The notes under the pieces were generated by a model that saw only the letters and a program-made list of their open reading frames with translations, did not search any database and had not been told where the DNA came from. A stretch of 64,000 bases of DNA from Streptacidiphilus sp. ASG 303 (GTDB taxonomy: Bacteria; Actinomycetota; Actinomycetes; Streptomycetales; Streptomycetaceae): positions 124,001 to 188,000 of the forward strand of contig NZ_JAJLRA010000003.1 of the NCBI RefSeq assembly GCF_020991365.1. The letters are read 5' to 3'. Shown here in pieces: positions 1 through 64,000 of the stretch. Position 1 is the first letter of the stretch; each line of letters starts with the position of its first letter. A program made the translations under genes and the position numbers.

Positions 1-560
1 ATCAGCGGCACGTTGACGCCGCCGATGAAGCCGATCTTGTGGGTCTTCGACTTCGCCGCGGCGGCCACGCCGGCGAGGTAGGAGCTCTGCTCCTCGGTGA
101 AGACCAGGCTGGTGACGTTCGGGGCGTCGACGACGGAGTCGACGATCGCGAACTTGGTGTTCGGGTGCTCCTTGGCGACCGTCTTGACGGCGTCGGCGTA
201 GGAGAAGCCGATGGCGATGATCGGGCTGTAGCCCGCCTCGGCCAGGTCCTTCAGACGCTGCGTCTTGTCGGCGGGGGTCTCGTTGGCGCCGGCGGAGAGC
301 TCCTTGGTGGCCACACCGAGCTGCTGCTTGGCCTGGTCGAGACCGCGGGCGGCCGAGTCGTTGAAGGACTGGTCGCCACGGCCGCCGATGTCGTAGGCCA
401 TGCCGACCTTGACACCGCCGCCGGCGGCACCGGCCCCGGCCGAACCGGAGGGGCTGGTGGTGGTGGAGCTGCTGTCCGACGTGCTGCCGCAGGCGGCGAG
501 CGTGGCGATGCCCAGCGAACCGCTGAGCACAACCGCGGCGAGCTTGGTTACTCGGCGCAA
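1..560 (-). CDS. BMP family ABC transporter substrate-binding lipoprotein (C-terminus beyond window)
   Basis: This is the N-terminal part (186 codons visible) of a basic-membrane-protein (BMP) family lipoprotein, the extracytoplasmic binding subunit of ABC importers, usually for nucleosides. It starts with TTG at 560, chosen because AAGGAG lies about 8 nt upstream; no ATG or GTG fits. The protein has a lipoprotein signal peptide ending in the lipobox LAAC, then a Ser/Thr/Gly linker. The family region follows, with KVGMAYDIGGRGDQSFND and, further on, FTEEQSSYLAG and KIGFIGG. The gene runs off the left edge, so the C-terminal lobe is not seen. Ligand type is inferred from the family only. The upstream region carries nested inverted repeats (see 609-641). 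Confidence 0.9.
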   Translation of the reverse strand, partial: MRRVTKLAAVVLSGSLGIATLAACGSTSDSSSTTTSPSGSAGAGAAGGGVKVGMAYDIGGRGDQSFNDSAARGLDQAKQQLGVATKELSAGANETPADKTQRLKDLAEAGYSPIIAIGFSYADAVKTVAKEHPNTKFAIVDSVVDAPNVTSLVFTEEQSSYLAGVAAAAKSKTHKIGFIGGVNVPL

Positions 561-608
561 GGGAGTTTCTCCTTCCGACACGCACCTGTCTGGCGTGATC
601 GAACGCCA

Positions 609-641
609 CCGTAACGCGCGTAGAACACAGTTGTGTTACGG
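609..641. promoter_or_regulatory. Nested inverted repeats upstream of the BMP lipoprotein gene
   Basis: Two overlapping dyads lie 50-80 nt before the BMP start. The outer one is CCGTAAC (609-615) with GTTACGG (635-641). The inner one is AACACA (624-629) with TGTGTT (632-637), separated by GT. The stretch is AT-richer than its surroundings, as expected for a regulator site or promoter core. No known operator consensus is claimed. Confidence 0.4.
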
Positions 642-782
642 CTTCGCCGGAAGGGGCGGTTGTTATCAAACCGTGGCGGGACGGGGCGTATAGCGGGCGG
701 AACGGGCGGTGACACCGCCCTTTCGACCCCTTGCGCTCCCGTACCGTACCCCTCCCGGCGGCCCCCGGTCAGGGGGCGCGGG

Positions 783-2156
783 TCAGAGGGCGCGCGCGTG
801 CTCCAGCGCCAGCGAGCAGAACAGCTCCACGCCCACGCCGATCGCCCGCTCGTCCACGTCGAAGGTCCCCTGGTGCAGGTCGCGGACCCCGGACTCGGCG
901 GGGTCGCGCACCCCGAGCCGGGCCAGCGCGCCGGGGATCTTCTCCAGGTACCAGGAGAAGTCCTCGCCGCCGAGGCTCTGCTCGGTGTCCTCCACGACGG
1001 TGGTGCGCGGCCCGCCGAAGCGGGCGTGCATCGCGGCGTCCAGCTGGGCGACCGACTCGGCCTCGTTGACCACCGGCGGCACCCCGCGGTGGTAGGTCAG
1101 CTCCCACTTGGCCCGGTGGGCCTCGGCCATCCGGGCGATCAGCTCGTGCAGCAGCTCGGGCGCCTCGCGCCAGCCGGCCAGCTCCAGGCAGCGGACGGTG
1201 CCCTCCAGCTCGGCGTGCTGCGGGATCACGTTGGCGGCCGAGCCGGAGGTGATCCGGCCCCAGACCAGGCTGACGCCCCAGCGGGGGTCCACCCGCCGGC
1301 CGAGAGCACCCGGAAGGTCGGCGGCCATCCGGGCGACGGCGCCCACCAGGTCGGTGGTCAGGTGCGGCCGGGCGGTGTGCCCGCCCGGCCCGTCGAGGGA
1401 GAGCACCAGGCGGTCGCAGGCCGAGGTGATCGCCCCGACGCGCAGGCCGACCCGGCCCACGTCGACCTTCGGGTCGCAGTGCACGGCGAACATCCGGCCC
1501 ACGCCCTCCAGGCCGCCGGCCTTGATGACGTCCAGCGCCCCGCCCGGCATGACCTCCTCGGCGGGCTGGAAGACCAGCCGCACCGGCTGCCGCAGCCGGC
1601 CCGCCTCCGCCGCCTCGGCCAGCACCAGCGCGGTGCCCAGCACCACGGCGGTGTGGACGTCGTGGCCGCAGGCGTGCGCCCGGCCGGGCACGGTGGAGCG
1701 GTACGGGACGTCGGTCTTGGCGTCGTCGATGGGCAGCGCGTCGATGTCCGCCCGGAACGCCAGCAGCGGGGTGCCCGACGGCGTGCCCTCGGGGACGATG
1801 TCGCAGACCAGGCCGGTGCCGGCGGGCAGCACGCGGGGCTGCAGGCCGGCCCGGGTCAGGCGCTCGGCGAGCAGCGCGGTGGTGCGGAACTCCTCGCGGC
1901 CCAGCTCGGGGTGCATGTGCACGTCGCGGCGGAAGGCCACCAGCTCGGCGGCGTGCGCGCGGACCCGGGCCCGGAGGAGGTCGGCCCCGGGGAGGTCGGT
2001 GCCGAGGAGGTCCGCACCGGGGAGGTCGGGCGCGGGCAGTCCGGAGCCGGGGAGATCGGCGCCGGGGAGGCCCGCGGCCGGTGCATGGTCCGCGGCGGGG
2101 TCGTCCGATACCGGGTCGAGGGGGGAGGCGACACTCCCGGGCGTTGGGTGGTTCAC
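783..2156 (-). CDS. M20 family amidohydrolase / peptidase
   Basis: A metal-dependent amidohydrolase of the M20 (HipO/AmhX-like) family, expected to hydrolyse N-acyl amino acids or similar amides in the cytoplasm. Visible family landmarks are DVHMHPELG near the start of the core, HACGHDVHTA (metal and catalytic site) and FQPAEE (catalytic Glu). The dimerisation-domain part DGPGGHTARP and a final GGEDFSWY also fit. The 457-residue length is longer than usual because about 60 residues before the core are a Pro/Ala/Asp/Leu-rich repeat (GADLPG-like), encoded by 15-bp DNA repeats. Start is GTG 2156; a TAACCT-like -10 lies 7 nt upstream, so the transcript may be leaderless. An internal start after the repeat is possible. 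Confidence 0.88.
   Translation of the reverse strand: MNHPTPGSVASPLDPVSDDPAADHAPAAGLPGADLPGSGLPAPDLPGADLLGTDLPGADLLRARVRAHAAELVAFRRDVHMHPELGREEFRTTALLAERLTRAGLQPRVLPAGTGLVCDIVPEGTPSGTPLLAFRADIDALPIDDAKTDVPYRSTVPGRAHACGHDVHTAVVLGTALVLAEAAEAGRLRQPVRLVFQPAEEVMPGGALDVIKAGGLEGVGRMFAVHCDPKVDVGRVGLRVGAITSACDRLVLSLDGPGGHTARPHLTTDLVGAVARMAADLPGALGRRVDPRWGVSLVWGRITSGSAANVIPQHAELEGTVRCLELAGWREAPELLHELIARMAEAHRAKWELTYHRGVPPVVNEAESVAQLDAAMHARFGGPRTTVVEDTEQSLGGEDFSWYLEKIPGALARLGVRDPAESGVRDLHQGTFDVDERAIGVGVELFCSLALEHARAL
1974..2071. repeat. 15-bp imperfect tandem repeats inside the M20 gene
   Basis: About six copies of a 15-bp unit resembling TCGGCNCCGGGGAGG are in phase with the codons. They encode repeated five-residue steps (DLPGA type) that resemble pentapeptide-repeat periodicity at the extreme N-terminus of the amidohydrolase. 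The unit length is a multiple of three, so copy-number change would keep the frame. Confidence 0.7.
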
Positions 2157-2754
2157 CTCAACTAGGTTACGACCGATCCGCTTGTCCAGCCGGTGATCGT
2201 CGTAATTACCGACCCCCCGGGGCGAAAAAGTCCCCCACCCGGCGCATGGTGAGCGGCGGGTTCGGGTATGACCTGTGGTTTACGCCACCTTCCCGGGTGA
2301 CCCCTTCCGGCGCCGCCCCGCCGCCCCGCCGGCTCTCCCGCCCCCGCGGCCGCCTCCCGCCCCCGCGGCCTCCGCCGCCCCGGCCGAGGAGCCGTGCCTC
2401 CCGGCCGGACACCGCCCGGACACCGCGGGGAGCGCCCGCCGCGGCCCCCGGCCGCCCGGGCGCGCACCGGCCGGCGCCCCCGGGTGCCGACCGGGATCGG
2501 CGGCTCAGGACCGGCCGGTCCGGACCGGCGGCCCCGGACCGGCCGTCCTGTGCAACGACCGGCAGCCCGGCGGGACACGACCGGGTCATGTCAAGGCAAA
2601 GCTTCTCCCCCGGCCCTTGAGACGCCACGTTCGTTGCATATACACATCAACGGCACCTCTGTCGCACTCCTGTCCCAGATGCGACGACCAGTCCCACGGC
2701 CGCCGCGCCCGGCACAGGGCGCTGCCGCCCCATGACCGAACTGGGGGAACCCAC
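2157..2754. other. 598-bp intergenic region, no gene recognised
   Basis: This gap separates the divergent M20 amidohydrolase and S53 protease genes. Open frames exist on both strands but give only Pro/Arg/Gly-rich composition with no family resemblance or ribosome binding site. The right third (about 2590-2700) is less GC-rich and probably holds the protease promoter. The left end holds the M20 promoter. Confidence 0.5.
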
Positions 2755-4809
2755 GTGCCACAAGCTGCCCGCAGGCGGCTCTCCCGCATATCCGTGGCGG
2801 CGTCCGCCACGGCTCTGATCGCGGGATCGCTCGCCCTCGCGGCCCCCGCGGCCACCGCCTCCGCCGCCGCCCCGACCGGGGCCGCCCGGAGGCTCGCCGG
2901 CACCCACCCGGCCTGGGCCACCGCCTCGGCCGACCGGGGCGCCGCCTCCGCGAACTCCACCGCGGACGTCCGCGTCTACCTCGCCGGGCAGGACCCGGCC
3001 GGGCTGGCCGCGTACGCCCGCGCCGTCTCCGACCCGGCCTCCCCGCAGTACGGCCGGTACCTGACGCCCGCACAGGCGCGGGCCCGCTTCGGGGCCTCCG
3101 CCGCGCAGGTCGACGCCGTCCACGCCTGGCTGGCCGGCAGCGGTCTGAGGGTCGGCCGCACCACCGCCCACTACGTGGAGGTCTCCGGCACCACCGCGGC
3201 GCTGGAGAAGGCCTTCGGCACCCGCATCCACACCTACCGCACCGGCGGGGGCGTCCACCGCGCCCCGGCCTCCGACGCGGTGCTGCCCGCGTCCGTCGCG
3301 GGCGCCGTGCTCGGCGTCAGCGGCCTCAGCGACACGGTGCACAAGGCCGTCTCGCAGGCCGTGCCGGTGGACCGCAGCCGGCGGTCGGCCTCCCTCTTCG
3401 CCCGCGCCGCCTCCGGCGTCCCGGCGCAGAAGGGCCTGCCGACCGTCCCGACCTGCTCCGCCAAGTACGGGGAGCGCACGGCCAAGGGCGCGCCCGCCGG
3501 GTACGAGGCGAACGAGCCGTTCGCGCCGTGCTCCTACACCCCGAAGCAGCTCCGCGAGGCCTACGGCGTCAACGACAGCGGGCTGACGGGCAGGGGCGCG
3601 AAGGTCGCGGTCATCGACGCGTACGGCCTGCCCACCATGGCGGCCGACGCCTCGCACTTCGCCACCGCCCACGGCGACCGGGCGTTCCGCGCCGGCCAGT
3701 ACACCGAGTACGTGACGCCGGGGCAGTGGACGCACGAGGACGAGTGCGGCGGCCCCGCCGGCTGGGCCGGCGAGGAGGCGCTGGACGTGGAGATGGTCTA
3801 CGGCCTCGCGCCCGACGCCCAGGTCGTCTACGTCGGCGGCAACTCGTGCTACGACGACGACCTGTACGACGCCATGGCGAAGGTCGTCGACGAGCACCTG
3901 GCCGACGTCGTCACGAACTCGTGGGGCGAGATCATGCACTCCACGGCGGGCGACATCGACCCGGCCGTGGTCAAGGCCGACGAGCAGGTCTTCATGCTCG
4001 GCGCCGCCGAGGGCATCGGCTTCACCTTCTCCACCGGCGACTGCGGCGACGACTCCCCCGGGGCCGCCGCCACCGGCGTCAACTGCGAGCCGACCACCAG
4101 CCGGGCGCAGACCCAGTGGCCGGCCTCCTCGGTGTGGGTGACCGGCGTCGGCGGCACCGCGCTCGGCACCTCCTCCTCGCGCGGCCGGTACGGCTTCGAG
4201 ACCAGCATGGGCGACCAGCGCTCGGTGCTCTCCGCCGACCAGAGGAGCTGGAACCCCTTCCCGGGCCGCTTCTACTTCGGCGGCGGCGGCGGCACCAGCG
4301 AGGACTTCGCGCAGCCGTGGTACCAGAAGGGCGTGGTGCCGAGGTCGGTCTCCACCACCCTGATGACCGGGGCGAAGGCGAAGAGGCCGATGCGCACCCT
4401 CCCGGACGTCTCGATGAACGGCGACCTGGTCACCAGCGTGCTGGTCGGCTACGACGACGGCACCGGGTACAGCGAGGGCGGCTACGGCGGCACCTCGGTC
4501 TCCTCGCCGGAGTACGCGGGCCTGCTCGCCGACGCGATCCAGGCGCGGCACGGCCGGGCCGTCGGCTTCGCCAACCCGGGCATCTACGACCGGGCCGGCA
4601 CCTCGGCGTACCACGACGTCGACGACACGGCCGTGCACGCCAAGCTCGGCAATGTCGTGGACCTCGGGGTCGTCGACGGCAGCCTGCGGGTGCGGCTGTA
4701 CCGGATCGGGGCGGACTTCGGCCTCAGGGCCGTCCGCGGCTACGACACCGCCACCGGTGTCGGCTCCCCGGCGAAGGACTACCTGAGGTCCTACCTGCCG
4801 CGCCGCTGA
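2755..4809 (+). CDS. Secreted S53 family (sedolisin / kumamolisin-like) serine-carboxyl protease
   Basis: A pre-pro-protease of 684 residues. Start is GTG 2755 with GGGGGAA upstream; the reading frame is open far beyond, but the signal peptide only makes sense from here. Order: Arg-rich signal peptide to about residue 38 (ends ...APAATASAA), pro-kumamolisin activation domain about 50-195, then the catalytic domain. The Glu-Asp-Ser triad is visible as E340-x3-D344 (EEALDVE), oxyanion Asp D429 (FSTGDCGDDS) and nucleophile S581 (GGTSVSSPEY). Asp-rich HDVDD near the C-terminus fits the family calcium site. It should be exported by Sec or Tat, self-process and degrade protein at acidic pH. It ends before a strong hairpin. 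Confidence 0.93.
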   Translation: MPQAARRRLSRISVAASATALIAGSLALAAPAATASAAAPTGAARRLAGTHPAWATASADRGAASANSTADVRVYLAGQDPAGLAAYARAVSDPASPQYGRYLTPAQARARFGASAAQVDAVHAWLAGSGLRVGRTTAHYVEVSGTTAALEKAFGTRIHTYRTGGGVHRAPASDAVLPASVAGAVLGVSGLSDTVHKAVSQAVPVDRSRRSASLFARAASGVPAQKGLPTVPTCSAKYGERTAKGAPAGYEANEPFAPCSYTPKQLREAYGVNDSGLTGRGAKVAVIDAYGLPTMAADASHFATAHGDRAFRAGQYTEYVTPGQWTHEDECGGPAGWAGEEALDVEMVYGLAPDAQVVYVGGNSCYDDDLYDAMAKVVDEHLADVVTNSWGEIMHSTAGDIDPAVVKADEQVFMLGAAEGIGFTFSTGDCGDDSPGAAATGVNCEPTTSRAQTQWPASSVWVTGVGGTALGTSSSRGRYGFETSMGDQRSVLSADQRSWNPFPGRFYFGGGGGTSEDFAQPWYQKGVVPRSVSTTLMTGAKAKRPMRTLPDVSMNGDLVTSVLVGYDDGTGYSEGGYGGTSVSSPEYAGLLADAIQARHGRAVGFANPGIYDRAGTSAYHDVDDTAVHAKLGNVVDLGVVDGSLRVRLYRIGADFGLRAVRGYDTATGVGSPAKDYLRSYLPRR

Positions 4810-4871
4810 CCCCGCGTCACACCGCCGCAGCACCACGGCACACCACGGCCCAGCGGCACCACCGCACGGAA

Positions 4872-4908
4872 GCCGGGGCCCGGGATCACCGCGATCCCGG
4901 GCCCCGGC
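4872..4908. terminator. Bidirectional hairpin between S53 protease and mutase genes
   Basis: A perfect 16-bp stem (4872-4887 with 4893-4908) and 5-nt loop lie between convergent genes. No T-run follows, as is common in Streptomyces. Confidence 0.8.
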
Positions 4909-4924
4909 CCCTTCCGCCGCCCCG

Positions 4925-6502
<1,578 letters not shown>

Positions 6503-6725
6503 GGGGTTCCTCCGCTGGGGGTGAGGGCCGCTGGGGTGAGGGTCGGGCCGCCCCGCCCGGTGCAGGGCGGTGGGAGTCGGAGCCGGTCCCGCACGGCCGG
6601 TCCCCGCTCCTGCGGCGCCACGCACTGTAATCGTGCCGCGTACGGCCGCACAGGCGCATCCCCTGGGAGGTTGCTCACACCGGCCTGCGATGATCCGGGG
6701 CAGGCGGGGCGCGGGGACCCGGCGC

Positions 6726-6770
6726 GGAAGAACCCGGCAGGGAAGAACCCGGCACGGAAGAACCCGGCAC
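6726..6770. repeat. Three 15-bp tandem repeats in the mutase/SDR divergent intergenic region
   Basis: The units are GGAAGAACCCGGCAG, then GGAAGAACCCGGCAC twice, followed by degenerate copies to about 6800. They end just before the ribosome binding site of the SDR gene and may reflect slippage or bind a factor. Confidence 0.7.
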
Positions 6771-6811
6771 GGAAGAGCAGCACGGAGCACGGGGCACGGA
6801 AGGGGACAGGC

Positions 6812-7564
6812 ATGGACGGGCGGAAGGTGGCGGTGGTCACCGGGGCCAGCAGCGGCATCGGCGCGGCCACCGCGCGGGGGCTGGCGGCGGCCGGCTACCG
6901 GGTGGTGCTGGCGGCGCGGCGCGCGGAGCGGATCGAGGCGCTGGCCGAGGAGGTCGGCGGCGAGGCCCGGGTGCTGGACGTCACCGACCGGGCCGCGGTG
7001 GACGCCTTCGCGGCGTCCCTGGACCGGGTGGACGTGCTGGTCAACAACGCCGGCGGGGCGATCGGGGCGGAGTCGGTGGAGTCCTCCGACCCGGGCGACT
7101 GGCTGGCCATGTACCAGGTGAACGTGATGGGTGTGCTGCACGTGACGCAGGCGCTGATGCCGGCGCTGCGGGCGAGCGGCGACGGCACGGTGGTGGTGCT
7201 CTCCTCCACGGCGGGCTTCACGGCGTACGAGGGCGGCGGCGGGTACGTCGTGGCGAAGCACGGCGCGCACGCGATCGCGGGGACGCTGCGGCTGGAGCTG
7301 TGCGGGGAGCCGATCCGGGTGATCGAGATCGCGCCGGGCATGGTGCGCACCGAGGGGTTCGCGGTGAACCGCTTCCGCGGGGACGAGGAGAAGGCGGCGG
7401 CGGTGTACGCGGGCGTCGCCGAGCCGCTCACCGCCGAGGACGTGGCGGACACGGTGGTCTGGGCGGTCACCCGGCCCCCGCACGTCAACGTGGACCTGCT
7501 GGTGGTGCGCCCCCGCGCGCAGGCGGCGCAGCACAAGGTGCACCGGGAGCACCCGAAGGGGTGA
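6812..7564 (+). CDS. SDR family NAD(P)-dependent oxidoreductase
   Basis: A classical short-chain dehydrogenase/reductase of 250 residues. It has the nucleotide-binding TGASSGIG near residue 10, the RR pair in AARRAER (suggesting NADP preference), NNAGG, and a catalytic Ser in LSSTAGF. The usual YxxxK appears as YVVAK. The C-terminal part contains IAPGMVRTE. It resembles the YdfG/serine-3-dehydrogenase group. Start ATG 6812 has AGGGGA 7 nt upstream. It is divergent from the mutase gene across about 310 bp. Substrate cannot be read from the sequence. Confidence 0.9.
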
Positions 7565-7856
7565 ACGCGCTCCCGCGCGACACCCGGATCGGGTGAATTC
7601 CGGGATCGGCGGCGCGGAGGCCCGGCGGGGCCAGTACCTTGGGAGCGGCCCTGTCCGCGCAGGCGCGGGGGCCGCGACCCTGCCCTGTCCCCGCACTAGC
7701 CTGTCCCGCACGGCCCGCCCCGTGCAGACCGCCACCGCAGCAGTCCCGCAGCGCCGCCGGTCCCCCTCCACCGCACGGCACCCGCCCGGGCAGGGGCCCC
7801 GGCCTTCCCCGTCCCCCCGGTTCCCCCGGCCTCCCACCCCTCATGAGGAGGACCCG

Positions 7857-8402
7857 CTGTCCAGCGACGTCCCGGCGCCCCGGCCGCCGGCCCAGGCGCA
7901 GGCCCCCGCGGGCCTGCGCAGGTTCAACGACGCGGACCACGGCGCGGCCGAGGAGGCCCTGCTCGCCTGCTGCGGCAGCACCCGCTGGGCGCTGCGGCTG
8001 GCCGCCCACCGCCCCTACCCCGACGTGGAGTCGCTGCTGGCGGCCGCCAGCGAGGCCTCCTACGACCTGCGGCCCGCCGACCTGGCCGAGGCGCTGGCGG
8101 ACGAGAGCTGGATGCCGCACTCGCTGCTGGGCATGCGGGCCCCCGGCAGCCAGGCGGCGCGCACGGCGCTCCAGGCGGCGCACGCCGCGTACGAGGCGCG
8201 GTTCGGCCACGTCTTCGTGGTCTGCCTGGAGGCGTGCCCGCCGGAGGAGATGCTGGACGCGGTGCTGGCGTCGGTCCGCGGCCGGCTCGGCAACGACCCG
8301 GACGAGGAGCGGCTGGTGGCGGCCGAAGAGCTGCGGCGGATCGCCCTCGGACGCCTGGAACACCTGGTGGCGAGCCCTACGGGGGCGGGCGCGCCGGCCT
8401 GA
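7857..8402 (+). CDS. OHCU decarboxylase-like protein (2-oxo-4-hydroxy-4-carboxy-5-ureidoimidazoline decarboxylase family)
   Basis: The 181-residue product matches the all-helical OHCU decarboxylase family (UraD), whose members convert OHCU to S-allantoin after urate oxidation. Evidence is the N-terminal RRFNDAD, the AEALADESWMPHSLLG segment with its His (residue 88) at the catalytic position, and FGHVFVV near residue 117. The family usually has HP at the catalytic site; here it is HS. The start is uncertain: GAGGAGG lies 5 nt before CTG 7857 and no ATG, GTG or TTG lies nearby in frame. Farther in-frame GTG codons would add a Pro/Arg-rich tail. No other urate-degradation gene is in the window; sdhC follows. 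Confidence 0.72.
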   Translation: MSSDVPAPRPPAQAQAPAGLRRFNDADHGAAEEALLACCGSTRWALRLAAHRPYPDVESLLAAASEASYDLRPADLAEALADESWMPHSLLGMRAPGSQAARTALQAAHAAYEARFGHVFVVCLEACPPEEMLDAVLASVRGRLGNDPDEERLVAAEELRRIALGRLEHLVASPTGAGAPA

Positions 8403-8595
8403 GGGGGGACGTCCGCGGGGCCGGGAGGCCCGTCCGGACTGACCCGGTCGGGGCGGATCCGCGCCGGTCGGGACCCCCGGCAGGCTGGTGCGTTCCCGGC
8501 GTCGCTACGATGGCACCGGCCGGTGGACCGTACCCGGCCGGGCTGACCGACACCGAAGCCGGCCGAGCCCCGATCCCGCTTCCGGAGGGTTTTCC

Positions 8596-8976
8596 GTGCC
8601 GGCTGGAACGCTGTACCGCGGCCGGGAAGGCATGTGGTCGTGGGTGGCTCATCGAGTCACCGGCGTACTCATCTTCTTCTTCCTCTTCGCCCACGTACTC
8701 GACACGGCGCTCGTCCGCGTCTCTCCCGAGGCGTACGACAACGTCATCGCGACCTACAAGGTCTGGTTCGTCAACCTGATGGAGTACGGCCTGGTCGCCG
8801 CCATCCTCTTCCACGCGCTGAACGGCCTGCGGGTCATCGCGGTGGACTTCTGGTCCAAGGGCACCCGCTACCAGCGGCAGATGCTCTGGAGCGTCGTCGG
8901 CCTGTGGGTCCTGCTGATGGCCGGGGCTTTCTACCCGGTGCTGAAGCACACCCTCACGACCTGGTTCGGGAAGTGA
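8596..8976 (+). CDS. sdhC: Succinate dehydrogenase cytochrome b556 subunit
   Basis: First gene of sdhCDAB: a 126-residue membrane subunit with three hydrophobic segments. It carries WVAHRVTGVL near the start and HALNGLR near residue 77, where the His is a heme b ligand in the family. It anchors the SdhAB dimer and takes part in menaquinone reduction. Start GTG 8596 has GGAGGG 6 nt upstream. A possible -10, TACGAT, lies about 90 nt upstream near 8506. sdhD follows after 6 nt. Confidence 0.95.
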   Translation: MPAGTLYRGREGMWSWVAHRVTGVLIFFFLFAHVLDTALVRVSPEAYDNVIATYKVWFVNLMEYGLVAAILFHALNGLRVIAVDFWSKGTRYQRQMLWSVVGLWVLLMAGAFYPVLKHTLTTWFGK

Positions 8977-8982
8977 TCCGCG

Positions 8983-9465
8983 ATGTCCACTGAGACCTCC
9001 CCGGTGGAGCTCGTCTCCTCCTCCCAGCCGCACACCGGCAAGGGCCTGTCCGCCGACGGCGTGCACGTCATCGAGCCGCCGCGCGCCCGCACCCCGAGGA
9101 CCCCGCGGGTGACCCGCGGCAACTTCGAGATGTGGGCGTGGCTGTTCATGCGCCTCTCCGGCGTCGTGCTCGTCGTCCTGGTCCTCGGCCACCTGGTGAT
9201 CCAGCTGGTCGTGGACGGCGGCGTGTCGAAGATCAGCTTCGCCTTCGTGGCCGGCCGCTGGGCCTCGCCCTTCTGGCAGGGCTGGGACCTGCTGATGCTC
9301 TGGCTGGCCATGCTCCACGGCTCCAACGGCCTGCGCACCGTCATCAACGACTACGCCGAGCGGGCCAACACCCGCCTGTGGCTGAAGTCGCTGCTGCTGG
9401 TCGCGACCGTCTTCACCGTGCTGCTCGGCACGCTGGTGATCTTCACCTTCGACCCGAACATCTAA
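8983..9465 (+). CDS. sdhD: Succinate dehydrogenase hydrophobic membrane anchor subunit
   Basis: A 160-residue partner of SdhC. A polar N-terminus of about 45 residues is followed by three transmembrane helices, with HGSNGLRTVINDYA as the family-typical quinone/heme-side loop. It forms the membrane domain of complex II. The ribosome binding site is weak and the gene starts 6 nt after sdhC, suggesting translational coupling. sdhA follows after 30 nt. Confidence 0.94.
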   Translation: MSTETSPVELVSSSQPHTGKGLSADGVHVIEPPRARTPRTPRVTRGNFEMWAWLFMRLSGVVLVVLVLGHLVIQLVVDGGVSKISFAFVAGRWASPFWQGWDLLMLWLAMLHGSNGLRTVINDYAERANTRLWLKSLLLVATVFTVLLGTLVIFTFDPNI

Positions 9466-9495
9466 GCGGCAGCAGACGAGGCGAACGAGACCCCC

Positions 9496-11238
9496 ATGCA
9501 GATCCACAAGTACGACACCGTCATCGTCGGCGCCGGCGGCGCCGGCATGCGCGCCGCCATCGAGTCGACGCAGCGCAGCCGCACCGCCGTGCTGACCAAG
9601 CTCTACCCCACCCGGTCCCACACCGGCGCGGCCCAGGGCGGCATGTGCGCCGCCCTCGCCAACGTCGAGGAGGACAACTGGGAGTGGCACACCTTCGACA
9701 CGGTCAAGGGCGGTGACTACCTGGTCGACCAGGACGCCGCCGAGATCATGTGCAAGGAGGCCATCGACGCCGTCCTCGACCTGGAGAAGATGGGCCTGCC
9801 CTTCTCCCGGACCCCCGAGGGCCGCATCGACCAGCGCCGCTTCGGCGGCCACACCCGCAACCACGGCGAGGCGGCCGTCCGCCGGTCCTGCTACGCCGCG
9901 GACCGCACCGGCCACATGATCCTGCAGACGCTGTTCCAGAACTGCGTCAAGCACGGTGTGGAGTTCTTCAACGAGTTCTACGTCCTGGACCTCCTCCTCA
10001 ACGAGGGCCGGACGGCCGGCGTCGTGGCGTACGAGCTGGCCACCGGCGAGCTCCACGTCTTCCAGGCCAAGAGCGTCGTCTTCGCCTCCGGCGGCAACGG
10101 CAAGTTCTTCAAGGTCACCTCGAACGCGCACACCCTGACCGGCGACGGCCAGGCCGCCGTGTACCGCCGGGGCCTGCCGCTGGAGGACATGGAGTTCTTC
10201 CAGTTCCACCCGACCGGCATCTGGCGCATGGGCATCCTCCTCACCGAGGGCGCCCGCGGCGAGGGCGGCATCCTCCGCAACAAGGACGGCGAGCGCTTCA
10301 TGGAGCGCTACGCGCCGACCATCAAGGACCTCGCCCCGCGCGACATGGTCTCCCGCGCGATCTACACCGAGATCCGCGAGGGCCGCGGCTGCGGCCCCGA
10401 CGGCGACCACGTCTACCTGGACCTCACCCACTTGCCGCCGGAGCAGCTGGACGCCAAGCTGCCCGACATCACCGAGTTCGCGCGGACCTACCTCGGCATC
10501 GAGCCCTACACGGACCCGATCCCGATCCAGCCCACGGCGCACTACGAGATGGGCGGCATCCCGACCAACGTCGAGGGCGAGGTGCTGCGGAACAACACCG
10601 ACGTCGTCCCCGGCCTCTACGCCGCCGGCGAGGTCGCCTGCGTGTCGGTCCACGGCGCCAACCGCCTCGGCACCAACTCGCTGCTGGACATCAACGTCTT
10701 CGGCCGCCGGGCCGGCATCGCCGCCGCCGAGTACGCCTCCACCGCCGGCTGGACCGAGCTGCCGGCGAACCCGGCCGCCCAGGTCGAGGAGCTGCTGGAG
10801 CGCCTGCGCAGCGGCGAGGGCACCGAGTCGGTCGCGGAGATCCGCCGCGAGCTGCAGGAGTCCATGGACACCAACGCCATGGTCTACCGCACCGAGGCCA
10901 CCCTGAAGCAGGCGGTCGCCGACATCGCCGCCCTCAAGGAGCGCTACAAGAACGTCTCCGTGCAGGACAAGGGCAAGCGGTACAACACCGACCTGCTGGA
11001 GGCCGTCGAGCTGGGCAACCTGCTCGACCTGGCCGAGGTGCTGGCCGTCTCCGCGCTGGCCCGCAACGAGTCCCGCGGCGGCCACTACCGCGAGGACTAC
11101 CCCAACCGCGACGACGTCAACTTCATGCGCCACACCATGGCGTACCGGGAGGTCGACGCCGACGGGAACACCACGGTGCGGCTGGACTACAAGCCGGTCG
11201 TGCAGACCCGCTACCAGCCGATGGAGCGTAAGTACTGA
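9496..11238 (+). CDS. sdhA: Succinate dehydrogenase flavoprotein subunit
   Basis: A 580-residue FAD subunit that oxidises succinate to fumarate on the cytoplasmic side of the membrane. Key motifs are the dinucleotide fold GAGGAGMRAA at about residue 13 and RSHTGAAQGG with the covalent-FAD His (residue 42). Substrate/active-site segments HPTGIW, ARGEGG, HYEMGGI, NRLGTNSLLD and the late ARNESRGGHYREDYP also fit. Length is normal. The stop overlaps the sdhB start by one base (TGATG), so the two are translationally coupled. Confidence 0.98.
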   Translation: MQIHKYDTVIVGAGGAGMRAAIESTQRSRTAVLTKLYPTRSHTGAAQGGMCAALANVEEDNWEWHTFDTVKGGDYLVDQDAAEIMCKEAIDAVLDLEKMGLPFSRTPEGRIDQRRFGGHTRNHGEAAVRRSCYAADRTGHMILQTLFQNCVKHGVEFFNEFYVLDLLLNEGRTAGVVAYELATGELHVFQAKSVVFASGGNGKFFKVTSNAHTLTGDGQAAVYRRGLPLEDMEFFQFHPTGIWRMGILLTEGARGEGGILRNKDGERFMERYAPTIKDLAPRDMVSRAIYTEIREGRGCGPDGDHVYLDLTHLPPEQLDAKLPDITEFARTYLGIEPYTDPIPIQPTAHYEMGGIPTNVEGEVLRNNTDVVPGLYAAGEVACVSVHGANRLGTNSLLDINVFGRRAGIAAAEYASTAGWTELPANPAAQVEELLERLRSGEGTESVAEIRRELQESMDTNAMVYRTEATLKQAVADIAALKERYKNVSVQDKGKRYNTDLLEAVELGNLLDLAEVLAVSALARNESRGGHYREDYPNRDDVNFMRHTMAYREVDADGNTTVRLDYKPVVQTRYQPMERKY

Positions 11239-12014
11239 TGAGCACCCCCACGCTTGAGAAGCAGCCGTCGGCCGGCCCGGAGGCCGGAGCGGAGGCCGCG
11301 TCCGGCCTGATCCCGATCACCGTCCGCATCCGCCGGTTCAACCCGGAGGAGCACCCGGAGCCGGTGTGGGTGGACTACGAGCTGCTCGCCGACCCCAAGG
11401 AGCGCGTCCTGGACGCCCTCCACAAGATCAAGTGGGAGCAGGACGGCACCCTCACCTTCCGCCGGTCCTGCGCGCACGGCATCTGCGGCTCGGACGCCAT
11501 GCGCATCAACGGCCGCAACCGGCTGGCCTGCAAGACGCTCATCAAGGACGTCAGCCCGGAGAAGCCCATCACGGTCGAGGCCATCAAGGGCCTCACGGTC
11601 CTCAAGGACCTGGTCGTGGACATGGACCCCTTCTTCCAGGCGTACAAGGACGTCATGCCGTTCCTCATCACCAAGGGGAACGACCCGACGCGTGAGCGCC
11701 TGCAGTCCCAGGCCGACCGCGAGCGGTTCGACGACACCACCAAGTGCATCCTGTGCGCGGCGTGCACGTCGTCCTGCCCGGTCTTCTGGAACGACGGCCA
11801 GTACTTCGGCCCGGCGGCCATCGTCAACGCCCACCGCTTCATCTTCGACTCGCGCGACGAGGGCGGCGAGCAGCGGCTGGAGATCCTCAACGACCGCGAG
11901 GGCGTGTGGCGCTGCCGCACCACCTTCAACTGCAGCGAGGCCTGCCCCCGCGGCATCGAGGTCACCAAGGCGATCCAGGAGGTCAAGCGGGCGCTGGTGA
12001 CGCGCCGCTTCTGA
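11238..12014 (+). CDS. sdhB: Succinate dehydrogenase iron-sulfur subunit
   Basis: A 258-residue electron-transfer subunit carrying three clusters. [2Fe-2S]: the Cys set around CAHGICGSDAM (about residue 78) and LACKT. [4Fe-4S]: CILCAACTSSCP (about residue 172). [3Fe-4S]: CSEACPRGIE (about residue 233). It relays electrons from SdhA to the quinone site. The start ATG overlaps the sdhA stop by 1 nt. The operon ends at a very strong hairpin 29 nt downstream. Confidence 0.98.
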   Translation: MSTPTLEKQPSAGPEAGAEAASGLIPITVRIRRFNPEEHPEPVWVDYELLADPKERVLDALHKIKWEQDGTLTFRRSCAHGICGSDAMRINGRNRLACKTLIKDVSPEKPITVEAIKGLTVLKDLVVDMDPFFQAYKDVMPFLITKGNDPTRERLQSQADRERFDDTTKCILCAACTSSCPVFWNDGQYFGPAAIVNAHRFIFDSRDEGGEQRLEILNDREGVWRCRTTFNCSEACPRGIEVTKAIQEVKRALVTRRF

Positions 12015-12042
12015 CCGTCCGCGGCCGCCGCACGGCGGCCCG

Positions 12043-12094
12043 CACGCCGGAGGGGGCGGACCCGGGAGATCCCGGGTCCGCCCCCTCCGGCGTG
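12043..12094. terminator. 24-bp perfect stem terminator between sdhB and the GT-C gene
   Basis: A perfect inverted repeat (12043-12066 with 12071-12094) and a 4-nt AGAT loop sit between convergent genes. It should stop transcripts from both sides. Confidence 0.92.
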
Positions 12095-12132
12095 TGCAGG
12101 GCCCCGCCCGCGCCGAGCCGGGCGGGCGCGCG

Positions 12133-13704
12133 TCAGCGGCGCGTCCAGAGCTGCACGACGAAGCCCCGCACGCGGGTCTCCGCGGTGCGGCGGTAGTGGG
12201 CGTCGAGCACCCGCTGCAGCTCCTGCTCCCTGTCCTGCCCCGTGGTCCAGCGCCCGCGGCCGGCGAGCATCCACACCCGGGCGTGCGGCAGCAGCACCTC
12301 CGCGAACCGCGCGACGGGGACCTCCACCCCCGCGAAGGTGCCGGAGGCGTCGGGGGTCCGCGCCAGCAGCACGTCGGCCGTGCCGCGGAAGGCGTCGGGG
12401 TAGACGGCCTCCAGGGAGCGGCGCAGGTCCGGCGCGAAGAGCACCGCGTCGCCGGGCCGCGCCCCGGCGCGGAGCACGTCGGCGGCCCCGCGGAAGTCGT
12501 CGGCGCGGGCGAGCGGGGTGCGCAGGTGGCGCTGCTGGTGCAGCTCCACCGCGAGCACCCCGGCCGCCGCGGAGGCGGCGAGCACCGCCCCGGCGGCCAC
12601 CGCTGCGGTCCGGCGCACGGACGGGGCGAGCGGGCGGACGGCCGCGCGGACGGCGCCCTCCAGGCCGGCCCCCGCGAGGAGGGTCAGGCCGGGCAGGCTG
12701 TAGAGGACGTAGCGGTCGTAGTACAGCGGGGTGGCCAGCGACACCGCCATCAGCAGGGCCGGGGGCAGCAGCAGCCAGGGCAGCGCGAGGGCGCGCACCG
12801 CCACCGGGGCGCCCGGGCGGCGCAGGGGCACGAGGAGGCCGAGCACGGCGAGGGTGAGGACGGCGGCCGTCACCCTGGGGGCGGGGCCCGCGAAGCTCTC
12901 CAGCAGGGCGAGCGGCGTCCGCCCGTCGACCTGCGGCAGCCAGACCACCTGGGCGGCCTGGGAGCTGGAGAGGAGGGCCAGCGGTACGGCGCAGGCCGCG
13001 GCCGCGGCCGCCGAGGCCGTCCAGGCCAGCCGGACCCGCCGGCCCGCTCCGCGGGTCAGCAGGACGGCGGCGCCGTGGGCGGGCAGGACCAGCAGGGCGA
13101 ACTCGTGGAGCAGGCCCACCAGCAGCACGCAGGCGGCGTAGCAGGCCCAGCGGCGCGCGGTGGGCCGCTCCCAGGCCCGCAGCAGGAGCAGGCCGGCCCC
13201 CACCACCCCCGCGGTGACCAGGGCGTACGACCGGCCCTCCTGGGCGTACCTGGAGGCGAAGGGGGTGACGGCGAACAGCAGGCCCGCCGTGAGCCCGGTC
13301 ACGGGGCCCGCCAGCCGGCGGCCGATCAGCGCCACCCCGGCGGCGGCCCCCGCCATCGCCAGCACCGACGGCAGGCGCAGGGCCGTGAGGCCGTGGCCGA
13401 ACACGAGGAGGACCCCGTGCATGAGGAGGTAGTAGAGGCCGTGGACCGCGTCGACGTGCTGGAGCAGGTGCCAGGTCTCGGACCAGCCGCGCGTCGCCGC
13501 GTCGAGGGTGGCGGCCTCGTCCCGCCACGGGCCCCGGCCCTCCAGCCGCCAGAGGCCGAGCGCCAGCATCACCCCGGCGGGCGGCAGCGCCACGGCCGCG
13601 CCGGGGGCGCGGAACGGCCGCGGCAGCGGGCGGCCGCCGGCGGGGGGATCCGGTGCGGTGCGTGCGGAGGGGGCTCCCGGGGTGCGGGTACCTGGCGTGG
13701 TCAC
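12133..13704 (-). CDS. GT39-like (GT-C fold) membrane glycosyltransferase
   Basis: A polytopic membrane protein of 523 residues resembling the PMT/ArnT-like glycosyltransferase family 39, which use polyprenyl-phosphate sugars. It has a Pro-rich cytoplasmic N-terminus, then WRDEAATLDAATR in the first extracytoplasmic loop (the D-E pair typical of GT-C enzymes), HGLYYLLMH, ASRYAQEGRSYAL and roughly ten more hydrophobic helices. A soluble C-terminal part follows. Start GTG 13704 has GAGGA 6 nt upstream. Acceptor unknown; a role in protein O-mannosylation or cell-envelope glycan modification is inferred. Confidence 0.82.
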   Translation of the reverse strand: MTTPGTRTPGAPSARTAPDPPAGGRPLPRPFRAPGAAVALPPAGVMLALGLWRLEGRGPWRDEAATLDAATRGWSETWHLLQHVDAVHGLYYLLMHGVLLVFGHGLTALRLPSVLAMAGAAAGVALIGRRLAGPVTGLTAGLLFAVTPFASRYAQEGRSYALVTAGVVGAGLLLLRAWERPTARRWACYAACVLLVGLLHEFALLVLPAHGAAVLLTRGAGRRVRLAWTASAAAAAACAVPLALLSSSQAAQVVWLPQVDGRTPLALLESFAGPAPRVTAAVLTLAVLGLLVPLRRPGAPVAVRALALPWLLLPPALLMAVSLATPLYYDRYVLYSLPGLTLLAGAGLEGAVRAAVRPLAPSVRRTAAVAAGAVLAASAAAGVLAVELHQQRHLRTPLARADDFRGAADVLRAGARPGDAVLFAPDLRRSLEAVYPDAFRGTADVLLARTPDASGTFAGVEVPVARFAEVLLPHARVWMLAGRGRWTTGQDREQELQRVLDAHYRRTAETRVRGFVVQLWTRR

Positions 13705-13886
13705 GTGGGTCCTCGGTGCTCAGCGAGCGGATGTCACCAGTTCTGACGACGGAGCCGGCCCATCGGATGCCCGTGGAACGTTAAATGTCCGGTAATCCCC
13801 GGTGTCCGGCGCCCTGCCCGCCCTGTGCCCCGCGCCCCGGTTCCGGAGCCGGGCCGGGGGTGCGGGACGCGGGGCGGGACTCCGTG

Positions 13887-14141
13887 TCAGGGGGCCGGGG
13901 TGCTGCGCGCGGCCCGCAGGCCGCGCAGCCCCACCAGGCCCACCAGGGTGCCGAGGACGAAGGAGGTGACGGCCAGGGCGAGGTGGATCCAGAAGTAGGC
14001 GGTCGGGTGCGCGTGGCCGCCGCCGGTGAAGGCCTGGCCGGAGGAGTCCTTCCAGAGGTTCTTCACGAAGGTCGTCCAGATGATCCAGCTCCACACGCCG
14101 AAGGCGGCCAGGAACCAGGAGGTGCGACGGCTGAGTCTCAT
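13887..14141 (-). CDS. SCO4848-family small membrane protein
   Basis: An 84-residue protein with two transmembrane helices: MRLSRRTSWFLAAFGVW opening, a KNLWKDSSGQAF loop with GGGHAHPTAYFWIH, then a second helix. It fits the small actinobacterial family named after SCO4848. The frame is open farther upstream, but the upstream translation is Pro/Arg-rich, so ATG 14141 is preferred. It is divergent from dacA, as in other Streptomyces. Function unknown. Confidence 0.78.
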   Translation of the reverse strand: MRLSRRTSWFLAAFGVWSWIIWTTFVKNLWKDSSGQAFTGGGHAHPTAYFWIHLALAVTSFVLGTLVGLVGLRGLRAARSTPAP

Positions 14142-14384
14142 CGGTGGCGTCCAGGGGTCCTCGGATGCGGCAGGGGCGTGTCCAGTATGGGCGGTTGCGG
14201 TGCGGGACCGGACGGCGGGGCGGCCCGGGGCGCGGACCGGACAGGGCCGGTGCGGGGGCGGTGCGGGGGCGGTGCGGGAGGCGGAGCCGGGGTCGCGGGG
14301 GCGGTGCGGGAGGCGCTCCGGGCGGCCCGCACCCGCCGGACGGCGGGGGTCGGTTCCGTCGAAAGGGGGACCCTGACGGCCGGG

Positions 14385-14421
14385 TTGACGCACGGAGCGC
14401 GCCGCCGGGTACCGTCACGAC
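14385..14421 (+). promoter_or_regulatory. Likely leaderless promoter of the carboxypeptidase gene
   Basis: TTGACG (14385-14390), a 19-nt spacer and TACCGT (14410-14415) are followed by 6 nt and then the GTG start at 14422. No ribosome binding site is present, which fits a leaderless mRNA beginning at or next to the start codon. Confidence 0.6.
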
Positions 14422-15924
14422 GTGACCAGCGCCGACGACTCCGCGGGTGCCCGGCCGACCGGCGGCATATCCCCCGCAGCGGTTCCCCCGCCCGCCTCCC
14501 GACGCCGCCGCGGCCGCGCCCTCGCCGCCTGCCTGGCCGTGGCCGCCGCCTCCGCCGCCGTCCTCCCCTGCGCCGCACCGGCCGCCGCCCGACCCCCGGT
14601 CCGGCCCGCCGCGAAGCCCGCCGCGAAGCCCTCGCCCAAGCCGTCCGGGAGGGCCTCCAGACGCCCGGCGCCACCGGAGCGGATGTCCGCCGTGGGCGGC
14701 GAACTGCTGGGCCTGCCCGGCGTCCAGGTGCGGCCCCTGGCGGGCGCGCCGGAGCTCCCGAAGGAGATCACCGGCCTCTCCTGGATCGTGAGCGACGCCA
14801 CCACCGGCGAGGTGCTGGCGTCCAGGAACGCCCACTGGCGGCTGCCCCCCGCCTCGACGCTGAAGATGCTCTTCGCCGACACCGTGCTGCCCCGGGTCCC
14901 CCGGCACGCCCGGCACGTGGTGGAGCCGGAGGAGCTGGCCGACATGGGCGAGGGCAGCAGCCTGGTCGGCATCAAGGAGCACCTGGAGTACCGGGTGGAG
15001 GACCTGTGGCGCGGGGTGTTCCTGCGCTCCGGCAACGACGCGGTCCACGTGCTCTCCCACATGAACGGCGGCGTGGCGAAGACCGTCCGGGACATGCAGG
15101 CCCGGGCGGACGCGCTGCAGGCCGACGACACCCACGTGGTGAGCCCGGACGGGTACGACGCGCCGGGGCAGGTGTCCTCGGCGTACGACCTCACGCTCTT
15201 CGCCCGGGACGGGCTGCGCGACCCCGACTTCCGCTCGTACTGCTCGACGCGGACCGCGTCGTTCCCCGGCGACGTCGACCCGAGGACGCACAAGCGGCAG
15301 AGCTTCGAGATCCAGAACACCGACCGGCTGCTCACCGGCGCGTGGGGCATGACGCCGTACCCCGGCCTGATCGGCGTGAAGAACGGATTCACCAGCAACG
15401 CGGGCAACACCTTCACCGGTGCCGCGGTGCACGGCGGCCACACCCTCATCGTCACCGTGATGCACCCCGAGCCGGTGCACCCCAACCAGGTCTACCTGGA
15501 GACCGGGGCCCTGCTGGACTGGGGCTTCTCCGCACTGGGCCGGGTCGAGCCGGTGGGCGCCCTGGTCGGCCCGCGGACGGCGGGCGCCGCGTCCCCGGCG
15601 CCCGCGGGCACCGGCCGGCAGGCGCGGCCGGGTCCGGGCGCGGGCGCGGGCGCGGCGGCCGTGCAGGCGGGCAGCACCGACGGGGTCCCCACGGGCTGGG
15701 TGGCGGGCGGCATCGCCGCGGTGCTGGCGGCGGGCGGCTGGGGCCTGGCCCGCGGCCGGGCCCGTGCCCGGCGGCGCGCGGCCTGGGCGGCCGCGCCGGG
15801 GACAGGGTCCGGAACGGGGTCCGCGACGGGAGGGGGCTCCACGGCGGCGGGCGGGGGCGGCCGGACCGGCTCCACCGCGGTCGGCGGACGGCGCAGGAGG
15901 CGGCTCCCGCGCGGCCGCGGCTGA
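14422..15924 (+). CDS. D-alanyl-D-alanine carboxypeptidase (PBP5/S11-like)
   Basis: A 500-residue membrane-attached penicillin-binding protein that trims the terminal D-Ala of peptidoglycan stem peptides. It has an N-terminal signal/anchor after an Arg stretch, a Pro/Lys-rich linker, then the catalytic domain. Active-site motifs are S145-T-L-K148 (SxxK), S203-G-N205 (SxN) and K320-N-G322 where KTG is usual. A C-terminal helix about 430-447, followed by a basic tail, would anchor it on the other side. The KNG variant places Asn where most family members have Thr. Transcription is probably leaderless. Confidence 0.9.
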   Translation: MTSADDSAGARPTGGISPAAVPPPASRRRRGRALAACLAVAAASAAVLPCAAPAAARPPVRPAAKPAAKPSPKPSGRASRRPAPPERMSAVGGELLGLPGVQVRPLAGAPELPKEITGLSWIVSDATTGEVLASRNAHWRLPPASTLKMLFADTVLPRVPRHARHVVEPEELADMGEGSSLVGIKEHLEYRVEDLWRGVFLRSGNDAVHVLSHMNGGVAKTVRDMQARADALQADDTHVVSPDGYDAPGQVSSAYDLTLFARDGLRDPDFRSYCSTRTASFPGDVDPRTHKRQSFEIQNTDRLLTGAWGMTPYPGLIGVKNGFTSNAGNTFTGAAVHGGHTLIVTVMHPEPVHPNQVYLETGALLDWGFSALGRVEPVGALVGPRTAGAASPAPAGTGRQARPGPGAGAGAAAVQAGSTDGVPTGWVAGGIAAVLAAGGWGLARGRARARRRAAWAAAPGTGSGTGSATGGGSTAAGGGGRTGSTAVGGRRRRRLPRGRG

Positions 15925-15970
15925 CGGACCGCCACGGCTGACGGGCGGCCGCGGCTGACGGGCGCGGTGG

Positions 15971-17017
15971 TCAGCCGCCCGACGCACCGCCCCCGGGTGC
16001 CGGCCGCGGGCCCCTGCCGGGTCCCGGCCGCACCTCCCCGGGCGGGGGCGTGCCGGACTCCTTGCGGAGGTCCGGTGCGCCGCCGGCCCCGGAGGGCGCG
16101 GACTCCTCGCCGCCCGCCTCGCGGTAGGCGTGCAGCGCCCGCTCGCGGGCGCGCCGGCGCGCCGCCTCGGGATCGGCCAGCGCCGTCCAGCCGACGCAGT
16201 ACATGAGCAGCCGGGTGACGAAGTTGATCCACAGGAGCAGGGCCACCGGCACGCCGAAGGCCCCGTACATGGACTTGCCGGCCACCCCGCTGATGTACGA
16301 CGAGAGCAGCACCTTCAGCACCTCGAAGCCGACGGCACCGATCAGGGAGGCCGCCAGCACCGTGCGGCGGCTCTGGTCGGTGATCCGGGGGAAGGCGGTC
16401 AGCAGGTAGGCGAAGAGGATCATGTCGGCGCCCACCGCGATCGCGAACCCGGCCAGCCCCAGCAGCCAGGAGCCCACGCCGCTGCGCTGGAGGCCCAGGG
16501 CCTCCGCGACCTGCCCGGTGAGGGCGCTGAACAGGGCGGAGGCGCCGAGCGAGACGGCGGTGGCCACGCCGAGGCCGACGAGGACGCCGACGTCGAGCAG
16601 CTTGCGCAGCACCGGGTTGCCCGGCTCGGCGTCCAGCTGCCAGAGCGTCCGGATGGACGCCCGCATGGTGTCCACCCAGCCGAGGCCGGAGACCAGCAGC
16701 AGCAGGCCGCTGACCAGGCCGACGGTGCCCGCGTTGCGGACCAGGGCGCCCAGGTCCAGGGAGTCGGCGATGCCGGGGATCTGCTCGGCGATCTTCTTCT
16801 GGATGTCCGCGACCTGCTGGTCCGAGAGGGCCGCCGCGGCGAGGGCCATCGCCAGGGTGAGCAGGGGGAAGAGCGCGAGGAACCCGAAGAAGGTGATCGC
16901 CCCGGCCAGCCGGTTCCCGCCCAGGCCGTTCACGTGGTCCCAGACGCGGTAGGCCCTGGTGCGCAGCAGGCGGGCGACCAGGGGGCCGACGACCGGCAGC
17001 CGGGTCAGGAAGTCCAT
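15971..17017 (-). CDS. YihY/BrkB family inner-membrane protein
   Basis: A 348-residue protein of the YihY/BrkB family with six predicted transmembrane helices. The opening MDFLTRLPVVGP and GNRLAGAITFFGFLALFPL fit the family, as does the region GVAGKSMYGAFGVPVALLLWINF. The C-terminal 60 residues are charged and Pro/Gly-rich. The family was once annotated as RNase BN, but that is not supported. Function unknown; it may be a transporter or envelope factor. It is convergent with dacA. Confidence 0.88.
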   Translation of the reverse strand: MDFLTRLPVVGPLVARLLRTRAYRVWDHVNGLGGNRLAGAITFFGFLALFPLLTLAMALAAAALSDQQVADIQKKIAEQIPGIADSLDLGALVRNAGTVGLVSGLLLLVSGLGWVDTMRASIRTLWQLDAEPGNPVLRKLLDVGVLVGLGVATAVSLGASALFSALTGQVAEALGLQRSGVGSWLLGLAGFAIAVGADMILFAYLLTAFPRITDQSRRTVLAASLIGAVGFEVLKVLLSSYISGVAGKSMYGAFGVPVALLLWINFVTRLLMYCVGWTALADPEAARRRARERALHAYREAGGEESAPSGAGGAPDLRKESGTPPPGEVRPGPGRGPRPAPGGGASGG

Positions 17018-17147
17018 GATCGGCGCCTACCCCTCGGCCGTCCGGCCACACCCGCGGCCCCTGCCCGCCTGCCCGCCCGCCTGCCCGCCTGCCCGTCGAC
17101 CCGCCTGCCGGTGGATCCGCACGCCCGCCGACCGGGCCGCCCCCCGC

Positions 17148-19481
17148 TCAGCCGGAGGAGCTGAGCGCCTCCGCGAGCCGGTCGCCGCCCTGGGCGGGCA
17201 CCGAGCGGCCGCACCGGACCAGGGCCTGCACCGGGTCGGGGGCCGGGGTGCGGTCGGCCGGGGGGACGTGCGGCAGCGGCGCGGTCTCGCCCAGGAAGAC
17301 GCGGCGCACCACCCGCTCGGCGGCGCGCCCGTCGTCGAACTCGCAGAACCGCGCCCGGAAGGCGGCGCGCAGCTCCGCCGCCGCCTCGCCCCGCCACGCA
17401 CCCGAGGCCAGCACCTCCAGCAGCTCCTGCTCGCTGCGGGCCACCGCGCCGGGCGTCTCGCCGGGACGGCCGGAGAGCACGTCGAGGTAGGCGCCGCGGG
17501 ACTCGCGGTAGACCTCCCAGTCGTCGGCGTAGACGACGATCGGCCGGTCCAGGTTGGCGTAGTCGAACATCACGGAGGAGTAGTCGGTGACCAGGGCGTC
17601 CGCCGCCAGGCAGAGCCGCTCCACCGAGGGGTGGCCGGAGACGTCGACCACCGCGCCGGCCCGGTCCCCGGCGGCGCCGTCCCCCTGCGGGCCGGCGGCG
17701 TCCTGCCGGTCGTGGAAGTAGTGGGAGCGGGTGAGCAGCACGTAGCCGGGGCCGAGGGCGCGCATCAGGCGGTCGGGGTCCAGCCGCGGCCGGTAGGAGG
17801 TGCGGTAGTCGCGGTGGGTGGGGGCGTAGAGCAGCGCCACCGCGCCGTCCGGGATGCCGAGCTCGGCGCGGGCGTCCAGGACGTCCTGGGCGGTGGCCGT
17901 GTAGAAGACGTCGTTGCGCGGGTACCCGTACTCCAGCGTGGTGTAGCCGGCCGGGTAGGCCCGCTCCCACGCCAGGGTGGAGAAGCGGTTGCTGCTGAGG
18001 CTGTAGTCCCAGCGGTCGACCCGCTCCAGCAGCCGCTCGAAGTCCATCCGCGCCGCCGGGTACCCCTGCAGGTCCAGGCCCATGTACTTCACCGGCGTGC
18101 CGTGGTGCGTCTGCAGGTGGACCGTGCCCGGCCGCTTGACCGCGGAGTCGGGGAAGTTGACGTTGTTGACGAAGTACCTCGCCCTGGCCATCACCGCCCG
18201 GTGGCGGCGGGAGCCGGGGTGGACGAAGCGCACGCCGGGCGGGACCTCGGCGCGGCGCCGCCGGTCGACCACCCACACCGTCTCGACGTGCGGGGCCAGC
18301 TCGCGCAGCTTCGCGTGGATCGCGGCCGGGTTGCAGGACGGCCCGCGGTTCCAGTACGCGGCGAAGACGGCCAGGTCGCGGCGGACCGGGAGGCGGTGCT
18401 GGATCCGCTGGTAGGCGCCGAGCAGCGGGCGGCCCACCGCGTGCCGCAGCCGCCGCAGCGCCGTCGGGGAGGTGCGGCGCACCCACTCCAGGGCGCGCAG
18501 CGCCGAGTGGGCGCGGCGGCGGCCGCGGGCGAGCAGCCGCAGCCGGGCGGCCTCGGGGCCGGGCGGCTGCCGGTACCCGGCGGGGCGGTGGCGGCGGCAG
18601 TGCCGGGCGGCGCGGCGGAAGTACTCGCGGCGGGCGTCGGCGGGCACCCGGTCGGGGCGGCTGACGACGGTGTGCAGGTGGTGCAGCATCCGGCCGTAGA
18701 CGACCGGCCGCCACCGCTCCAGGTCGGGGCGGGAGTCGAGGAAGGCGAAGACCCGGTCGTACTGGTCGAAGACGTCGAAGTGCTTGCGGCTGCTGGTGGA
18801 GAGGATGTTGCCCTGCCGGCGCTGCCGGTAGTGGACGCAGACCCGGTCGAGCAGGGCGATCCGCTCGGCGGCGAGCATCGCCGGGTAGGTCCAGGGGGTG
18901 TCCTCGTAGTAGCCGGGCGGGAAGCGCAGCCCCTGCCGCTCGACGAAGTCGCGGCGGTAGGCCTTGTTCCAGACGACCATGAGCAGGCCGAGCAGCTCGG
19001 GGCGCTGGTCGACCGCGAAGACGTCCGGCCCGGGGCGGGAGAAGAGCTCCGCGTCGCGGCTGCGGCGCACCTTCCGGTTCCAGTAGGTGCGCGCGTAGTC
19101 GTAGACGAGGATCTCGGGGTCGTCGCACGCCGCCAGCCGGTCGGCGACGGCCTGGAGGGCGCCGGGGGTGAGGGTGTCGTCGCTGTCCAGGAAGAGCACG
19201 TACTCGCCGGTGGCCGCCTCCAGCCCGGCGTTGCGGGCCCGGCCCAGGCCGACGTTCTCCGGCAGGTGGAGCACGGTGACGCGGTCGTCGCGGGCGGCGG
19301 CCTCGTCGAAGATCTCGCCGCAGGCGTCCGGGGAGCGGTCGTCGACGCCGATCAGCTCGAAGTCCTCGAACGACTGCGTGAGGACCGAGTCGATGCACGG
19401 GCCCAGGTAGGCCTGGACCTTGTACGCGGGGACGATGATGCTGAACCGGGGCATGGGCATCCACATCGGGTCGACGGGCAC
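17148..19481 (-). CDS. Bifunctional GT2 glycosyltransferase / CDP-glycerol:glycerophosphate glycerophosphotransferase
   Basis: A 777-residue two-domain enzyme for anionic cell-wall polymers (teichoic-acid type). Domain 1 (about residues 12-230) is a family-2 glycosyltransferase: FSIIVPAYKVQAYLG, then LFLDSDDTLTPG with the metal-binding DSD. The C-terminal half is TagF-like, with HGTPVKYMG (catalytic His region), LYAPTHRDYR and VTDYSSVMFDYANL. The middle (about 300-400) is Arg-rich and helical. The start is uncertain: GTG 19481 is the outermost, while an ATG within MPRFSII would also give the full GT2 fold, and neither has a clear ribosome binding site. Substrates are inferred. Confidence 0.88.
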   Translation of the reverse strand: MPVDPMWMPMPRFSIIVPAYKVQAYLGPCIDSVLTQSFEDFELIGVDDRSPDACGEIFDEAAARDDRVTVLHLPENVGLGRARNAGLEAATGEYVLFLDSDDTLTPGALQAVADRLAACDDPEILVYDYARTYWNRKVRRSRDAELFSRPGPDVFAVDQRPELLGLLMVVWNKAYRRDFVERQGLRFPPGYYEDTPWTYPAMLAAERIALLDRVCVHYRQRRQGNILSTSSRKHFDVFDQYDRVFAFLDSRPDLERWRPVVYGRMLHHLHTVVSRPDRVPADARREYFRRAARHCRRHRPAGYRQPPGPEAARLRLLARGRRRAHSALRALEWVRRTSPTALRRLRHAVGRPLLGAYQRIQHRLPVRRDLAVFAAYWNRGPSCNPAAIHAKLRELAPHVETVWVVDRRRRAEVPPGVRFVHPGSRRHRAVMARARYFVNNVNFPDSAVKRPGTVHLQTHHGTPVKYMGLDLQGYPAARMDFERLLERVDRWDYSLSSNRFSTLAWERAYPAGYTTLEYGYPRNDVFYTATAQDVLDARAELGIPDGAVALLYAPTHRDYRTSYRPRLDPDRLMRALGPGYVLLTRSHYFHDRQDAAGPQGDGAAGDRAGAVVDVSGHPSVERLCLAADALVTDYSSVMFDYANLDRPIVVYADDWEVYRESRGAYLDVLSGRPGETPGAVARSEQELLEVLASGAWRGEAAAELRAAFRARFCEFDDGRAAERVVRRVFLGETAPLPHVPPADRTPAPDPVQALVRCGRSVPAQGGDRLAEALSSSG

Positions 19482-19711
19482 GGTACGCGGGTGCCCGGGC
19501 CGCGGGTGCCTTCCTCCGCCTGCGGGCAGGCGGACCGGCCGACAGCCGGTCCGTCACCTGCCTCAACGACCGTACGGCGCAGGGGACACGCCCGCCGGAG
19601 GGTGAAACGTGGCCCCGCGTCCCCCTCGCCGACACCGGGCGGACACCCGGCGTTGCCCCGCCGTCCGGCCCGGCCCGGGCCGGGCGGCACGTGGACGCGT
19701 GCCGCCCGCCC

Positions 19712-20272
19712 CTAGGACGCGCCGAACGCGTACGCGTGCAGCGGCCGCCAGACCTCGTCCGCGCCGAAGCGGTACAGGCTGTACCCGGGCACCTCGAACG
19801 AGGCCCGGAAGCCCCTCATCTCCTCGTACGCCCGGTCCAGGGCGTCGTCGGGGAGGTTGTGCGCGACCGTCACGTGCGGGTGGAAGGGGAAGTTCAGCTC
19901 GCGCGCCAGGGGCCCGGAGCGCACCGACGCCTCCACCTCGCGGCACTCCTGCATGCCCTCCTCGACGCGCACGAAGACCACCGGGGACACCGGGCGGAAG
20001 GTGCCGGCGCCCAGCAGCAGCATCGGGAACGGCCGGTGCCGGGCGGCGACCGTGCGCAGGTGCTCCTGCACGGCGGGCAGGTCCGCGACCGGGACCTCGG
20101 TCGGCGGCAGCAGGGTGACGTGGGTCGGTATGGAGCGGGCGAGGGGGTCGCCGAAGGAGTCCCGGGCGTCCTGGACCTCCTTGCCGAAGGGGTCCGGGAC
20201 GGCGATGGACACGCCGATGACGACGCTCCGCGGCGCCCCCTCCCCGTCCGCCGGGGCGGCTCCGGTGTCCAT
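19712..20272 (-). CDS. 2'-5' RNA ligase / 2H phosphoesterase superfamily protein
   Basis: A 186-residue protein with the two signature His motifs of the 2H superfamily: THVTLLPP and, about 80 residues on, HPHVTVAHN. Such proteins act on 2'-5' or cyclic phosphodiester bonds in RNA or nucleotides. Start ATG 20272 lies 5 nt after the trpS stop, so it is probably the second gene of a trpS transcript. The tRNA-synthetase neighbour hints at an RNA-related role, but this order may only reflect core-gene layout. Confidence 0.86.
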   Translation of the reverse strand: MDTGAAPADGEGAPRSVVIGVSIAVPDPFGKEVQDARDSFGDPLARSIPTHVTLLPPTEVPVADLPAVQEHLRTVAARHRPFPMLLLGAGTFRPVSPVVFVRVEEGMQECREVEASVRSGPLARELNFPFHPHVTVAHNLPDDALDRAYEEMRGFRASFEVPGYSLYRFGADEVWRPLHAYAFGAS

Positions 20273-20277
20273 GCGGG

Positions 20278-21450
<1,173 letters not shown>

Positions 21451-21657
21451 TCAGGGCACCTGGCGCAGGTACAGCGCCCCGCAGCTGTGGCAGAACGGCT
21501 CGGCCGCCTCGCTGCCCCAGGCGTCCGCGGACTGGGTCGGCGCGCCGGGGTCGAGGTCGCGGCCGCACAGGGCCCGGACCCCGCCGTCCTCCACCATGTG
21601 CCAGTGCCTGACCGCGCCGTCCTCGGCGTCGTACTCGGCCCGCATCTCGTACGCCAT
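21451..21657 (-). CDS. Small Cys-containing hypothetical protein
   Basis: A 68-residue product beginning MAYEMRAEYDAEDG. GAGGAG lies 8 nt before ATG 21657, which supports translation. One Cys in ALCGRDL and the pair CHSCG near the C-terminus, together with RHWHM, could bind zinc. I do not recognise a named family. Base composition and codon use match the neighbours. It lies between trpS and the CBS-domain gene on the same strand. Confidence 0.68.
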   Translation of the reverse strand: MAYEMRAEYDAEDGAVRHWHMVEDGGVRALCGRDLDPGAPTQSADAWGSEAAEPFCHSCGALYLRQVP

Positions 21658-21757
21658 GGCGGCCGCTCCTCTCCGTCAGGTCCGTACGTCCTCCCCTCCA
21701 CCATGACCGCTCCGCGCGCCGCCCGCCCCCGGAGGGGCGCGGGCGGCGGCCCCGGCG

Positions 21758-23173
21758 TCACGGACGGGCCGCTCCGGAGGGTCCCGGGCGGCCCGGACCG
21801 GGCACGGACTCGGCGGGACCGGCCGCACCCGGCGCACCCGGCGCACCCGGCGCACCCGGCGCACCCGGCGCACCCGGCGCGGGGACGCCCGCAGCGGTGA
21901 CGCGGACGCGGGCGATGCGGCGGCCGTCGAGCGCGGCGACGGTGAGGCGGTAGCCGCCCGCGGCCGCGACCTGGTCGCCGACGGCCGGCAGGCGGCCGAG
22001 GGCGGCGACCGTGTAGCCGGCGACGGTCTCGTACGGTCCCTGCGGCAGCTCGACGCCGGTCTCCTCCGCGAAGTCGGCGAGGTTGAGCAGTCCGTCCACC
22101 TCCATGCCGCCGCCCGCGAGCCGCAGGGTGGCGGTGGCGGCCTGGTCGTACTCGTCGCGGATCTCGCCCACCACCTCCTCCACGAGGTCCTCCAGCGTCA
22201 CGATGCCCGCCGTGCCGCTGTACTCGTCGACGACGATCGCCAGGTGGTGCCCCTCGCGGCGCATCTCCGACATCGACGGCAGGACGCGGTTGGTGTCCGG
22301 GAGCAGCTTCACCGGGCGCGCGAGGTCGCGCACCGTGCGGGCCGGGGCGCCGGAGCCGTCGTCGGGCCGGTACAGGTCGCGGACGTGCACGAAGCCGACC
22401 ACCGTGTCGTACGAGCCGTCGACCACGGGGTAGCGGGAGTGCGGGTAGCGGCCGACCTCGGCCCGGACCTCGTCCAGCGCGCGGTCCGCGTCGAGGAAGG
22501 TGACCTCGGTGCGGGGCACCATGACCTCGCGCAGCTGCCGCTCCCCCGCCGCGAAGACCTCCGCGATCAGCTGCCGCTCGTCGGCGCCCAGCTCGGTGTT
22601 GGACGCCACCAGGCCGCGCAGCTCCTCCTGGCTCATCGCGTCCCGCCCGGCCCTGGGGTCGCCGCCCAGCAGCCGCACCATGAGGTTGGTGGAGCGGGAG
22701 AGGAGCCAGATCGCCGGGCGCAGCACGACCGAGATCACGTCCACGGCGGGCGCGGCGAGCAGGGCGATGGGCTCGGCCCGCTGGAGGCCGATCCGCTTGG
22801 GGGTCAGCTCGCCGAGGACGAGGGAGATGTAGGAGATCACCAGCGTGAGCCCGACCAGGGCCACGGTGTCGGCGATCCCCGGCGCCAGGCCGAGGTCCTC
22901 GAAGAGCGGGGCGGCCTTGCCCGCGAGGGTCTCGGCGCCGAAGGCCGCCGACAGGAACCCCATGCAGGTCACCCCGACCTGCACGGCGGCCAGGAAGCGG
23001 TTGGGGTCGCCGGCCAGGTGGGCCGCCCGCGAGGCCCGCTTGGTGCCCCGCTCGGCGAGGGCCCGGATCTGGCCCTCCCGCAGGGAGATGAGGGCGATCT
23101 CGGCCACGTTGAAGAGGCCGCCGACCAGGATGAAGACCAGGACGAGCGCGGCGTCCCCGAGGGTGTCGTTCAC
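21758..23173 (-). CDS. Hemolysin/CNNM-type CBS-domain membrane protein
   Basis: A 471-residue HlyC/CorC-family protein. The N-terminal DUF21/CNNM membrane domain (about 1-190) contains GGLFNVAEIALISL and LVLGELTPKRIGL. A CBS pair (about 215-335) contains MVPRTEV, HSRYPVVDG and VVDEYSGTAGIVTLEDLVEE, followed by the CorC_HlyC domain. The family is linked to Mg2+/Co2+ transport. The last 50 residues are a collagen-like (GAP)n tract encoded by six perfect 9-bp repeats. Start GTG 23173. It is divergent from rocD. Confidence 0.9.
   Translation of the reverse strand: MNDTLGDAALVLVFILVGGLFNVAEIALISLREGQIRALAERGTKRASRAAHLAGDPNRFLAAVQVGVTCMGFLSAAFGAETLAGKAAPLFEDLGLAPGIADTVALVGLTLVISYISLVLGELTPKRIGLQRAEPIALLAAPAVDVISVVLRPAIWLLSRSTNLMVRLLGGDPRAGRDAMSQEELRGLVASNTELGADERQLIAEVFAAGERQLREVMVPRTEVTFLDADRALDEVRAEVGRYPHSRYPVVDGSYDTVVGFVHVRDLYRPDDGSGAPARTVRDLARPVKLLPDTNRVLPSMSEMRREGHHLAIVVDEYSGTAGIVTLEDLVEEVVGEIRDEYDQAATATLRLAGGGMEVDGLLNLADFAEETGVELPQGPYETVAGYTVAALGRLPAVGDQVAAAGGYRLTVAALDGRRIARVRVTAAGVPAPGAPGAPGAPGAPGAPGAAGPAESVPGPGRPGPSGAARP
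21824..21877. repeat. Six perfect 9-bp tandem repeats in the CBS-protein tail
   Basis: The unit CGCACCCGG is repeated six times without error. It lies in the minus-strand gene and encodes Gly-Ala-Pro triplets. The repeat preserves frame and is prone to slippage, so tail length may vary between strains. Confidence 0.93.
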
Positions 23174-23331
23174 AGGGGAAGTCTAGGAACCCGCCGGCGC
23201 CCGTGGTCCCGCCCGGCCGGGCGGGCCCGCCGGGCCCTGCCGGAGGCGGGCGCGGGCCCCTACAGTCGAGGCAGGGGCCGCACGGCCACGGGCCCCGCCC
23301 TCGGTCAACGGCGACCCGGTGGAGAGAAGCC

Positions 23332-24591
23332 ATGAGCGATCCGCACAGCCCCGCACCCGGCCCGGCCGCCGGCCCGGCCGCCGCCCCCGACCCGACCGCC
23401 GGTCTCATCGCGGCCGCGGACGCCCACAGCGCCCACAACTACCACCCGCTGCCGCTGGTGGTCGCCGAGGCGGAGGGCGCGTGGATGACGGACGTGGCGG
23501 GGCGCCGCTACCTGGACCTGCTGGCGGGCTACTCGGCGCTCAACTTCGGCCACCGCCACCCCCGGCTGGTCGCCGCCGCCCGGGCGCAGCTGGACCGCGT
23601 CACCCTGACCTCGCGCGCCTTCCACCACGACCGCTTCGCCGCGTTCTGCACGGAGCTGGCGGAGCTGTGCGGGATGGAGGCGGTGCTGCCGATGAACACC
23701 GGCGCGGAGGCGGTGGAGACGGCGGTAAAGGCGGCCCGGCTGTGGGGCTACACGGTGAAGGGCGTGCCGCCGGGCCGGGCGCGGATCGTGGTGGCGGCGG
23801 GCAACTTCCACGGCCGCACCACGACGATCGTCTCCTTCTCGACGGACCCCGAGGCCCGGGAGGGCTTCGGCCCGTACACGCCGGGCTTCACGGTCGTGCC
23901 CTACGGGGACCGGGCCGCGCTGGAGGCCGCCGTGGACGAGGACACGGTGGCGGTGCTGCTGGAGCCGATCCAGGGCGAGGCGGGCGTGGTGGTGCCGCCG
24001 CCCGGCTACCTGGCGGCGGTCCGGGAGGTGACGGCGGCGCGCGGCGTGCTGCTGGTCGCAGACGAGATCCAGTCCGGCCTGGGCCGCACCGGCCGGACCT
24101 TCGCCTGCGAGCACGAGGGCGTGGTGCCGGACGTGTACGTGCTGGGCAAGGCGCTGGGCGGCGGCATCGTGCCGGTGTCGGCGGTGGTGTCGTCGCGGGC
24201 GGTGCTGGACGTCTTCACGCCGGGCAGCCACGGCTCGACCTTCGGCGGCAACCCGCTGGCGTGCGCGGTGGCGCTGGAGGTGATCGCGCTGCTGCGGACC
24301 GGCGAGTACCAGCAGCGGTCCGCGGAGCTGGGCGCGTACCTGCACGGGGAGCTGGCGGCGCTGGCGGCGGACGGGGCCGTGCGGGCGGTGCGCGGGCGCG
24401 GGCTGTGGGCGGGGGTGGACGTGGACCCGGCGTTCGGCTCGGGGCGGCGGGTGTCGGAGCTGCTGATGGAGCGGGGGGTGCTGGTGAAGGACACCCACGG
24501 CTCGACGGTGCGGATCGCCCCGCCGCTGGTGGTCGCCAAGGAGGACCTGGCGTGGGCGCTGGGGCAGCTGCGGGAGGTGCTGACGGGCTGA
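23332..24591 (+). CDS. rocD: Ornithine--oxo-acid aminotransferase
   Basis: Class-III PLP-dependent aminotransferase of 419 residues, converting ornithine and 2-oxoglutarate to glutamate semialdehyde and glutamate. Evidence: HNYHPLPLV near the start (ornithine-aminotransferase type), MNTGAEAVETAVK, GNFHGRT, LLVADEIQSGLGRTG and the PLP-Lys segment VLGKALGGG. Start ATG 23332 with GGAGAG upstream. The N-terminal 25 residues are Pro/Ala-rich. It stands alone between divergent and convergent neighbours. Confidence 0.93.
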   Translation: MSDPHSPAPGPAAGPAAAPDPTAGLIAAADAHSAHNYHPLPLVVAEAEGAWMTDVAGRRYLDLLAGYSALNFGHRHPRLVAAARAQLDRVTLTSRAFHHDRFAAFCTELAELCGMEAVLPMNTGAEAVETAVKAARLWGYTVKGVPPGRARIVVAAGNFHGRTTTIVSFSTDPEAREGFGPYTPGFTVVPYGDRAALEAAVDEDTVAVLLEPIQGEAGVVVPPPGYLAAVREVTAARGVLLVADEIQSGLGRTGRTFACEHEGVVPDVYVLGKALGGGIVPVSAVVSSRAVLDVFTPGSHGSTFGGNPLACAVALEVIALLRTGEYQQRSAELGAYLHGELAALAADGAVRAVRGRGLWAGVDVDPAFGSGRRVSELLMERGVLVKDTHGSTVRIAPPLVVAKEDLAWALGQLREVLTG

Positions 24592-24628
24592 CCGGTGCGG
24601 ATCCGGGCGCCCGGGCGCCGGCGGACCG

Positions 24629-25810
24629 TCAGAGGATGACGTGCGGCAGGAAGCGCGCGTACTCGTCGGTGACCGGCCCGTCGGACTCGCGGATGCCGAG
24701 CCCGGCCGGCTCGTCCTCCACCACCCAGGCGCCCAGGACGGTCCGGTTGCCGTCGAAGTCGGGCAGCGGGGCCAGCTCCTGCCAGCAGTGGCGCACCGCC
24801 GGGTCCGGCACGGGGGCGGGCCCGGTGCCGTCGTGGAGCAGCACGCCGGCGCCCTCCCGGCCGAGCAGCGGCTTGGCCGCCCAGCGGGCCAGGCCGCGCG
24901 GGCCGTCGAGGTACGCGGGGAGCAGGTTGGGGTGGCCGGGGTTGAGCTCCCAGAGCACGGCGAGCAGCGCCTTGTTGGAGAGCAGCATCTTCCAGGCCGG
25001 CTCGATCCACAGGGTGGAGCCGGTGCCGCCGCCCAGGTCGGCGGTGCGCAGGGCGTGCGCGCCGAAGGCGTCGGAGACCAGCCACTCCCACGGGTAGAGC
25101 TTGAAGACGGTCCGCAGGAAGCGGCACTGCCGGTCGACGAACCGGCCCGCGAGGGAGTCCCAGCCGATGTCCTCGACGGCGAGGGAGCGGGTGTCGAGGC
25201 CGGCCTGCCGGGCGGTCTCCATGAGGTAGACCACCGTCATCTGGTCCTCGCCGAGCTCGTCGTCGTGCGAGTGGGCGAAGTGCACGGGGTGGCCGGGCGG
25301 CAGCAGCCGGGCCTGGTTGCGCCAGGCGGCGACGAGGCGCTCGTGGAGGGAGTTCCACTGGTCGGCGCCGGGGAAGCGCTCCTCCATCCAGAACCACTGG
25401 GGGCTCGCGGCCTCCACCAGCGAGGTCGGGGTGTCGGCGTTGTACTCCAGCAGCTTGGCCGGGCCGGTGCCGTCGTACCGCAGGTCGAAGCGGGCGTACA
25501 GGCTGGGCTGCTCGGCGCGGCGGCGCCAGGACTCCGCGACGGCGGCGGCGACCGCCGGGTCGGTGATGCCGAGGTCGGCGAAGCGGTCCTCGGCCACGAT
25601 GTGCGCGGCGGCCTCCAGGCAGAGGCGGTGCAGCTCCTCGACGACCCCCTCCAGCGCCTCGACCTCGGGGAGGGTGAAGGAGTAGTAGGCCGACTCGTCC
25701 CAGTAGGGGCGCAGCGAGCCGTCGGGGTGGCGGGTGAGCGGGTAGATCAGGCCCTGCTCCTCGACGGTCTGCTGCCAGCCGGGGCGGGGCTCGGTGCGGT
25801 GGCGCTGCAT
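24629..25810 (-). CDS. Glutathionylspermidine synthase family (YgiC/YjfC-like) ATP-grasp protein
   Basis: A 393-residue preATP-grasp-fold protein of the glutathionylspermidine synthase family. Features include PYWDESAYYSFT, LLEYNADTPTSLVEA, FVDRQCRFLRTVFKLYPWEW, LLSNKALLAVLWEL and KPLLGREGAGV. Like E. coli YgiC it carries only the synthetase domain, without an amidase, and probably ligates an amine to a carboxylate using ATP. Since actinobacteria lack glutathione, the substrate must differ. It follows the small lipoprotein gene by 7 nt, so the two form an operon. Confidence 0.88.
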   Translation of the reverse strand: MQRHRTEPRPGWQQTVEEQGLIYPLTRHPDGSLRPYWDESAYYSFTLPEVEALEGVVEELHRLCLEAAAHIVAEDRFADLGITDPAVAAAVAESWRRRAEQPSLYARFDLRYDGTGPAKLLEYNADTPTSLVEAASPQWFWMEERFPGADQWNSLHERLVAAWRNQARLLPPGHPVHFAHSHDDELGEDQMTVVYLMETARQAGLDTRSLAVEDIGWDSLAGRFVDRQCRFLRTVFKLYPWEWLVSDAFGAHALRTADLGGGTGSTLWIEPAWKMLLSNKALLAVLWELNPGHPNLLPAYLDGPRGLARWAAKPLLGREGAGVLLHDGTGPAPVPDPAVRHCWQELAPLPDFDGNRTVLGAWVVEDEPAGLGIRESDGPVTDEYARFLPHVIL

Positions 25811-25817
25811 CGGCCGC

Positions 25818-26183
25818 TCAGCCGCCGCTGCTGTGCCCGTGGCCGCCGAAGCCGCCCCAGTGGAAGCCGGAGCTCTTGTGCGAGCCCTTGGAGACCCGGG
25901 GGCCGGTGTAGCGGTGGCCGTAGTAGCCGCCGGCGGCGGTGCCGTGGCGGTGGCCGTCGTCCTCGTACCACTGGTAGCGGTCGGTGGAGGCGTAGCCGTT
26001 GCCGGGCTGGCCGTTGCACAGGCGGTCGGCGACGTTCTTGAAGGTCTTCGTGTCGACGCAGCGCAGGTCGGGGCTGTCGTCGCTGCCGCAGGAGGTCAGG
26101 GCGAGGGCGACGGCGCTGACGACGCCGAGCTGGAATGCCTGGGACCGCTTGCGTCTCGCGCCGGTCGCCGCCGTGTCCGCCAT
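25818..26183 (-). CDS. Small YgiB-like lipoprotein
   Basis: A 121-residue precursor: basic N-terminus, hydrophobic stretch and lipobox-like ALALTSC, so probably a membrane-anchored lipoprotein. The mature part has paired Cys (LRCVDTKTF, DRLCNGQ), aromatic YQWYEDDG, GGYYGHRYTGP and a Gly/His/Ser-rich tail. Arrangement and composition resemble E. coli YgiB (DUF1190), which also precedes a glutathionylspermidine-synthase-like gene. The start ATG 26183 has GGAG shortly before it. Function unknown. Confidence 0.75.
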   Translation of the reverse strand: MADTAATGARRKRSQAFQLGVVSAVALALTSCGSDDSPDLRCVDTKTFKNVADRLCNGQPGNGYASTDRYQWYEDDGHRHGTAAGGYYGHRYTGPRVSKGSHKSSGFHWGGFGGHGHSSGG

Positions 26184-26363
26184 GGTGCTCCGCTCCCCGT
26201 GTCCGCCGGCCGCCGCGGGGGGCGGCCGGACCGTGCGGCCCGAGGGGCCGCGTCCGTACCGGCCGACCACCCTAGCGGCCGGGCCGCGGCGGCGGCAGAG
26301 GGGGTGCTGCGCCGGACGCCGGGGGTGCGGACGCCGGGCGTGCGGGTGTCGGGCGTGCGGGTG

Positions 26364-26858
26364 TCAGGCGTGGTCGTGGCGGGGCGTCGGGGACATGCGG
26401 GTGGCGACGCCGATGCGGTTCCAGGCGTTGATGGCGACGGCCAGGGCGAGCAGGCGCGCCAGTTCGGGCTCCTCGAACCGGCGGGCGGCCTCGTCGTACA
26501 CCTCGTCCGGCACGCCGTGGTCGCCGAGGCGGGTGACGGCCTCGGTGAGGGCCAGGGCGGCGCGCTCGCGGGCGGTGAAGAAGGGGGTCTCGCGCCAGGC
26601 GGCGAGGGTGTGGAGCTTGTGCTCGGGCACGCCGCGGCGGCGGGCGTCGCGGCTGTGCATGTCGAGGCAGAAGGCGCAGCCGTTGAGCTGGGAGGCGCGG
26701 GTGCGGACCAGTTCGGCCACCACCGGGTCGAGGCCGTCGGCGGCGGCCTTGTCCAGGGCCGTCATGGCCTCGTAGACGCCGGGGACCTGCTGGAGGCGGA
26801 TGCGCGGCGCGGGCGCGGGGACGGGGGCGTCGTCGAGGGCGGGTGCTGTCGTCGTCAT
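26364..26858 (-). CDS. Carboxymuconolactone decarboxylase / AhpD-like protein
   Basis: A 164-residue alkylhydroperoxidase D-like protein. The redox motif CAFCLDMHSRDA (CxxC then His) is at about residues 73-84, preceded by ASQLNG. ARERAALALTEAVTRL and INAWNRIG are family-typical. It may act in peroxide or thiol redox defence. It is transcribed divergently from the MocR gene across 50 bp containing a palindrome. TAGCGT lies 7 nt before ATG 26858, so the transcript is probably leaderless and MocR-controlled. Confidence 0.92.
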   Translation of the reverse strand: MTTTAPALDDAPVPAPAPRIRLQQVPGVYEAMTALDKAAADGLDPVVAELVRTRASQLNGCAFCLDMHSRDARRRGVPEHKLHTLAAWRETPFFTARERAALALTEAVTRLGDHGVPDEVYDEAARRFEEPELARLLALAVAINAWNRIGVATRMSPTPRHDHA

Positions 26859-26865
26859 GGGTTCC

Positions 26866-26871
26866 ACGCTA
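26866..26871 (-). promoter_or_regulatory. Candidate -10 of the AhpD-like gene
   Basis: TAGCGT on the minus strand ends 7 nt before ATG 26858, the typical geometry of a leaderless Streptomyces transcript. No good -35 is visible, which suits activator-dependent transcription. Confidence 0.5.
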
Positions 26872-26891
26872 GGGGCGGGGCGGCCCGCGGG

Positions 26892-26919
26892 CGTGGTCCA
26901 CTTGGGGCATGGGACCACG
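26892..26919. promoter_or_regulatory. Palindromic operator candidate between AhpD-like and MocR genes
   Basis: CGTGGTCC (26892-26899) and GGACCACG (26912-26919) form a perfect 8-bp dyad with a 12-nt spacer. It overlaps the MocR start codon and lies about 46 nt upstream of the predicted AhpD-like transcription start. It is a plausible MocR site activating one gene and repressing its own. Confidence 0.6.
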
Positions 26920-28381
26920 GGCCATTCCTGGCAGCGACCTGCACCTCGACCTCGCCCCGGGCCCCGGGGTGCGGGCGGCCCTGGAACGGGCGCTGCGCGA
27001 CGCGGTGCGGGGCGGGCGGCTCGCGCCGGGGAGCCGGCTGCCGTCGTCGCGGACGCTCGCCCGCGACCTGGGGCTGGCCCGCAACACGGTGGCCGACGCG
27101 TACGGGCAGCTCGTCGCCGAGGGCTGGCTGACGGCACGTCAGGGCTCGGGGACGCGGGTGGCGGAGCGGCCGGACGGCGCGCCGCGGGCCGGACGCGCGC
27201 CACGGCGCCGGTCCGCCCCGGACGACCCGTTCGCGGCACCGGGCGACGCCTCGCTCCCGTACGACCTGCGGCCCGGCAGCCCGGACCTGTCGCTCTTCCC
27301 CCGCACCGCCTGGCTCGCCGCGACCCGGCGGGCCCTGGACGCCGCACCCAACCGCGTGCTCGGCTACACCGACCCGCAGGGGCTGCCGGAGCTGCGGCGC
27401 GCCCTGGCGGGGTACCTGGCCCGCACCCGGGGGGTGCGCACCGACCCGGAGCTGGTCGTGGTCTGCACCGGCTTCGTGCAGGCGGCCGGGGTGCTGGGGC
27501 GGGCGCTGCACCGGCTGGGCGGCCGGCGGGTCGCGGTCGAGGCCCTGGGCTTCCACGACACCCGGCGGGTCCTGGAGGCGGCGGGCCTGGCGGTGGACCG
27601 GCTGCCGGTGGACGCGGGCGGCGCCCGCACCGACCTGCTGGCGGCGGGCCCGGCCGCGGCGCTGCTGACCCCCTCCCACCAGTTCCCGGCCGGGGTGCCG
27701 CTGCGCCCGGACCGGCGGACCGCCGCGGTGACGTGGGCGCGGCGCACCGGCGCGGTCCTGGTGGAGGACGACTACGACGGCGAGTTCCGCTACGACCGGC
27801 AGCCGGTGGGCGCCCTGCAGGGCCTGGACCCGGAGCACGTGGTGTACGCGGGGACGGCCAGCAAGAGCCTCGCGCCCGGGCTGCGGCTGGCCTGGCTGGC
27901 GGTGCCGCCGCGGCTGCTGGACGCCGTGGTGGCGGAGAAGCGGCTCTCCGACCACCACTCCCCCGTCCTGGAGCAGCTGGCCCTCGCCGAGCTGATCGAC
28001 TCCGGCGGGTACGACCGGCAGGTGCGCCGGGCCCGGCTGCACTACCGGCGCCGCCGCGACCGGCTGGCGGCGGCGGTGGCGCAGCACGCCCCGGACGTGG
28101 CCGTGACCGGGATCGCGGCGGGCCTGCACGCGGTGCTGGAGCTGCCGCCGCGGCTCGCCGGGGAGGGCCCGGCGCACGCGGACGGGAAGGCGCTGACGGC
28201 GCGCGCCGCCCGGCGCGGCCTGGCCCTGCACACCCTGGGGCGCTACCGCGACCCGGCCGACCGGGAGCCGTACCCGCCCGCGCTGGTGGTCGGCTACGGC
28301 ACCCCGCCCGACCACGCCTTCACGGGGGCCCTGGACCTGCTGTGCGGGCTGCTGGCGGACCGTGCTCGGCTGTCCGCTTGA
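26909..28381 (+). CDS. MocR/PdxR-type GntR-HTH aminotransferase-fold regulator
   Basis: A 490-residue fusion of a GntR winged helix (about residues 10-95: LAPGSRLPSSRTLARDLGLARNTV, GWLTARQGSGTRVAE) and a class-I aminotransferase fold. The latter has YTDPQGLPELRRALAGYL, TPSHQFPAGVPL, VEDDYDGEFRY and TASKSLAPGLRLAW with the PLP-binding Lys. MocR proteins sense PLP or amino compounds and often control a divergent neighbour, here the AhpD-like gene. The start codon lies inside the operator-like palindrome, which suggests autoregulation. Confidence 0.92.
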   Translation: MGPRAIPGSDLHLDLAPGPGVRAALERALRDAVRGGRLAPGSRLPSSRTLARDLGLARNTVADAYGQLVAEGWLTARQGSGTRVAERPDGAPRAGRAPRRRSAPDDPFAAPGDASLPYDLRPGSPDLSLFPRTAWLAATRRALDAAPNRVLGYTDPQGLPELRRALAGYLARTRGVRTDPELVVVCTGFVQAAGVLGRALHRLGGRRVAVEALGFHDTRRVLEAAGLAVDRLPVDAGGARTDLLAAGPAAALLTPSHQFPAGVPLRPDRRTAAVTWARRTGAVLVEDDYDGEFRYDRQPVGALQGLDPEHVVYAGTASKSLAPGLRLAWLAVPPRLLDAVVAEKRLSDHHSPVLEQLALAELIDSGGYDRQVRRARLHYRRRRDRLAAAVAQHAPDVAVTGIAAGLHAVLELPPRLAGEGPAHADGKALTARAARRGLALHTLGRYRDPADREPYPPALVVGYGTPPDHAFTGALDLLCGLLADRARLSA

Positions 28382-28451
28382 CTCTCCCCCCGGGTCAGGC
28401 GGGAACCTCGAGAGGCCGGGCCGACGGGGTCCGGCGCGGAGGGGTGCACAC

Positions 28452-29275
28452 GTGGGGGACGACGGGGCCCGCTGTCCGTCGGCGAGTCCGCCCGCCGGTC
28501 CCGGCCGTCGGTGAGGGCGCTGCGGCTGTACGACCGGCTGGGGCTGGTGGTCCCGGCGGAGGTCGACGCCGCCGGCGGCCACCGCCGGTACCGGGAGGAC
28601 CGGCCGGCCGACGCCCGCCTCGTGGCCCTGCTGCGGCGGCCGGACATGCCGCCGGCGGCCACCGCCGAGGTGCCGGCGCTGCCCGGCGCCGAGGCGGCGG
28701 CCAGGGGCGGGGCGTCCCGGGAGTCGGTGGAGCGCCGGGTCGCGGCGCGGCGGGAGCCGGCCGTGCACCTCCGCATCCGGTCGGCGGGGGACGAAGGGAG
28801 GACGGGGATGTTCGAGATCCGCGAGCGGGAGGTCCCGGAGCAGTGGGTGCTCACCGAGCGGCGCACGGTGCGGGTGGCGGAGCTGCCCGGCTGGATCGGG
28901 GAGGCCGTGCGCCGGCTGGAGGAGGCGGCCCGGCCGCTGGGCGGGGTGGCGGCGGCGCCGTTCGTCGTCTACCACGGCGAGGTGACCGAGGACGGCGCCG
29001 GGCCGGTGGAGGTGTGCGTGCCCGTCGCCGGCGGGCGGACGGTCCCGGCGGGGACCGCGTCCCGCCGGGAGCCGGCGCACCGCGAGGCCTACACCCGACT
29101 GGTGAAGGCGCAGGTGGCGTACCCGCAGGTCCTCTCGGCGTACGACGCGGTGGCGCAGTGGATCGCGGCGGGCGGACGCCGCCGCACGGGCCCGGGCCGG
29201 GAGGTGTACTTCGCCGACTGGGCGGCGGCGGGGCCGGACGACGCGGTGTGCGACGTGGCGTTCCCGGTCGGCTGA
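28452..29275 (+). pseudogene. MerR-family regulator gene with frameshift near its start
   Basis: The long frame encodes a MerR regulator: LSVGESARRS, VRALRLYDRLGLVVPAEVD, HRRYREDRP, then a C-terminal sensor-like domain from MFEIREREVPEQW, with PFVVYHGEVTEDG and VEVCVPV. A good start (GGAGGGG, then GTG 28452) exists, but its frame stops at TGA 28512, whereas the MerR frame is one base off and has no start before the recognition helix. A one-base loss near 28470 would explain this. Substitutions to Pro in the helical linker (RRPDMPPAAT where Leu/Ile would be expected) also suggest decay. The first in-frame start, GTG 28511, would give a protein lacking half the HTH. Confidence 0.6.
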
Positions 29276-29290
29276 GGCGCGGACGCGCGG

Positions 29291-29323
29291 CGGCCCGCCG
29301 CCCCGGGGAGGGGCGGCGGGCCG
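29291..29323. terminator. Hairpin between the MerR remnant and mdh
   Basis: A perfect 14-bp GC stem (29291-29304 with 29310-29323) and 5-nt loop lie between convergent genes. Confidence 0.82.
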
Positions 29324-29371
29324 TCGTGCGCGCTGCGGGCCGCCGTGCGCCGCGGGGCGCGGGCGTCCGGC

Positions 29372-31794
<2,423 letters not shown>

Positions 31795-31998
31795 GTCCCA
31801 TCCCCGTCCCAGGTTCTCCGTACGCGATGGGCGTCCCCGCAGGCCCAGGGGCTGGGACTTCCCTTCCGTCCCAGGCACCTCCTTCTGGATACCCGCTCCG
31901 CTGTCGGCGGGCAACTCTGGGTGACGGAAGGGGTGGACGTCCCGCAGGGGCGGCGCCCCCCAGCTTCCGCCTTCAGCCAAAGGAACGGTGCAGATTCC

Positions 31999-32361
31999 AT
32001 GACCACTCGCTCTACCGCCAAGCGCCTGGCCGTCGCGGCCACCCTCGCCGTCGCGGGCTGGGGACTCGTCCTCGGCTCGGCGGGTGCGGCCGGTGCCGTG
32101 ACCACCGACGTCCCGGCAGCCTCCGGCGCGCCCTCCGCGCACTCCGAGCACGCCCGGCACGCGGAGCACGTCGAGCACGCCCGGCACCACGGCCGCCACG
32201 GCTACGGGCGCTACGGGCGCCACCACGACCGCCGGCACCACGTGCGCCACGACCGCCACGACCGCCGTGACGACCGGCGCCACGACCGGCGCCACGACCG
32301 CCGTGACGACCGCCGCCACGAGGGCGGCCGCGAGGGCGGCCGCGCCTTCGGCCGCGGCTGA
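31999..32361 (+). CDS. Secreted His/Arg/Asp-rich repeat protein
   Basis: A 120-residue precursor with a clear signal peptide (MTTRSTAKRLAVAATLAVAG, cleavage near GAAGA). The mature chain is almost entirely His, Arg and Asp: EHARHAEHVEHARHHGR, then repeats of HDRRHDRRDDRR. It could bind metal (His-rich) or polyanions. No family is recognised. Start ATG 31999 has AAGGAA 13 nt upstream, farther than usual. It ends just before a strong hairpin. DNA repeats in the coding region mirror the protein repeats. Confidence 0.7.
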   Translation: MTTRSTAKRLAVAATLAVAGWGLVLGSAGAAGAVTTDVPAASGAPSAHSEHARHAEHVEHARHHGRHGYGRYGRHHDRRHHVRHDRHDRRDDRRHDRRHDRRDDRRHEGGREGGRAFGRG

Positions 32362-32420
32362 CGCCGCGGGGCCGCCCGCCGCCCGGTGACCCCGGACGGC
32401 GCGGCGGAGCCCCGGCAGCA

Positions 32421-32459
32421 CGGCGCCCCGCCCCTCCGTCGCGGAGGGGCGGGGCGCCG
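32421..32459. terminator. 18-bp stem terminator
   Basis: A perfect inverted repeat (32421-32438 with 32442-32459) and TCG loop lie between the secreted protein gene and the DUF3017 gene, which are convergent. Confidence 0.9.
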
Positions 32460-32499
32460 AGGCGTCACGGACCGGGCCGCGGGGCCCGGCCGCCGCGCG

Positions 32500-32916
32500 T
32501 CAGGTGGGGCGGCCCAGCAGCCCGGTGATCCGGTCCAGGAACGGGACGTGGATCCACGGGTGGGGCTGCGCCATCAGGGCGAGCAGCACGATCGCGCCGC
32601 CCAGCACGCACAGCAGCGCCACGTCGGTGAAGCGGCTGCGCACCGCGAGCATGCCCACCTCCGGCAGCAGCGCCCGCAGGGCCGCCCCGAGCAGCAGGGC
32701 GGCGCCGACGACGAGGGCGCCGACGCGGAAGCGGTCCGCGGCGGTGACCGCCAGGCCCGCCGCGGCGACGGCGATCACCGTGCTGATCGGCCACTGCCGG
32801 ACCGGCAGCGGCCGGTCCCGGTCCGCGGCCGGCGCCGCACCCTCGGGCGGCAGCGTGCCCGTGGTCCGCAGCGGCGGCCTGCGGCGCGACCGGCTCCGTA
32901 CGGCACCCATCGGCAT
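32500..32916 (-). CDS. DUF3017-type membrane protein downstream of folD
   Basis: A 138-residue protein with an Arg-rich N-terminus and three hydrophobic helices (PISTVIAVAAAGLAV, VGALVVGAALLLG, FTDVALLCVLGGAIVLLAL). It follows folD by 11 nt, an arrangement I recall as conserved in Streptomyces with a DUF3017 protein. Start ATG 32916 has GAGGAG 7 nt upstream. Function unknown. Confidence 0.75.
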   Translation of the reverse strand: MPMGAVRSRSRRRPPLRTTGTLPPEGAAPAADRDRPLPVRQWPISTVIAVAAAGLAVTAADRFRVGALVVGAALLLGAALRALLPEVGMLAVRSRFTDVALLCVLGGAIVLLALMAQPHPWIHVPFLDRITGLLGRPT

Positions 32917-32927
32917 CCCCCGGCTCC

Positions 32928-33791
32928 TCAGTTCTGCGCGGCGTCGGCGGCCTTCTCGGCCGCCTCGACGATGTTGGCGAGCAGCATGGCCCGGGTCATG
33001 GGGCCGACGCCGCCCGGGTTGGGCGACAGCCAGCCGGCGACCTCCGCCACGCCCGGGTCGACGTCGCCGACCAGGCCCGCCTCGGTGCGGCTGACGCCGA
33101 CGTCCAGCACGGCCGCGCCGGGGCGCACGTCGGACGCCTTGACCAGGTGCGGCACGCCGGCGGCGGCCACGATGATGTCGGCGCGCCGCAGCTCGGCCGA
33201 GAGGTCGCGGGTGCCGGTGTGGGTGAGGGTGACCGTGGCGTTCTCGGAGCGGCGGGTCAGCAGCAGGCCGATGGAGCGGCCGACGGTGACGCCGCGGCCG
33301 ACGACCACCACGTGGGCGCCGCGGGTCTGCACGCCGTGGCGGCGGAGCAGTTCGAGGATGCCGTTGGGGGTGCACGGCAGGGGCGCCTCGATGCCGAGGA
33401 CCAGGCGGCCCAGGTTCACCGGGTGCAGGCCGTCGGCGTCCTTGGCCGGGTCCATCAGCTCCAGGACCCGGTTGGGGTCCAGGCCCTTGGGCAGCGGGAG
33501 CTGGACGATGTAGCCGGTGCAGGCCGGGTCCTCGTTGAGTTCGCGCACCGCGGCCTCGACGTCGGCCTGGGTGGCGTCGGCCGGCAGGTCGCGGCGGATG
33601 CTGGCGATGCCCACCTGGGCGCAGTCGCGGTGCTTGCCGCGGACGTAGGAGTGGCTGCCGGGGTCGTCGCCGACCAGGACGGTGCCCAGGCCGGGGGTGA
33701 CGCCCCGGGCCCTGAGCGCCGCGACGCGCTCGGCGAGTTCGGACTTGATCGCTGCTGCGGTGGCCTTGCCATCGAGAATCTGGGCGGTCAT
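32928..33791 (-). CDS. folD: Bifunctional methylenetetrahydrofolate dehydrogenase / methenyltetrahydrofolate cyclohydrolase
   Basis: A 287-residue one-carbon enzyme interconverting 5,10-methylene-, methenyl- and 10-formyl-THF. Motifs: [18 protein letters not shown] (catalytic Lys region), [32 protein letters not shown], the dinucleotide site GRGVTVGRS and late [14 protein letters not shown]. It makes the 10-formyl-THF used by PurN and PurH, whose genes lie 1.4 kb away. Start ATG 33791. Confidence 0.97.
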
Positions 33792-34012
33792 ACCCCCATC
33801 CTCCCGGATCGGCGGCCGGGCACGCGCATCCGGCTGCCCCTTCCCGCGCCGGGGGCCTCCGACACCAAGCGGAGCGTAGTGATCCGGTTGCGGTTGCGCC
33901 ACGGTTGTGTGCGCTCCTCGTGCAACGACTGGACACACCCGCTCCACCGCGACGACGATTGGCCCCGCACATGTCCGGCGCCGCAGCGGCAGCCGTGATC
34001 GGGGGGAGACAG
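33792..34012. other. Upstream region of folD, promoter-bearing
   Basis: About 220 bp with three spaced copies of CGGTTG (GTGATCCGGTTGCGGTTGCG, then CACGGTTGTG) near 33880-33910. It probably holds the folD promoter (minus) and that of the rightward genes. No gene is seen. Confidence 0.4.
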
Positions 34013-34303
34013 GTGAGCAGTCCGCAGCATGCACGGACGCCCGGGACCGGGGGCGGTGCGCCGCCGGGCGCCGGAGGCGTCGGCGGCACCGCCGGTCCCG
34101 CACCCGCACCGGTCCCCCTGCCGGCCGCGCCGGAGCGCCGCGCCCGCCTCCGCGGCGGCGCGCCCCGCCGGCCCTCGCCCGGACCGGCCGCCCCCGCCGC
34201 ACCTCCCGGGCGGCACGGCCGCAGGAAGGCGGCGACGCCCCTGCCGGGGCACGCCCCCCGCGGCCTGACGGCGGGACCGCGCGCCCCGCGGGCGGCTCGG
34301 TAG
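34013..34303 (+). CDS. Possible small Pro/Ala-rich protein
   Basis: A 96-codon frame starting GTG 34013, with a strong GGGGGGAG 5 nt upstream, and ending TAG 34303. The product is Ala/Pro/Gly/Arg-rich ([19 protein letters not shown]...) with no domain. Third-position GC is lower than in neighbours. The ribosome binding site is the only positive sign, and the frame may be chance or a leader of the RDD gene. Confidence 0.25.
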
Positions 34304-34385
34304 TCTCTCCGGCCGGTCCCCGGACCACGCACGCCCGCCGTCCCCAAACACGTCCACCCGTCCCCCTTCCTGCCCGGAGGCGACC

Positions 34386-35111
34386 GTGAGCTACCCGCCC
34401 GACCCCAACAACCCCTACGGCCAGCAGCCGCCCCCGCAGCCCGGCTACGGCTACCCGCAGCAGCCCCAGCCGCCGCAGCAGCCCGGCTACGCGTACCCGC
34501 AGCAGCCGCAGGCCGGCTACGCCTACCCGCAGGGGCAGCCCGGCTACGACCCCAACGCGGCCGCCGCCTACGGCTACCCGCAGCAGTCGCCCTACGGCGC
34601 GATGCCCTACGGGACGCCGCAGATCGCGTCGATGGGCGCCCGGTTCGGCGCGCGGCTGATCGACGGCGTGCTGGTGGGCGTCGTCTACTCGATCGTCATG
34701 TTCGCCGGGGTGGCGGGCGCCGTCGGCCTCGGCTCCAAGGCCGAGACCCAGTACAACCCGACCACCGGGCAGTACGAGCTGAGCCAGAGCGCGTCGATGG
34801 GCCTCATCGGCACGATGATGGTGACCTTCCTGGTGTTCGCCGTGCTCTCGCTCTGCTACGAGTGGCTGATGGTCGCCTTCGCGGGCGGGACGCTCGGCAA
34901 GAAGATGGTCGGGCTGCGCGTCGTCAACGAGACGACCGGTCAGAACCCGGGCCTGGGAGCGTCCTTCGTCCGCTACATCATCCCGATAGTCGGCTGGGCC
35001 GTGTGCTACCTGCCGGGCCTGCTGGTCTGGCTGTCGCCGTTCTTCGACAACTCCGGCCGCCAGCAGGGCTGGCACGACAAGGCCGCGCACACCCTGGTCA
35101 TCAGGAAGTAG
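34386..35111 (+). CDS. RDD family membrane protein
   Basis: A 241-residue protein. Residues 1-75 are a Pro/Gln/Tyr/Gly repeat ([22 protein letters not shown] type), probably a disordered cytoplasmic tail. The RDD domain follows: [15 protein letters not shown], two long helices, [14 protein letters not shown], a further helix and [17 protein letters not shown] proteins include transporters and antiporters, but the substrate is unknown. Start GTG 34386 with GGAGG 5 nt upstream. A bidirectional hairpin follows. Confidence 0.9.
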
Positions 35112-35131
35112 CGGACCCGCGCCGGAACGCC

Positions 35132-35172
35132 GGACGGCCCGCCACCCCGCGTACGGGGGTGGCGGGCCGTCC
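35132..35172. terminator. 17-bp stem terminator between RDD gene and purH
   Basis: A perfect inverted repeat (35132-35148 with 35156-35172) lies between convergent genes, 20 nt after the RDD stop. Confidence 0.9.
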
Positions 35173-35188
35173 TGCGTCGGCGGAGGCG

Positions 35189-36775
35189 TCAGTGGAAGAA
35201 GTGGCGGGTGCCGGTGAGGTACATGGTGACCCCGGCCTCGCGGGCCGCCGCGACGACCTCCTCGTCGCGGACCGAGCCGCCCGGCTGCACGACCGCCCGC
35301 ACGCCGCCCTCGACCAGCACCTGGAGGCCGTCGGCGAAGGGGAAGAACGCGTCGGAGGCGGCGAAGGCGCCGGCCGCGCGCTCCCCGGCCCGCTGCACGG
35401 CGAGGCGCGCGGAGTCGACCCGGTTGACCTGGCCCATGCCGACGCCGACGGTGGCGCCGTCCTTCGCCAGCAGGATCGCGTTGGACTTGACGGCCCGGCA
35501 GGCCCGCCAGGCGAACGCCAGGTCGGCCAGTTCGGCCCCGGAGAGCGCCTCGCCGGTGGCGAGCGTCCAGGTGGCCGGGTCGTCGCCCGGGGCGTCGATG
35601 CGGTCGGCCTGCTGGAGCAGCACGCCGCCGGAGACCGGACGGGCCTCGACCGCGGCGTCCGGGGCGCCGGGGGCGCGCAGCACCCGGATGTTCTTCTTGC
35701 GGGCGAGGACCTCGACCGCGCCCTCCTCGAAGTCGGGGGCGACGACGACCTCGGTGAAGATCCCCGCGACCTGCTCCGCCATGGCGACGGAGACCGGGCG
35801 GTTGACGGCGATCACGCCGCCGTAGGCGGAGACCGGGTCGCAGGCGTGCGCCTTGCGGTGGGCCTCCGCGACGTCGGCGCCGGTGGCGATGCCGCACGGG
35901 TTGGCGTGCTTGATGATCGCGACGGTCGGACCGTCGTGGTCGTAGGCGGCGCGGCGGGCGGCGTCGGTGTCCACGTAGTTGTTGTAGGACATCTCCTTGC
36001 CGTGCAGCTGCTCGGCGCCGGCCAGGCCGGTGCCGCTGCCGTCGGTGTAGAGGGCGGCGGCCTGGTGGGGGTTCTCGCCGTAGCGGAGGACCGCGCGGCG
36101 CTCCCAGGCGGAGCCGAGGAAGACGGGGAACGCCTCGTCGTCGGCCGGCGCGTAGCCGTCGGCGAACCAGGACGCGACCGCCACGTCGTAGGCGGCGGTG
36201 TGGGCGAACGCCTCGCCGGCCAGGCGGCGGCGGGCGGCCAGGTCGAAGCCGCCGGACGCGACGGCGGAGAGCACGTCGGCGTAGCGGGCGGGGTCGACGA
36301 CCACGGCGACCGAGGGGTGGTTCTTGGCGGCGGCGCGGACCATGGAGGGGCCGCCGATGTCGATCTGCTCGACGCACTCGTCCGGGGTGGCGCCGGAGGC
36401 GACGGTCTGCCGGAACGGGTACAGGTTGACGACCACCAGGTCGAACGGCTCGACGCCCAGGTCGGCGAGCTGCGTGCGGTGGGACTCCAGCCGCAGGTCG
36501 GCGAGGATGCCCGCGTGCACCCGCGGGTGCAGGGTCTTGACGCGGCCGTCCAGGCACTCGGGGAAGCCGGTCAGCTCGGCGACCTCGGTCACCGGGACCC
36601 CGGCGGCGGAGATCCGGGCGGCGGTGGAGCCGGTGGAGACCAGCTCCACCCCGGCGGCGTGCAGGCCCCGGGCCAGCTCCTCCAGGCCGGTCTTGTCGTA
36701 GACGCTGACCAGCGCCCTGCGGATGGGGCGGACGTCCTCGGAGGTGGGGGGCGGGGTGCTACCGGCGGCGGTCAT
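35189..36775 (-). CDS. purH: Bifunctional AICAR transformylase / IMP cyclohydrolase
   Basis: A 528-residue enzyme for the last two steps of IMP synthesis. The N-terminal MGS-like IMP cyclohydrolase has [43 protein letters not shown] and NLYPF. The C-terminal transformylase has [47 protein letters not shown] and [15 protein letters not shown]. Start ATG 36775 overlaps the purN stop in ATGA, so the two are translationally coupled. Confidence 0.98.
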
Positions 36776-37458
36776 GCAGGGATCCGTACCTTTCGTCCCT
36801 CGATGCGGTGGCCTTCGCGGGCCAGCCGGCCCACGACGTCGACGAGCAGGGTGCGCTCGACAGTCTTGATGCGCTCGTGCAGCGCCTCCCCGCCGTCGGC
36901 GTGGTCGTCCTCGGCGACCTCGACGACGCCCTGGGCGATGATCGGGCCGCTGTCCACCCCGGCGTCGACCAGGTGGACGGTGCAGCCGGTGACCTTGACG
37001 CCGTACGCGAGGGCGTCGCGGACGCCGTGGGCGCCGGGGAAGGAGGGCAGCAGGGCGGGGTGGGTGTTGACGATGCGGCCCTCGTGGCGGGCCATGAACT
37101 CCTTGCCGAGGATCTTCATGAAGCCGGCCGAGACCACCAGGTCGGGCGCGTACTCCCCGGTGGCGGCGGTGAGGGCGGCGTCCCAGGCGGCGCGGTCGGC
37201 GAAGTCGCCGACGCGGCGGACGAACGTGGGGATGCCGGCCCGCTCCGCGCGCTCCAGGCCGGCGATGCCGTCGCGGTCGGCGCCGACCGCGACGATCACG
37301 GCGCCGTAGGCGGGGTCGGCGCAGGCGTCGATCAGGGCCTGCAGGTTGGTGCCCGAGCCGGAGACCAGGACGACCAGGCGGGCGGGTCCCGGGGACGGCG
37401 GCGGGAAGGTGAGGACGGGGGGCGCGTCGGCGGCCACTGCTCGGTTCTCCGGGATCAT
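36772..37458 (-). CDS. purN: Phosphoribosylglycinamide formyltransferase
   Basis: A 228-residue GAR transformylase using 10-formyl-THF. Motifs: [17 protein letters not shown] at about residue 28, [27 protein letters not shown] with the catalytic His, and [15 protein letters not shown]. About 25 N-terminal residues precede the core, so the true start may be internal. First gene of a purN-purH unit, with a 4-nt overlap. Promoter expected in the 600-bp region upstream. Confidence 0.96.
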
Positions 37459-38067
37459 CCGTCGCCCGCCGCCCCGGGACCGGCGCCGGCCACTGCCGGG
37501 GGCCTGCGGGGGGCGGCCCCGGGCGGTCGGACCCGGGTGGGGGCGGGGCGGGCTGGCAGTCGGGACATGCGGGGCGGGGAGGGCGTCGGCGGGGGGGAGG
37601 ACGCGGCGAGGCCGTCCCGCCGCGCTGCGGGGCCTCGGGGAACCCGCGGGCCGCCCCAGCCGTCACCACGATAACGGCACGTCGGAGGCGCTCCGCACCC
37701 GGAGACGGGCGCAACGCGCGTAGATGAGAGAGGGATCTCGCGGCCGGGGTCCCGGGGCGGTGAGGAGGGCGGCGGGGAGACGGACGAGGAGGCGGCGGGG
37801 AGGCGGGCGCGGAGGCCCTCCGGACGCGCATCCGGAGGCGGACGGGGGGCGCCCGCGGCCCCCCGGACGGCACCCGGCGGCGGCGCGGACGGAGCGGGGG
37901 CTTAGCGTGTGCGGACGGGCGCACGGCGACCGCCCCGGAATCAGGGTCCGGCGGGGGGCGTCGGGAACGCCTCCTGGGGGATCATGAGGAGGACGGACCC
38001 GACGGCCGCCACAGGCGGGGCGGGGCGAAGCGGCAACGGACCACCGGGGAAGACGGACGGACGACTG
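37459..38067. other. 609-bp intergenic region between purN and a membrane-protein gene
   Basis: Divergent promoter region. Open frames here are Arg/Gly-rich and lack ribosome binding sites. An AT-richer patch with CGATAACGG (about 37670) is a candidate for the purN promoter. No PurR-like palindrome or riboswitch was recognised. Confidence 0.45.
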
Positions 38068-38838
38068 ATGAGCAGCGGCAACAGCACGGGTGAGCGCGAC
38101 CCCTTCGCGCCGCCGCCGGCGGACGCCCCCGACCGGCCCTGGCAGCCGCGCACGCCTCCGCCGCCGGCCGGCGGCGGGACCGGCGCGGACGGGCCGGGCG
38201 GGTCCGAGGGCGGGCGGCCCGGGGAGGGCGGCGACCGCCCGGACGGCTCCCCCGGCCGGCCCCCGGTGCCCCCGCCGCACCCCTGGAGTCCGGGCTGGCA
38301 GGGCCGCCCCGGCGGCCCGTACCCGTCCGGCGGCCCGCAGCAGCGGTACGACCCCACCGACCCGGTGCAGCGCAGGGCCCGCTACGCGCTGCTGTGCGGC
38401 ATGTGGGGCATGTTCTTCATGCTCTTCGACATCCCCTACCTCGGCCTGCTGCTCGGCGCCCTGGCGGTCTACTGGGGCGTCTCCGCCCTGCGCGGCACCC
38501 CGCGCGACGCCGCGGCGGCCGCGGCCGGCACCGGACCCGACGGGGCGGCACCCGGTGCGGCGGCACCCGGTCCCGCGGCCCCGCCGCCCGCCGGACAGCA
38601 GCCCGCACCCCTGCCGCCCCCGGGCTGGGCGGCCGTCCGGCCGCCCCGGCCCCAGGTGCCCGCCGCCGTCGGCGGCCTGGTCACCGGCGGTGTGGCCCTC
38701 GCGCTGGTCGCCTCGTCGTGGGCGGTGCACCTGGTCTACAAGGACTACTACGACTGCATGGCCGACGCCCTCACCCACAGGGCGGAGCAGAGCTGCAGCA
38801 CGCTCGCCCCGGCCTGGGTGCACGGGGCCCGGCCCTGA
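38068..38838 (+). CDS. Pro-rich integral membrane protein
   Basis: A 256-residue protein. Residues 1-90 are Pro/Gly/Asp-rich (FAPPPADAPDRPW, PPPHPWSPGWQG). Two hydrophobic hairpins follow: ARYALLCGMWGMFFMLFDIPYLGLLLGALAVYWG around 105-140 and a further helix around 205-225. The short C-terminus has two Cys (YYDCMAD, QSCSTLAP). It is reminiscent of DUF4190-type membrane proteins. ATG 38068 is chosen because the preceding frame has no protein character; the ribosome binding site is poor. Function unknown. Confidence 0.75.
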   Translation: MSSGNSTGERDPFAPPPADAPDRPWQPRTPPPPAGGGTGADGPGGSEGGRPGEGGDRPDGSPGRPPVPPPHPWSPGWQGRPGGPYPSGGPQQRYDPTDPVQRRARYALLCGMWGMFFMLFDIPYLGLLLGALAVYWGVSALRGTPRDAAAAAAGTGPDGAAPGAAAPGPAAPPPAGQQPAPLPPPGWAAVRPPRPQVPAAVGGLVTGGVALALVASSWAVHLVYKDYYDCMADALTHRAEQSCSTLAPAWVHGARP

Positions 38839-38860
38839 ACAGCACCTGACGCCCGCACCG

Positions 38861-38980
38861 GGCACGGCGCCCGGCACGGCGGGACGGCACGGCACGGCAC
38901 GGCGGGACGGCACGGCACGGCACGGCGGGACGGCAAGGCACGGCGGCACGTCTCGGCACGGCACGGCGGGACGGTACGGG
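38861..38980. repeat. Short GGCAC/GGGAC tandem repeats between convergent genes
   Basis: A chain of 5-bp GGCAC units is interrupted by GGGAC every three or four units, giving a higher-order period of about 20 bp. It lies between two convergent membrane-protein genes and codes for nothing evident. Confidence 0.75.
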
Positions 38981-38993
38981 CCGCCGGGGGCGG

Positions 38994-40487
38994 TCAGGTC
39001 CTGCGCCGCCGCCGGTGCGCGTCACCGCCGGGGGCGCCGGGCGCGGCCCGTACGGCGCGGCGGCGCAGGACCCAGCGGACCAGCAGGGCGACCGGCGCCC
39101 CGGAGGCCGCGGTCCAGGCGGCGGCCGCCGCGCCCGTCGGCCACGGCGGCGGGCCGAGGACGGCCAGCCGCTCGGTACCGAGCGCCCCGCCGGAGGCGGC
39201 GGCGCAGGCCGCGAAGGCGGCGCCGGCGGCGAGGGCGGCCGCGCACGCCGCGACGGCGGTGGCCGCCGGGTGCCAGTCCCTGCCGGCCGCGGCCCTGCCG
39301 AGGACCGCCCCGAGCGCGGCGCCGGCCAGCGGCGGCAGGGCGAGGGCGGCCCACCCGAGCGGTCCCGGCACCCCGTGCGGCCCGGGCAGCGGCAGCGCGG
39401 CCAGCAGAGGGAGGCCCGGTACGGGCCCGGGGGACGCGGCGTACGGCGCCACCGTGCCGCCGCCGAGGGCGAAGCCGGGACCGAGCGCGTAGGAGGCGCT
39501 CCACACCACGGCGTCCGGGTATAGGGACAGGCAGAGCAGCACCAGGCCGGCCTGCCCGGGCAGGTCGGGGGCGAGGGCCGGCACGGCGCGCCCGGCCGCG
39601 TCGCCGTGGAGGAGCAGGGACGCGCCGAGCACCGCCGCCCCCACTCCCGCCAGGGCGGCCCACCCCGCGAGCGCGGCCCGCAGGACCGGGACCGCAGCCT
39701 CCCGGGGGAAGAACCGCTCCGCCGGACGCCACCGGCCCCGGCTGCTCCAGCGGCTCCACCGGCCGGGGGGCGGTCCGGCCGGGCCGTCCGGGCGCCGCAG
39801 CAGGGCCCGCAGACGCAGCAGGGCCCGCGGGGCCTCCGGCCGCCGCGGGCGGACCGCGGAGCGGAGGCCGGCAGCGGCGCCGACCACCGCCACCAGCACC
39901 GCGGCCGCCAGCGCGGGCACGGGCCGGGCGCGCAGCCCGGCGTCCCCGGAGGCGACGGCGGCGGCGACGGCCGCCACGGCCGCGTAGCCGCCGCAGACGG
40001 CGGGCAGGGCGGCGGCGACGGCGCGGAGCGGCAGCTCCGTGCCGTACGGGCGCCCGGCGGCGTCGCAGAGCGCCCGTCCGGTGCGGCGGCCGGCGCGGTG
40101 CAGGAGGGCCAGCACGGCCGCCGTGAGGAGCAGCGGGACCACGCCGACGGGCGCGGTGGGGGCGTCCGGGCCGGACGCGGTGGCACGGACCAGGTCGGCG
40201 CCGTGGGCGAGCAGCCACAGGCAGGCGGCGAGGTGGACGGCGCCCCCGGCGCCGTCCTGGACGTAGGGCGAGACGACCCACAGCAGCAGGACGGGCGCCG
40301 CGGTCAGGGCGAGGCCGCCGAGTGCGGCGGCGGCCCCGGCGGCGAGGCCGGTCGGGAGCGCGGAGACCGCCGGTGGACCGGGCGGCGGGCCGGGCGGCGC
40401 TCCGGACGGGGGGCCGGTTCGGGACGGCCCCGGTTTCCGGGGGGTCCGGGGGGTGGCCGGGGCCCGGCCGCCGGTGAGGGAGGTCAT
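38994..40487 (-). CDS. DUF6350 (PerM-like) polytopic membrane protein
   Basis: A 497-residue, Ala/Leu-rich protein with about ten transmembrane helices after a Pro-rich N-terminus. [49 protein letters not shown] and [14 protein letters not shown] are the recognisable stretches and fit the actinobacterial DUF6350 family, sometimes annotated as cell-division protein PerM. The C-terminus is a run of Arg. It is divergent from the sigma-like gene with 70 bp between. Function is not shown by the sequence. Confidence 0.78.
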
Positions 40488-40557
40488 GTCCGACCATGCT
40501 GGCAGGGCGGAGGGCGCACGCGCCGAAGGGCGGAATGGTCGACGTGTCGCAGATCAT

Positions 40558-41751
40558 ATGGATATGCACACATCTCCGACCCGATGGCCGACCTGGGGCG
40601 AGGCGCCCGGGGAGCCCGCCTCCGCGGGGTGGTCGGTGGCCGGCCTGCGCGAAGGCGTCCGGAACCACCGCACCGCCGGGGACCGAGCCGCCTTCGACGC
40701 CCTGTACGGGGCCGCCGCCTGGCCGCTGCTGCGACAGGCCTTCCTGCTGCTGGGCGACGCACGCCGGGCGGACGCGTGCGTCCGGCGCGCCTTCGCGGCC
40801 GCCTGGGACCGCTGGCCCGACGTGGCGGAGGCCGCGGAGCCGGGGCAGTGGGTGCGGGCGGCGCTGTACGCGGACGCGCTCGCCCCGTGGCGGCGGGCCG
40901 CCCGGGGCGGGCGGCGCCGACGCGGCGGGGCCGCTTCCGGGGCGGCCGCGGCCGGTGGGACGGAGGCGGTCGGTGGGACGGAGGCGGTCGGCGGGGCCGA
41001 GGCGGTCGGGGACGCGCTGGCGGACGCCCTGCTGCGCCTGCCCCGCGGCAGACGGGCCGCGCTGGTGCTGCACGACGTGGCGGGGGTGGACACGGCGGAG
41101 ACCGCCGCCGAGACGGAGGCGAGCGTCCCCGCCACCCGGCGGCGGATCGCCGCGGCACGGGAGGCGCTGGCAGGGGCGGTGCCCGGGGTGCTGTCCGGGT
41201 CGCTGTCCGGGTCGCTGTCCGGGTCGCTGTCCGGAGCGGCGGGGTCGGGGACGACGGTGCTCGGAGCGGTGTCCGACGGGCGGGACGACGGGCGGGGCAG
41301 CGGCCGGGACGGCAGGGCCGTCGGCGGACCGGCCGGTGACGCCGTCGGCCGGCGGATCGGCGGCCTGCTGCGGGAGGCGGCGGAGCGCGGGTGCCGGGCG
41401 GCACCGCCCGCCGCCACGGCCGAGCAGGTGCGGCGGCAGAGCGCGGTCCGCACCCGCGCGGTCGCCGGCGGCGCCGCCCTGCTGGTCGCGGGCGCCGTGG
41501 TCACGGCGCTGGCCACCGCGCTGGGCGTCGGGCCGTCGCGGCTGCTGGGGGACCACCGCGGTCCGGGGGAGCCGGCGTCGGCCTGCACGGCCGGACTCGA
41601 CACGTGGTGCCCGGGGCCGGACGCCGTGCCGGACCCGGACGGAGGAGGAACCGGCGCGGGAGCGGACCGGGACGGCGGTCCGCCCCCGGGCACGGCCCCG
41701 GGCACGCCCCCGGACCGGGACGCGCCGAGGGCGCCCGACCCGGGACCGTGA
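40558..41751 (+). CDS. Sigma-factor-like protein with a C-terminal membrane segment
   Basis: A 397-residue protein whose first 170 residues resemble sigma-70 regions 2 and 4 of ECF type. Region-2-like: FDALYGAAAWPLLRQAFLLLGDARRADACVRRAFAAAWDRW. Region-4-like: LADALLRLPRGRRAALVLHDVAGVDTAETA, then SVPATRRRIAAAREALAG. A single transmembrane helix (about 325-345, AVAGGAALLVAGAVVTALATAL) and a Pro/Asp-rich tail follow. Two Gly/Ser/Thr repeat linkers are encoded by 18-bp and 12-bp DNA repeats. The start is uncertain: ATG 40558 or 40564, with no ribosome binding site. The motifs are degenerate, so it may not bind core polymerase. Confidence 0.65.
   Translation: MDMHTSPTRWPTWGEAPGEPASAGWSVAGLREGVRNHRTAGDRAAFDALYGAAAWPLLRQAFLLLGDARRADACVRRAFAAAWDRWPDVAEAAEPGQWVRAALYADALAPWRRAARGGRRRRGGAASGAAAAGGTEAVGGTEAVGGAEAVGDALADALLRLPRGRRAALVLHDVAGVDTAETAAETEASVPATRRRIAAAREALAGAVPGVLSGSLSGSLSGSLSGAAGSGTTVLGAVSDGRDDGRGSGRDGRAVGGPAGDAVGRRIGGLLREAAERGCRAAPPAATAEQVRRQSAVRTRAVAGGAALLVAGAVVTALATALGVGPSRLLGDHRGPGEPASACTAGLDTWCPGPDAVPDPDGGGTGAGADRDGGPPPGTAPGTPPDRDAPRAPDPGP
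40954..41007. repeat. 18-bp tandem repeat, three copies
   Basis: GGTGGGACGGAGGCGGTC appears twice perfectly and once diverged. It encodes a Gly-Thr-Glu-Ala-Val-Gly repeat in the linker of the sigma-like protein. Confidence 0.8.
41191..41226. repeat. 12-bp tandem repeat, three perfect copies plus a partial one
   Basis: The unit CTGTCCGGGTCG encodes Leu-Ser-Gly-Ser in the sigma-like protein, just after the region-4-like helices. In-frame and slippage-prone. Confidence 0.88.
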
Positions 41752-41787
41752 GGTCCGGGCGGGGCGCCCTCGGCGGCGTGCCCGGCT

Positions 41788-41824
41788 GCCGCGCCGCCGG
41801 CCGGGTACGGCCGGGCGGCGCGGC
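41788..41824. terminator. Hairpin between the sigma-like gene and sucD
   Basis: An 11-bp stem (41788-41798 with 41814-41824) encloses a smaller GGCC/GGCC hairpin. It sits between convergent genes. Confidence 0.8.
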
Positions 41825-41830
41825 GGCGGA

Positions 41831-42715
41831 TCAGCCCTGGAGGAGCTGGCGGGCCAGGCGGGCGGTCTCGGACGGGGTCTTGCCGACCTTCACGCCCGCG
41901 GCCTCCAGCGCCTCCTTCTTGGCCTGCGCGGTGCCGGAGGAGCCGGAGACGATGGCGCCGGCGTGGCCCATGGTCTTGCCCTCGGGCGCGGTGAAGCCCG
42001 CCACGTAGCCGACGACCGGCTTGGTGATGTGCTCCTTGATGTACGCCGCCGCGCGCTCCTCCGCGTCGCCGCCGATCTCGCCGATCATGACGATCAGGTC
42101 GGTGTCGGGGTCGTCCTGGAAGGCCTGCAGGGCGTCGATGTGGGTGGTGCCGATGATCGGGTCGCCGCCGATGCCCACCGCCGAGGAGAAGCCGAGGTCG
42201 CTCAGCTCGTACATCATCTGGTAGGTCAGCGTGCCCGACTTGGACACCAGACCGATGCGGCCGGCCGAGGTGATGTCGGCGGGGATGATGCCGGCGTTGG
42301 ACTGTCCGGGGCTGATCAGGCCGGGGCAGTTGGGGCCGATGATCCGGGTCTTGTTGCCCTTGGCGCCCGCGTACGCCCAGAAGGCGGCCGTGTCGTGGAC
42401 CGGCACGCCCTCGGTGATGACGACGGCCAGGCCGATTTCGGCGTCGATCGCCTCGACGACGGCGTCCTTGGTGAACTTCGGCGGCACGAAGATGACGGTC
42501 ACGTCGGCGCCGGTGGCCTCGATGGCCTCCTTGACGCTGCCGAAGACCGGGACCTCGCTGCCGTCCACGTCCACGGTGGTGCCGGCCTTGCGGGGGTTCA
42601 CGCCACCGACGATGGCGGTGCCGGACGCGAGCATGCGGCGGGTGTGCTTCATGCCCTCGGAGCCGGTCATGCCCTGGACGATGACCTTGCTTTCCTTGGT
42701 GAGGAAGATAGCCAT
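41831..42715 (-). CDS. sucD: Succinate--CoA ligase, alpha subunit
   Basis: A 294-residue subunit binding CoA and carrying the phosphorylated His. [21 protein letters not shown] opens the CoA-binding fold; [35 protein letters not shown] and [14 protein letters not shown] are diagnostic, the last with the active His. With SucC it makes ATP or GTP from succinyl-CoA. It starts 16 nt after the sucC stop. Confidence 0.98.
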
Positions 42716-42731
42716 GGTTCGACCGTGTCCC

Positions 42732-43907
42732 TTACTTCGCAGCCGCGAGCTCGGCGGCCTTGTCGGCCGCTCCGTCCATGGTGTCCACCTGCTGCACCAG
42801 CGGGTGGTTCGCGTCGGTCAGGATCTGCCGACCGAGCTCCGCGTTGTTGCCGTCCAGGCGGACGACCAGCGGCTTGGTGACGTCCTCGCCCTTGGACCTC
42901 AGGAGCTCCAGGGCCTGCACGATGCCGTTGGCGACGGCGTCGCAGGCGGTGATGCCGCCGAAGACGTTGACGAAGACGGAGCGCACGTCCGGGTCGCCGA
43001 GGATGATCTCCAGGCCGTTGGCCATGACCTCGGCGGAGGCGCCGCCGCCGATGTCGAGGAAGTTGGCGGGCTTGACGCCGCCGTGGGCCTCGCCGGCGTA
43101 GGCGACGACGTCCAGGGTGCTCATGACGAGACCCGCGCCGTTGCCGATGATGCCGACCTCGCCGTCGAGCTTGACGTAGTTGAGGCCCTTGGCCTTGGCG
43201 GCGGCCTCCAGCGGGTTGGCGGCGGCCTTGTCCTCCAGCGCCTCGTGCCCGGGCTGCCGGAAGTCGGCGTTGGCGTCCAGGGACACCTTGCCGTCCAGGG
43301 CGATGATCCTGCCGTCACCGGACTTGATCAGCGGGTTGACCTCGACCAGCAGGGCGTCCTCGGCGACGAAGACCTTCCACAGCTGCTGGAGGACCTCGGC
43401 GATCTGGTCGGCGACGTCGACCGGGAACTTCGCGGCGGCGACGATCTCGGCGGCCTTCTCGGCGGTGCAGCCCTCGTTGGCGTCGACCGGGATCTTGGCG
43501 AGCGCGGACGGGTTGTTGACCGCGACCTCCTCGATCTCCATGCCGCCCTCGACCGAGGCCATCGCCAGGAAGGTGCGGTTGCTGCGGTCGAGCAGGAAGG
43601 AGACGTAGTACTCCTCGGCGATGTCCGCGGTGGCGGCCAGCATCACCTTGTGGACCGTGTGGCCCTTGATGTCCATGCCGAGGATCTGGCCGGCCTTCGC
43701 CACCGCGTCCTCGGGGTCGGCGGCGAGCTTGACGCCGCCCGCCTTGCCGCGGCCGCCGGTCTTGACCTGCGCCTTGACGACGGCGCGGCCGCCGAGGCGC
43801 TCGGCGACGGCGCGCGCGGCCTCCGGGGTCTCGATGACTTCACCGTCCAGCACCGGTACACCGTGCTTGGCGAAGAGGTCCCTCGCCTGGTACTCGAACA
43901 GGTCCAC
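42732..43907 (-). CDS. sucC: Succinate--CoA ligase, beta subunit
   Basis: A 391-residue ATP-grasp subunit. Start is GTG 43907 ([22 protein letters not shown]), with AAGGA about 10 nt upstream; the open frame extends further but without family sequence. Motifs: [48 protein letters not shown] and [16 protein letters not shown]. First gene of sucCD, with about 380 bp upstream for the promoter. Confidence 0.98.
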
Positions 43908-44285
43908 GCGCGTCCGTCCTTGTTCGTGATCGCGGTTGTGTGTCTGTGAGCGTGCCGCCGCGGGGTCGTCGCTGTGGTCTTCGTGACGGAGAGGTACGCA
44001 GGAGTCCTTGCGTCCACCACATCGCTGTTGCGCACACGTCGGCCGAGCACGCGGCATGTCCGTCTTGCAGGCTATCCCCGTGTGACAGGGACGTTTCCAC
44101 CGGAGGGGGGTCCGACTTGGTGAGAACCGTCACAGCGGGCGTGCGGACTGGGCCGCGCGCCCGGGGGGCGCACCCGGAAACCTCCACGCGGAGTCGACAA
44201 GTCCTCCATGCGGCTTGCTTTTGGCCCCGCGCTCGGGGAGTGTGATTCAGGTCACCACTTCATTACTCAGCGTAGTGGACATCGG
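43908..44285. other. Divergent promoter region of sucC and an anti-sigma-like gene
   Basis: The 378-bp gap has two relatively AT-rich patches. One is around 44070-44100 (GGCTATCCCCGTGTGACAGGG), probably the sucC side. The other is around 44245-44280 (TTCATTACTCAGCGTAGTGG), ending 13 nt before the ATG of the plus-strand gene. Neither gives a textbook promoter pair. Confidence 0.4.
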
Positions 44286-44858
44286 ATGCACAGCGCACGT
44301 CACCGCGCCCGGAGCAGGAGCGCGGACAAGGACCCCGACCCGGACCCCGACCCGGACGACGACCCCGACGGCCCCGGGTCCGCCGCCGCGCCGGACGGCG
44401 CGGCGGCGGACCGCGCGGCCGCGCTGGGCGCCGCCCGCACGGTCTGGCCCATGGACCGCCAGGCGGCGGCGACCCTTCCCGGCGCACCCGAGGCCGTCTC
44501 CACCGCCCGGCGCTTCGTCCGGATCACGGCGGCCATGTGGCGGCTGGGCGGCGCGCTCGTCGAGGACGCCGAGCTGTGCATCTCCGAGCTGGTCGGCAAC
44601 GCGGTGACGCACACGGACAGTCACCGTGTGCACTGCCGGATCTGGAGCGCCCGGGGAACGCTCTTCCTGGAGGTGGACGACGAGGGCCGGCTGCGGCTGC
44701 CGCTCGTCGCCTCCGCCGGCGAGGAGGACGAGCACGGCAGGGGCATGCTGCTGGTGGAGGCCTTCGCCGAGGCGTGGGGGACGGCCCCCCGGCCGGGCCT
44801 GTCCGGGAAGACCGTCTGGGCGGCGCTGCCGCTCCCCCCGGCATCGCTCGGCCCCTGA
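44286..44858 (+). CDS. Anti-sigma-factor-like ATP-binding protein (RsbW/HATPase type)
   Basis: A 190-residue single-domain GHKL ATPase. The N box is seen in CISELVGNAVTHT, a G1-like segment in LEVDDEGRLRLP, and G2 in HGRGMLLVEAFAEAWG. The N-terminal 60 residues are Asp/Pro-rich (repeats of DPDPDP). Streptomyces has dozens of such proteins, which bind sigma factors or anti-anti-sigma partners. No antagonist gene is adjacent. Start ATG 44286 lacks a clear ribosome binding site; an upstream in-frame ATG at 44208 is less likely. Confidence 0.82.
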   Translation: MHSARHRARSRSADKDPDPDPDPDDDPDGPGSAAAPDGAAADRAAALGAARTVWPMDRQAAATLPGAPEAVSTARRFVRITAAMWRLGGALVEDAELCISELVGNAVTHTDSHRVHCRIWSARGTLFLEVDDEGRLRLPLVASAGEEDEHGRGMLLVEAFAEAWGTAPRPGLSGKTVWAALPLPPASLGP

Positions 44859-45069
44859 CACCTGCCTTTGACCCGTCCCTCCCAGGAGCGCGCGGCCCGG
44901 AACACACGGCCCGGAGCGCCCGGCCCGGAGCGCGCGGCACGGGCCGCCCCGCTCCCCGTCGCCCGGCTTCCTGCTGCCCGGCTCCCTGCCGCCCGGCCCG
45001 CGGTCCTTCCGGGAGGGGAGGGGCTGCCCGATCCCCGGGCCGGCCGCCCGGGGTCCCCGTCCGAGGCCG

Positions 45070-46371
45070 TCACCCGGCGTCGGAGGCCGGGGCGGCGCCC
45101 GGGCCGGAGACCGGGGCGGTGCCCGGACCGGAGACCGGGACAGAAGCCGGAACGGCGGCCGGGAGCGGGATCGGCCGGTCCTCCAGGGCGGCGGCCATGA
45201 CCTCGGGGAAGCGGTCGGGCGTGCAGGCGAAGGCGGGCACGCCGAGGGCGGCCAGCCCCGCGGCGTGCTCCCGGTCGTACTCCGGGGCGCCCTCGTCCGA
45301 CAGCGCCAGCAGGGCCACGACCCGCACGCCCGCGGTCTTCATCGCGGCGACCCGGCGCAGGGCCTCCCCGCGGGCGCCGCCGTCGTGGAGGTCGCTGACC
45401 AGGACCACCACGGTGTCGGCGGGCCGGGTGATGCGCGACCGGCAGTAGGCGAGGGCCCGTCCGATGTCCGTACCGCCGCCGAGGCGGGCGGCGAACAGGA
45501 CGTCCACCGGGTCGGCGATCCGGTCGGTGAGGTCCGCCACCGAGGTGTCGAAGACGACCAGCCGGGTGCCGAGGGCGGGCACCGAGGCGAGGACCGCCCC
45601 GAGGACCGCGGCGTGGACGACGGAGGAGGCCATGGACCCCGACTGGTCGATGCAGAGGACGACCTCCTTCCGCACCGCGCCCCGGGCCCGGGCCCGGCCG
45701 ACCAGGTGCTCGGGGACGAGGGTGCCGCCGCCCGGACCGCCGTCGGCGGGCGGCCGGTAGTGCGCGAGGTTGGCCCGGACGGTGCGGTTCCAGTCGATGT
45801 CCCGGTGGCGGGGGCGGCGGGTGGGGGCGCTCCGGTCCAGGGCGTCCCCGACGGCGGTGCGGGTGCGGTGGGAGAGGCGGCGCTCCAGGTCCGCCGCGAC
45901 GGCGCCGACCACGGCGCGGGCCGCCTCCCGGGCGGCGTCCGGCAGGGCGTGCCGCAGGGAGATGAGGGTGGCGGCCAGGTGGACGTCCGGTTCGACCGCG
46001 GCCAGCATCTCGGGCTCCAGCAGCAGCCGGGAGAGTCCCAGCCTCTCGATGGCGTCCCGCTGCATCACCTGCACGACCGTGCCCGGGAAGTACTCCCGGA
46101 TGTCTCCCAGCCAGCGGGCGACCTGCGGCGCCGACGCGCCGAGACCCGCCCCGCGGGCGCCACCGCGGCCGGCGACGGCCGGATCCCGGCCGTCGCTGCG
46201 GTAGAGGGCGCCCAGCGCGCGGTCCATGGCGGCGTCCCGGCCGACGAGGCCGCGGCCGGTGCCGTCCCGGTCGCCGCCCAGGACCAGCCGCCAGCGGCGC
46301 AGCCGCTCCTCGTCGGCGGTGGCATCCGGGGCGGAGGGCCCGGGGAGGGGGAGCGGAGGCGGTGCGGTCAT
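45070..46371 (-). CDS. VWA-domain protein of a MoxR/VWA/DUF5682 gene set
   Basis: A 433-residue protein. A helical N-terminal half (about 1-230) contains RTRTAVGDALDRS and RPRHRDIDWNRTVRANL. The C-terminal von Willebrand A domain has the metal site D242-x-S244-x-S246 (CIDQSGSMASS), GGGTDIGRAL (Thr301) and LVSDLHDGG with the third Asp. A complete MIDAS suggests Mg2+-dependent partner binding. Such VWA proteins work with the MoxR AAA+ ATPase of the same operon, here after DUF5682. Start ATG 46371. It is separated from DUF5682 by 322 bp of G-rich sequence, so it may have its own promoter. Confidence 0.87.
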   Translation of the reverse strand: MTAPPPLPLPGPSAPDATADEERLRRWRLVLGGDRDGTGRGLVGRDAAMDRALGALYRSDGRDPAVAGRGGARGAGLGASAPQVARWLGDIREYFPGTVVQVMQRDAIERLGLSRLLLEPEMLAAVEPDVHLAATLISLRHALPDAAREAARAVVGAVAADLERRLSHRTRTAVGDALDRSAPTRRPRHRDIDWNRTVRANLAHYRPPADGGPGGGTLVPEHLVGRARARGAVRKEVVLCIDQSGSMASSVVHAAVLGAVLASVPALGTRLVVFDTSVADLTDRIADPVDVLFAARLGGGTDIGRALAYCRSRITRPADTVVVLVSDLHDGGARGEALRRVAAMKTAGVRVVALLALSDEGAPEYDREHAAGLAALGVPAFACTPDRFPEVMAAALEDRPIPLPAAVPASVPVSGPGTAPVSGPGAAPASDAG

Positions 46372-46693
46372 CCGGCGGACCTCTCTGCGGGAACGGGGAC
46401 AGGGGAATGGGAACGGGAGCGGGGGCGGGGGGCGGGGACGGGGGGAACAGGGACGGGGTGACGAGGCGGCGGGCGGGGCGGCGGACCCGGCACGGGCAGC
46501 AGGGCCGGACCGGCCGGTCAGGCCCGCCGGACCCGTCGGAACGGCCGGGAGGCCGAGCCGGCCGGTACGGGGGCGGGAGGGCGGCGGAGGCCCGGGGTGG
46601 CCGGGGGCCCCGGGGGGCGGGGCTCCGGGGCCCGGGGGGCCGGGGGGCCGGGGGGCCGGGGGTCCGAGGGCCCGGGGCGACGGGCGCGCGGCG
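46372..46693. other. G-rich intergenic region with several G-quadruplex-type tracts
   Basis: This gap lies between DUF5682 and VWA genes. On the plus strand it has long runs of G: about 46389-46457 has around ten runs of three to six G separated by 1-4 nt, and about 46591-46680 has CCGGGGGG-type repeats. No gene is seen. The transcribed RNA of the operon would be the C-rich strand. Confidence 0.6.
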
Positions 46694-49207
46694 TCACGGG
46701 CCCCTCGGGGTGGCGCGTGCGGCCGAGGTGCCCGGGGCGGGGGCGCGTGCGGGTGGTGCGTCCGGGGCGTCCGGCCCCGCGGGGTCCTCCGGGGCGCCGG
46801 GGCTGCCCGGACCGGGGAGGCCGAGCAGCAGGGCGAGGACCGGAAGGACGGCGTCCGCCCGCGCGTGGTCCGGCTCCGGGGCGAAGCCCGGGGCGGCGCT
46901 GCCGGAGCCGCCGGGGAACCGGGGGCCGGCGGGCGCGCCCGCGCGGGTGGAGCGGACCCGTGCCCCGACGGCGTGCCGGACCCCGGCCTCGAACCCGGAG
47001 AAGGTGCGGCGCAGCAGCGGCAGCACCTCGGTGAAGGCGTCGTGGGGCACGGCGGCGAGCCAGTCGTCGAGCAGGCCGAGCAGCCGGTCGTCGTGGACCA
47101 GGAGCATGCCGCCGCCGGACAGGAAGCCCTCGGCCCAGTCCGCGGCGTCGGCCGGACCGGACGCGGTGGTGAGGGCCAGGCCCATGTGCCGGGCCGCCTC
47201 CTCGACGGGGAGCGCACCGTCGTCGAGGAGCAGCCGGACGGCGCGGCCGCGCAGCAGACCGGGCACGCCGGCGGTCCGCTCCCCCGGCTGCCCGCCGGCC
47301 AGCGACCGCAGGGCGGCGGCCCAGCGGTCGCGGAGGCCGCGGGACCCCCCTTCGTCGAGCAGCGCCACCGCGGCGTGCACGGCGTCGAGGCGGGCCCGCA
47401 CGGCCTCGGCGGCGTCCCTGCCCAGTCCGGTGCAGGCCGGGGGCAGGCCGACGCAGATCCGCACCGCCAGCCCCTCGGCGACGCCGCGCAGCGCGCCCGC
47501 GTCCGTGCCCCGGACGTCGCCGTACCGGAGGGCCCGCGCCAGGGCGGGGAGCGCCTCGGCCAGGTGGGCGGTGTCCGTGTCGAGGGCCGCCCGGTCGGCG
47601 ACGGCCCTCATGACGGAGGGGAGGGCGCCGGGCAGGTCGGCGAGCAGGCACGTCTCGGCGAGGGCCGTCAGGTCGGCGAGGGCGGACGCCCGGGCGGCGG
47701 TGTCGCGGGCGCGGGCCTCCGCGGCGGCGGCGACGGTGGTGCCCCAGGGTGCGGCCTCGACGACGCGGGCGGCCAGACCGGGGTCCCAGCGCAGGCGCCA
47801 GGACTCGCGGAAGGTGCCGGTGCCCGCGACGGTGGAGGCGGTGGGTTCGCCCCACGGGACGCCGAGGAGCAGGAGCCGGTGCAGCAGCCGGCTGCGGGCC
47901 GCGTCGGTGCCGCCCCGCAGGTCGAGGTCGAGGTGGCGCTCGGCGGCCTCGGGGCGCAGGCGCAGGGTGCGCTGCAGGCGGGTGAGGTCCCGCTGCAGCG
48001 GCACGGCGGGGGCGGTGTCCGGGACCCTGCCCACGGCGTCGCCGACCACCAGGCGTTCACGGACCGGTGCGAGGGCGGCCTCGGCGCCGTCGCCCAGGAC
48101 GGCCCGGACGGCGTCGAGCGTCTCGGTGAGGCCCGCCAGGGGGCGGCCGCGCAGGGCGGCGAGGGTCTCGGCGAGCCGCACGGCCTCGATGACGTGGGCC
48201 GGGGAGACCGGGTGCCCCGCCTCGCGGAGCAGGGCGGCGGCCCGGGTCGTCCAACGGGCGACGGGCCGGTCGGGTGCGGTGAAGAGGTGGTGGTACCAGC
48301 CGGGCGAGGCGACGCCGGCGCCGTACCCGCTGTGCCGGGCGAGGCGGCGGTGGGTCCAGGGCACCCAGGTGGTCTCCGTGCGGACCCTCCGGGGCAGGGA
48401 CCGGAGCAGCCCGCGGTCGTGCGCCGCGGTCGGCATGCGCTCCAGGGCGGGGACGTGCCAGGCGCCGCAGACCACGGCGATCCGGGTGTGCCCGGCGCGG
48501 CGGGCCGCCCGGATCTGCTGCCGCATGCAGGCCTCGCGCAGCGCGTCGTCGCGGGTGCCGCCGGCTGCCGGGGCGGCTTCCCCGGAGGCGGGTTCACGCA
48601 GTGCGGCCATGGCCTCGGCGACGGCGCGGAAGGGGGCGAACGGGTCGTCCCCGCCGCCGCGGCCGCCGGGCCCGCGGTGCTCGACGACGTCCTCCCACCA
48701 CCGCTCGGGGTCGTCGTGCCCGGCGGCCCGGGCCAGGGCGGCGATGGGGTCGGACGCGACGGGGATCCCGGCACCGGACGGGGGGCGGGGGCCGTCGGGG
48801 GAGCCGGGCGGGGCGTCACCGGGGGGTGCCCCGCCCGGCTCCCCCTGCCCCTCCCGTTCCCGTTCCCGCGCCAGGGCGAAGACGTGGCCGGCGGGGAGGT
48901 CGATGAAGCGGACGGGCGTGCCGCGCCCCAGCGCGTGGCGGAGGGCCACCCACTCCGGCGAGAAGCAGGCGAACGGCCAGAAGGCGGCCCGCCCCGGTTC
49001 GTCCGCCGGGTGAGCCAGCAGCGCGACCGGCGGGACCATGTCCGCGTCGGCCGCGAGCGCCAGGATCGGGTCGGCCTCCGGCGGTCCCTCGACGAGGACC
49101 GCGTCGGGCTCCAGTGCGGCCAGGGCGGCGGCCACCGCACGGGCCGAACCGGGCCCGTGGTGCCGCACGCCGAGCACCGCGGTGGCGGGGAGGCCGGCCG
49201 CGGCCAC
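46694..49207 (-). CDS. DUF5682 family protein (TraB/TIKI-like motifs)
   Basis: An 837-residue protein I place in DUF5682, known as a companion of MoxR and VWA genes. The N-terminus has GVRHHGPGS (residues 13-21) and LVEGPPEAD (38-46). A second His motif, GAWHVPAL (248-255), follows a CMRQQI segment. The paired His motifs and the early acidic motif resemble the TraB/PrgY/TIKI fold, some members of which are metalloproteases; that comparison is my inference. The C-terminal 500 residues are helical and Leu/Ala-rich. GTG 49207 directly abuts the MoxR stop (TGAGTG), so translation is coupled. Confidence 0.82.
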   Translation of the reverse strand: MAAAGLPATAVLGVRHHGPGSARAVAAALAALEPDAVLVEGPPEADPILALAADADMVPPVALLAHPADEPGRAAFWPFACFSPEWVALRHALGRGTPVRFIDLPAGHVFALAREREREGQGEPGGAPPGDAPPGSPDGPRPPSGAGIPVASDPIAALARAAGHDDPERWWEDVVEHRGPGGRGGGDDPFAPFRAVAEAMAALREPASGEAAPAAGGTRDDALREACMRQQIRAARRAGHTRIAVVCGAWHVPALERMPTAAHDRGLLRSLPRRVRTETTWVPWTHRRLARHSGYGAGVASPGWYHHLFTAPDRPVARWTTRAAALLREAGHPVSPAHVIEAVRLAETLAALRGRPLAGLTETLDAVRAVLGDGAEAALAPVRERLVVGDAVGRVPDTAPAVPLQRDLTRLQRTLRLRPEAAERHLDLDLRGGTDAARSRLLHRLLLLGVPWGEPTASTVAGTGTFRESWRLRWDPGLAARVVEAAPWGTTVAAAAEARARDTAARASALADLTALAETCLLADLPGALPSVMRAVADRAALDTDTAHLAEALPALARALRYGDVRGTDAGALRGVAEGLAVRICVGLPPACTGLGRDAAEAVRARLDAVHAAVALLDEGGSRGLRDRWAAALRSLAGGQPGERTAGVPGLLRGRAVRLLLDDGALPVEEAARHMGLALTTASGPADAADWAEGFLSGGGMLLVHDDRLLGLLDDWLAAVPHDAFTEVLPLLRRTFSGFEAGVRHAVGARVRSTRAGAPAGPRFPGGSGSAAPGFAPEPDHARADAVLPVLALLLGLPGPGSPGAPEDPAGPDAPDAPPARAPAPGTSAARATPRGP

Positions 49208-50383
49208 TCAGCCCACCTCCCGGCAGGCGCGGTAGAAGTCCTTCCAGCCGTCGCGCTCGCGCACGACGCCCTCCAGGTACTCCTGCCAGACCACCGGGTC
49301 GGAGACCGGGTCCCGGACCACGGCGCCGCGGATGCCCGCGGCCACGTCGGCGGCGCGCAGCACGCCGTCCCCGAAGTGGGCGGCCAGGGCGATCCCGGCG
49401 GTCACCACGGAGATCGCCTCGGCGGTGGAGAGGGTTCCGGTGGGCGACCTGACCCGGCTGCGGCCGTCGGCGGTGACGCCGTCGCGCAGCTCCCGGAAGA
49501 CGGTGACGACCCGCCGGATCTCCTCGGCGCCGCGCGGCGGCTCGGGCAGGTCGAGGGAGCGGCCGAGCGCGCGGACCCGCCGGGTCACGATGTCGACCTC
49601 GTCCTCGACGGAGGCGGGCAGCGGCAGCACCACCGTGTTGAAGCGGCGGCGCAGGGCGCCGGAGAGCTCGTTGACGCCCCGGTCGCGGTCGTTGGCGGTG
49701 GCCACCAGGTTGAAGCCGCGCACCGCGCGGGTCTCGCCGCCCAGCTCGGGGACGGGCAGCGTCTTCTCGGAGAGGACCGTGATGAGGCTGTCCTGCACGT
49801 CGGCCGGCATGCGGGTGAGCTCCTCGATGCGGGCGACCTTCCCCTCGGCCATGGCCCGCATCACCGGGGAGGGCACCAGGGCGTCCCGGCCGGGGCCGTC
49901 GGCGAGCAGCCTGGCGTAGTTCCACCCGTAGCGGACGGCCTCCTCCGGCGTGCCCGCGGTCCCCTGGACCAGCAGGGTGGAGTCGCCGCTGACGGCGGCC
50001 GCCAGGTGCTCGGAGACCCAGGTCTTGGCGGTGCCGGGCACCCCGAGCAGCAGCAGGGCCCGGTCGGTGGCCAGCGTGGCGACGGCGACCTCGACGACGC
50101 GGCGCGGGCCGACGTACTTGGGGCTGACGACGGTGCCGTCCGGCAGTTCGCCGCCCAGCAGGTAGGTGGCGACCGCCCACGGCGAGAGCAGCCAGCGCTC
50201 GGGGCGGGGCCGGTCGTCGCAGGCCGCCAGTGCCGCCAGCTCGTCCGCGAAGGCCTCCTCCGCGTGGGGGCGCAGCACCGGGGCCGCCCCCGGGCCGGAG
50301 GCGCCGGTGGCACCGGAGGCGCCGGGCACACCGGTACGGGGTGCGGCGGGAGGGGTGGCGGGGGCGTCGGTCGGCGCGGCCAT
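49208..50383 (-). CDS. MoxR family AAA+ ATPase
   Basis: A 391-residue AAA+ ATPase, first gene of MoxR-DUF5682-VWA. Walker A is GVPGTAKT (114-121); a Walker-B-like ARIEELTRM is around 184-192. Sensor-1 Asn lies in VATANDRDRG (about 231), and arginine finger residues in ALRRRFNT (about 243-250). SVVTAGIALAAHFG fits the C-terminal lid. MoxR proteins act as chaperone-like ATPases with VWA partners. Start ATG 50383 has AAGGAG 6 nt upstream. A DNA-damage-type promoter motif lies 160 nt upstream. Confidence 0.93.
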   Translation of the reverse strand: MAAPTDAPATPPAAPRTGVPGASGATGASGPGAAPVLRPHAEEAFADELAALAACDDRPRPERWLLSPWAVATYLLGGELPDGTVVSPKYVGPRRVVEVAVATLATDRALLLLGVPGTAKTWVSEHLAAAVSGDSTLLVQGTAGTPEEAVRYGWNYARLLADGPGRDALVPSPVMRAMAEGKVARIEELTRMPADVQDSLITVLSEKTLPVPELGGETRAVRGFNLVATANDRDRGVNELSGALRRRFNTVVLPLPASVEDEVDIVTRRVRALGRSLDLPEPPRGAEEIRRVVTVFRELRDGVTADGRSRVRSPTGTLSTAEAISVVTAGIALAAHFGDGVLRAADVAAGIRGAVVRDPVSDPVVWQEYLEGVVRERDGWKDFYRACREVG

Positions 50384-50949
50384 GGGGACTCCTTCCAGCG
50401 GGCCGCCGGGCGCACCTGTGGCAGGGCAGCGTGCGGCGGGGGTCGGTTCGGAGAACGTCGGCAGAGGGCGGTCCACGGTCAGGGCGGGACCGCCGGGCGC
50501 GGGGACGCTCCCCTCCGCCGGCTTCCTCGGCCTGCGCGATCCACCATGCACCCCGCCACTGACAATGCCGCCCGGCCCTGGGGGCGGGGGCTCCCGGAGC
50601 GGCGCCGTCGCCTCGGCCCCACCGGGGCCGCCGGGCGGGGGCGGGTGCCCGTGGGAGGGCTCGGCGCCCGGTCGGGGCCGGGCGTGCCGGCTCGGGCGTC
50701 CACGCCGGAGCCGGCCGACGCGGCGACGGCCGGGCACGGCGGAGCCGGACAGCCGAGGCGGCGGCCGCCTGTCCGGAGAGTGCTCTTCCCGGGCCGGGAC
50801 CCGGCCGGGCTCGGTCCCGGTCAGTCCGCCCGGGACGCACGAGGAGGCCGGCAGCCGGAGTCGGCGCGGGGAAGGCGGCCGCAGGACGCAACCGGCCGGG
50901 ACCCGGGGGCGCAGCCCGGCCTCCCCCGGGGCCCGGCCGCGCCCCGCGG
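50384..50949. other. 566-bp region between galE and the MoxR operon
   Basis: It carries the PafBC-type promoter motif at 50543-50565. The rest is Pro/Arg/Gly-coding-like high-GC sequence open in several frames, with no recognised gene. The leader from that promoter to the MoxR start would be about 150 nt. Confidence 0.55.
50543..50565 (-). promoter_or_regulatory. RecA-independent DNA-damage (PafBC-type) promoter motif upstream of MoxR
   Basis: On the minus strand, TTGTCAGTG (50565-50557), 8 nt, then CATGGT (50548-50543). The published actinobacterial consensus is TTGTCRGTG-N8-TANNNT. Only the first base of the -10 differs. The flank GGCGGCATTGTCAGTGGCGG is shared, with one mismatch, with the promoter at 52109. 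Confidence 0.72.
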
Positions 50950-51942
50950 CTACGGGGCGAGCAGCCGGTCGCGGATCTCGGCCCAGCGCAGCGAGTCGCG
51001 GATCCCCTCGACGATGCCGAACTGCGGCTCCCACCCGAGCAGCCGCCCGGCCCGGCCGCTGCGGGTGAAGGCGCCGGCCACGTCGCCCGGGCGCGGGCCC
51101 GTCCCGACGACCGCGACCGGGGTGTCGACCACGCTGTTGAAGGCGGTGACCAGCTCGGTGACGGTGGTGCCCGTACCGGTGCCGAGGTTGATCACCGAGG
51201 AGCGGGCGCCGCCCAGTGCGGCCTCGAACCTCCGGAGCGCGGCCACGTGCGCGGTGGCCAGGTCCCAGACGTGGACGTAGTCGCGGATCCCCGAGCCGTC
51301 ACGGGTGGGCCAGTCGGTGCCGGTGATCCGGAACGGCACACCCTCCTCGTGGGCCTCGATGAGCTTGCCGAGTGCGTGGCTGGGCCGGCGCAGCTGCAGT
51401 CCGGTGCGCATCCGGGGGTCGGCGCCGATCGGGTTGAAGTAGCGCAGCGAGAGGATCCGGATCGGCTGGGTGGCGGCGATGTCGGCGAACATGCCCTCGC
51501 AGACCGCCTTGGTGCGCGCGTAGGGGCTCTGCGGGGCGATCCCGGAGTCCTCGTCCACGCTGAAGTCCTCCCCCGGCAGGTAGATCGAGCCGGAGGAGCT
51601 GAAGATCATCTTTTGGCAGCCGTTGCGGATCAGGTGGCCGACGAAGTCCAGGCTCTTGGCCACGTTCGCCCGGTAGTAGCCGAGCGGGTCGCCGACCGAG
51701 TCGGGGACCACGATCAGCGCCGCGCAGTGGACGACCGCCTCGATCTCCGGGTGCTCGGCGAAGACCCGGTCCACCAGGGGGCCGTCCGCGATGTCGCCCT
51801 GGTAGAAGGGGCGGCCTTCGGTGAACTCCCGCCGGCCCGTCACCAGGCTGTCCAGGATCACCGGGGTGATGCCCGCGTCCAGGCAGGCGGAGGCGACGGT
51901 GCTGCCGATGTATCCGGCTCCACCCGAGATGAGTATCTTCAT
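50950..51942 (-). CDS. galE: UDP-glucose 4-epimerase
   Basis: A 330-residue extended-SDR epimerase interconverting UDP-glucose and UDP-galactose. Features: GGAGYIGS (7-14), HCAALIVVPDSV, the catalytic FSSSGSIY segment and YARTK (YxxxK), RYFNPIGAD, and WPTRDGSGIRDYVHVWDLA. It fits the actinobacterial GalE type. Start ATG 51942. It lies between the two arms of the AAA/VWA gene set and is divergent from the SWIM-family gene. Its role there is unclear; it may be a bystander. Confidence 0.93.
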   Translation of the reverse strand: MKILISGGAGYIGSTVASACLDAGITPVILDSLVTGRREFTEGRPFYQGDIADGPLVDRVFAEHPEIEAVVHCAALIVVPDSVGDPLGYYRANVAKSLDFVGHLIRNGCQKMIFSSSGSIYLPGEDFSVDEDSGIAPQSPYARTKAVCEGMFADIAATQPIRILSLRYFNPIGADPRMRTGLQLRRPSHALGKLIEAHEEGVPFRITGTDWPTRDGSGIRDYVHVWDLATAHVAALRRFEAALGGARSSVINLGTGTGTTVTELVTAFNSVVDTPVAVVGTGPRPGDVAGAFTRSGRAGRLLGWEPQFGIVEGIRDSLRWAEIRDRLLAP

Positions 51943-52108
51943 GCCCGCTCGTGGACCTCTCTCTCTGAGTGCCGACCGGGCGGTCGGCGCCGTGAGCCTA
52001 GCCCGGTCGGCGCGGCGGCGCGGGGCTCCGGCCGACCTGGGCGGATCGCCCGGCTTTCCGCCGGCGGGGCGGTGCGGCCGGGGAGCGGGCCGCGGCGGTC
52101 GGGCGGCG

Positions 52109-52131
52109 TTGTCAGTGGCGGCGCCTACCGT
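52109..52131 (+). promoter_or_regulatory. Consensus PafBC-type DNA-damage promoter, leaderless, before the SWIM-family gene
   Basis: TTGTCAGTG (52109-52117), GCGGCGCC, TACCGT (52126-52131): an exact match to TTGTCRGTG-N8-TANNNT. The ATG at 52139 follows after 7 nt, so the transcript is expected to begin at about the start codon. Confidence 0.82.
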
Positions 52132-52138
52132 CGGGGGC

Positions 52139-53304
52139 ATGTCGGTGACTTCGGACGACGGACGGCGGGTGCCGGAGCGGATCCTCGCGGCCGCACCCGG
52201 CGAGGATCCGTGCGGGGCTGCGGCGTCCCTCGCGTCGCCCGCGTCCCGGCCGGAGGCGGCTGCCGGGGCGGGGGCCACCGGGGCGCAGGCCGCCCGGCGC
52301 GCCGGGCGGCGGGCGGACCGGGCCGCGGCGGGCGGCGGGCGGACCGGGCCGCGGCGGGGGCGGCCGAGCTGCGCCTGCGGCTCGCCGACGGGGTGCGCCG
52401 CGGCCTCGCCGGGGAGGAGGGGACGGGCCGCAGTGCCTGGGACGGCGTGGCCGCACGCATGGTCGACGCCCAGGCCCCCGGGCTGGCCTCGCGGGTCCGG
52501 GAGCTGGCGGCGGTGCCCGCGTCCGGCCCGGACTGGCCGGGCCGGCTGCTGGAGGAGTACGCCCTGCTCGACCTGCTCGCCGCCGCCTACGGGCGTGTGG
52601 ACCGGCTGCCCGCGCCGCTCGCCGCGACGGTGCGCTCCCGCGTCGGTTTCACGGTGGAGGCCGTGGAGGTGCTGCGCACGGTCCCGGCGGTCCGCGACCG
52701 GTGGCTGGTGCTGGGGGCGCACGACACGGCCGACGAACGGCTCGCCACCCGCCGCCTGTGGCTGCGGGGCACCGCCACCGGCCGCATCGCCCTGCTGCTC
52801 TCCCACGGCCGGGCGGGCCGGGCGGCGGACCTGTCCCTGCCGGTGGGGCTGGTGGTGGAGGCCGACCTGGCGTACCACCCGGGCGCACGGCCGCTGCGCG
52901 CCGTCCTCGGCCCGGGGGCGGGGCCGCCCGCTCCGCCGGTGCCCGGCGGCGGGGTCCCGCCGGGCGTCACCGTGGGCGGGGCGATGGCGGAGTACGGCGC
53001 CGCGCTGGCCGGGGACCCGTGGCTGGACTCCTGGCCCGTGGTGCTCGCGGACGTGGTGCCCGTGCCCGGCCCGGAGGGGTGGCGGCTGGCCGACGCCGAC
53101 GGCGACGCCGACTGCGGGGACGGGGAGGGCGGCGGGTGGATACCGGTGCACGCGCCGGGCTCCGCGGCGGGTCCGGGGCTGTGGCGGCTGGCCGCCGTCT
53201 CGGGCGGGCGGCCGGTCACCGTCTTCGGCGAGTGCGGTCACCGCGGCTTCGCCCCCGTCACCGTCTGGGACGCGGACGGCATCCCGACGGGGCTGCGCAC
53301 GTGA
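52139..53304 (+). pseudogene. Frameshifted gene: C-terminal region of a SWIM zinc-finger family protein
   Basis: From ATG 52139 (leaderless promoter just upstream) the frame reads MSVTSDDGRRVPERILAAAPG..., reaches GRRADRAAAG and is then thrown off by a perfect 26-bp duplication (52303-52354). Removing one copy joins it exactly to AAELRLRLADGVRRGL and on through MVDAQAPGLASRVREL, DRWLVLGAHDTADERLATRRLWLRG, AYHPGARPLRAVLG and GECGHRGFAPVTVWD, ending at TGA 53304. That C-terminal part is what follows the zinc finger in Streptomyces SWIM-family proteins as I recall them. The CxC...CxH SWIM signature itself is absent here. If intact it would be about 379 residues. DUF5691 follows. Confidence 0.66.
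52303..52354. repeat. Perfect 26-bp tandem duplication causing a frameshift
   Basis: The unit begins CGGGCGGCGGGCGGACCGGG and ends CCGCGG; the copies are 52303-52328 and 52329-52354. As 26 is not a multiple of three, it shifts the frame of the SWIM-family gene, and deletion of one copy restores it. Confidence 0.95.
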
Positions 53305-53325
53305 CGGGCCGGGCCCGCGACGGCG

Positions 53326-53357
53326 GGCGCCCCCCGGTCCGAGGAGCGGGGGGCGCC
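53326..53357 (+). terminator. Hairpin between the SWIM-family remnant and DUF5691
   Basis: GGCGCCCCCC (53326-53335) pairs with GGGGGGCGCC (53348-53357) across a 12-nt loop. It lies after the upstream stop and before the DUF5691 ribosome binding site, so it may attenuate read-through. Confidence 0.5.
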
Positions 53358-53414
53358 GAGGTGCGCGTCCCCGGAGCGCGGACCACCGAGGCCGAGAACC
53401 GGAGGAGGCCGCCC

Positions 53415-55181
53415 GTGGCAGGACGGCACCAGGAGCCGCGGCCCGACGGCTGGGAGGAGCTCGTGGCCACGGCGCTGCTCGGGACCGGTCGTCGGGCGCT
53501 GCCCGGCACCGGGGGCGCACCCGTCCTCTCCCGGGCCGCGGGGGCCGCGGCCGCCGCACGGACCGACCCCGCCGCCGCGCTGCTCGCGCTGGCCGCCCTC
53601 GGCACCGTGCACCGCCGTGCCGGGCTGCGGCCGGCGCCCCGCGGGGCCCTCCCCGGGGCGGCCCCGGACGACCCGCGCCCGCCGCTGCCCGGGGCCGCCG
53701 CGACACGCCTCGGCATGCTGCTCACGGAGCGGGGCGGGCCGGCCGGACGTGCGGGGCCGGCCGGGTCCGGCACCCCGGCGGGCCTCCCCGAGCTGCTGCC
53801 GCAGTGGCTGTACGCCGCCCGCGCACGGGGTTTCCGGGTGCCGGCGCCGCTGGTGCCCGCGCTGCTGGACGCCGCCCGGTCCCGCAGCGAGCTGCGCCCG
53901 GACGCGGTGGCCCTGGCGGGCCCGCTCGGCCGCTGGCTGGCGGAGCGCAACCCCGACTGGCGGTTCGTGCTGCGGATGGTACCGGGCGCGGGCAGGGCGG
54001 CGGGGGCTGCCGGGACGGCCGGACCACCGCAGGGGCCGGGAGGACAGCGGCCGCAGGGGCATGCCTCCTCGCCGCCCGCCCCCGGCAGCGGGACGGCGGA
54101 CGGCGACGGCGACGGGACGGCGGACGGCGACGGGATCTGGGAGGAGGGCCTGTTCGCCGAGCGGGTCACCCACCTCACCCGGCTGCGCCGCAGCGACCCG
54201 GCCGCCGGCCTGCGGCTGCTGCGCTCCACCTGGGCGGCCGAGCGCGCCGAGGACCGGCTGCTCTTCCTGGACGCCCTGCAGGACGGCCTCTCCCCCGACG
54301 ACGAGCCGTTCCTGGAGGCGGCGCTCAACGACCGCAGCAGGAACGTGCGGCTGACGGCCGCCGAACTGCTCTCCGCCCTCACCGGCTCCGCCCTGGCCCG
54401 CCGCATGGCGGAGCGGGCGCGGGCGGCGGTGCGGCTCCGTCGCGGTCCCGGCGGCGAGGTGTTCGCGGTGGAGCCGCCCGCCGCCTGCGACGAGGCGATG
54501 CGGCGGGACGGCATAGCGGAGCACTCCCCCACCGGCCGGGGCGACCGGGCCTGGTGGCTGGGCGAGATCGTGGCGGCGGCGCCGCTCGCGCTGTGGACGG
54601 CGGAGACGGGCCGCACCCCGGAGCAGCTGCTGCCCCTGCCGGTCTCCGACGGCTGGGGCGACGACCTGCGGGAGGCGTGGGCGCGCGCGGCCGTGCGGCA
54701 GAACGACGCGGGCTGGGCGCGGGCGCTGCTGGGACCGCCGCCCCCGCCGGACGAGCGGCCCGGCGGACGCCGCGCGGGGGCGCCGGCGCGGCTGCTGGCC
54801 GTGCTGCCGCCGCCGGAGCGGGCGGCCTGGGCGGCGGCGTTCGTGGACGTGCACGGTCTGGGCGAGGCGTTCCAGATGCTGGGCGCCTGCGCGGTCCCGT
54901 GGACGGCCGGGCTGGGTGCGGCGGTGGTGGGGGCGCTGGAGCGGGCGGCCGGGGCGGGCGCCTACCCCTGGAGCCACAGCGGGGTGCTGGGGATGGCGGA
55001 GCGGGCCCTGGCGCCGGAGGCCGCCGACGGGGTCGAGTCGCTGGCGGCGGCGGGAACGGGCGGGCCCGCGTGGGCGGAGACCTTCGGCCGGCTGGCATGC
55101 ACCCTGCGCTTCCGCGCGGCGATGCTGGCCGAGCTCGGCCCGCTCCCGCCGGACGGGCCGCTCGCGCGGACGGCACGGTGA
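53415..55181 (+). CDS. DUF5691 family protein
   Basis: A 588-residue protein starting at GTG 53415 with GGAGGAGG 6 nt upstream. An alternative GTG 53301 would overlap the preceding TGA in GTGA. The opening WEELVATALLGTGRRALP is typical of DUF5691. The body is helical, with WLAERNPDWRFV, FLEAALNDRSRNVRLTAAELLSAL (HEAT-repeat-like), WWLGEIVAAAPLALW and YPWSHSGVLGMAERAL. In other Streptomyces this gene accompanies SWIM, MoxR, DUF5682 and VWA genes. Function unknown; a scaffold or substrate-binding role is an inference. Confidence 0.82.
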   Translation: MAGRHQEPRPDGWEELVATALLGTGRRALPGTGGAPVLSRAAGAAAAARTDPAAALLALAALGTVHRRAGLRPAPRGALPGAAPDDPRPPLPGAAATRLGMLLTERGGPAGRAGPAGSGTPAGLPELLPQWLYAARARGFRVPAPLVPALLDAARSRSELRPDAVALAGPLGRWLAERNPDWRFVLRMVPGAGRAAGAAGTAGPPQGPGGQRPQGHASSPPAPGSGTADGDGDGTADGDGIWEEGLFAERVTHLTRLRRSDPAAGLRLLRSTWAAERAEDRLLFLDALQDGLSPDDEPFLEAALNDRSRNVRLTAAELLSALTGSALARRMAERARAAVRLRRGPGGEVFAVEPPAACDEAMRRDGIAEHSPTGRGDRAWWLGEIVAAAPLALWTAETGRTPEQLLPLPVSDGWGDDLREAWARAAVRQNDAGWARALLGPPPPPDERPGGRRAGAPARLLAVLPPPERAAWAAAFVDVHGLGEAFQMLGACAVPWTAGLGAAVVGALERAAGAGAYPWSHSGVLGMAERALAPEAADGVESLAAAGTGGPAWAETFGRLACTLRFRAAMLAELGPLPPDGPLARTAR

Positions 55182-55253
55182 CGCGGCGGGCGCCCGCCGC
55201 CCGACGGCCAGGCCGCCGGGTGCGCCGCGCACGCCGCGGGCGAGGGCACGGCA

Positions 55254-55285
55254 GGCCGCCCGGACGGACGGCCGTCCGGGCGGCC
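55254..55285. terminator. 14-bp stem terminator between DUF5691 and icmB
   Basis: A perfect stem (55254-55267 with 55272-55285) with loop ACGG lies between convergent genes. Confidence 0.88.
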
Positions 55286-55305
55286 GCCCGCCGGATGACG
55301 GTACG

Positions 55306-55719
55306 TCAGGCTGCGGAGGGGGTGCGCAGGTTGGACTGCACCCAGGCGACCACGTCGCGGGTCGGGGTGCCCGGGGTGAAGATGTCGGCGACGCCCATGG
55401 CCTTGAGCTCGGGGATGTCGGCGTCCGGGATGATGCCGCCCGCGAAGACCTTGATGTCGGCGGCGTCCTGCTCCTTGAGGAGCGCCACCACCTTGGCGCA
55501 GAGCGTCATGTGGGCGCCCGAGAGGATCGACAGGCCGATGCCGTCGGCGTCCTCCTGGATCGCGGTGTCGACGATCTGCTCGGGCGTCTGGTGCAGGCCG
55601 GTGTAGATGACCTCCATGCCGGCGTCCCGCAGCGCGCGCGCGATGACCTTCGCCCCGCGGTCGTGGCCGTCGAGACCCGGCTTGGCGACCACCACGCGGA
55701 TCGGTCCGGACACTCCCAT
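55306..55719 (-). CDS. icmB: Cobalamin-binding small subunit of an acyl-CoA mutase
   Basis: A 137-residue stand-alone B12-binding domain, close to IcmB of Streptomyces isobutyryl-CoA mutase. D17-x-H19-x-x-G22 ([11 protein letters not shown]) supplies the His that replaces dimethylbenzimidazole on cobalt. [11 protein letters not shown] and GGIIPDADI complete the base-off B12 fold. It must pair with a large subunit; none is adjacent. Candidates are the methylmalonyl-type large subunit at 4.9 kb and an IcmA encoded elsewhere. Start ATG 55719, with AGGCAGGA just upstream. Confidence 0.9.
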
Positions 55720-56094
55720 TCCTGCCTCCAGGTCCTCACACGGCTCTGTTAACCGGCGATAACAACGCCTGGAGGGAGGGTAGCGCCACCTGTGCCGGAG
55801 TGCCGTTTCGCGGGGCGGGGGGAGGGGAAAATCACAACGGGACACAGACAGTCGCCGCGCACCCGCGCCCCGCCACGGCGTCCACCACGGGGCCGCCCGC
55901 CCCGGCCGAGGGGCAAGCGCGGTACGCAACGGGGAGCCGCACACCTCCACGCCTCCGCCCGCCGCGGGCGCGCTCCGGCCTGCCCGGGGCGCGGGCCCGC
56001 CGGTGCACGCGGGCGCACCGGCGGGGGGCGGACGCCCCCGGCCGGGCAGGGGAGGCGGTGCCGCCCCGCCGGCCCTTCGCCGCGGAGGTGGGGC
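55720..56094. other. Divergent region between icmB and the hydrolase gene
   Basis: An AT-richer patch GTTAACCGGCGATAAC (55749-55764) lies 30 nt upstream of icmB and is a likely promoter or operator. The rest is GC-rich and non-coding. Confidence 0.45.
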
Positions 56095-56922
56095 ATGAGC
56101 GCAGCGTTCCGCAGGGCCGCCGCCGCGGCCCGCACCGTGGGCGGCGAGGCGGCCGCGCTCGCCGGGCACCTGCTGCGCTACCCGGCGGGCATCCCCCAGG
56201 AGCGGTGGCAGGACGTCCCGCCCGCGGCCGGCGCCCCCGACGGCCCGACCGCGGCCCTGCACCCCTCCCCCGGCCCGGTGCTCCTCGTGCACGGCTTCAT
56301 CGACAACCGGTCCGTCTTCACCGCGCTGCGGCGCTCCCTGGAGCGGGACGGCGGCCACCGCGTGCACGCCCTCAACCACAGCCCGCTCACCGAGGACGTC
56401 CGGTCCGCCGCCGCCCTGCTCGGACGGCGCGTGGAGCAGGTGCGGCGGCTGCACGGCTGCGGCCGGATCGCCCTGGTCGGCCACAGCCTCGGCGGGCTGA
56501 TCGGCCGGTACTACGTGCAGCGGCTCGGCGGGGACGAGCACGTGCACTCCCTGGTGACGCTGGGCAGCCCCCACGGGGGGACGCTCGCCGCCCGGCTGCC
56601 CAGCCCGCTGCCGATCACCCGTCAACTGCGCCCGGACAGCGACCTGATCGCGGAGCTGCGGGAGCCGGCGCCCGGCTGCCGGACCCGGTTCGCGGCGTTC
56701 TGGAGCGACGCGGACCAGGTGATCCTGCCGTCCCGGTTCGCCCGTCTGGACCATCCGGACCTGGCCGCGGAGAACGTCCTGGTGCCCGGCGCCGGCCATC
56801 TGGCGCTGACCGTGCACGCCGACGTGGCGGCGGGCGTCGGACGGTTCCTGGAAGCACGGCTGACCTCAGACGACGGCTCCGTGCGCGCCGCCCCGCCGCC
56901 CCCGGACCGGCTCTCCGCCTGA
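56095..56922 (+). CDS. Alpha/beta-hydrolase (lipase/esterase family)
   Basis: A 275-residue serine hydrolase of the triacylglycerol-lipase type. The oxyanion segment LLVHGFIDN is at about residue 62; the nucleophile elbow GHSLGG with YYVQRLGG is at about 122-127. TLGSPHGGT follows, then DADQVILP (acid) and [12 protein letters not shown] (His). There is no Sec signal peptide; the N-terminus is basic and Ala-rich. Start ATG 56095 with GGAGGTGG upstream. The order icmB, hydrolase, M23 peptidase, pcrA is conserved in Streptomyces as I remember it. Confidence 0.88.
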
Positions 56923-56988
56923 CCGGGACGGCCCGCCGCGGGCGCGCCTCCGGGCGCCGCCCCGGGCCGGCGCCGCCACCAGGAAGCA

Positions 56989-57017
56989 TTGTCGCGGCCC
57001 GGCCTTCGGGATACAGT
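56989..57017 (+). promoter_or_regulatory. Promoter of the M23 peptidase gene
   Basis: TTGTCG (56989-56994), a 17-nt spacer and TACAGT (57012-57017) give a standard vegetative-type promoter, about 35-40 nt before the GTG start. Confidence 0.65.
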
Positions 57018-57057
57018 CGCCGCTGTTTCCTCTGCTGTCGAGGCGAAAGTTGAGCCG

Positions 57058-58716
57058 GTGGCGTACGAAGGCCATGGTGCCGGGGCTGTCTTCCCGCCCC
57101 CCGCAGCGCCGGAACCCTCGTACGACGGAGCCCTTCACGACGCGTCCGGCACCTGGTACGGCCACGGCGCCGCCGACCCGTCCGCCTCCTGGGCGGTCGG
57201 GGGCGGCTGGCACCAGGACACCGGCGCAGGCGTCCACCACGGCACCGGGGACTGGGGCACCGGCGGGGCCGCCGCGGACACCGCCTGGAACACCGCCGCC
57301 TTCACCTCCGCGGACACCACCGGGCAGTTCGGGGCCCAGGGCACCTGGACCACCGGGTACGGCGAGGGCGCGTACGGCGACGGCGGGTACGGCGGGAGCG
57401 GCTACGCCGGCACGGGGTACGGCTACGGGGCGCAGCACGCGGGGTACGGCGAGAGCGGTTACGCCGGCACGCCGTACGCCCACGTGCCCGCGCAGACCCG
57501 CCACGACGAGGCGCAGCCCTACGAGGGCGCGTACGGGACCGGCCCCGGCGACACCGGCTCCGAGGCGTACGCGGACGCGTACACCGCCGCGGGGCACGGG
57601 CAGGACGGCGGCGCCGGGTCCGGAGCAGACCGCCAGGACGGGCAGGACGGGGGGCCGGACGGCCACCCGTACGACGACGGCGGGACGTACGCGGCGTACG
57701 ACGCCACCGGGGGGTCCGGGGCGTACGACGCCCACGGGTCCTACGGGTACGGCGTCCACGACGACGCGGGGACGTACGGCGACGAGCCGGACGGCGCAGC
57801 CGACGCGCACGGCACCGGCACCGCCGGAACCCCCGGGGCCGACGCGTACGAGCAGGACGCGTACGAGGAGGACGGGCACGAGGAGGACGGGCACGGGGCC
57901 GACGGTCCGGACGGGCACGACGCCGCCCCCGCGGTGGCCGGGCCCGCGGGCGGCCGCGCCGCGGCACGCGCCGCGGCCCGCGGCGCCAGGGGCCGGACGC
58001 GGACGGCCCGCCGCTCCGCGCTGCTGACCATCGCCGTCCCCTCCGTCGCCGTGATGGGCGTGGCCGCCGCCGCGGCCGTCACCGTCAGCGTCCCCGACCA
58101 GGGGCACGCCCACGACTCGGCCGCGGACGCCACCGACGAGGCCCCGGCGGCCGCGTCGCCCAAGGTCGCGGCGGCCTCCTCCATGCTGGACAGCCAGCTC
58201 GCCGGCCTGCGCCGGAACGCGGACGACTTCGCCGGGCGGGTGAGCCGCGACCAGGCCCGCATCGACCTGAGGACGCGCCAGGCGGCGGAGCGGGCGCGCA
58301 AGGAGGCGATGCGCCCCAAGTACGTGATGCCGGTGGCCGTGCACGGCCTCTCCGCCACCTTCGGCATGGCCGGCGAGCACTGGGCGGCGCTGCACACCGG
58401 CATCGACTTCCCCGTGAGCTGGGGCACCAGTGTGCGGGCGGCGACCGACGGCACCGTGCGCACCCAGTGGAACCCGGCCTACGGCTACATGGCGATCGTC
58501 ACCTCCCCCAGCGGCACCGAGACCTGGTACTGCCACCTCAGCTCGTACCGGATCCGCTCCGGCAGCGTGAAGGCCGGCGACACCATCGCCTACTCCGGCA
58601 GCAGCGGCAACAGCACCGGCCCGCACCTGCACTTCGAGGTCCACCCCGGCGGCGAGGGAAGCCCCGCCGTGGACCCGCTCCCCTGGCTGCTCAGCCACGG
58701 GATCGACCCCCGCTGA
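57058..58716 (+). CDS. Membrane-anchored M23 metallopeptidase with long disordered N-terminus
   Basis: A 552-residue protein. Residues 1-290 are low-complexity Gly/Tyr/Asp/Ala (GYGESGYAGTPY, YEEDGHEEDGHGADG types). A basic stretch precedes one transmembrane helix around 325-345 (LTIAVPSVAVMGVAAAAAVTV). A coiled region 375-425 leads to the LytM/M23 domain with HTGIDFPVSWGTSV (zinc His and Asp) and GPHLHFEVH (HxH). The peptidase would face the cell wall and cut peptidoglycan cross-bridges. Start GTG 57058 is chosen because the promoter lies just before it; TTG 56989 overlaps the -35. Length is well above the family norm because of the N-terminus. Confidence 0.85.
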   Translation: MAYEGHGAGAVFPPPAAPEPSYDGALHDASGTWYGHGAADPSASWAVGGGWHQDTGAGVHHGTGDWGTGGAAADTAWNTAAFTSADTTGQFGAQGTWTTGYGEGAYGDGGYGGSGYAGTGYGYGAQHAGYGESGYAGTPYAHVPAQTRHDEAQPYEGAYGTGPGDTGSEAYADAYTAAGHGQDGGAGSGADRQDGQDGGPDGHPYDDGGTYAAYDATGGSGAYDAHGSYGYGVHDDAGTYGDEPDGAADAHGTGTAGTPGADAYEQDAYEEDGHEEDGHGADGPDGHDAAPAVAGPAGGRAAARAAARGARGRTRTARRSALLTIAVPSVAVMGVAAAAAVTVSVPDQGHAHDSAADATDEAPAAASPKVAAASSMLDSQLAGLRRNADDFAGRVSRDQARIDLRTRQAAERARKEAMRPKYVMPVAVHGLSATFGMAGEHWAALHTGIDFPVSWGTSVRAATDGTVRTQWNPAYGYMAIVTSPSGTETWYCHLSSYRIRSGSVKAGDTIAYSGSSGNSTGPHLHFEVHPGGEGSPAVDPLPWLLSHGIDPR

Positions 58717-58852
58717 GCTGACGCCCCGCCCGTCGCACCCGCCGGGAACGCCCGCCCGCGGCACCGCCGGCGTACGCGCCCCGGGGACGCGCCCCCGGGC
58801 GGCATCCGCCGCCGTCGCCGCCGGACCGCTCCCGCCGGTCCCCCGGACGCGG

Positions 58853-58902
58853 CCCGGAACGCGCCCCCGCCCGGAACGCGCCCCCGCCCGGAACGCGCCC
58901 CG
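58853..58902. repeat. 17-bp tandem repeat between the M23 and pcrA genes
   Basis: CCCGGAACGCGCCCCCG is present in two perfect copies and one partial copy, in the convergent intergenic region. Confidence 0.85.
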
Positions 58903-58981
58903 GCTCAGGGCGCTCCCCGGCCCGGAACGCGCCCGGTCCCGGGCGCCCGCCGCACCCGGGACCGGAGGACGCCGTCCGCCG

Positions 58982-61564
58982 TCAGAGCTTCTCGACCGGC
59001 GCGTAGCGCAGCAGCAGCCGCTTCCGCCCCGCCTCGCCGAAGTCGATCGTCGCCTGCGCCTTGTCGCCCGCGCCGGTCGCCTCGACCACCGTGCCCAGGC
59101 CGAAGGTGTCGTGGGTGACCCGGTCGCCCACGGCCAGCGCCACCACCTCCCGCTCCTGCACCCGGCGGGCCGACGTGCCCCAGCCCGCCCGGGGCCCGGC
59201 CGCCGTCGCGGCGGAGGACGACCGGGACGACGAGCCGCCGCGCGCCCCGCCGATCCCGCCCAGGATCCCCGTGGAGGGCGGCGGCGCGGCGGCGCCGGAC
59301 CGCTTCCACTCCAGCAGCGCGTCGGGGATCTCCTCCAGGAAGCGCGACGCCGGGTTGTACGACGGCTGGCCCCAGGCACTGCGCATGACGGACCGGGTGA
59401 GGTAGAGCCGCTCGCGGGCGCGGGTGAGGCCGACGTAGGCGAGCCGCCGCTCCTCCTCCAGCTCCTTGGCCTGGCCGAGGGCGCGCATGTGGGGGAAGAC
59501 GCCGTCCTCCATGCCGGTGAGGAAGACGACGGGGAACTCCAGCCCCTTGGCGGTGTGCAGGGTCATCAGCGTGATGACGCCCTGCGCCTCGCCCTCCTCC
59601 GTGTCCGGGATCTGGTCGGAGTCGGCGACGAGGGCGACCTGCTCCAGGAAGTCGGCGAGGGTGCCGCCCTCGTTCTCCTGCTCGAACTCCAGGGCCACCG
59701 CGGCGAGTTCCTGGAGGTTCTCGATCCGGGTCTCGTCCTGCGGGTCGGTGGACGCCTGCAGCTCGGCGAGGTAGCCGGTCTCCTCCAGGATCGCCTCCAG
59801 GACGGCGGCGGGCCCGGCGCCGCCCTCGGCGACGCCGCGCAGCCGGTCCATGAGGTCGTTGAACCGCTTCACCGCGTTGGCCGAGCGGGCGGCCATGCCG
59901 TACGCCTCGTCGACGCGGCGCAGCGCCTGGGCGAAGGAGATCCTCTCGCGCAGCGCCAGGGCCTCGATCATCGCCTCGGCGCGGTCGCCGATGCCGCGCT
60001 TGGGCACGTTGAGGATGCGGCGCAGCGGCACGGTGTCCTCGGGGTTGGCCAGCAGCCGCAGGTAGGCGAGGACGTCCCGGACCTCCCGGCGCTCGTAGAA
60101 GCGCACGCCGCCGACGACCTTGTAGGGCAGGCCGACGCGGATGAACACCTCCTCGAAGACGCGGGACTGGGCGTTGGTGCGGTAGAAGACGGCGACGTCG
60201 CCGGGCCGGGCGTCGCCGGCGTCGGTGAGCCGGTCGATCTCCTCGGCGACGAACTGGGCCTCCCCGTGCTCGTCGTCGGCGACGTAGCCGGTGATCCGGG
60301 CGCCGTCCTCGCCGGCCGTCCACAGGTTCTTGGGGCGGCGGTTGGTGTTGCGCTCGATGACGGCGTTGGCGGCGCTGAGGATGGTCTGGGTGGAGCGGTA
60401 GTTCTGCTCCAGCAGGATGGTGGCGGCGTCCGGGTAGTCCTCCTCGAACTGGAGGATGTTGCGGATGGTGGCGCCGCGGAAGGCGTAGATCGACTGGTCG
60501 GCGTCGCCGACGACGCACAGCTCGGCCGGGGGGACGGCGGCGAGGCCCTCCGCCGCCGGGTTGACGAGCTCGCCGTCCACGGTCCGCTTCGGCGCCTGGC
60601 CGACGGCGCCGCCGGTCAGCTCGCGCACCAGCATGTACTGGGCGTGGTTGGTGTCCTGGTACTCGTCGACGAGGATGTGCCGGAACCGCCGCCGGTAGTG
60701 CTCGGCGACGTCCGGGAACGCCTGGAGCAGGTGGACGGTGGTCATGATGATGTCGTCGAAGTCCAGCGCGTTGGCCTCGCGGAGCCGCCGCTGGTAGAGG
60801 GCGTAGGCCTCGGCCAGCTTGCGCTCCATGGGGTTGGCGGCGCGGTCGGCGTAGGCCTCCTCGTCGACGAGCTCGTTCTTGAGGTTGGAGACCTTCGCCG
60901 TGAACGACTTCGGCGGGTACTGCTTGGGGTCGAGGTCGAGGTCGCGGCAGACCAGGGCCATCAGGCGCTGGGAGTCGGCGGCGTCGTAGATGGAGAAGCT
61001 GGAGGTGAAGCCGAGCCGCTTGCTCTCCCGCCGCAGGATGCGCACGCAGGCGCTGTGGAAGGTGGAGACCCACATCGCCCTGGCCTGCGGGCCCACCAGC
61101 TGCTCGACGCGCTCGCGCATCTCGCCGGCGGCCTTGTTGGTGAAGGTGATCGCCAGGATCTCGCCGGGCCGCACGCCGCGGGCGGCCAGCAGGTGGGCGA
61201 TGCGGTGGGTGAGCACCCGGGTCTTGCCGGAGCCGGCGCCGGCCACGATGAGCAGCGGCGACCCGGAGTGGACGACGGCCTCGCGCTGCTGCGGGTTCAT
61301 GCCGTCGAGCAGCTGCGCGGGGTCGGCGACGGTGCGGGGCGCGCCGTTGCCGTGGTAGGCGTCGCGCTGCACCGGACCCGTGTAGTCGCGCTCGAAGAGG
61401 TCGGCGGGGATGTCCTCCTCGTAGGGCGCGAAGCCGTCCTCCTCCGGGTGGGGCGGCGGCTCGTCGCCCGCGAAGGCGGCGGGGAGGGCCGCGCCGGCCG
61501 GCCGGCGGGAGGCGGGGGGCCCGTCGAGGCCGGGGAGGGGGATGTCGTCAAAGAGGCTACTCAT
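58982..61564 (-). CDS. pcrA: ATP-dependent DNA helicase PcrA/UvrD
   Basis: An 860-residue superfamily-1A 3'-5' helicase for repair and replication restart. Motifs: GMNPQQREAV (Q motif), GAGSGKT (109-115), AITFTNKAAGEM, LVDEYQDTN, VGDADQSIYAFRGA, LEQNYRST, TLHTAKGLEFPVVF and AYVGLTRARERLY. The N-terminal 80 residues are an acidic, Pro-rich extension. The C-terminal 60 residues form a Tudor-like part (VGDRVTHDTFGLGTV). ATG 61564 has GGGAGGCG upstream and a TAGACT-like -10 nearby. Confidence 0.96.
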   Translation of the reverse strand: MSSLFDDIPLPGLDGPPASRRPAGAALPAAFAGDEPPPHPEEDGFAPYEEDIPADLFERDYTGPVQRDAYHGNGAPRTVADPAQLLDGMNPQQREAVVHSGSPLLIVAGAGSGKTRVLTHRIAHLLAARGVRPGEILAITFTNKAAGEMRERVEQLVGPQARAMWVSTFHSACVRILRRESKRLGFTSSFSIYDAADSQRLMALVCRDLDLDPKQYPPKSFTAKVSNLKNELVDEEAYADRAANPMERKLAEAYALYQRRLREANALDFDDIIMTTVHLLQAFPDVAEHYRRRFRHILVDEYQDTNHAQYMLVRELTGGAVGQAPKRTVDGELVNPAAEGLAAVPPAELCVVGDADQSIYAFRGATIRNILQFEEDYPDAATILLEQNYRSTQTILSAANAVIERNTNRRPKNLWTAGEDGARITGYVADDEHGEAQFVAEEIDRLTDAGDARPGDVAVFYRTNAQSRVFEEVFIRVGLPYKVVGGVRFYERREVRDVLAYLRLLANPEDTVPLRRILNVPKRGIGDRAEAMIEALALRERISFAQALRRVDEAYGMAARSANAVKRFNDLMDRLRGVAEGGAGPAAVLEAILEETGYLAELQASTDPQDETRIENLQELAAVALEFEQENEGGTLADFLEQVALVADSDQIPDTEEGEAQGVITLMTLHTAKGLEFPVVFLTGMEDGVFPHMRALGQAKELEEERRLAYVGLTRARERLYLTRSVMRSAWGQPSYNPASRFLEEIPDALLEWKRSGAAAPPPSTGILGGIGGARGGSSSRSSSAATAAGPRAGWGTSARRVQEREVVALAVGDRVTHDTFGLGTVVEATGAGDKAQATIDFGEAGRKRLLLRYAPVEKL

Positions 61565-61576
61565 CGCCTCCCGAGT

Positions 61577-62512
61577 CTATGACCTGCCCGTGGCGCCGGT
61601 CCGCCCCTCACCCGATCCCGGGCCGGCCCCCGTGCGGGCGCGCACCACCAGCTCGTGCAGCTCCCGGTGGCCGCCCTGCAGGCCGGGCAGGCGGCTGGCC
61701 TGCTCGGCCGCGGCCAGCTCCTCCTGCAGCGCCTCCGTGTCGGCGAGCAGCCGCTCGGGCGCGGGCGCGCCGGACAGCTCGCGCCTCAGCCCGTGCTCGG
61801 CGGCCGCCTTGGCGGCGACCAGCTCGGCCAGGTACGGCGGCGCCGAGGGCACCTCGGCGGCCAGCGTCGGCAGGTGGGCCTGCACCTCGCCGTTGCGCAT
61901 GAGGTGGATGCCGGTGAGCAGCGCCCGGAAGGTGTACAGCAGGGGCTTGAGCTCGTCGGTGCGGTCGAAGAGCCGCCACTGGGTGCGGGCGAAGCCGCGG
62001 TAGTGGTGGGCGTGGTGCCGGGTGAGGACGGCGGGGGCGAGGGCCGCCAGCTCGGCGTGGACGGGGGTGGTGCGCACGACGAGCGGCGACAGCAGCTGCT
62101 CCAGGACGTAGCCGTTGCGCCGCAGCATGAGCCGGGCGAACTTGGCCAGGTCGTGGGTGACCAGGTCCATCTCGACGCCGTCGCGCAGCCACATCCGGCT
62201 GAGGGTCTCGCGGGGCGTCTCCAGCCCGACCAGGTCCTCGACCGGCAGCAGGTGCGCCCCGCGCAGGTCGACGTCCGAGTCGGCGGACGGGAACCCGTAC
62301 AGGTGGGCGCCGGAGACGGAGGCGAAGACCAGGGGCTGCCCCACCTCCTGCGCCAGCACCTCGCTCAGCACGCCGCCGAGCTCCGGCACGCCGGCCGCCG
62401 CGAGGGCGTCCCGCGCGGCGGCCTGCGCCGGCGCCCGCTCCGCGGCCCGCTCCACGGCCCTCGCCGCCGCCTCTGCCGCGGCCCTCGCCGTGGCCACCCC
62501 GGCGCTCCTCAT
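61577..62512 (-). CDS. RlaP-like nucleotidyltransferase (second of a pair)
   Basis: A 311-residue predicted nucleotidyltransferase of COG3541/RlaP type. The N-terminal 60 residues are Ala/Arg-helical. The pol-beta-type motif is ASVSGAHLYGFPSADSDVDLRG with Asp80 and Asp82; VEMDLVTHDLAKFARLML supplies the third acidic position, and HHYRGFARTQW follows. The classical GS is altered to SG. ATG 62512 overlaps the stop of the upstream paralogue in ATGA. It lies just upstream of pcrA on the same strand (12-nt gap). Target unknown; RNA end-modification is inferred from RlaP. Confidence 0.78.
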   Translation of the reverse strand: MRSAGVATARAAAEAAARAVERAAERAPAQAAARDALAAAGVPELGGVLSEVLAQEVGQPLVFASVSGAHLYGFPSADSDVDLRGAHLLPVEDLVGLETPRETLSRMWLRDGVEMDLVTHDLAKFARLMLRRNGYVLEQLLSPLVVRTTPVHAELAALAPAVLTRHHAHHYRGFARTQWRLFDRTDELKPLLYTFRALLTGIHLMRNGEVQAHLPTLAAEVPSAPPYLAELVAAKAAAEHGLRRELSGAPAPERLLADTEALQEELAAAEQASRLPGLQGGHRELHELVVRARTGAGPGSGEGRTGATGRS

Positions 62513-63237
62513 GATGCACGCACCTTCCCGGCCGTCCCGCCGGCCGCGCTCCCGGCGTCCAGTGTCCGGCGCCGCACCGAGACCAGCCACTCCTCGACCC
62601 GGGCGGTGTCCGGCGCGTCGGGGAGCGGGCTGTCCGGCAGGGCCGCGTCGGCGCGCCGGACGAGCTCCGCGCGCCGGGCGAGGACGTCCTCCCAGGACAC
62701 CTCCCCGCGGGCGACGGCGAGCAGTCCCTCGCGGTCGGCGCCGACGTCCACCCGGAGTACCCCGGTCTCCAGCAGGCGGGCGCAGGACGCCAGGAGGCGC
62801 AGCAGGTGGAGGAGGTGCTTGCCCTTGGGCTCCCCGCCGCGGGCGCGCCGGGCCCCGGCCTTCGCGACCTGGCCGTCGGCGTAGCGGACGAAGGTGCGGT
62901 GGACCCGGCGCGAGAGGAAGGCGGGGGCGAGGGCGCGCAGCTCCTCGCCGAGCGGGGTGGTGCGCTCGACGAGCGGGGAGTGCAGCACCTCCAGGACGTT
63001 GGGGTTGCCCGCCAGCGCCAGGGTGCAGAACCGCTCGACCTCCCAGCTGAACTGCTCCGGCAGCGGGCCCTCGACGTGCGCGGGCGGCTTCTCCAGCCGC
63101 CACAGGAGGCCGGGGGGCGTGGCGTAGACGCCCCGGCGGTCGGTGTCGGAGTCCTCGGTGGCCAGGCCGAAGGCGCGCGAGCCGGCGACCACCGAGAGGA
63201 CGGTGTGGTCGGTGACCAGGTGCTCCCAGCGCTGCAT
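62509..63237 (-). CDS. RlaP-like nucleotidyltransferase (first of a pair)
   Basis: A 242-residue paralogue of the next gene. Its nucleotidyltransferase motif is VVAGSRAFGLATEDSDTDRRGVY (Gly19-Ser20, Asp31, Asp33). SWEVERFCTLALAGNPNVLEVLHSPLV and KGKHLLHLLRLL are typical of COG3541 proteins. Start ATG 63237. The two genes overlap by 4 nt and probably act together. Mobile minimal-nucleotidyltransferase antitoxins share the motif, but there is no HEPN partner. Confidence 0.82.
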   Translation of the reverse strand: MQRWEHLVTDHTVLSVVAGSRAFGLATEDSDTDRRGVYATPPGLLWRLEKPPAHVEGPLPEQFSWEVERFCTLALAGNPNVLEVLHSPLVERTTPLGEELRALAPAFLSRRVHRTFVRYADGQVAKAGARRARGGEPKGKHLLHLLRLLASCARLLETGVLRVDVGADREGLLAVARGEVSWEDVLARRAELVRRADAALPDSPLPDAPDTARVEEWLVSVRRRTLDAGSAAGGTAGKVRAS

Positions 63238-63330
63238 GGGGCCATCCTGGCCCGCGCGGTCCGGCCGGCGCGAGGGATTTGCCGGGGCGGGGCCGGACGT
63301 CGGCGGGCCGCCCCGGGCCCGGCGGGCGGC

Positions 63331-63684
63331 TCAGGTCCAGAGGGTGGCGATGAAGATGTTGAGCATCGTGAGGCCGCCGATCGCGCCGACGACGCCGGAG
63401 GACGCCTTCTCCTCGTCCCGGTTGACCCACACCAGCAGCAGGACCGCGACCAGGACGGCCAGCTTGGTCCCGATCTTGACCATGTTCGGGTGGTGGTGGT
63501 CGGCCTCGTTCAGCCCCACCAGCACCATGCCGGTGACCAGCATGGTCAGGGCGCCGTGCACCATCGCGGGCACCACCCGGGCGGTGCCGGCCCGCAGCGC
63601 CTTCATCTGGGTGAGGAACCCGCCGAGCAGGGCGGCGATGCCGATGATGTGCAGGGCCACGAAGAAGTTGATGAGGACGTCCAC
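63331..63684 (-). CDS. Small four-helix integral membrane protein
   Basis: A 117-residue protein with about four transmembrane helices (MDVLINFFVALHIIGIAALLGG; VVPAMVHGALTMLVTGMVLVG; KLAVLVAVLLLVWV; GLTMLNIFIATLW) and a His-rich loop EADHHHPNMVK. His residues in helix 1 (ALHI) and in the loop could bind heme or metal. Conserved in Streptomyces as a hypothetical membrane protein, as far as I recall. Start ATG 63684. Confidence 0.72.
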   Translation of the reverse strand: MDVLINFFVALHIIGIAALLGGFLTQMKALRAGTARVVPAMVHGALTMLVTGMVLVGLNEADHHHPNMVKIGTKLAVLVAVLLLVWVNRDEEKASSGVVGAIGGLTMLNIFIATLWT

Positions 63685-63750
63685 GCGGGCGATGCTACCC
63701 GCGCCCCCGCGGCGGCCCCGGGGCGCCCCCGGCCGCCGCGGGCGGCGGGG

Positions 63751-64000
63751 TCAGGCGGCGCTGCGCGCGGCGGCCCGCTCCTCCCGCTCGGCGCCGTCGG
63801 CCTCCCGCAGCGACGCGAACGAGGAGTCGATCCAGCGCCGCAGCAGCCGGGAGGCGGGCCGCTCCACCAGCCGGTGCACCAGCCACGCGGCGGCCAGCAC
63901 GGCCGCGGCCACCACGGCGAGCCGCGCGTACGGGGGCATGGTGTCCCGCAGCTTCATCAGGGCGATCCAGCCCAGCTCCTGGTGCAGCAGGTACAGCGGG
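63751..64000 (-). CDS. Acyltransferase-3 family membrane protein (C-terminal end only)
   Basis: The last 82 residues of a gene entering from the right edge. The reading PLYLLHQELGWIAL followed by a transmembrane helix (LAVVAAAVLAAAWLVHRLVERPASRLL) is the typical end of OafA/YrhL-type O-acyltransferases. The charged tail ends ...RAAARSAA. The internal ATG at 63957 is not the real start. These enzymes acetylate surface sugars or secreted glycans. Confidence 0.78.
   Translation of the reverse strand, partial: PLYLLHQELGWIALMKLRDTMPPYARLAVVAAAVLAAAWLVHRLVERPASRLLRRWIDSSFASLREADGAEREERAAARSAA

Follow-up and report, generated by a model that had tools for sequence, protein, structure and literature searches.

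In the window, the 64,000-nucleotide stretch of Streptacidiphilus sp. ASG 303 DNA analyzed here, two 23-bp elements are best interpreted as the two sides of a single ancestral divergent promoter, which PafBC would activate after DNA damage, a reading to which we assign a probability of roughly 0.8. One element faces a MoxR-DUF5682-VWA gene set and the other a SWIM-DUF5691 pair, and the genes of both arms very probably belong to the DNA-damage response, judging from the promoter sequences and their counterparts in relatives. The first-pass annotation had tied this gene set to genotoxic stress through a PafBC-type motif; sequence and comparison support that association, as the motif is shared with a regulon of repair genes, is conserved in relatives, and occurs in a genome that encodes pafBC. 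The features concerned are the following, with positions counted from the first letter of the window:

45070..46371, minus strand: VWA (CoxE-like) protein, YehP-like (Pfam PF05762, E=6e-57)
46694..49207, minus strand: DUF5682 protein, YehM-like (Pfam PF18934, E=2e-280; E. coli YehM is of the same family)
49208..50383, minus strand: MoxR-type AAA+ ATPase, YehL-like (Pfam AAA_5, E=1.6e-37)
50543..50565, minus strand: candidate PafBC-type promoter of the MoxR arm (TTGTCAGTG at 50565-50557, 8-nt spacer, -10 CATGGT at 50548-50543)
50950..51942, minus strand: galE-like NAD-dependent epimerase, between the promoter arms (Pfam Epimerase)
52109..52131, plus strand: candidate PafBC-type promoter of the SWIM-DUF5691 arm (TTGTCAGTG at 52109-52117, 8-nt spacer, -10 TACCGT at 52126-52131)
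52139..52141, plus strand: start codon (ATG) of the SWIM-family gene, 8 nt past the -10, where transcription is predicted to begin and the mRNA would be leaderless
52139..53304, plus strand: SWIM-family gene of yehQ type, its conserved body running from about 52369 in another frame
52298..52363, plus strand: tandem repeat with a 26-bp unit (2.6 copies, 95% match), located in the SWIM-family gene at the frame change
53415..55181, plus strand: DUF5691 protein (Pfam PF18944, E=1e-158)

Both elements are correctly oriented, one into the MoxR gene and the other into the SWIM gene. The plus-strand element (TTGTCAGTGGCGGCGCCTACCGT, built as TTGTCAGTG-GCGGCGCC-TACCGT) is an exact match that satisfies the strict TTGTCRGTG, the 8-nt spacer and TANNNT, and the sequence TTGTCAGTG-N8-TACCGT that the first-pass annotation had claimed for this strand is indeed found at 52109-52131. 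The minus-strand element (TTGTCAGTGGCGGGGTGCATGGT, built as TTGTCAGTG-GCGGGGTG-CATGGT) fails the strict consensus: its upstream element and spacing are exact, but its -10 is CATGGT and not TANNNT, a deviation that lies, as had been stated earlier, at the first -10 base alone. We retain the view that the minus arm would work like a PafBC-type promoter despite this non-strict -10. A 20-nt flank, GGCGGC(A/G)TTGTCAGTGGCGG, had also been described as common to the two arms and is present at both. On the MoxR side, the ATG at 50383 has GGAAGGAG upstream and would be preceded by a leader of about 150 nt from the predicted start site. On the SWIM side, a transcription start had been expected at about 52138, and with the ATG at 52139 the mRNA would be leaderless.

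A chance match as the origin of both elements was rejected on the basis of shuffles, control counts and conservation in relatives. The strict pattern was absent from all 100 dinucleotide shuffles of the window, and a scan of the genome (7.0 Mb, 200 contigs) returned 11 strict matches against 0 for a reversed-pattern control; with any base allowed at the first -10 position (NANNNT) the counts were 20 and 2. At this genome-wide density, the chance of a correctly oriented copy falling within a given 250-bp window is about 0.0004. Most of the sampled Streptomycetaceae genomes likewise carry about 3-26 strict copies (16, 26 and 24, for example) against 0-1 in the control. Some of the genome-wide sites are probably chance occurrences, and two strict matches lie inside genes of the opposite strand (L024 and L028).

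Conservation was assessed in 80 loci, retrieved as DUF5682 relatives through protein similarity and mostly from Streptomyces and Kitasatospora. On the MoxR side, NTGTCAGTG-N8-CANNNT lies upstream of the gene in 77/77 loci with a MoxR gene, and wherever a SWIM gene stands opposite (76/76 loci), NTGTC(A/G)GT(G/C)-N8-TANNNT lies upstream of that gene. An exact match to the complete TTGTCRGTG core is seen in 71 of the 77 MoxR promoters and 59 of the 76 SWIM promoters, and the information content is 2.0 bits per core position, whereas it is 0.4-0.5 in the 30 bp upstream. The -10 on the MoxR side is CANNNT in every relative, embedded in a strongly conserved TGGTGCA stretch, and never begins with the consensus T. 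On the SWIM side, an ATG starts 7 or 8 nt past the -10; a first-ATG rule selects it in 65/76 loci, the other 11 containing a preceding ATG triplet within that stretch, and from this conserved spacing a leaderless mRNA is predicted for the SWIM arm. Because these loci are the closest relatives and therefore non-independent, the counts indicate purifying selection within one family and not repeated origin.

The conservation is bounded taxonomically. In other actinobacterial families the genes are collinear, in the order SWIM-DUF5691-MoxR-DUF5682-VWA, in 20 loci (one of them incomplete at its end), and the strict motif precedes the SWIM gene in only 2 of these, both from one genus. Conservation of the motif before orthologous operons therefore holds for the Streptomycetaceae set of 77 and 76 promoters and fails in most of the other families sampled. 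Within Streptomycetaceae itself, the genomes sampled from genera g2 and g5 (G001 and G004) have only about 2 motif copies each genome-wide, and the g5 locus, a collinear operon, has no motif upstream of SWIM or MoxR. PafBC may have been lost in these two genera, or its site may have changed. Since the motif is mostly absent from other families and from the g5 locus, we regard the damage motif at these genes as a family-level trait and not a universal one.

Comparison with relatives also accounts for the unusual layout in the window. In most relatives the two motifs stand back to back, 25-61 bp apart, and within the same genus they form the arms of an inverted repeat (in locus L128, CACTGACAACGCCCCCGG ... 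CCGGGGGCGTTGTCAGTG). No galE was found at any of the 80 related loci, and both same-genus loci keep a compact divergent promoter without it. Given this compact inverted-repeat promoter in the same genus and the absence of galE in relatives, the 20-nt flank is most simply a remnant of the inverted repeat. The first-pass annotation had taken the shared sequences to mean that both arms form one regulon; the motif bears this out, and for the flank an inverted-repeat promoter of the ancestor, split by galE, is a better account than a feature of the regulon in general.

Two further observations concern these divergent gaps (L030-L109). A second conserved element, GCAGGTCR, occurs in 46/61 gaps, compared with about 0.5 in shuffles. 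Where present, it mostly stands 6-7 bp upstream of TTGTC, preceding either the MoxR motif or, in inverted orientation, the SWIM motif. The other regulon promoters that were checked showed no copy upstream, and the element may be a site for another regulator. The gap lengths between the divergent motifs cluster near 26, 37, 49 and 61, with a period of about 11.6. Odd as this spacing is, it gives p=0.10 on unique lengths and a poor fit to the B-DNA period of 10.5, and we make no claim of helical phasing.

The genes that share the motif, called near each site by a codon-usage script and annotated with Pfam, point to its function. Strict sites in the window's own genome lie upstream of recA, polA, a second dnaN (a dnaN-like paralogue) and a SigG/SigJ-like ECF sigma gene with a SnoaL domain, with others before an ABC exporter, a DUF4241 gene and an HU gene (about 350 bp away); one near-miss site precedes a DUF6504 gene. 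Sites with one mismatch are found before uvrB, ung, the rpsF-ssb operon, dnaX, a WGR-domain gene, xthA (exonuclease III-like) and a mycothiol-transferase/DinB-like gene, the identities of ung, dnaX, ssb and uvrB resting partly on reading of the protein sequences and on orthologous Pfam matches in a second genome. That second genome, which is complete and belongs to the same genus, has strict sites before recA, uvrB, ung, a gene for an AlkZ-like glycosylase, rpsF-ssb, WGR and DUF4132 genes, a second SWIM gene, and the MoxR/SWIM gene set studied here. At locus L135, from a same-genus genome, uvrB is preceded by two tandem copies of TTGTCAGTG spaced about 21 bp apart. A genome scan had been suggested to determine whether recA, lexA, uvr and ruv genes share the motif: recA does, as does uvrB with one mismatch, and lexA and the ruv genes were not among the matches. 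By their content, the motif-bearing genes constitute a predicted DNA-damage regulon.

The same gene list bears on the possibility that the elements are ordinary housekeeping promoters whose link to damage is incidental. The -10 sequence TANNNT is common to housekeeping promoters, and recA, polA and ssb are expressed also in undamaged cells. However, TTGTCRGTG is not a -35 consensus, neither a sigma-70-type promoter nor an intrinsic terminator was detected in 50300-52300, the motif matches are concentrated on repair and replication genes, and PMC2375139 describes the S. rimosus recA promoter, with the same element (TTGTCAGTGGCN6TAGggT), as UV-inducible. We consider a housekeeping role improbable. 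Still harder to sustain is the idea that LexA, through the SOS response, is the main control of the gene set and the PafBC-type motif a secondary one. Streptomyces does have a LexA regulon, and recA carries a LexA box as well as the motif (PMC9380542). Against this, both window promoters lack a LexA box (best scores of 4-5 mismatches in 12, versus 2 at recA and dnaE2), and the intergenic DNA of relatives scores little better than background for such a box; LexA control of this kind would be very surprising.

The activator itself is most plausibly PafBC. The genome encodes pafB and pafC, both WYL/WCX proteins, close to pafA, and PafC matches the PafC-specific helix-turn-helix family (HTH_PafC, E=6e-32). 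The window element agrees in sequence, spacing and -10 with the mycobacterial consensus, tTGTCRgtg-8 nt-TannnT (PMC5656591). These facts argue against the alternative that the motif marks a Streptomycetaceae damage regulon read by another WYL activator or by an alternative sigma factor. That alternative draws on the negative outcome of an initial search by Stratton et al., which did not recover the M. smegmatis PafBC motif as conserved in S. venezuelae, the 2022 study leaving a PafBC-type response in Streptomyces an open question (PMC9380542). It also draws on the mycobacterial WYL regulator SiwR, which responds to genotoxic stress (PMC10693628), and on the ECF sigma gene that is itself among the motif targets; the literature search found no test of PafBC on this motif in Streptomyces. 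A reader other than PafBC is thus unlikely, and it is the rival to which we give the most weight.

With PafBC as the preferred activator, a mechanism can be proposed in which PafBC binding, damage induction, PafBC dependence, operon structure and any role in repair are all predictions from sequence. The WYL domains of PafBC would sense damage by binding single-stranded DNA that arises from it, in keeping with the report that sigma adaptation by PafBC is set off by ssDNA (PMC11804915). PafBC would then allow the housekeeping RNA polymerase to start at promoters with TTGTCRGTG about 26 bp upstream and a -10, the upstream element replacing the normal -35. One arm would transcribe MoxR-DUF5682-VWA, and the other SWIM-DUF5691 as a leaderless mRNA. 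The gene products would most likely form a MoxR/VWA remodelling complex active during or after DNA damage, for which damaged DNA or stalled protein-DNA complexes are a conceivable substrate, and this complex might act together with WGR and DUF4132 proteins.

The set comprises a MoxR AAA+ ATPase, a DUF5682 protein, a VWA_CoxE protein and a SWIM protein, the first three recognized by Pfam in the window and the SWIM member in relatives. MoxR AAA+ proteins are thought to be chaperones that mature specific complexes, often together with VWA proteins, and their exact in vivo roles, those of the YehL subfamily included, have been described as unclear (PMC3893208). The literature search returned nothing on DUF5682, and yehL/M/P/Q appeared only in genome papers. 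A DUF5682 model (pLDDT 80) gave no convincing PDB match, its N-terminal segment matching its own family only, while DUF5691 (pLDDT 82) was modeled as all-helical with weak ARM/HEAT-like Foldseek matches, so that a repeat-like helical fold is predicted. The SWIM-family gene of the window has no Pfam SWIM match, lacks the N-terminal CSCPSRK-PCKH zinc finger that is present in relatives, and shifts frame around the 26-bp tandem repeat; it has either decayed or been misassembled in GC-rich repeats. The plus-arm SWIM gene is probably non-functional in this genome, and its promoter is still perfect despite the disruption. As the SWIM gene is apparently damaged here, only the MoxR arm may still yield its full product.

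A wider link among these families is suggested by E. coli, where yehF (WGR), yehI (DUF4132), yehL (MoxR), yehM (DUF5682), yehP (VWA) and yehQ (SWIM) occur in one stretch. The same WGR, DUF4132, MoxR AAA_5, DUF5682, VWA_CoxE and SWIM families are present in Streptomycetaceae; unlike the yehF-yehQ cluster, they are scattered there over several loci that one promoter motif links. No DUF5691 domain was detected in E. coli YehQ. By hand count in Streptomycetaceae outside g2 and g5, the motif lies close upstream of standalone WGR genes in 10/10 cases and of short DUF4132 genes in 6/6, and accompanies two of seven fused WGR-DUF4132 genes. Locus L241 (1541-14301) holds a second cluster, in which the motif is followed by a short DUF4132 gene, a gene encoding 1669 aa, a MoxR-like gene, a long DUF5682 gene and one more gene; it reads as a separate copy of the system under a promoter of the same type. 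Clustering in the phylum of E. coli, taken with a common motif in Streptomycetaceae, points toward one common process. We tentatively suggest, as a possibility we would not yet favor, that YehL/M/P/Q together with WGR and DUF4132 proteins form a widespread machine for coping with DNA damage by way of a MoxR/VWA remodelling complex, whose targets might be DNA lesions, blocked forks or damaged protein-DNA complexes.

A gene set whose function is obscure and whose range extends from E. coli (yehLMPQ) to Streptomyces thereby gains a concrete, testable candidate role in the damage response. The finding bears on whether Streptomyces has a working damage response independent of RecA/LexA, a matter left open in PMC9380542, and the conserved divergent promoter offers a ready reporter for such a response. 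Membership in a defence system was rejected, as no convincing family was identified and PADLOC gave a single weak match. The MoxR-vWA ternary conflict systems (Kaur et al. 2020) resemble the set in pairing a MoxR ATPase with a VWA protein, and the window MoxR scores 26.7 bits against the bpMoxR profile, just under the cut-off of 27. A ternary conflict system was likewise rejected: Pfam and PADLOC detected no VMAP, iSTAND, FtsH or beta-propeller component and no effectors, and DUF5682, DUF5691, SWIM and WGR are absent from the text of Kaur et al. 2020.

The Streptomyces damage regulon itself is a known prediction, made by 2008. PMC2375139 gives 67 predicted genes with related motifs in S. coelicolor, among which repair genes are abundant, and its SIGffRid TGTCAGT set (S. 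coelicolor, S. avermitilis) already contained ung, uvrB, polA, dnaN, dnaE and others; that set and the S. rimosus recA promoter share the motif of the window elements. The main-text section on these predictions does not mention the MoxR/VWA/SWIM set, which may appear in the paper's supplementary table. That table aside, and within the literature covered, the addition of the MoxR-DUF5682-VWA and SWIM-DUF5691 arms, with the WGR and DUF4132 genes, appears to be new. Among the closest known parallels are the PafBC-dependent, RecA-independent ('RecA-NDp') promoters of mycobacteria, one-directional promoters that precede recA and repair genes (PMC5656591) and with which the window elements have the upstream element, spacing and -10 in common, in a genome that encodes PafBC too. 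In contrast to these mycobacterial promoters, the elements described here occur as two copies facing apart, with CANNNT as the -10 of the MoxR copy and a predicted leaderless transcript from the SWIM copy.
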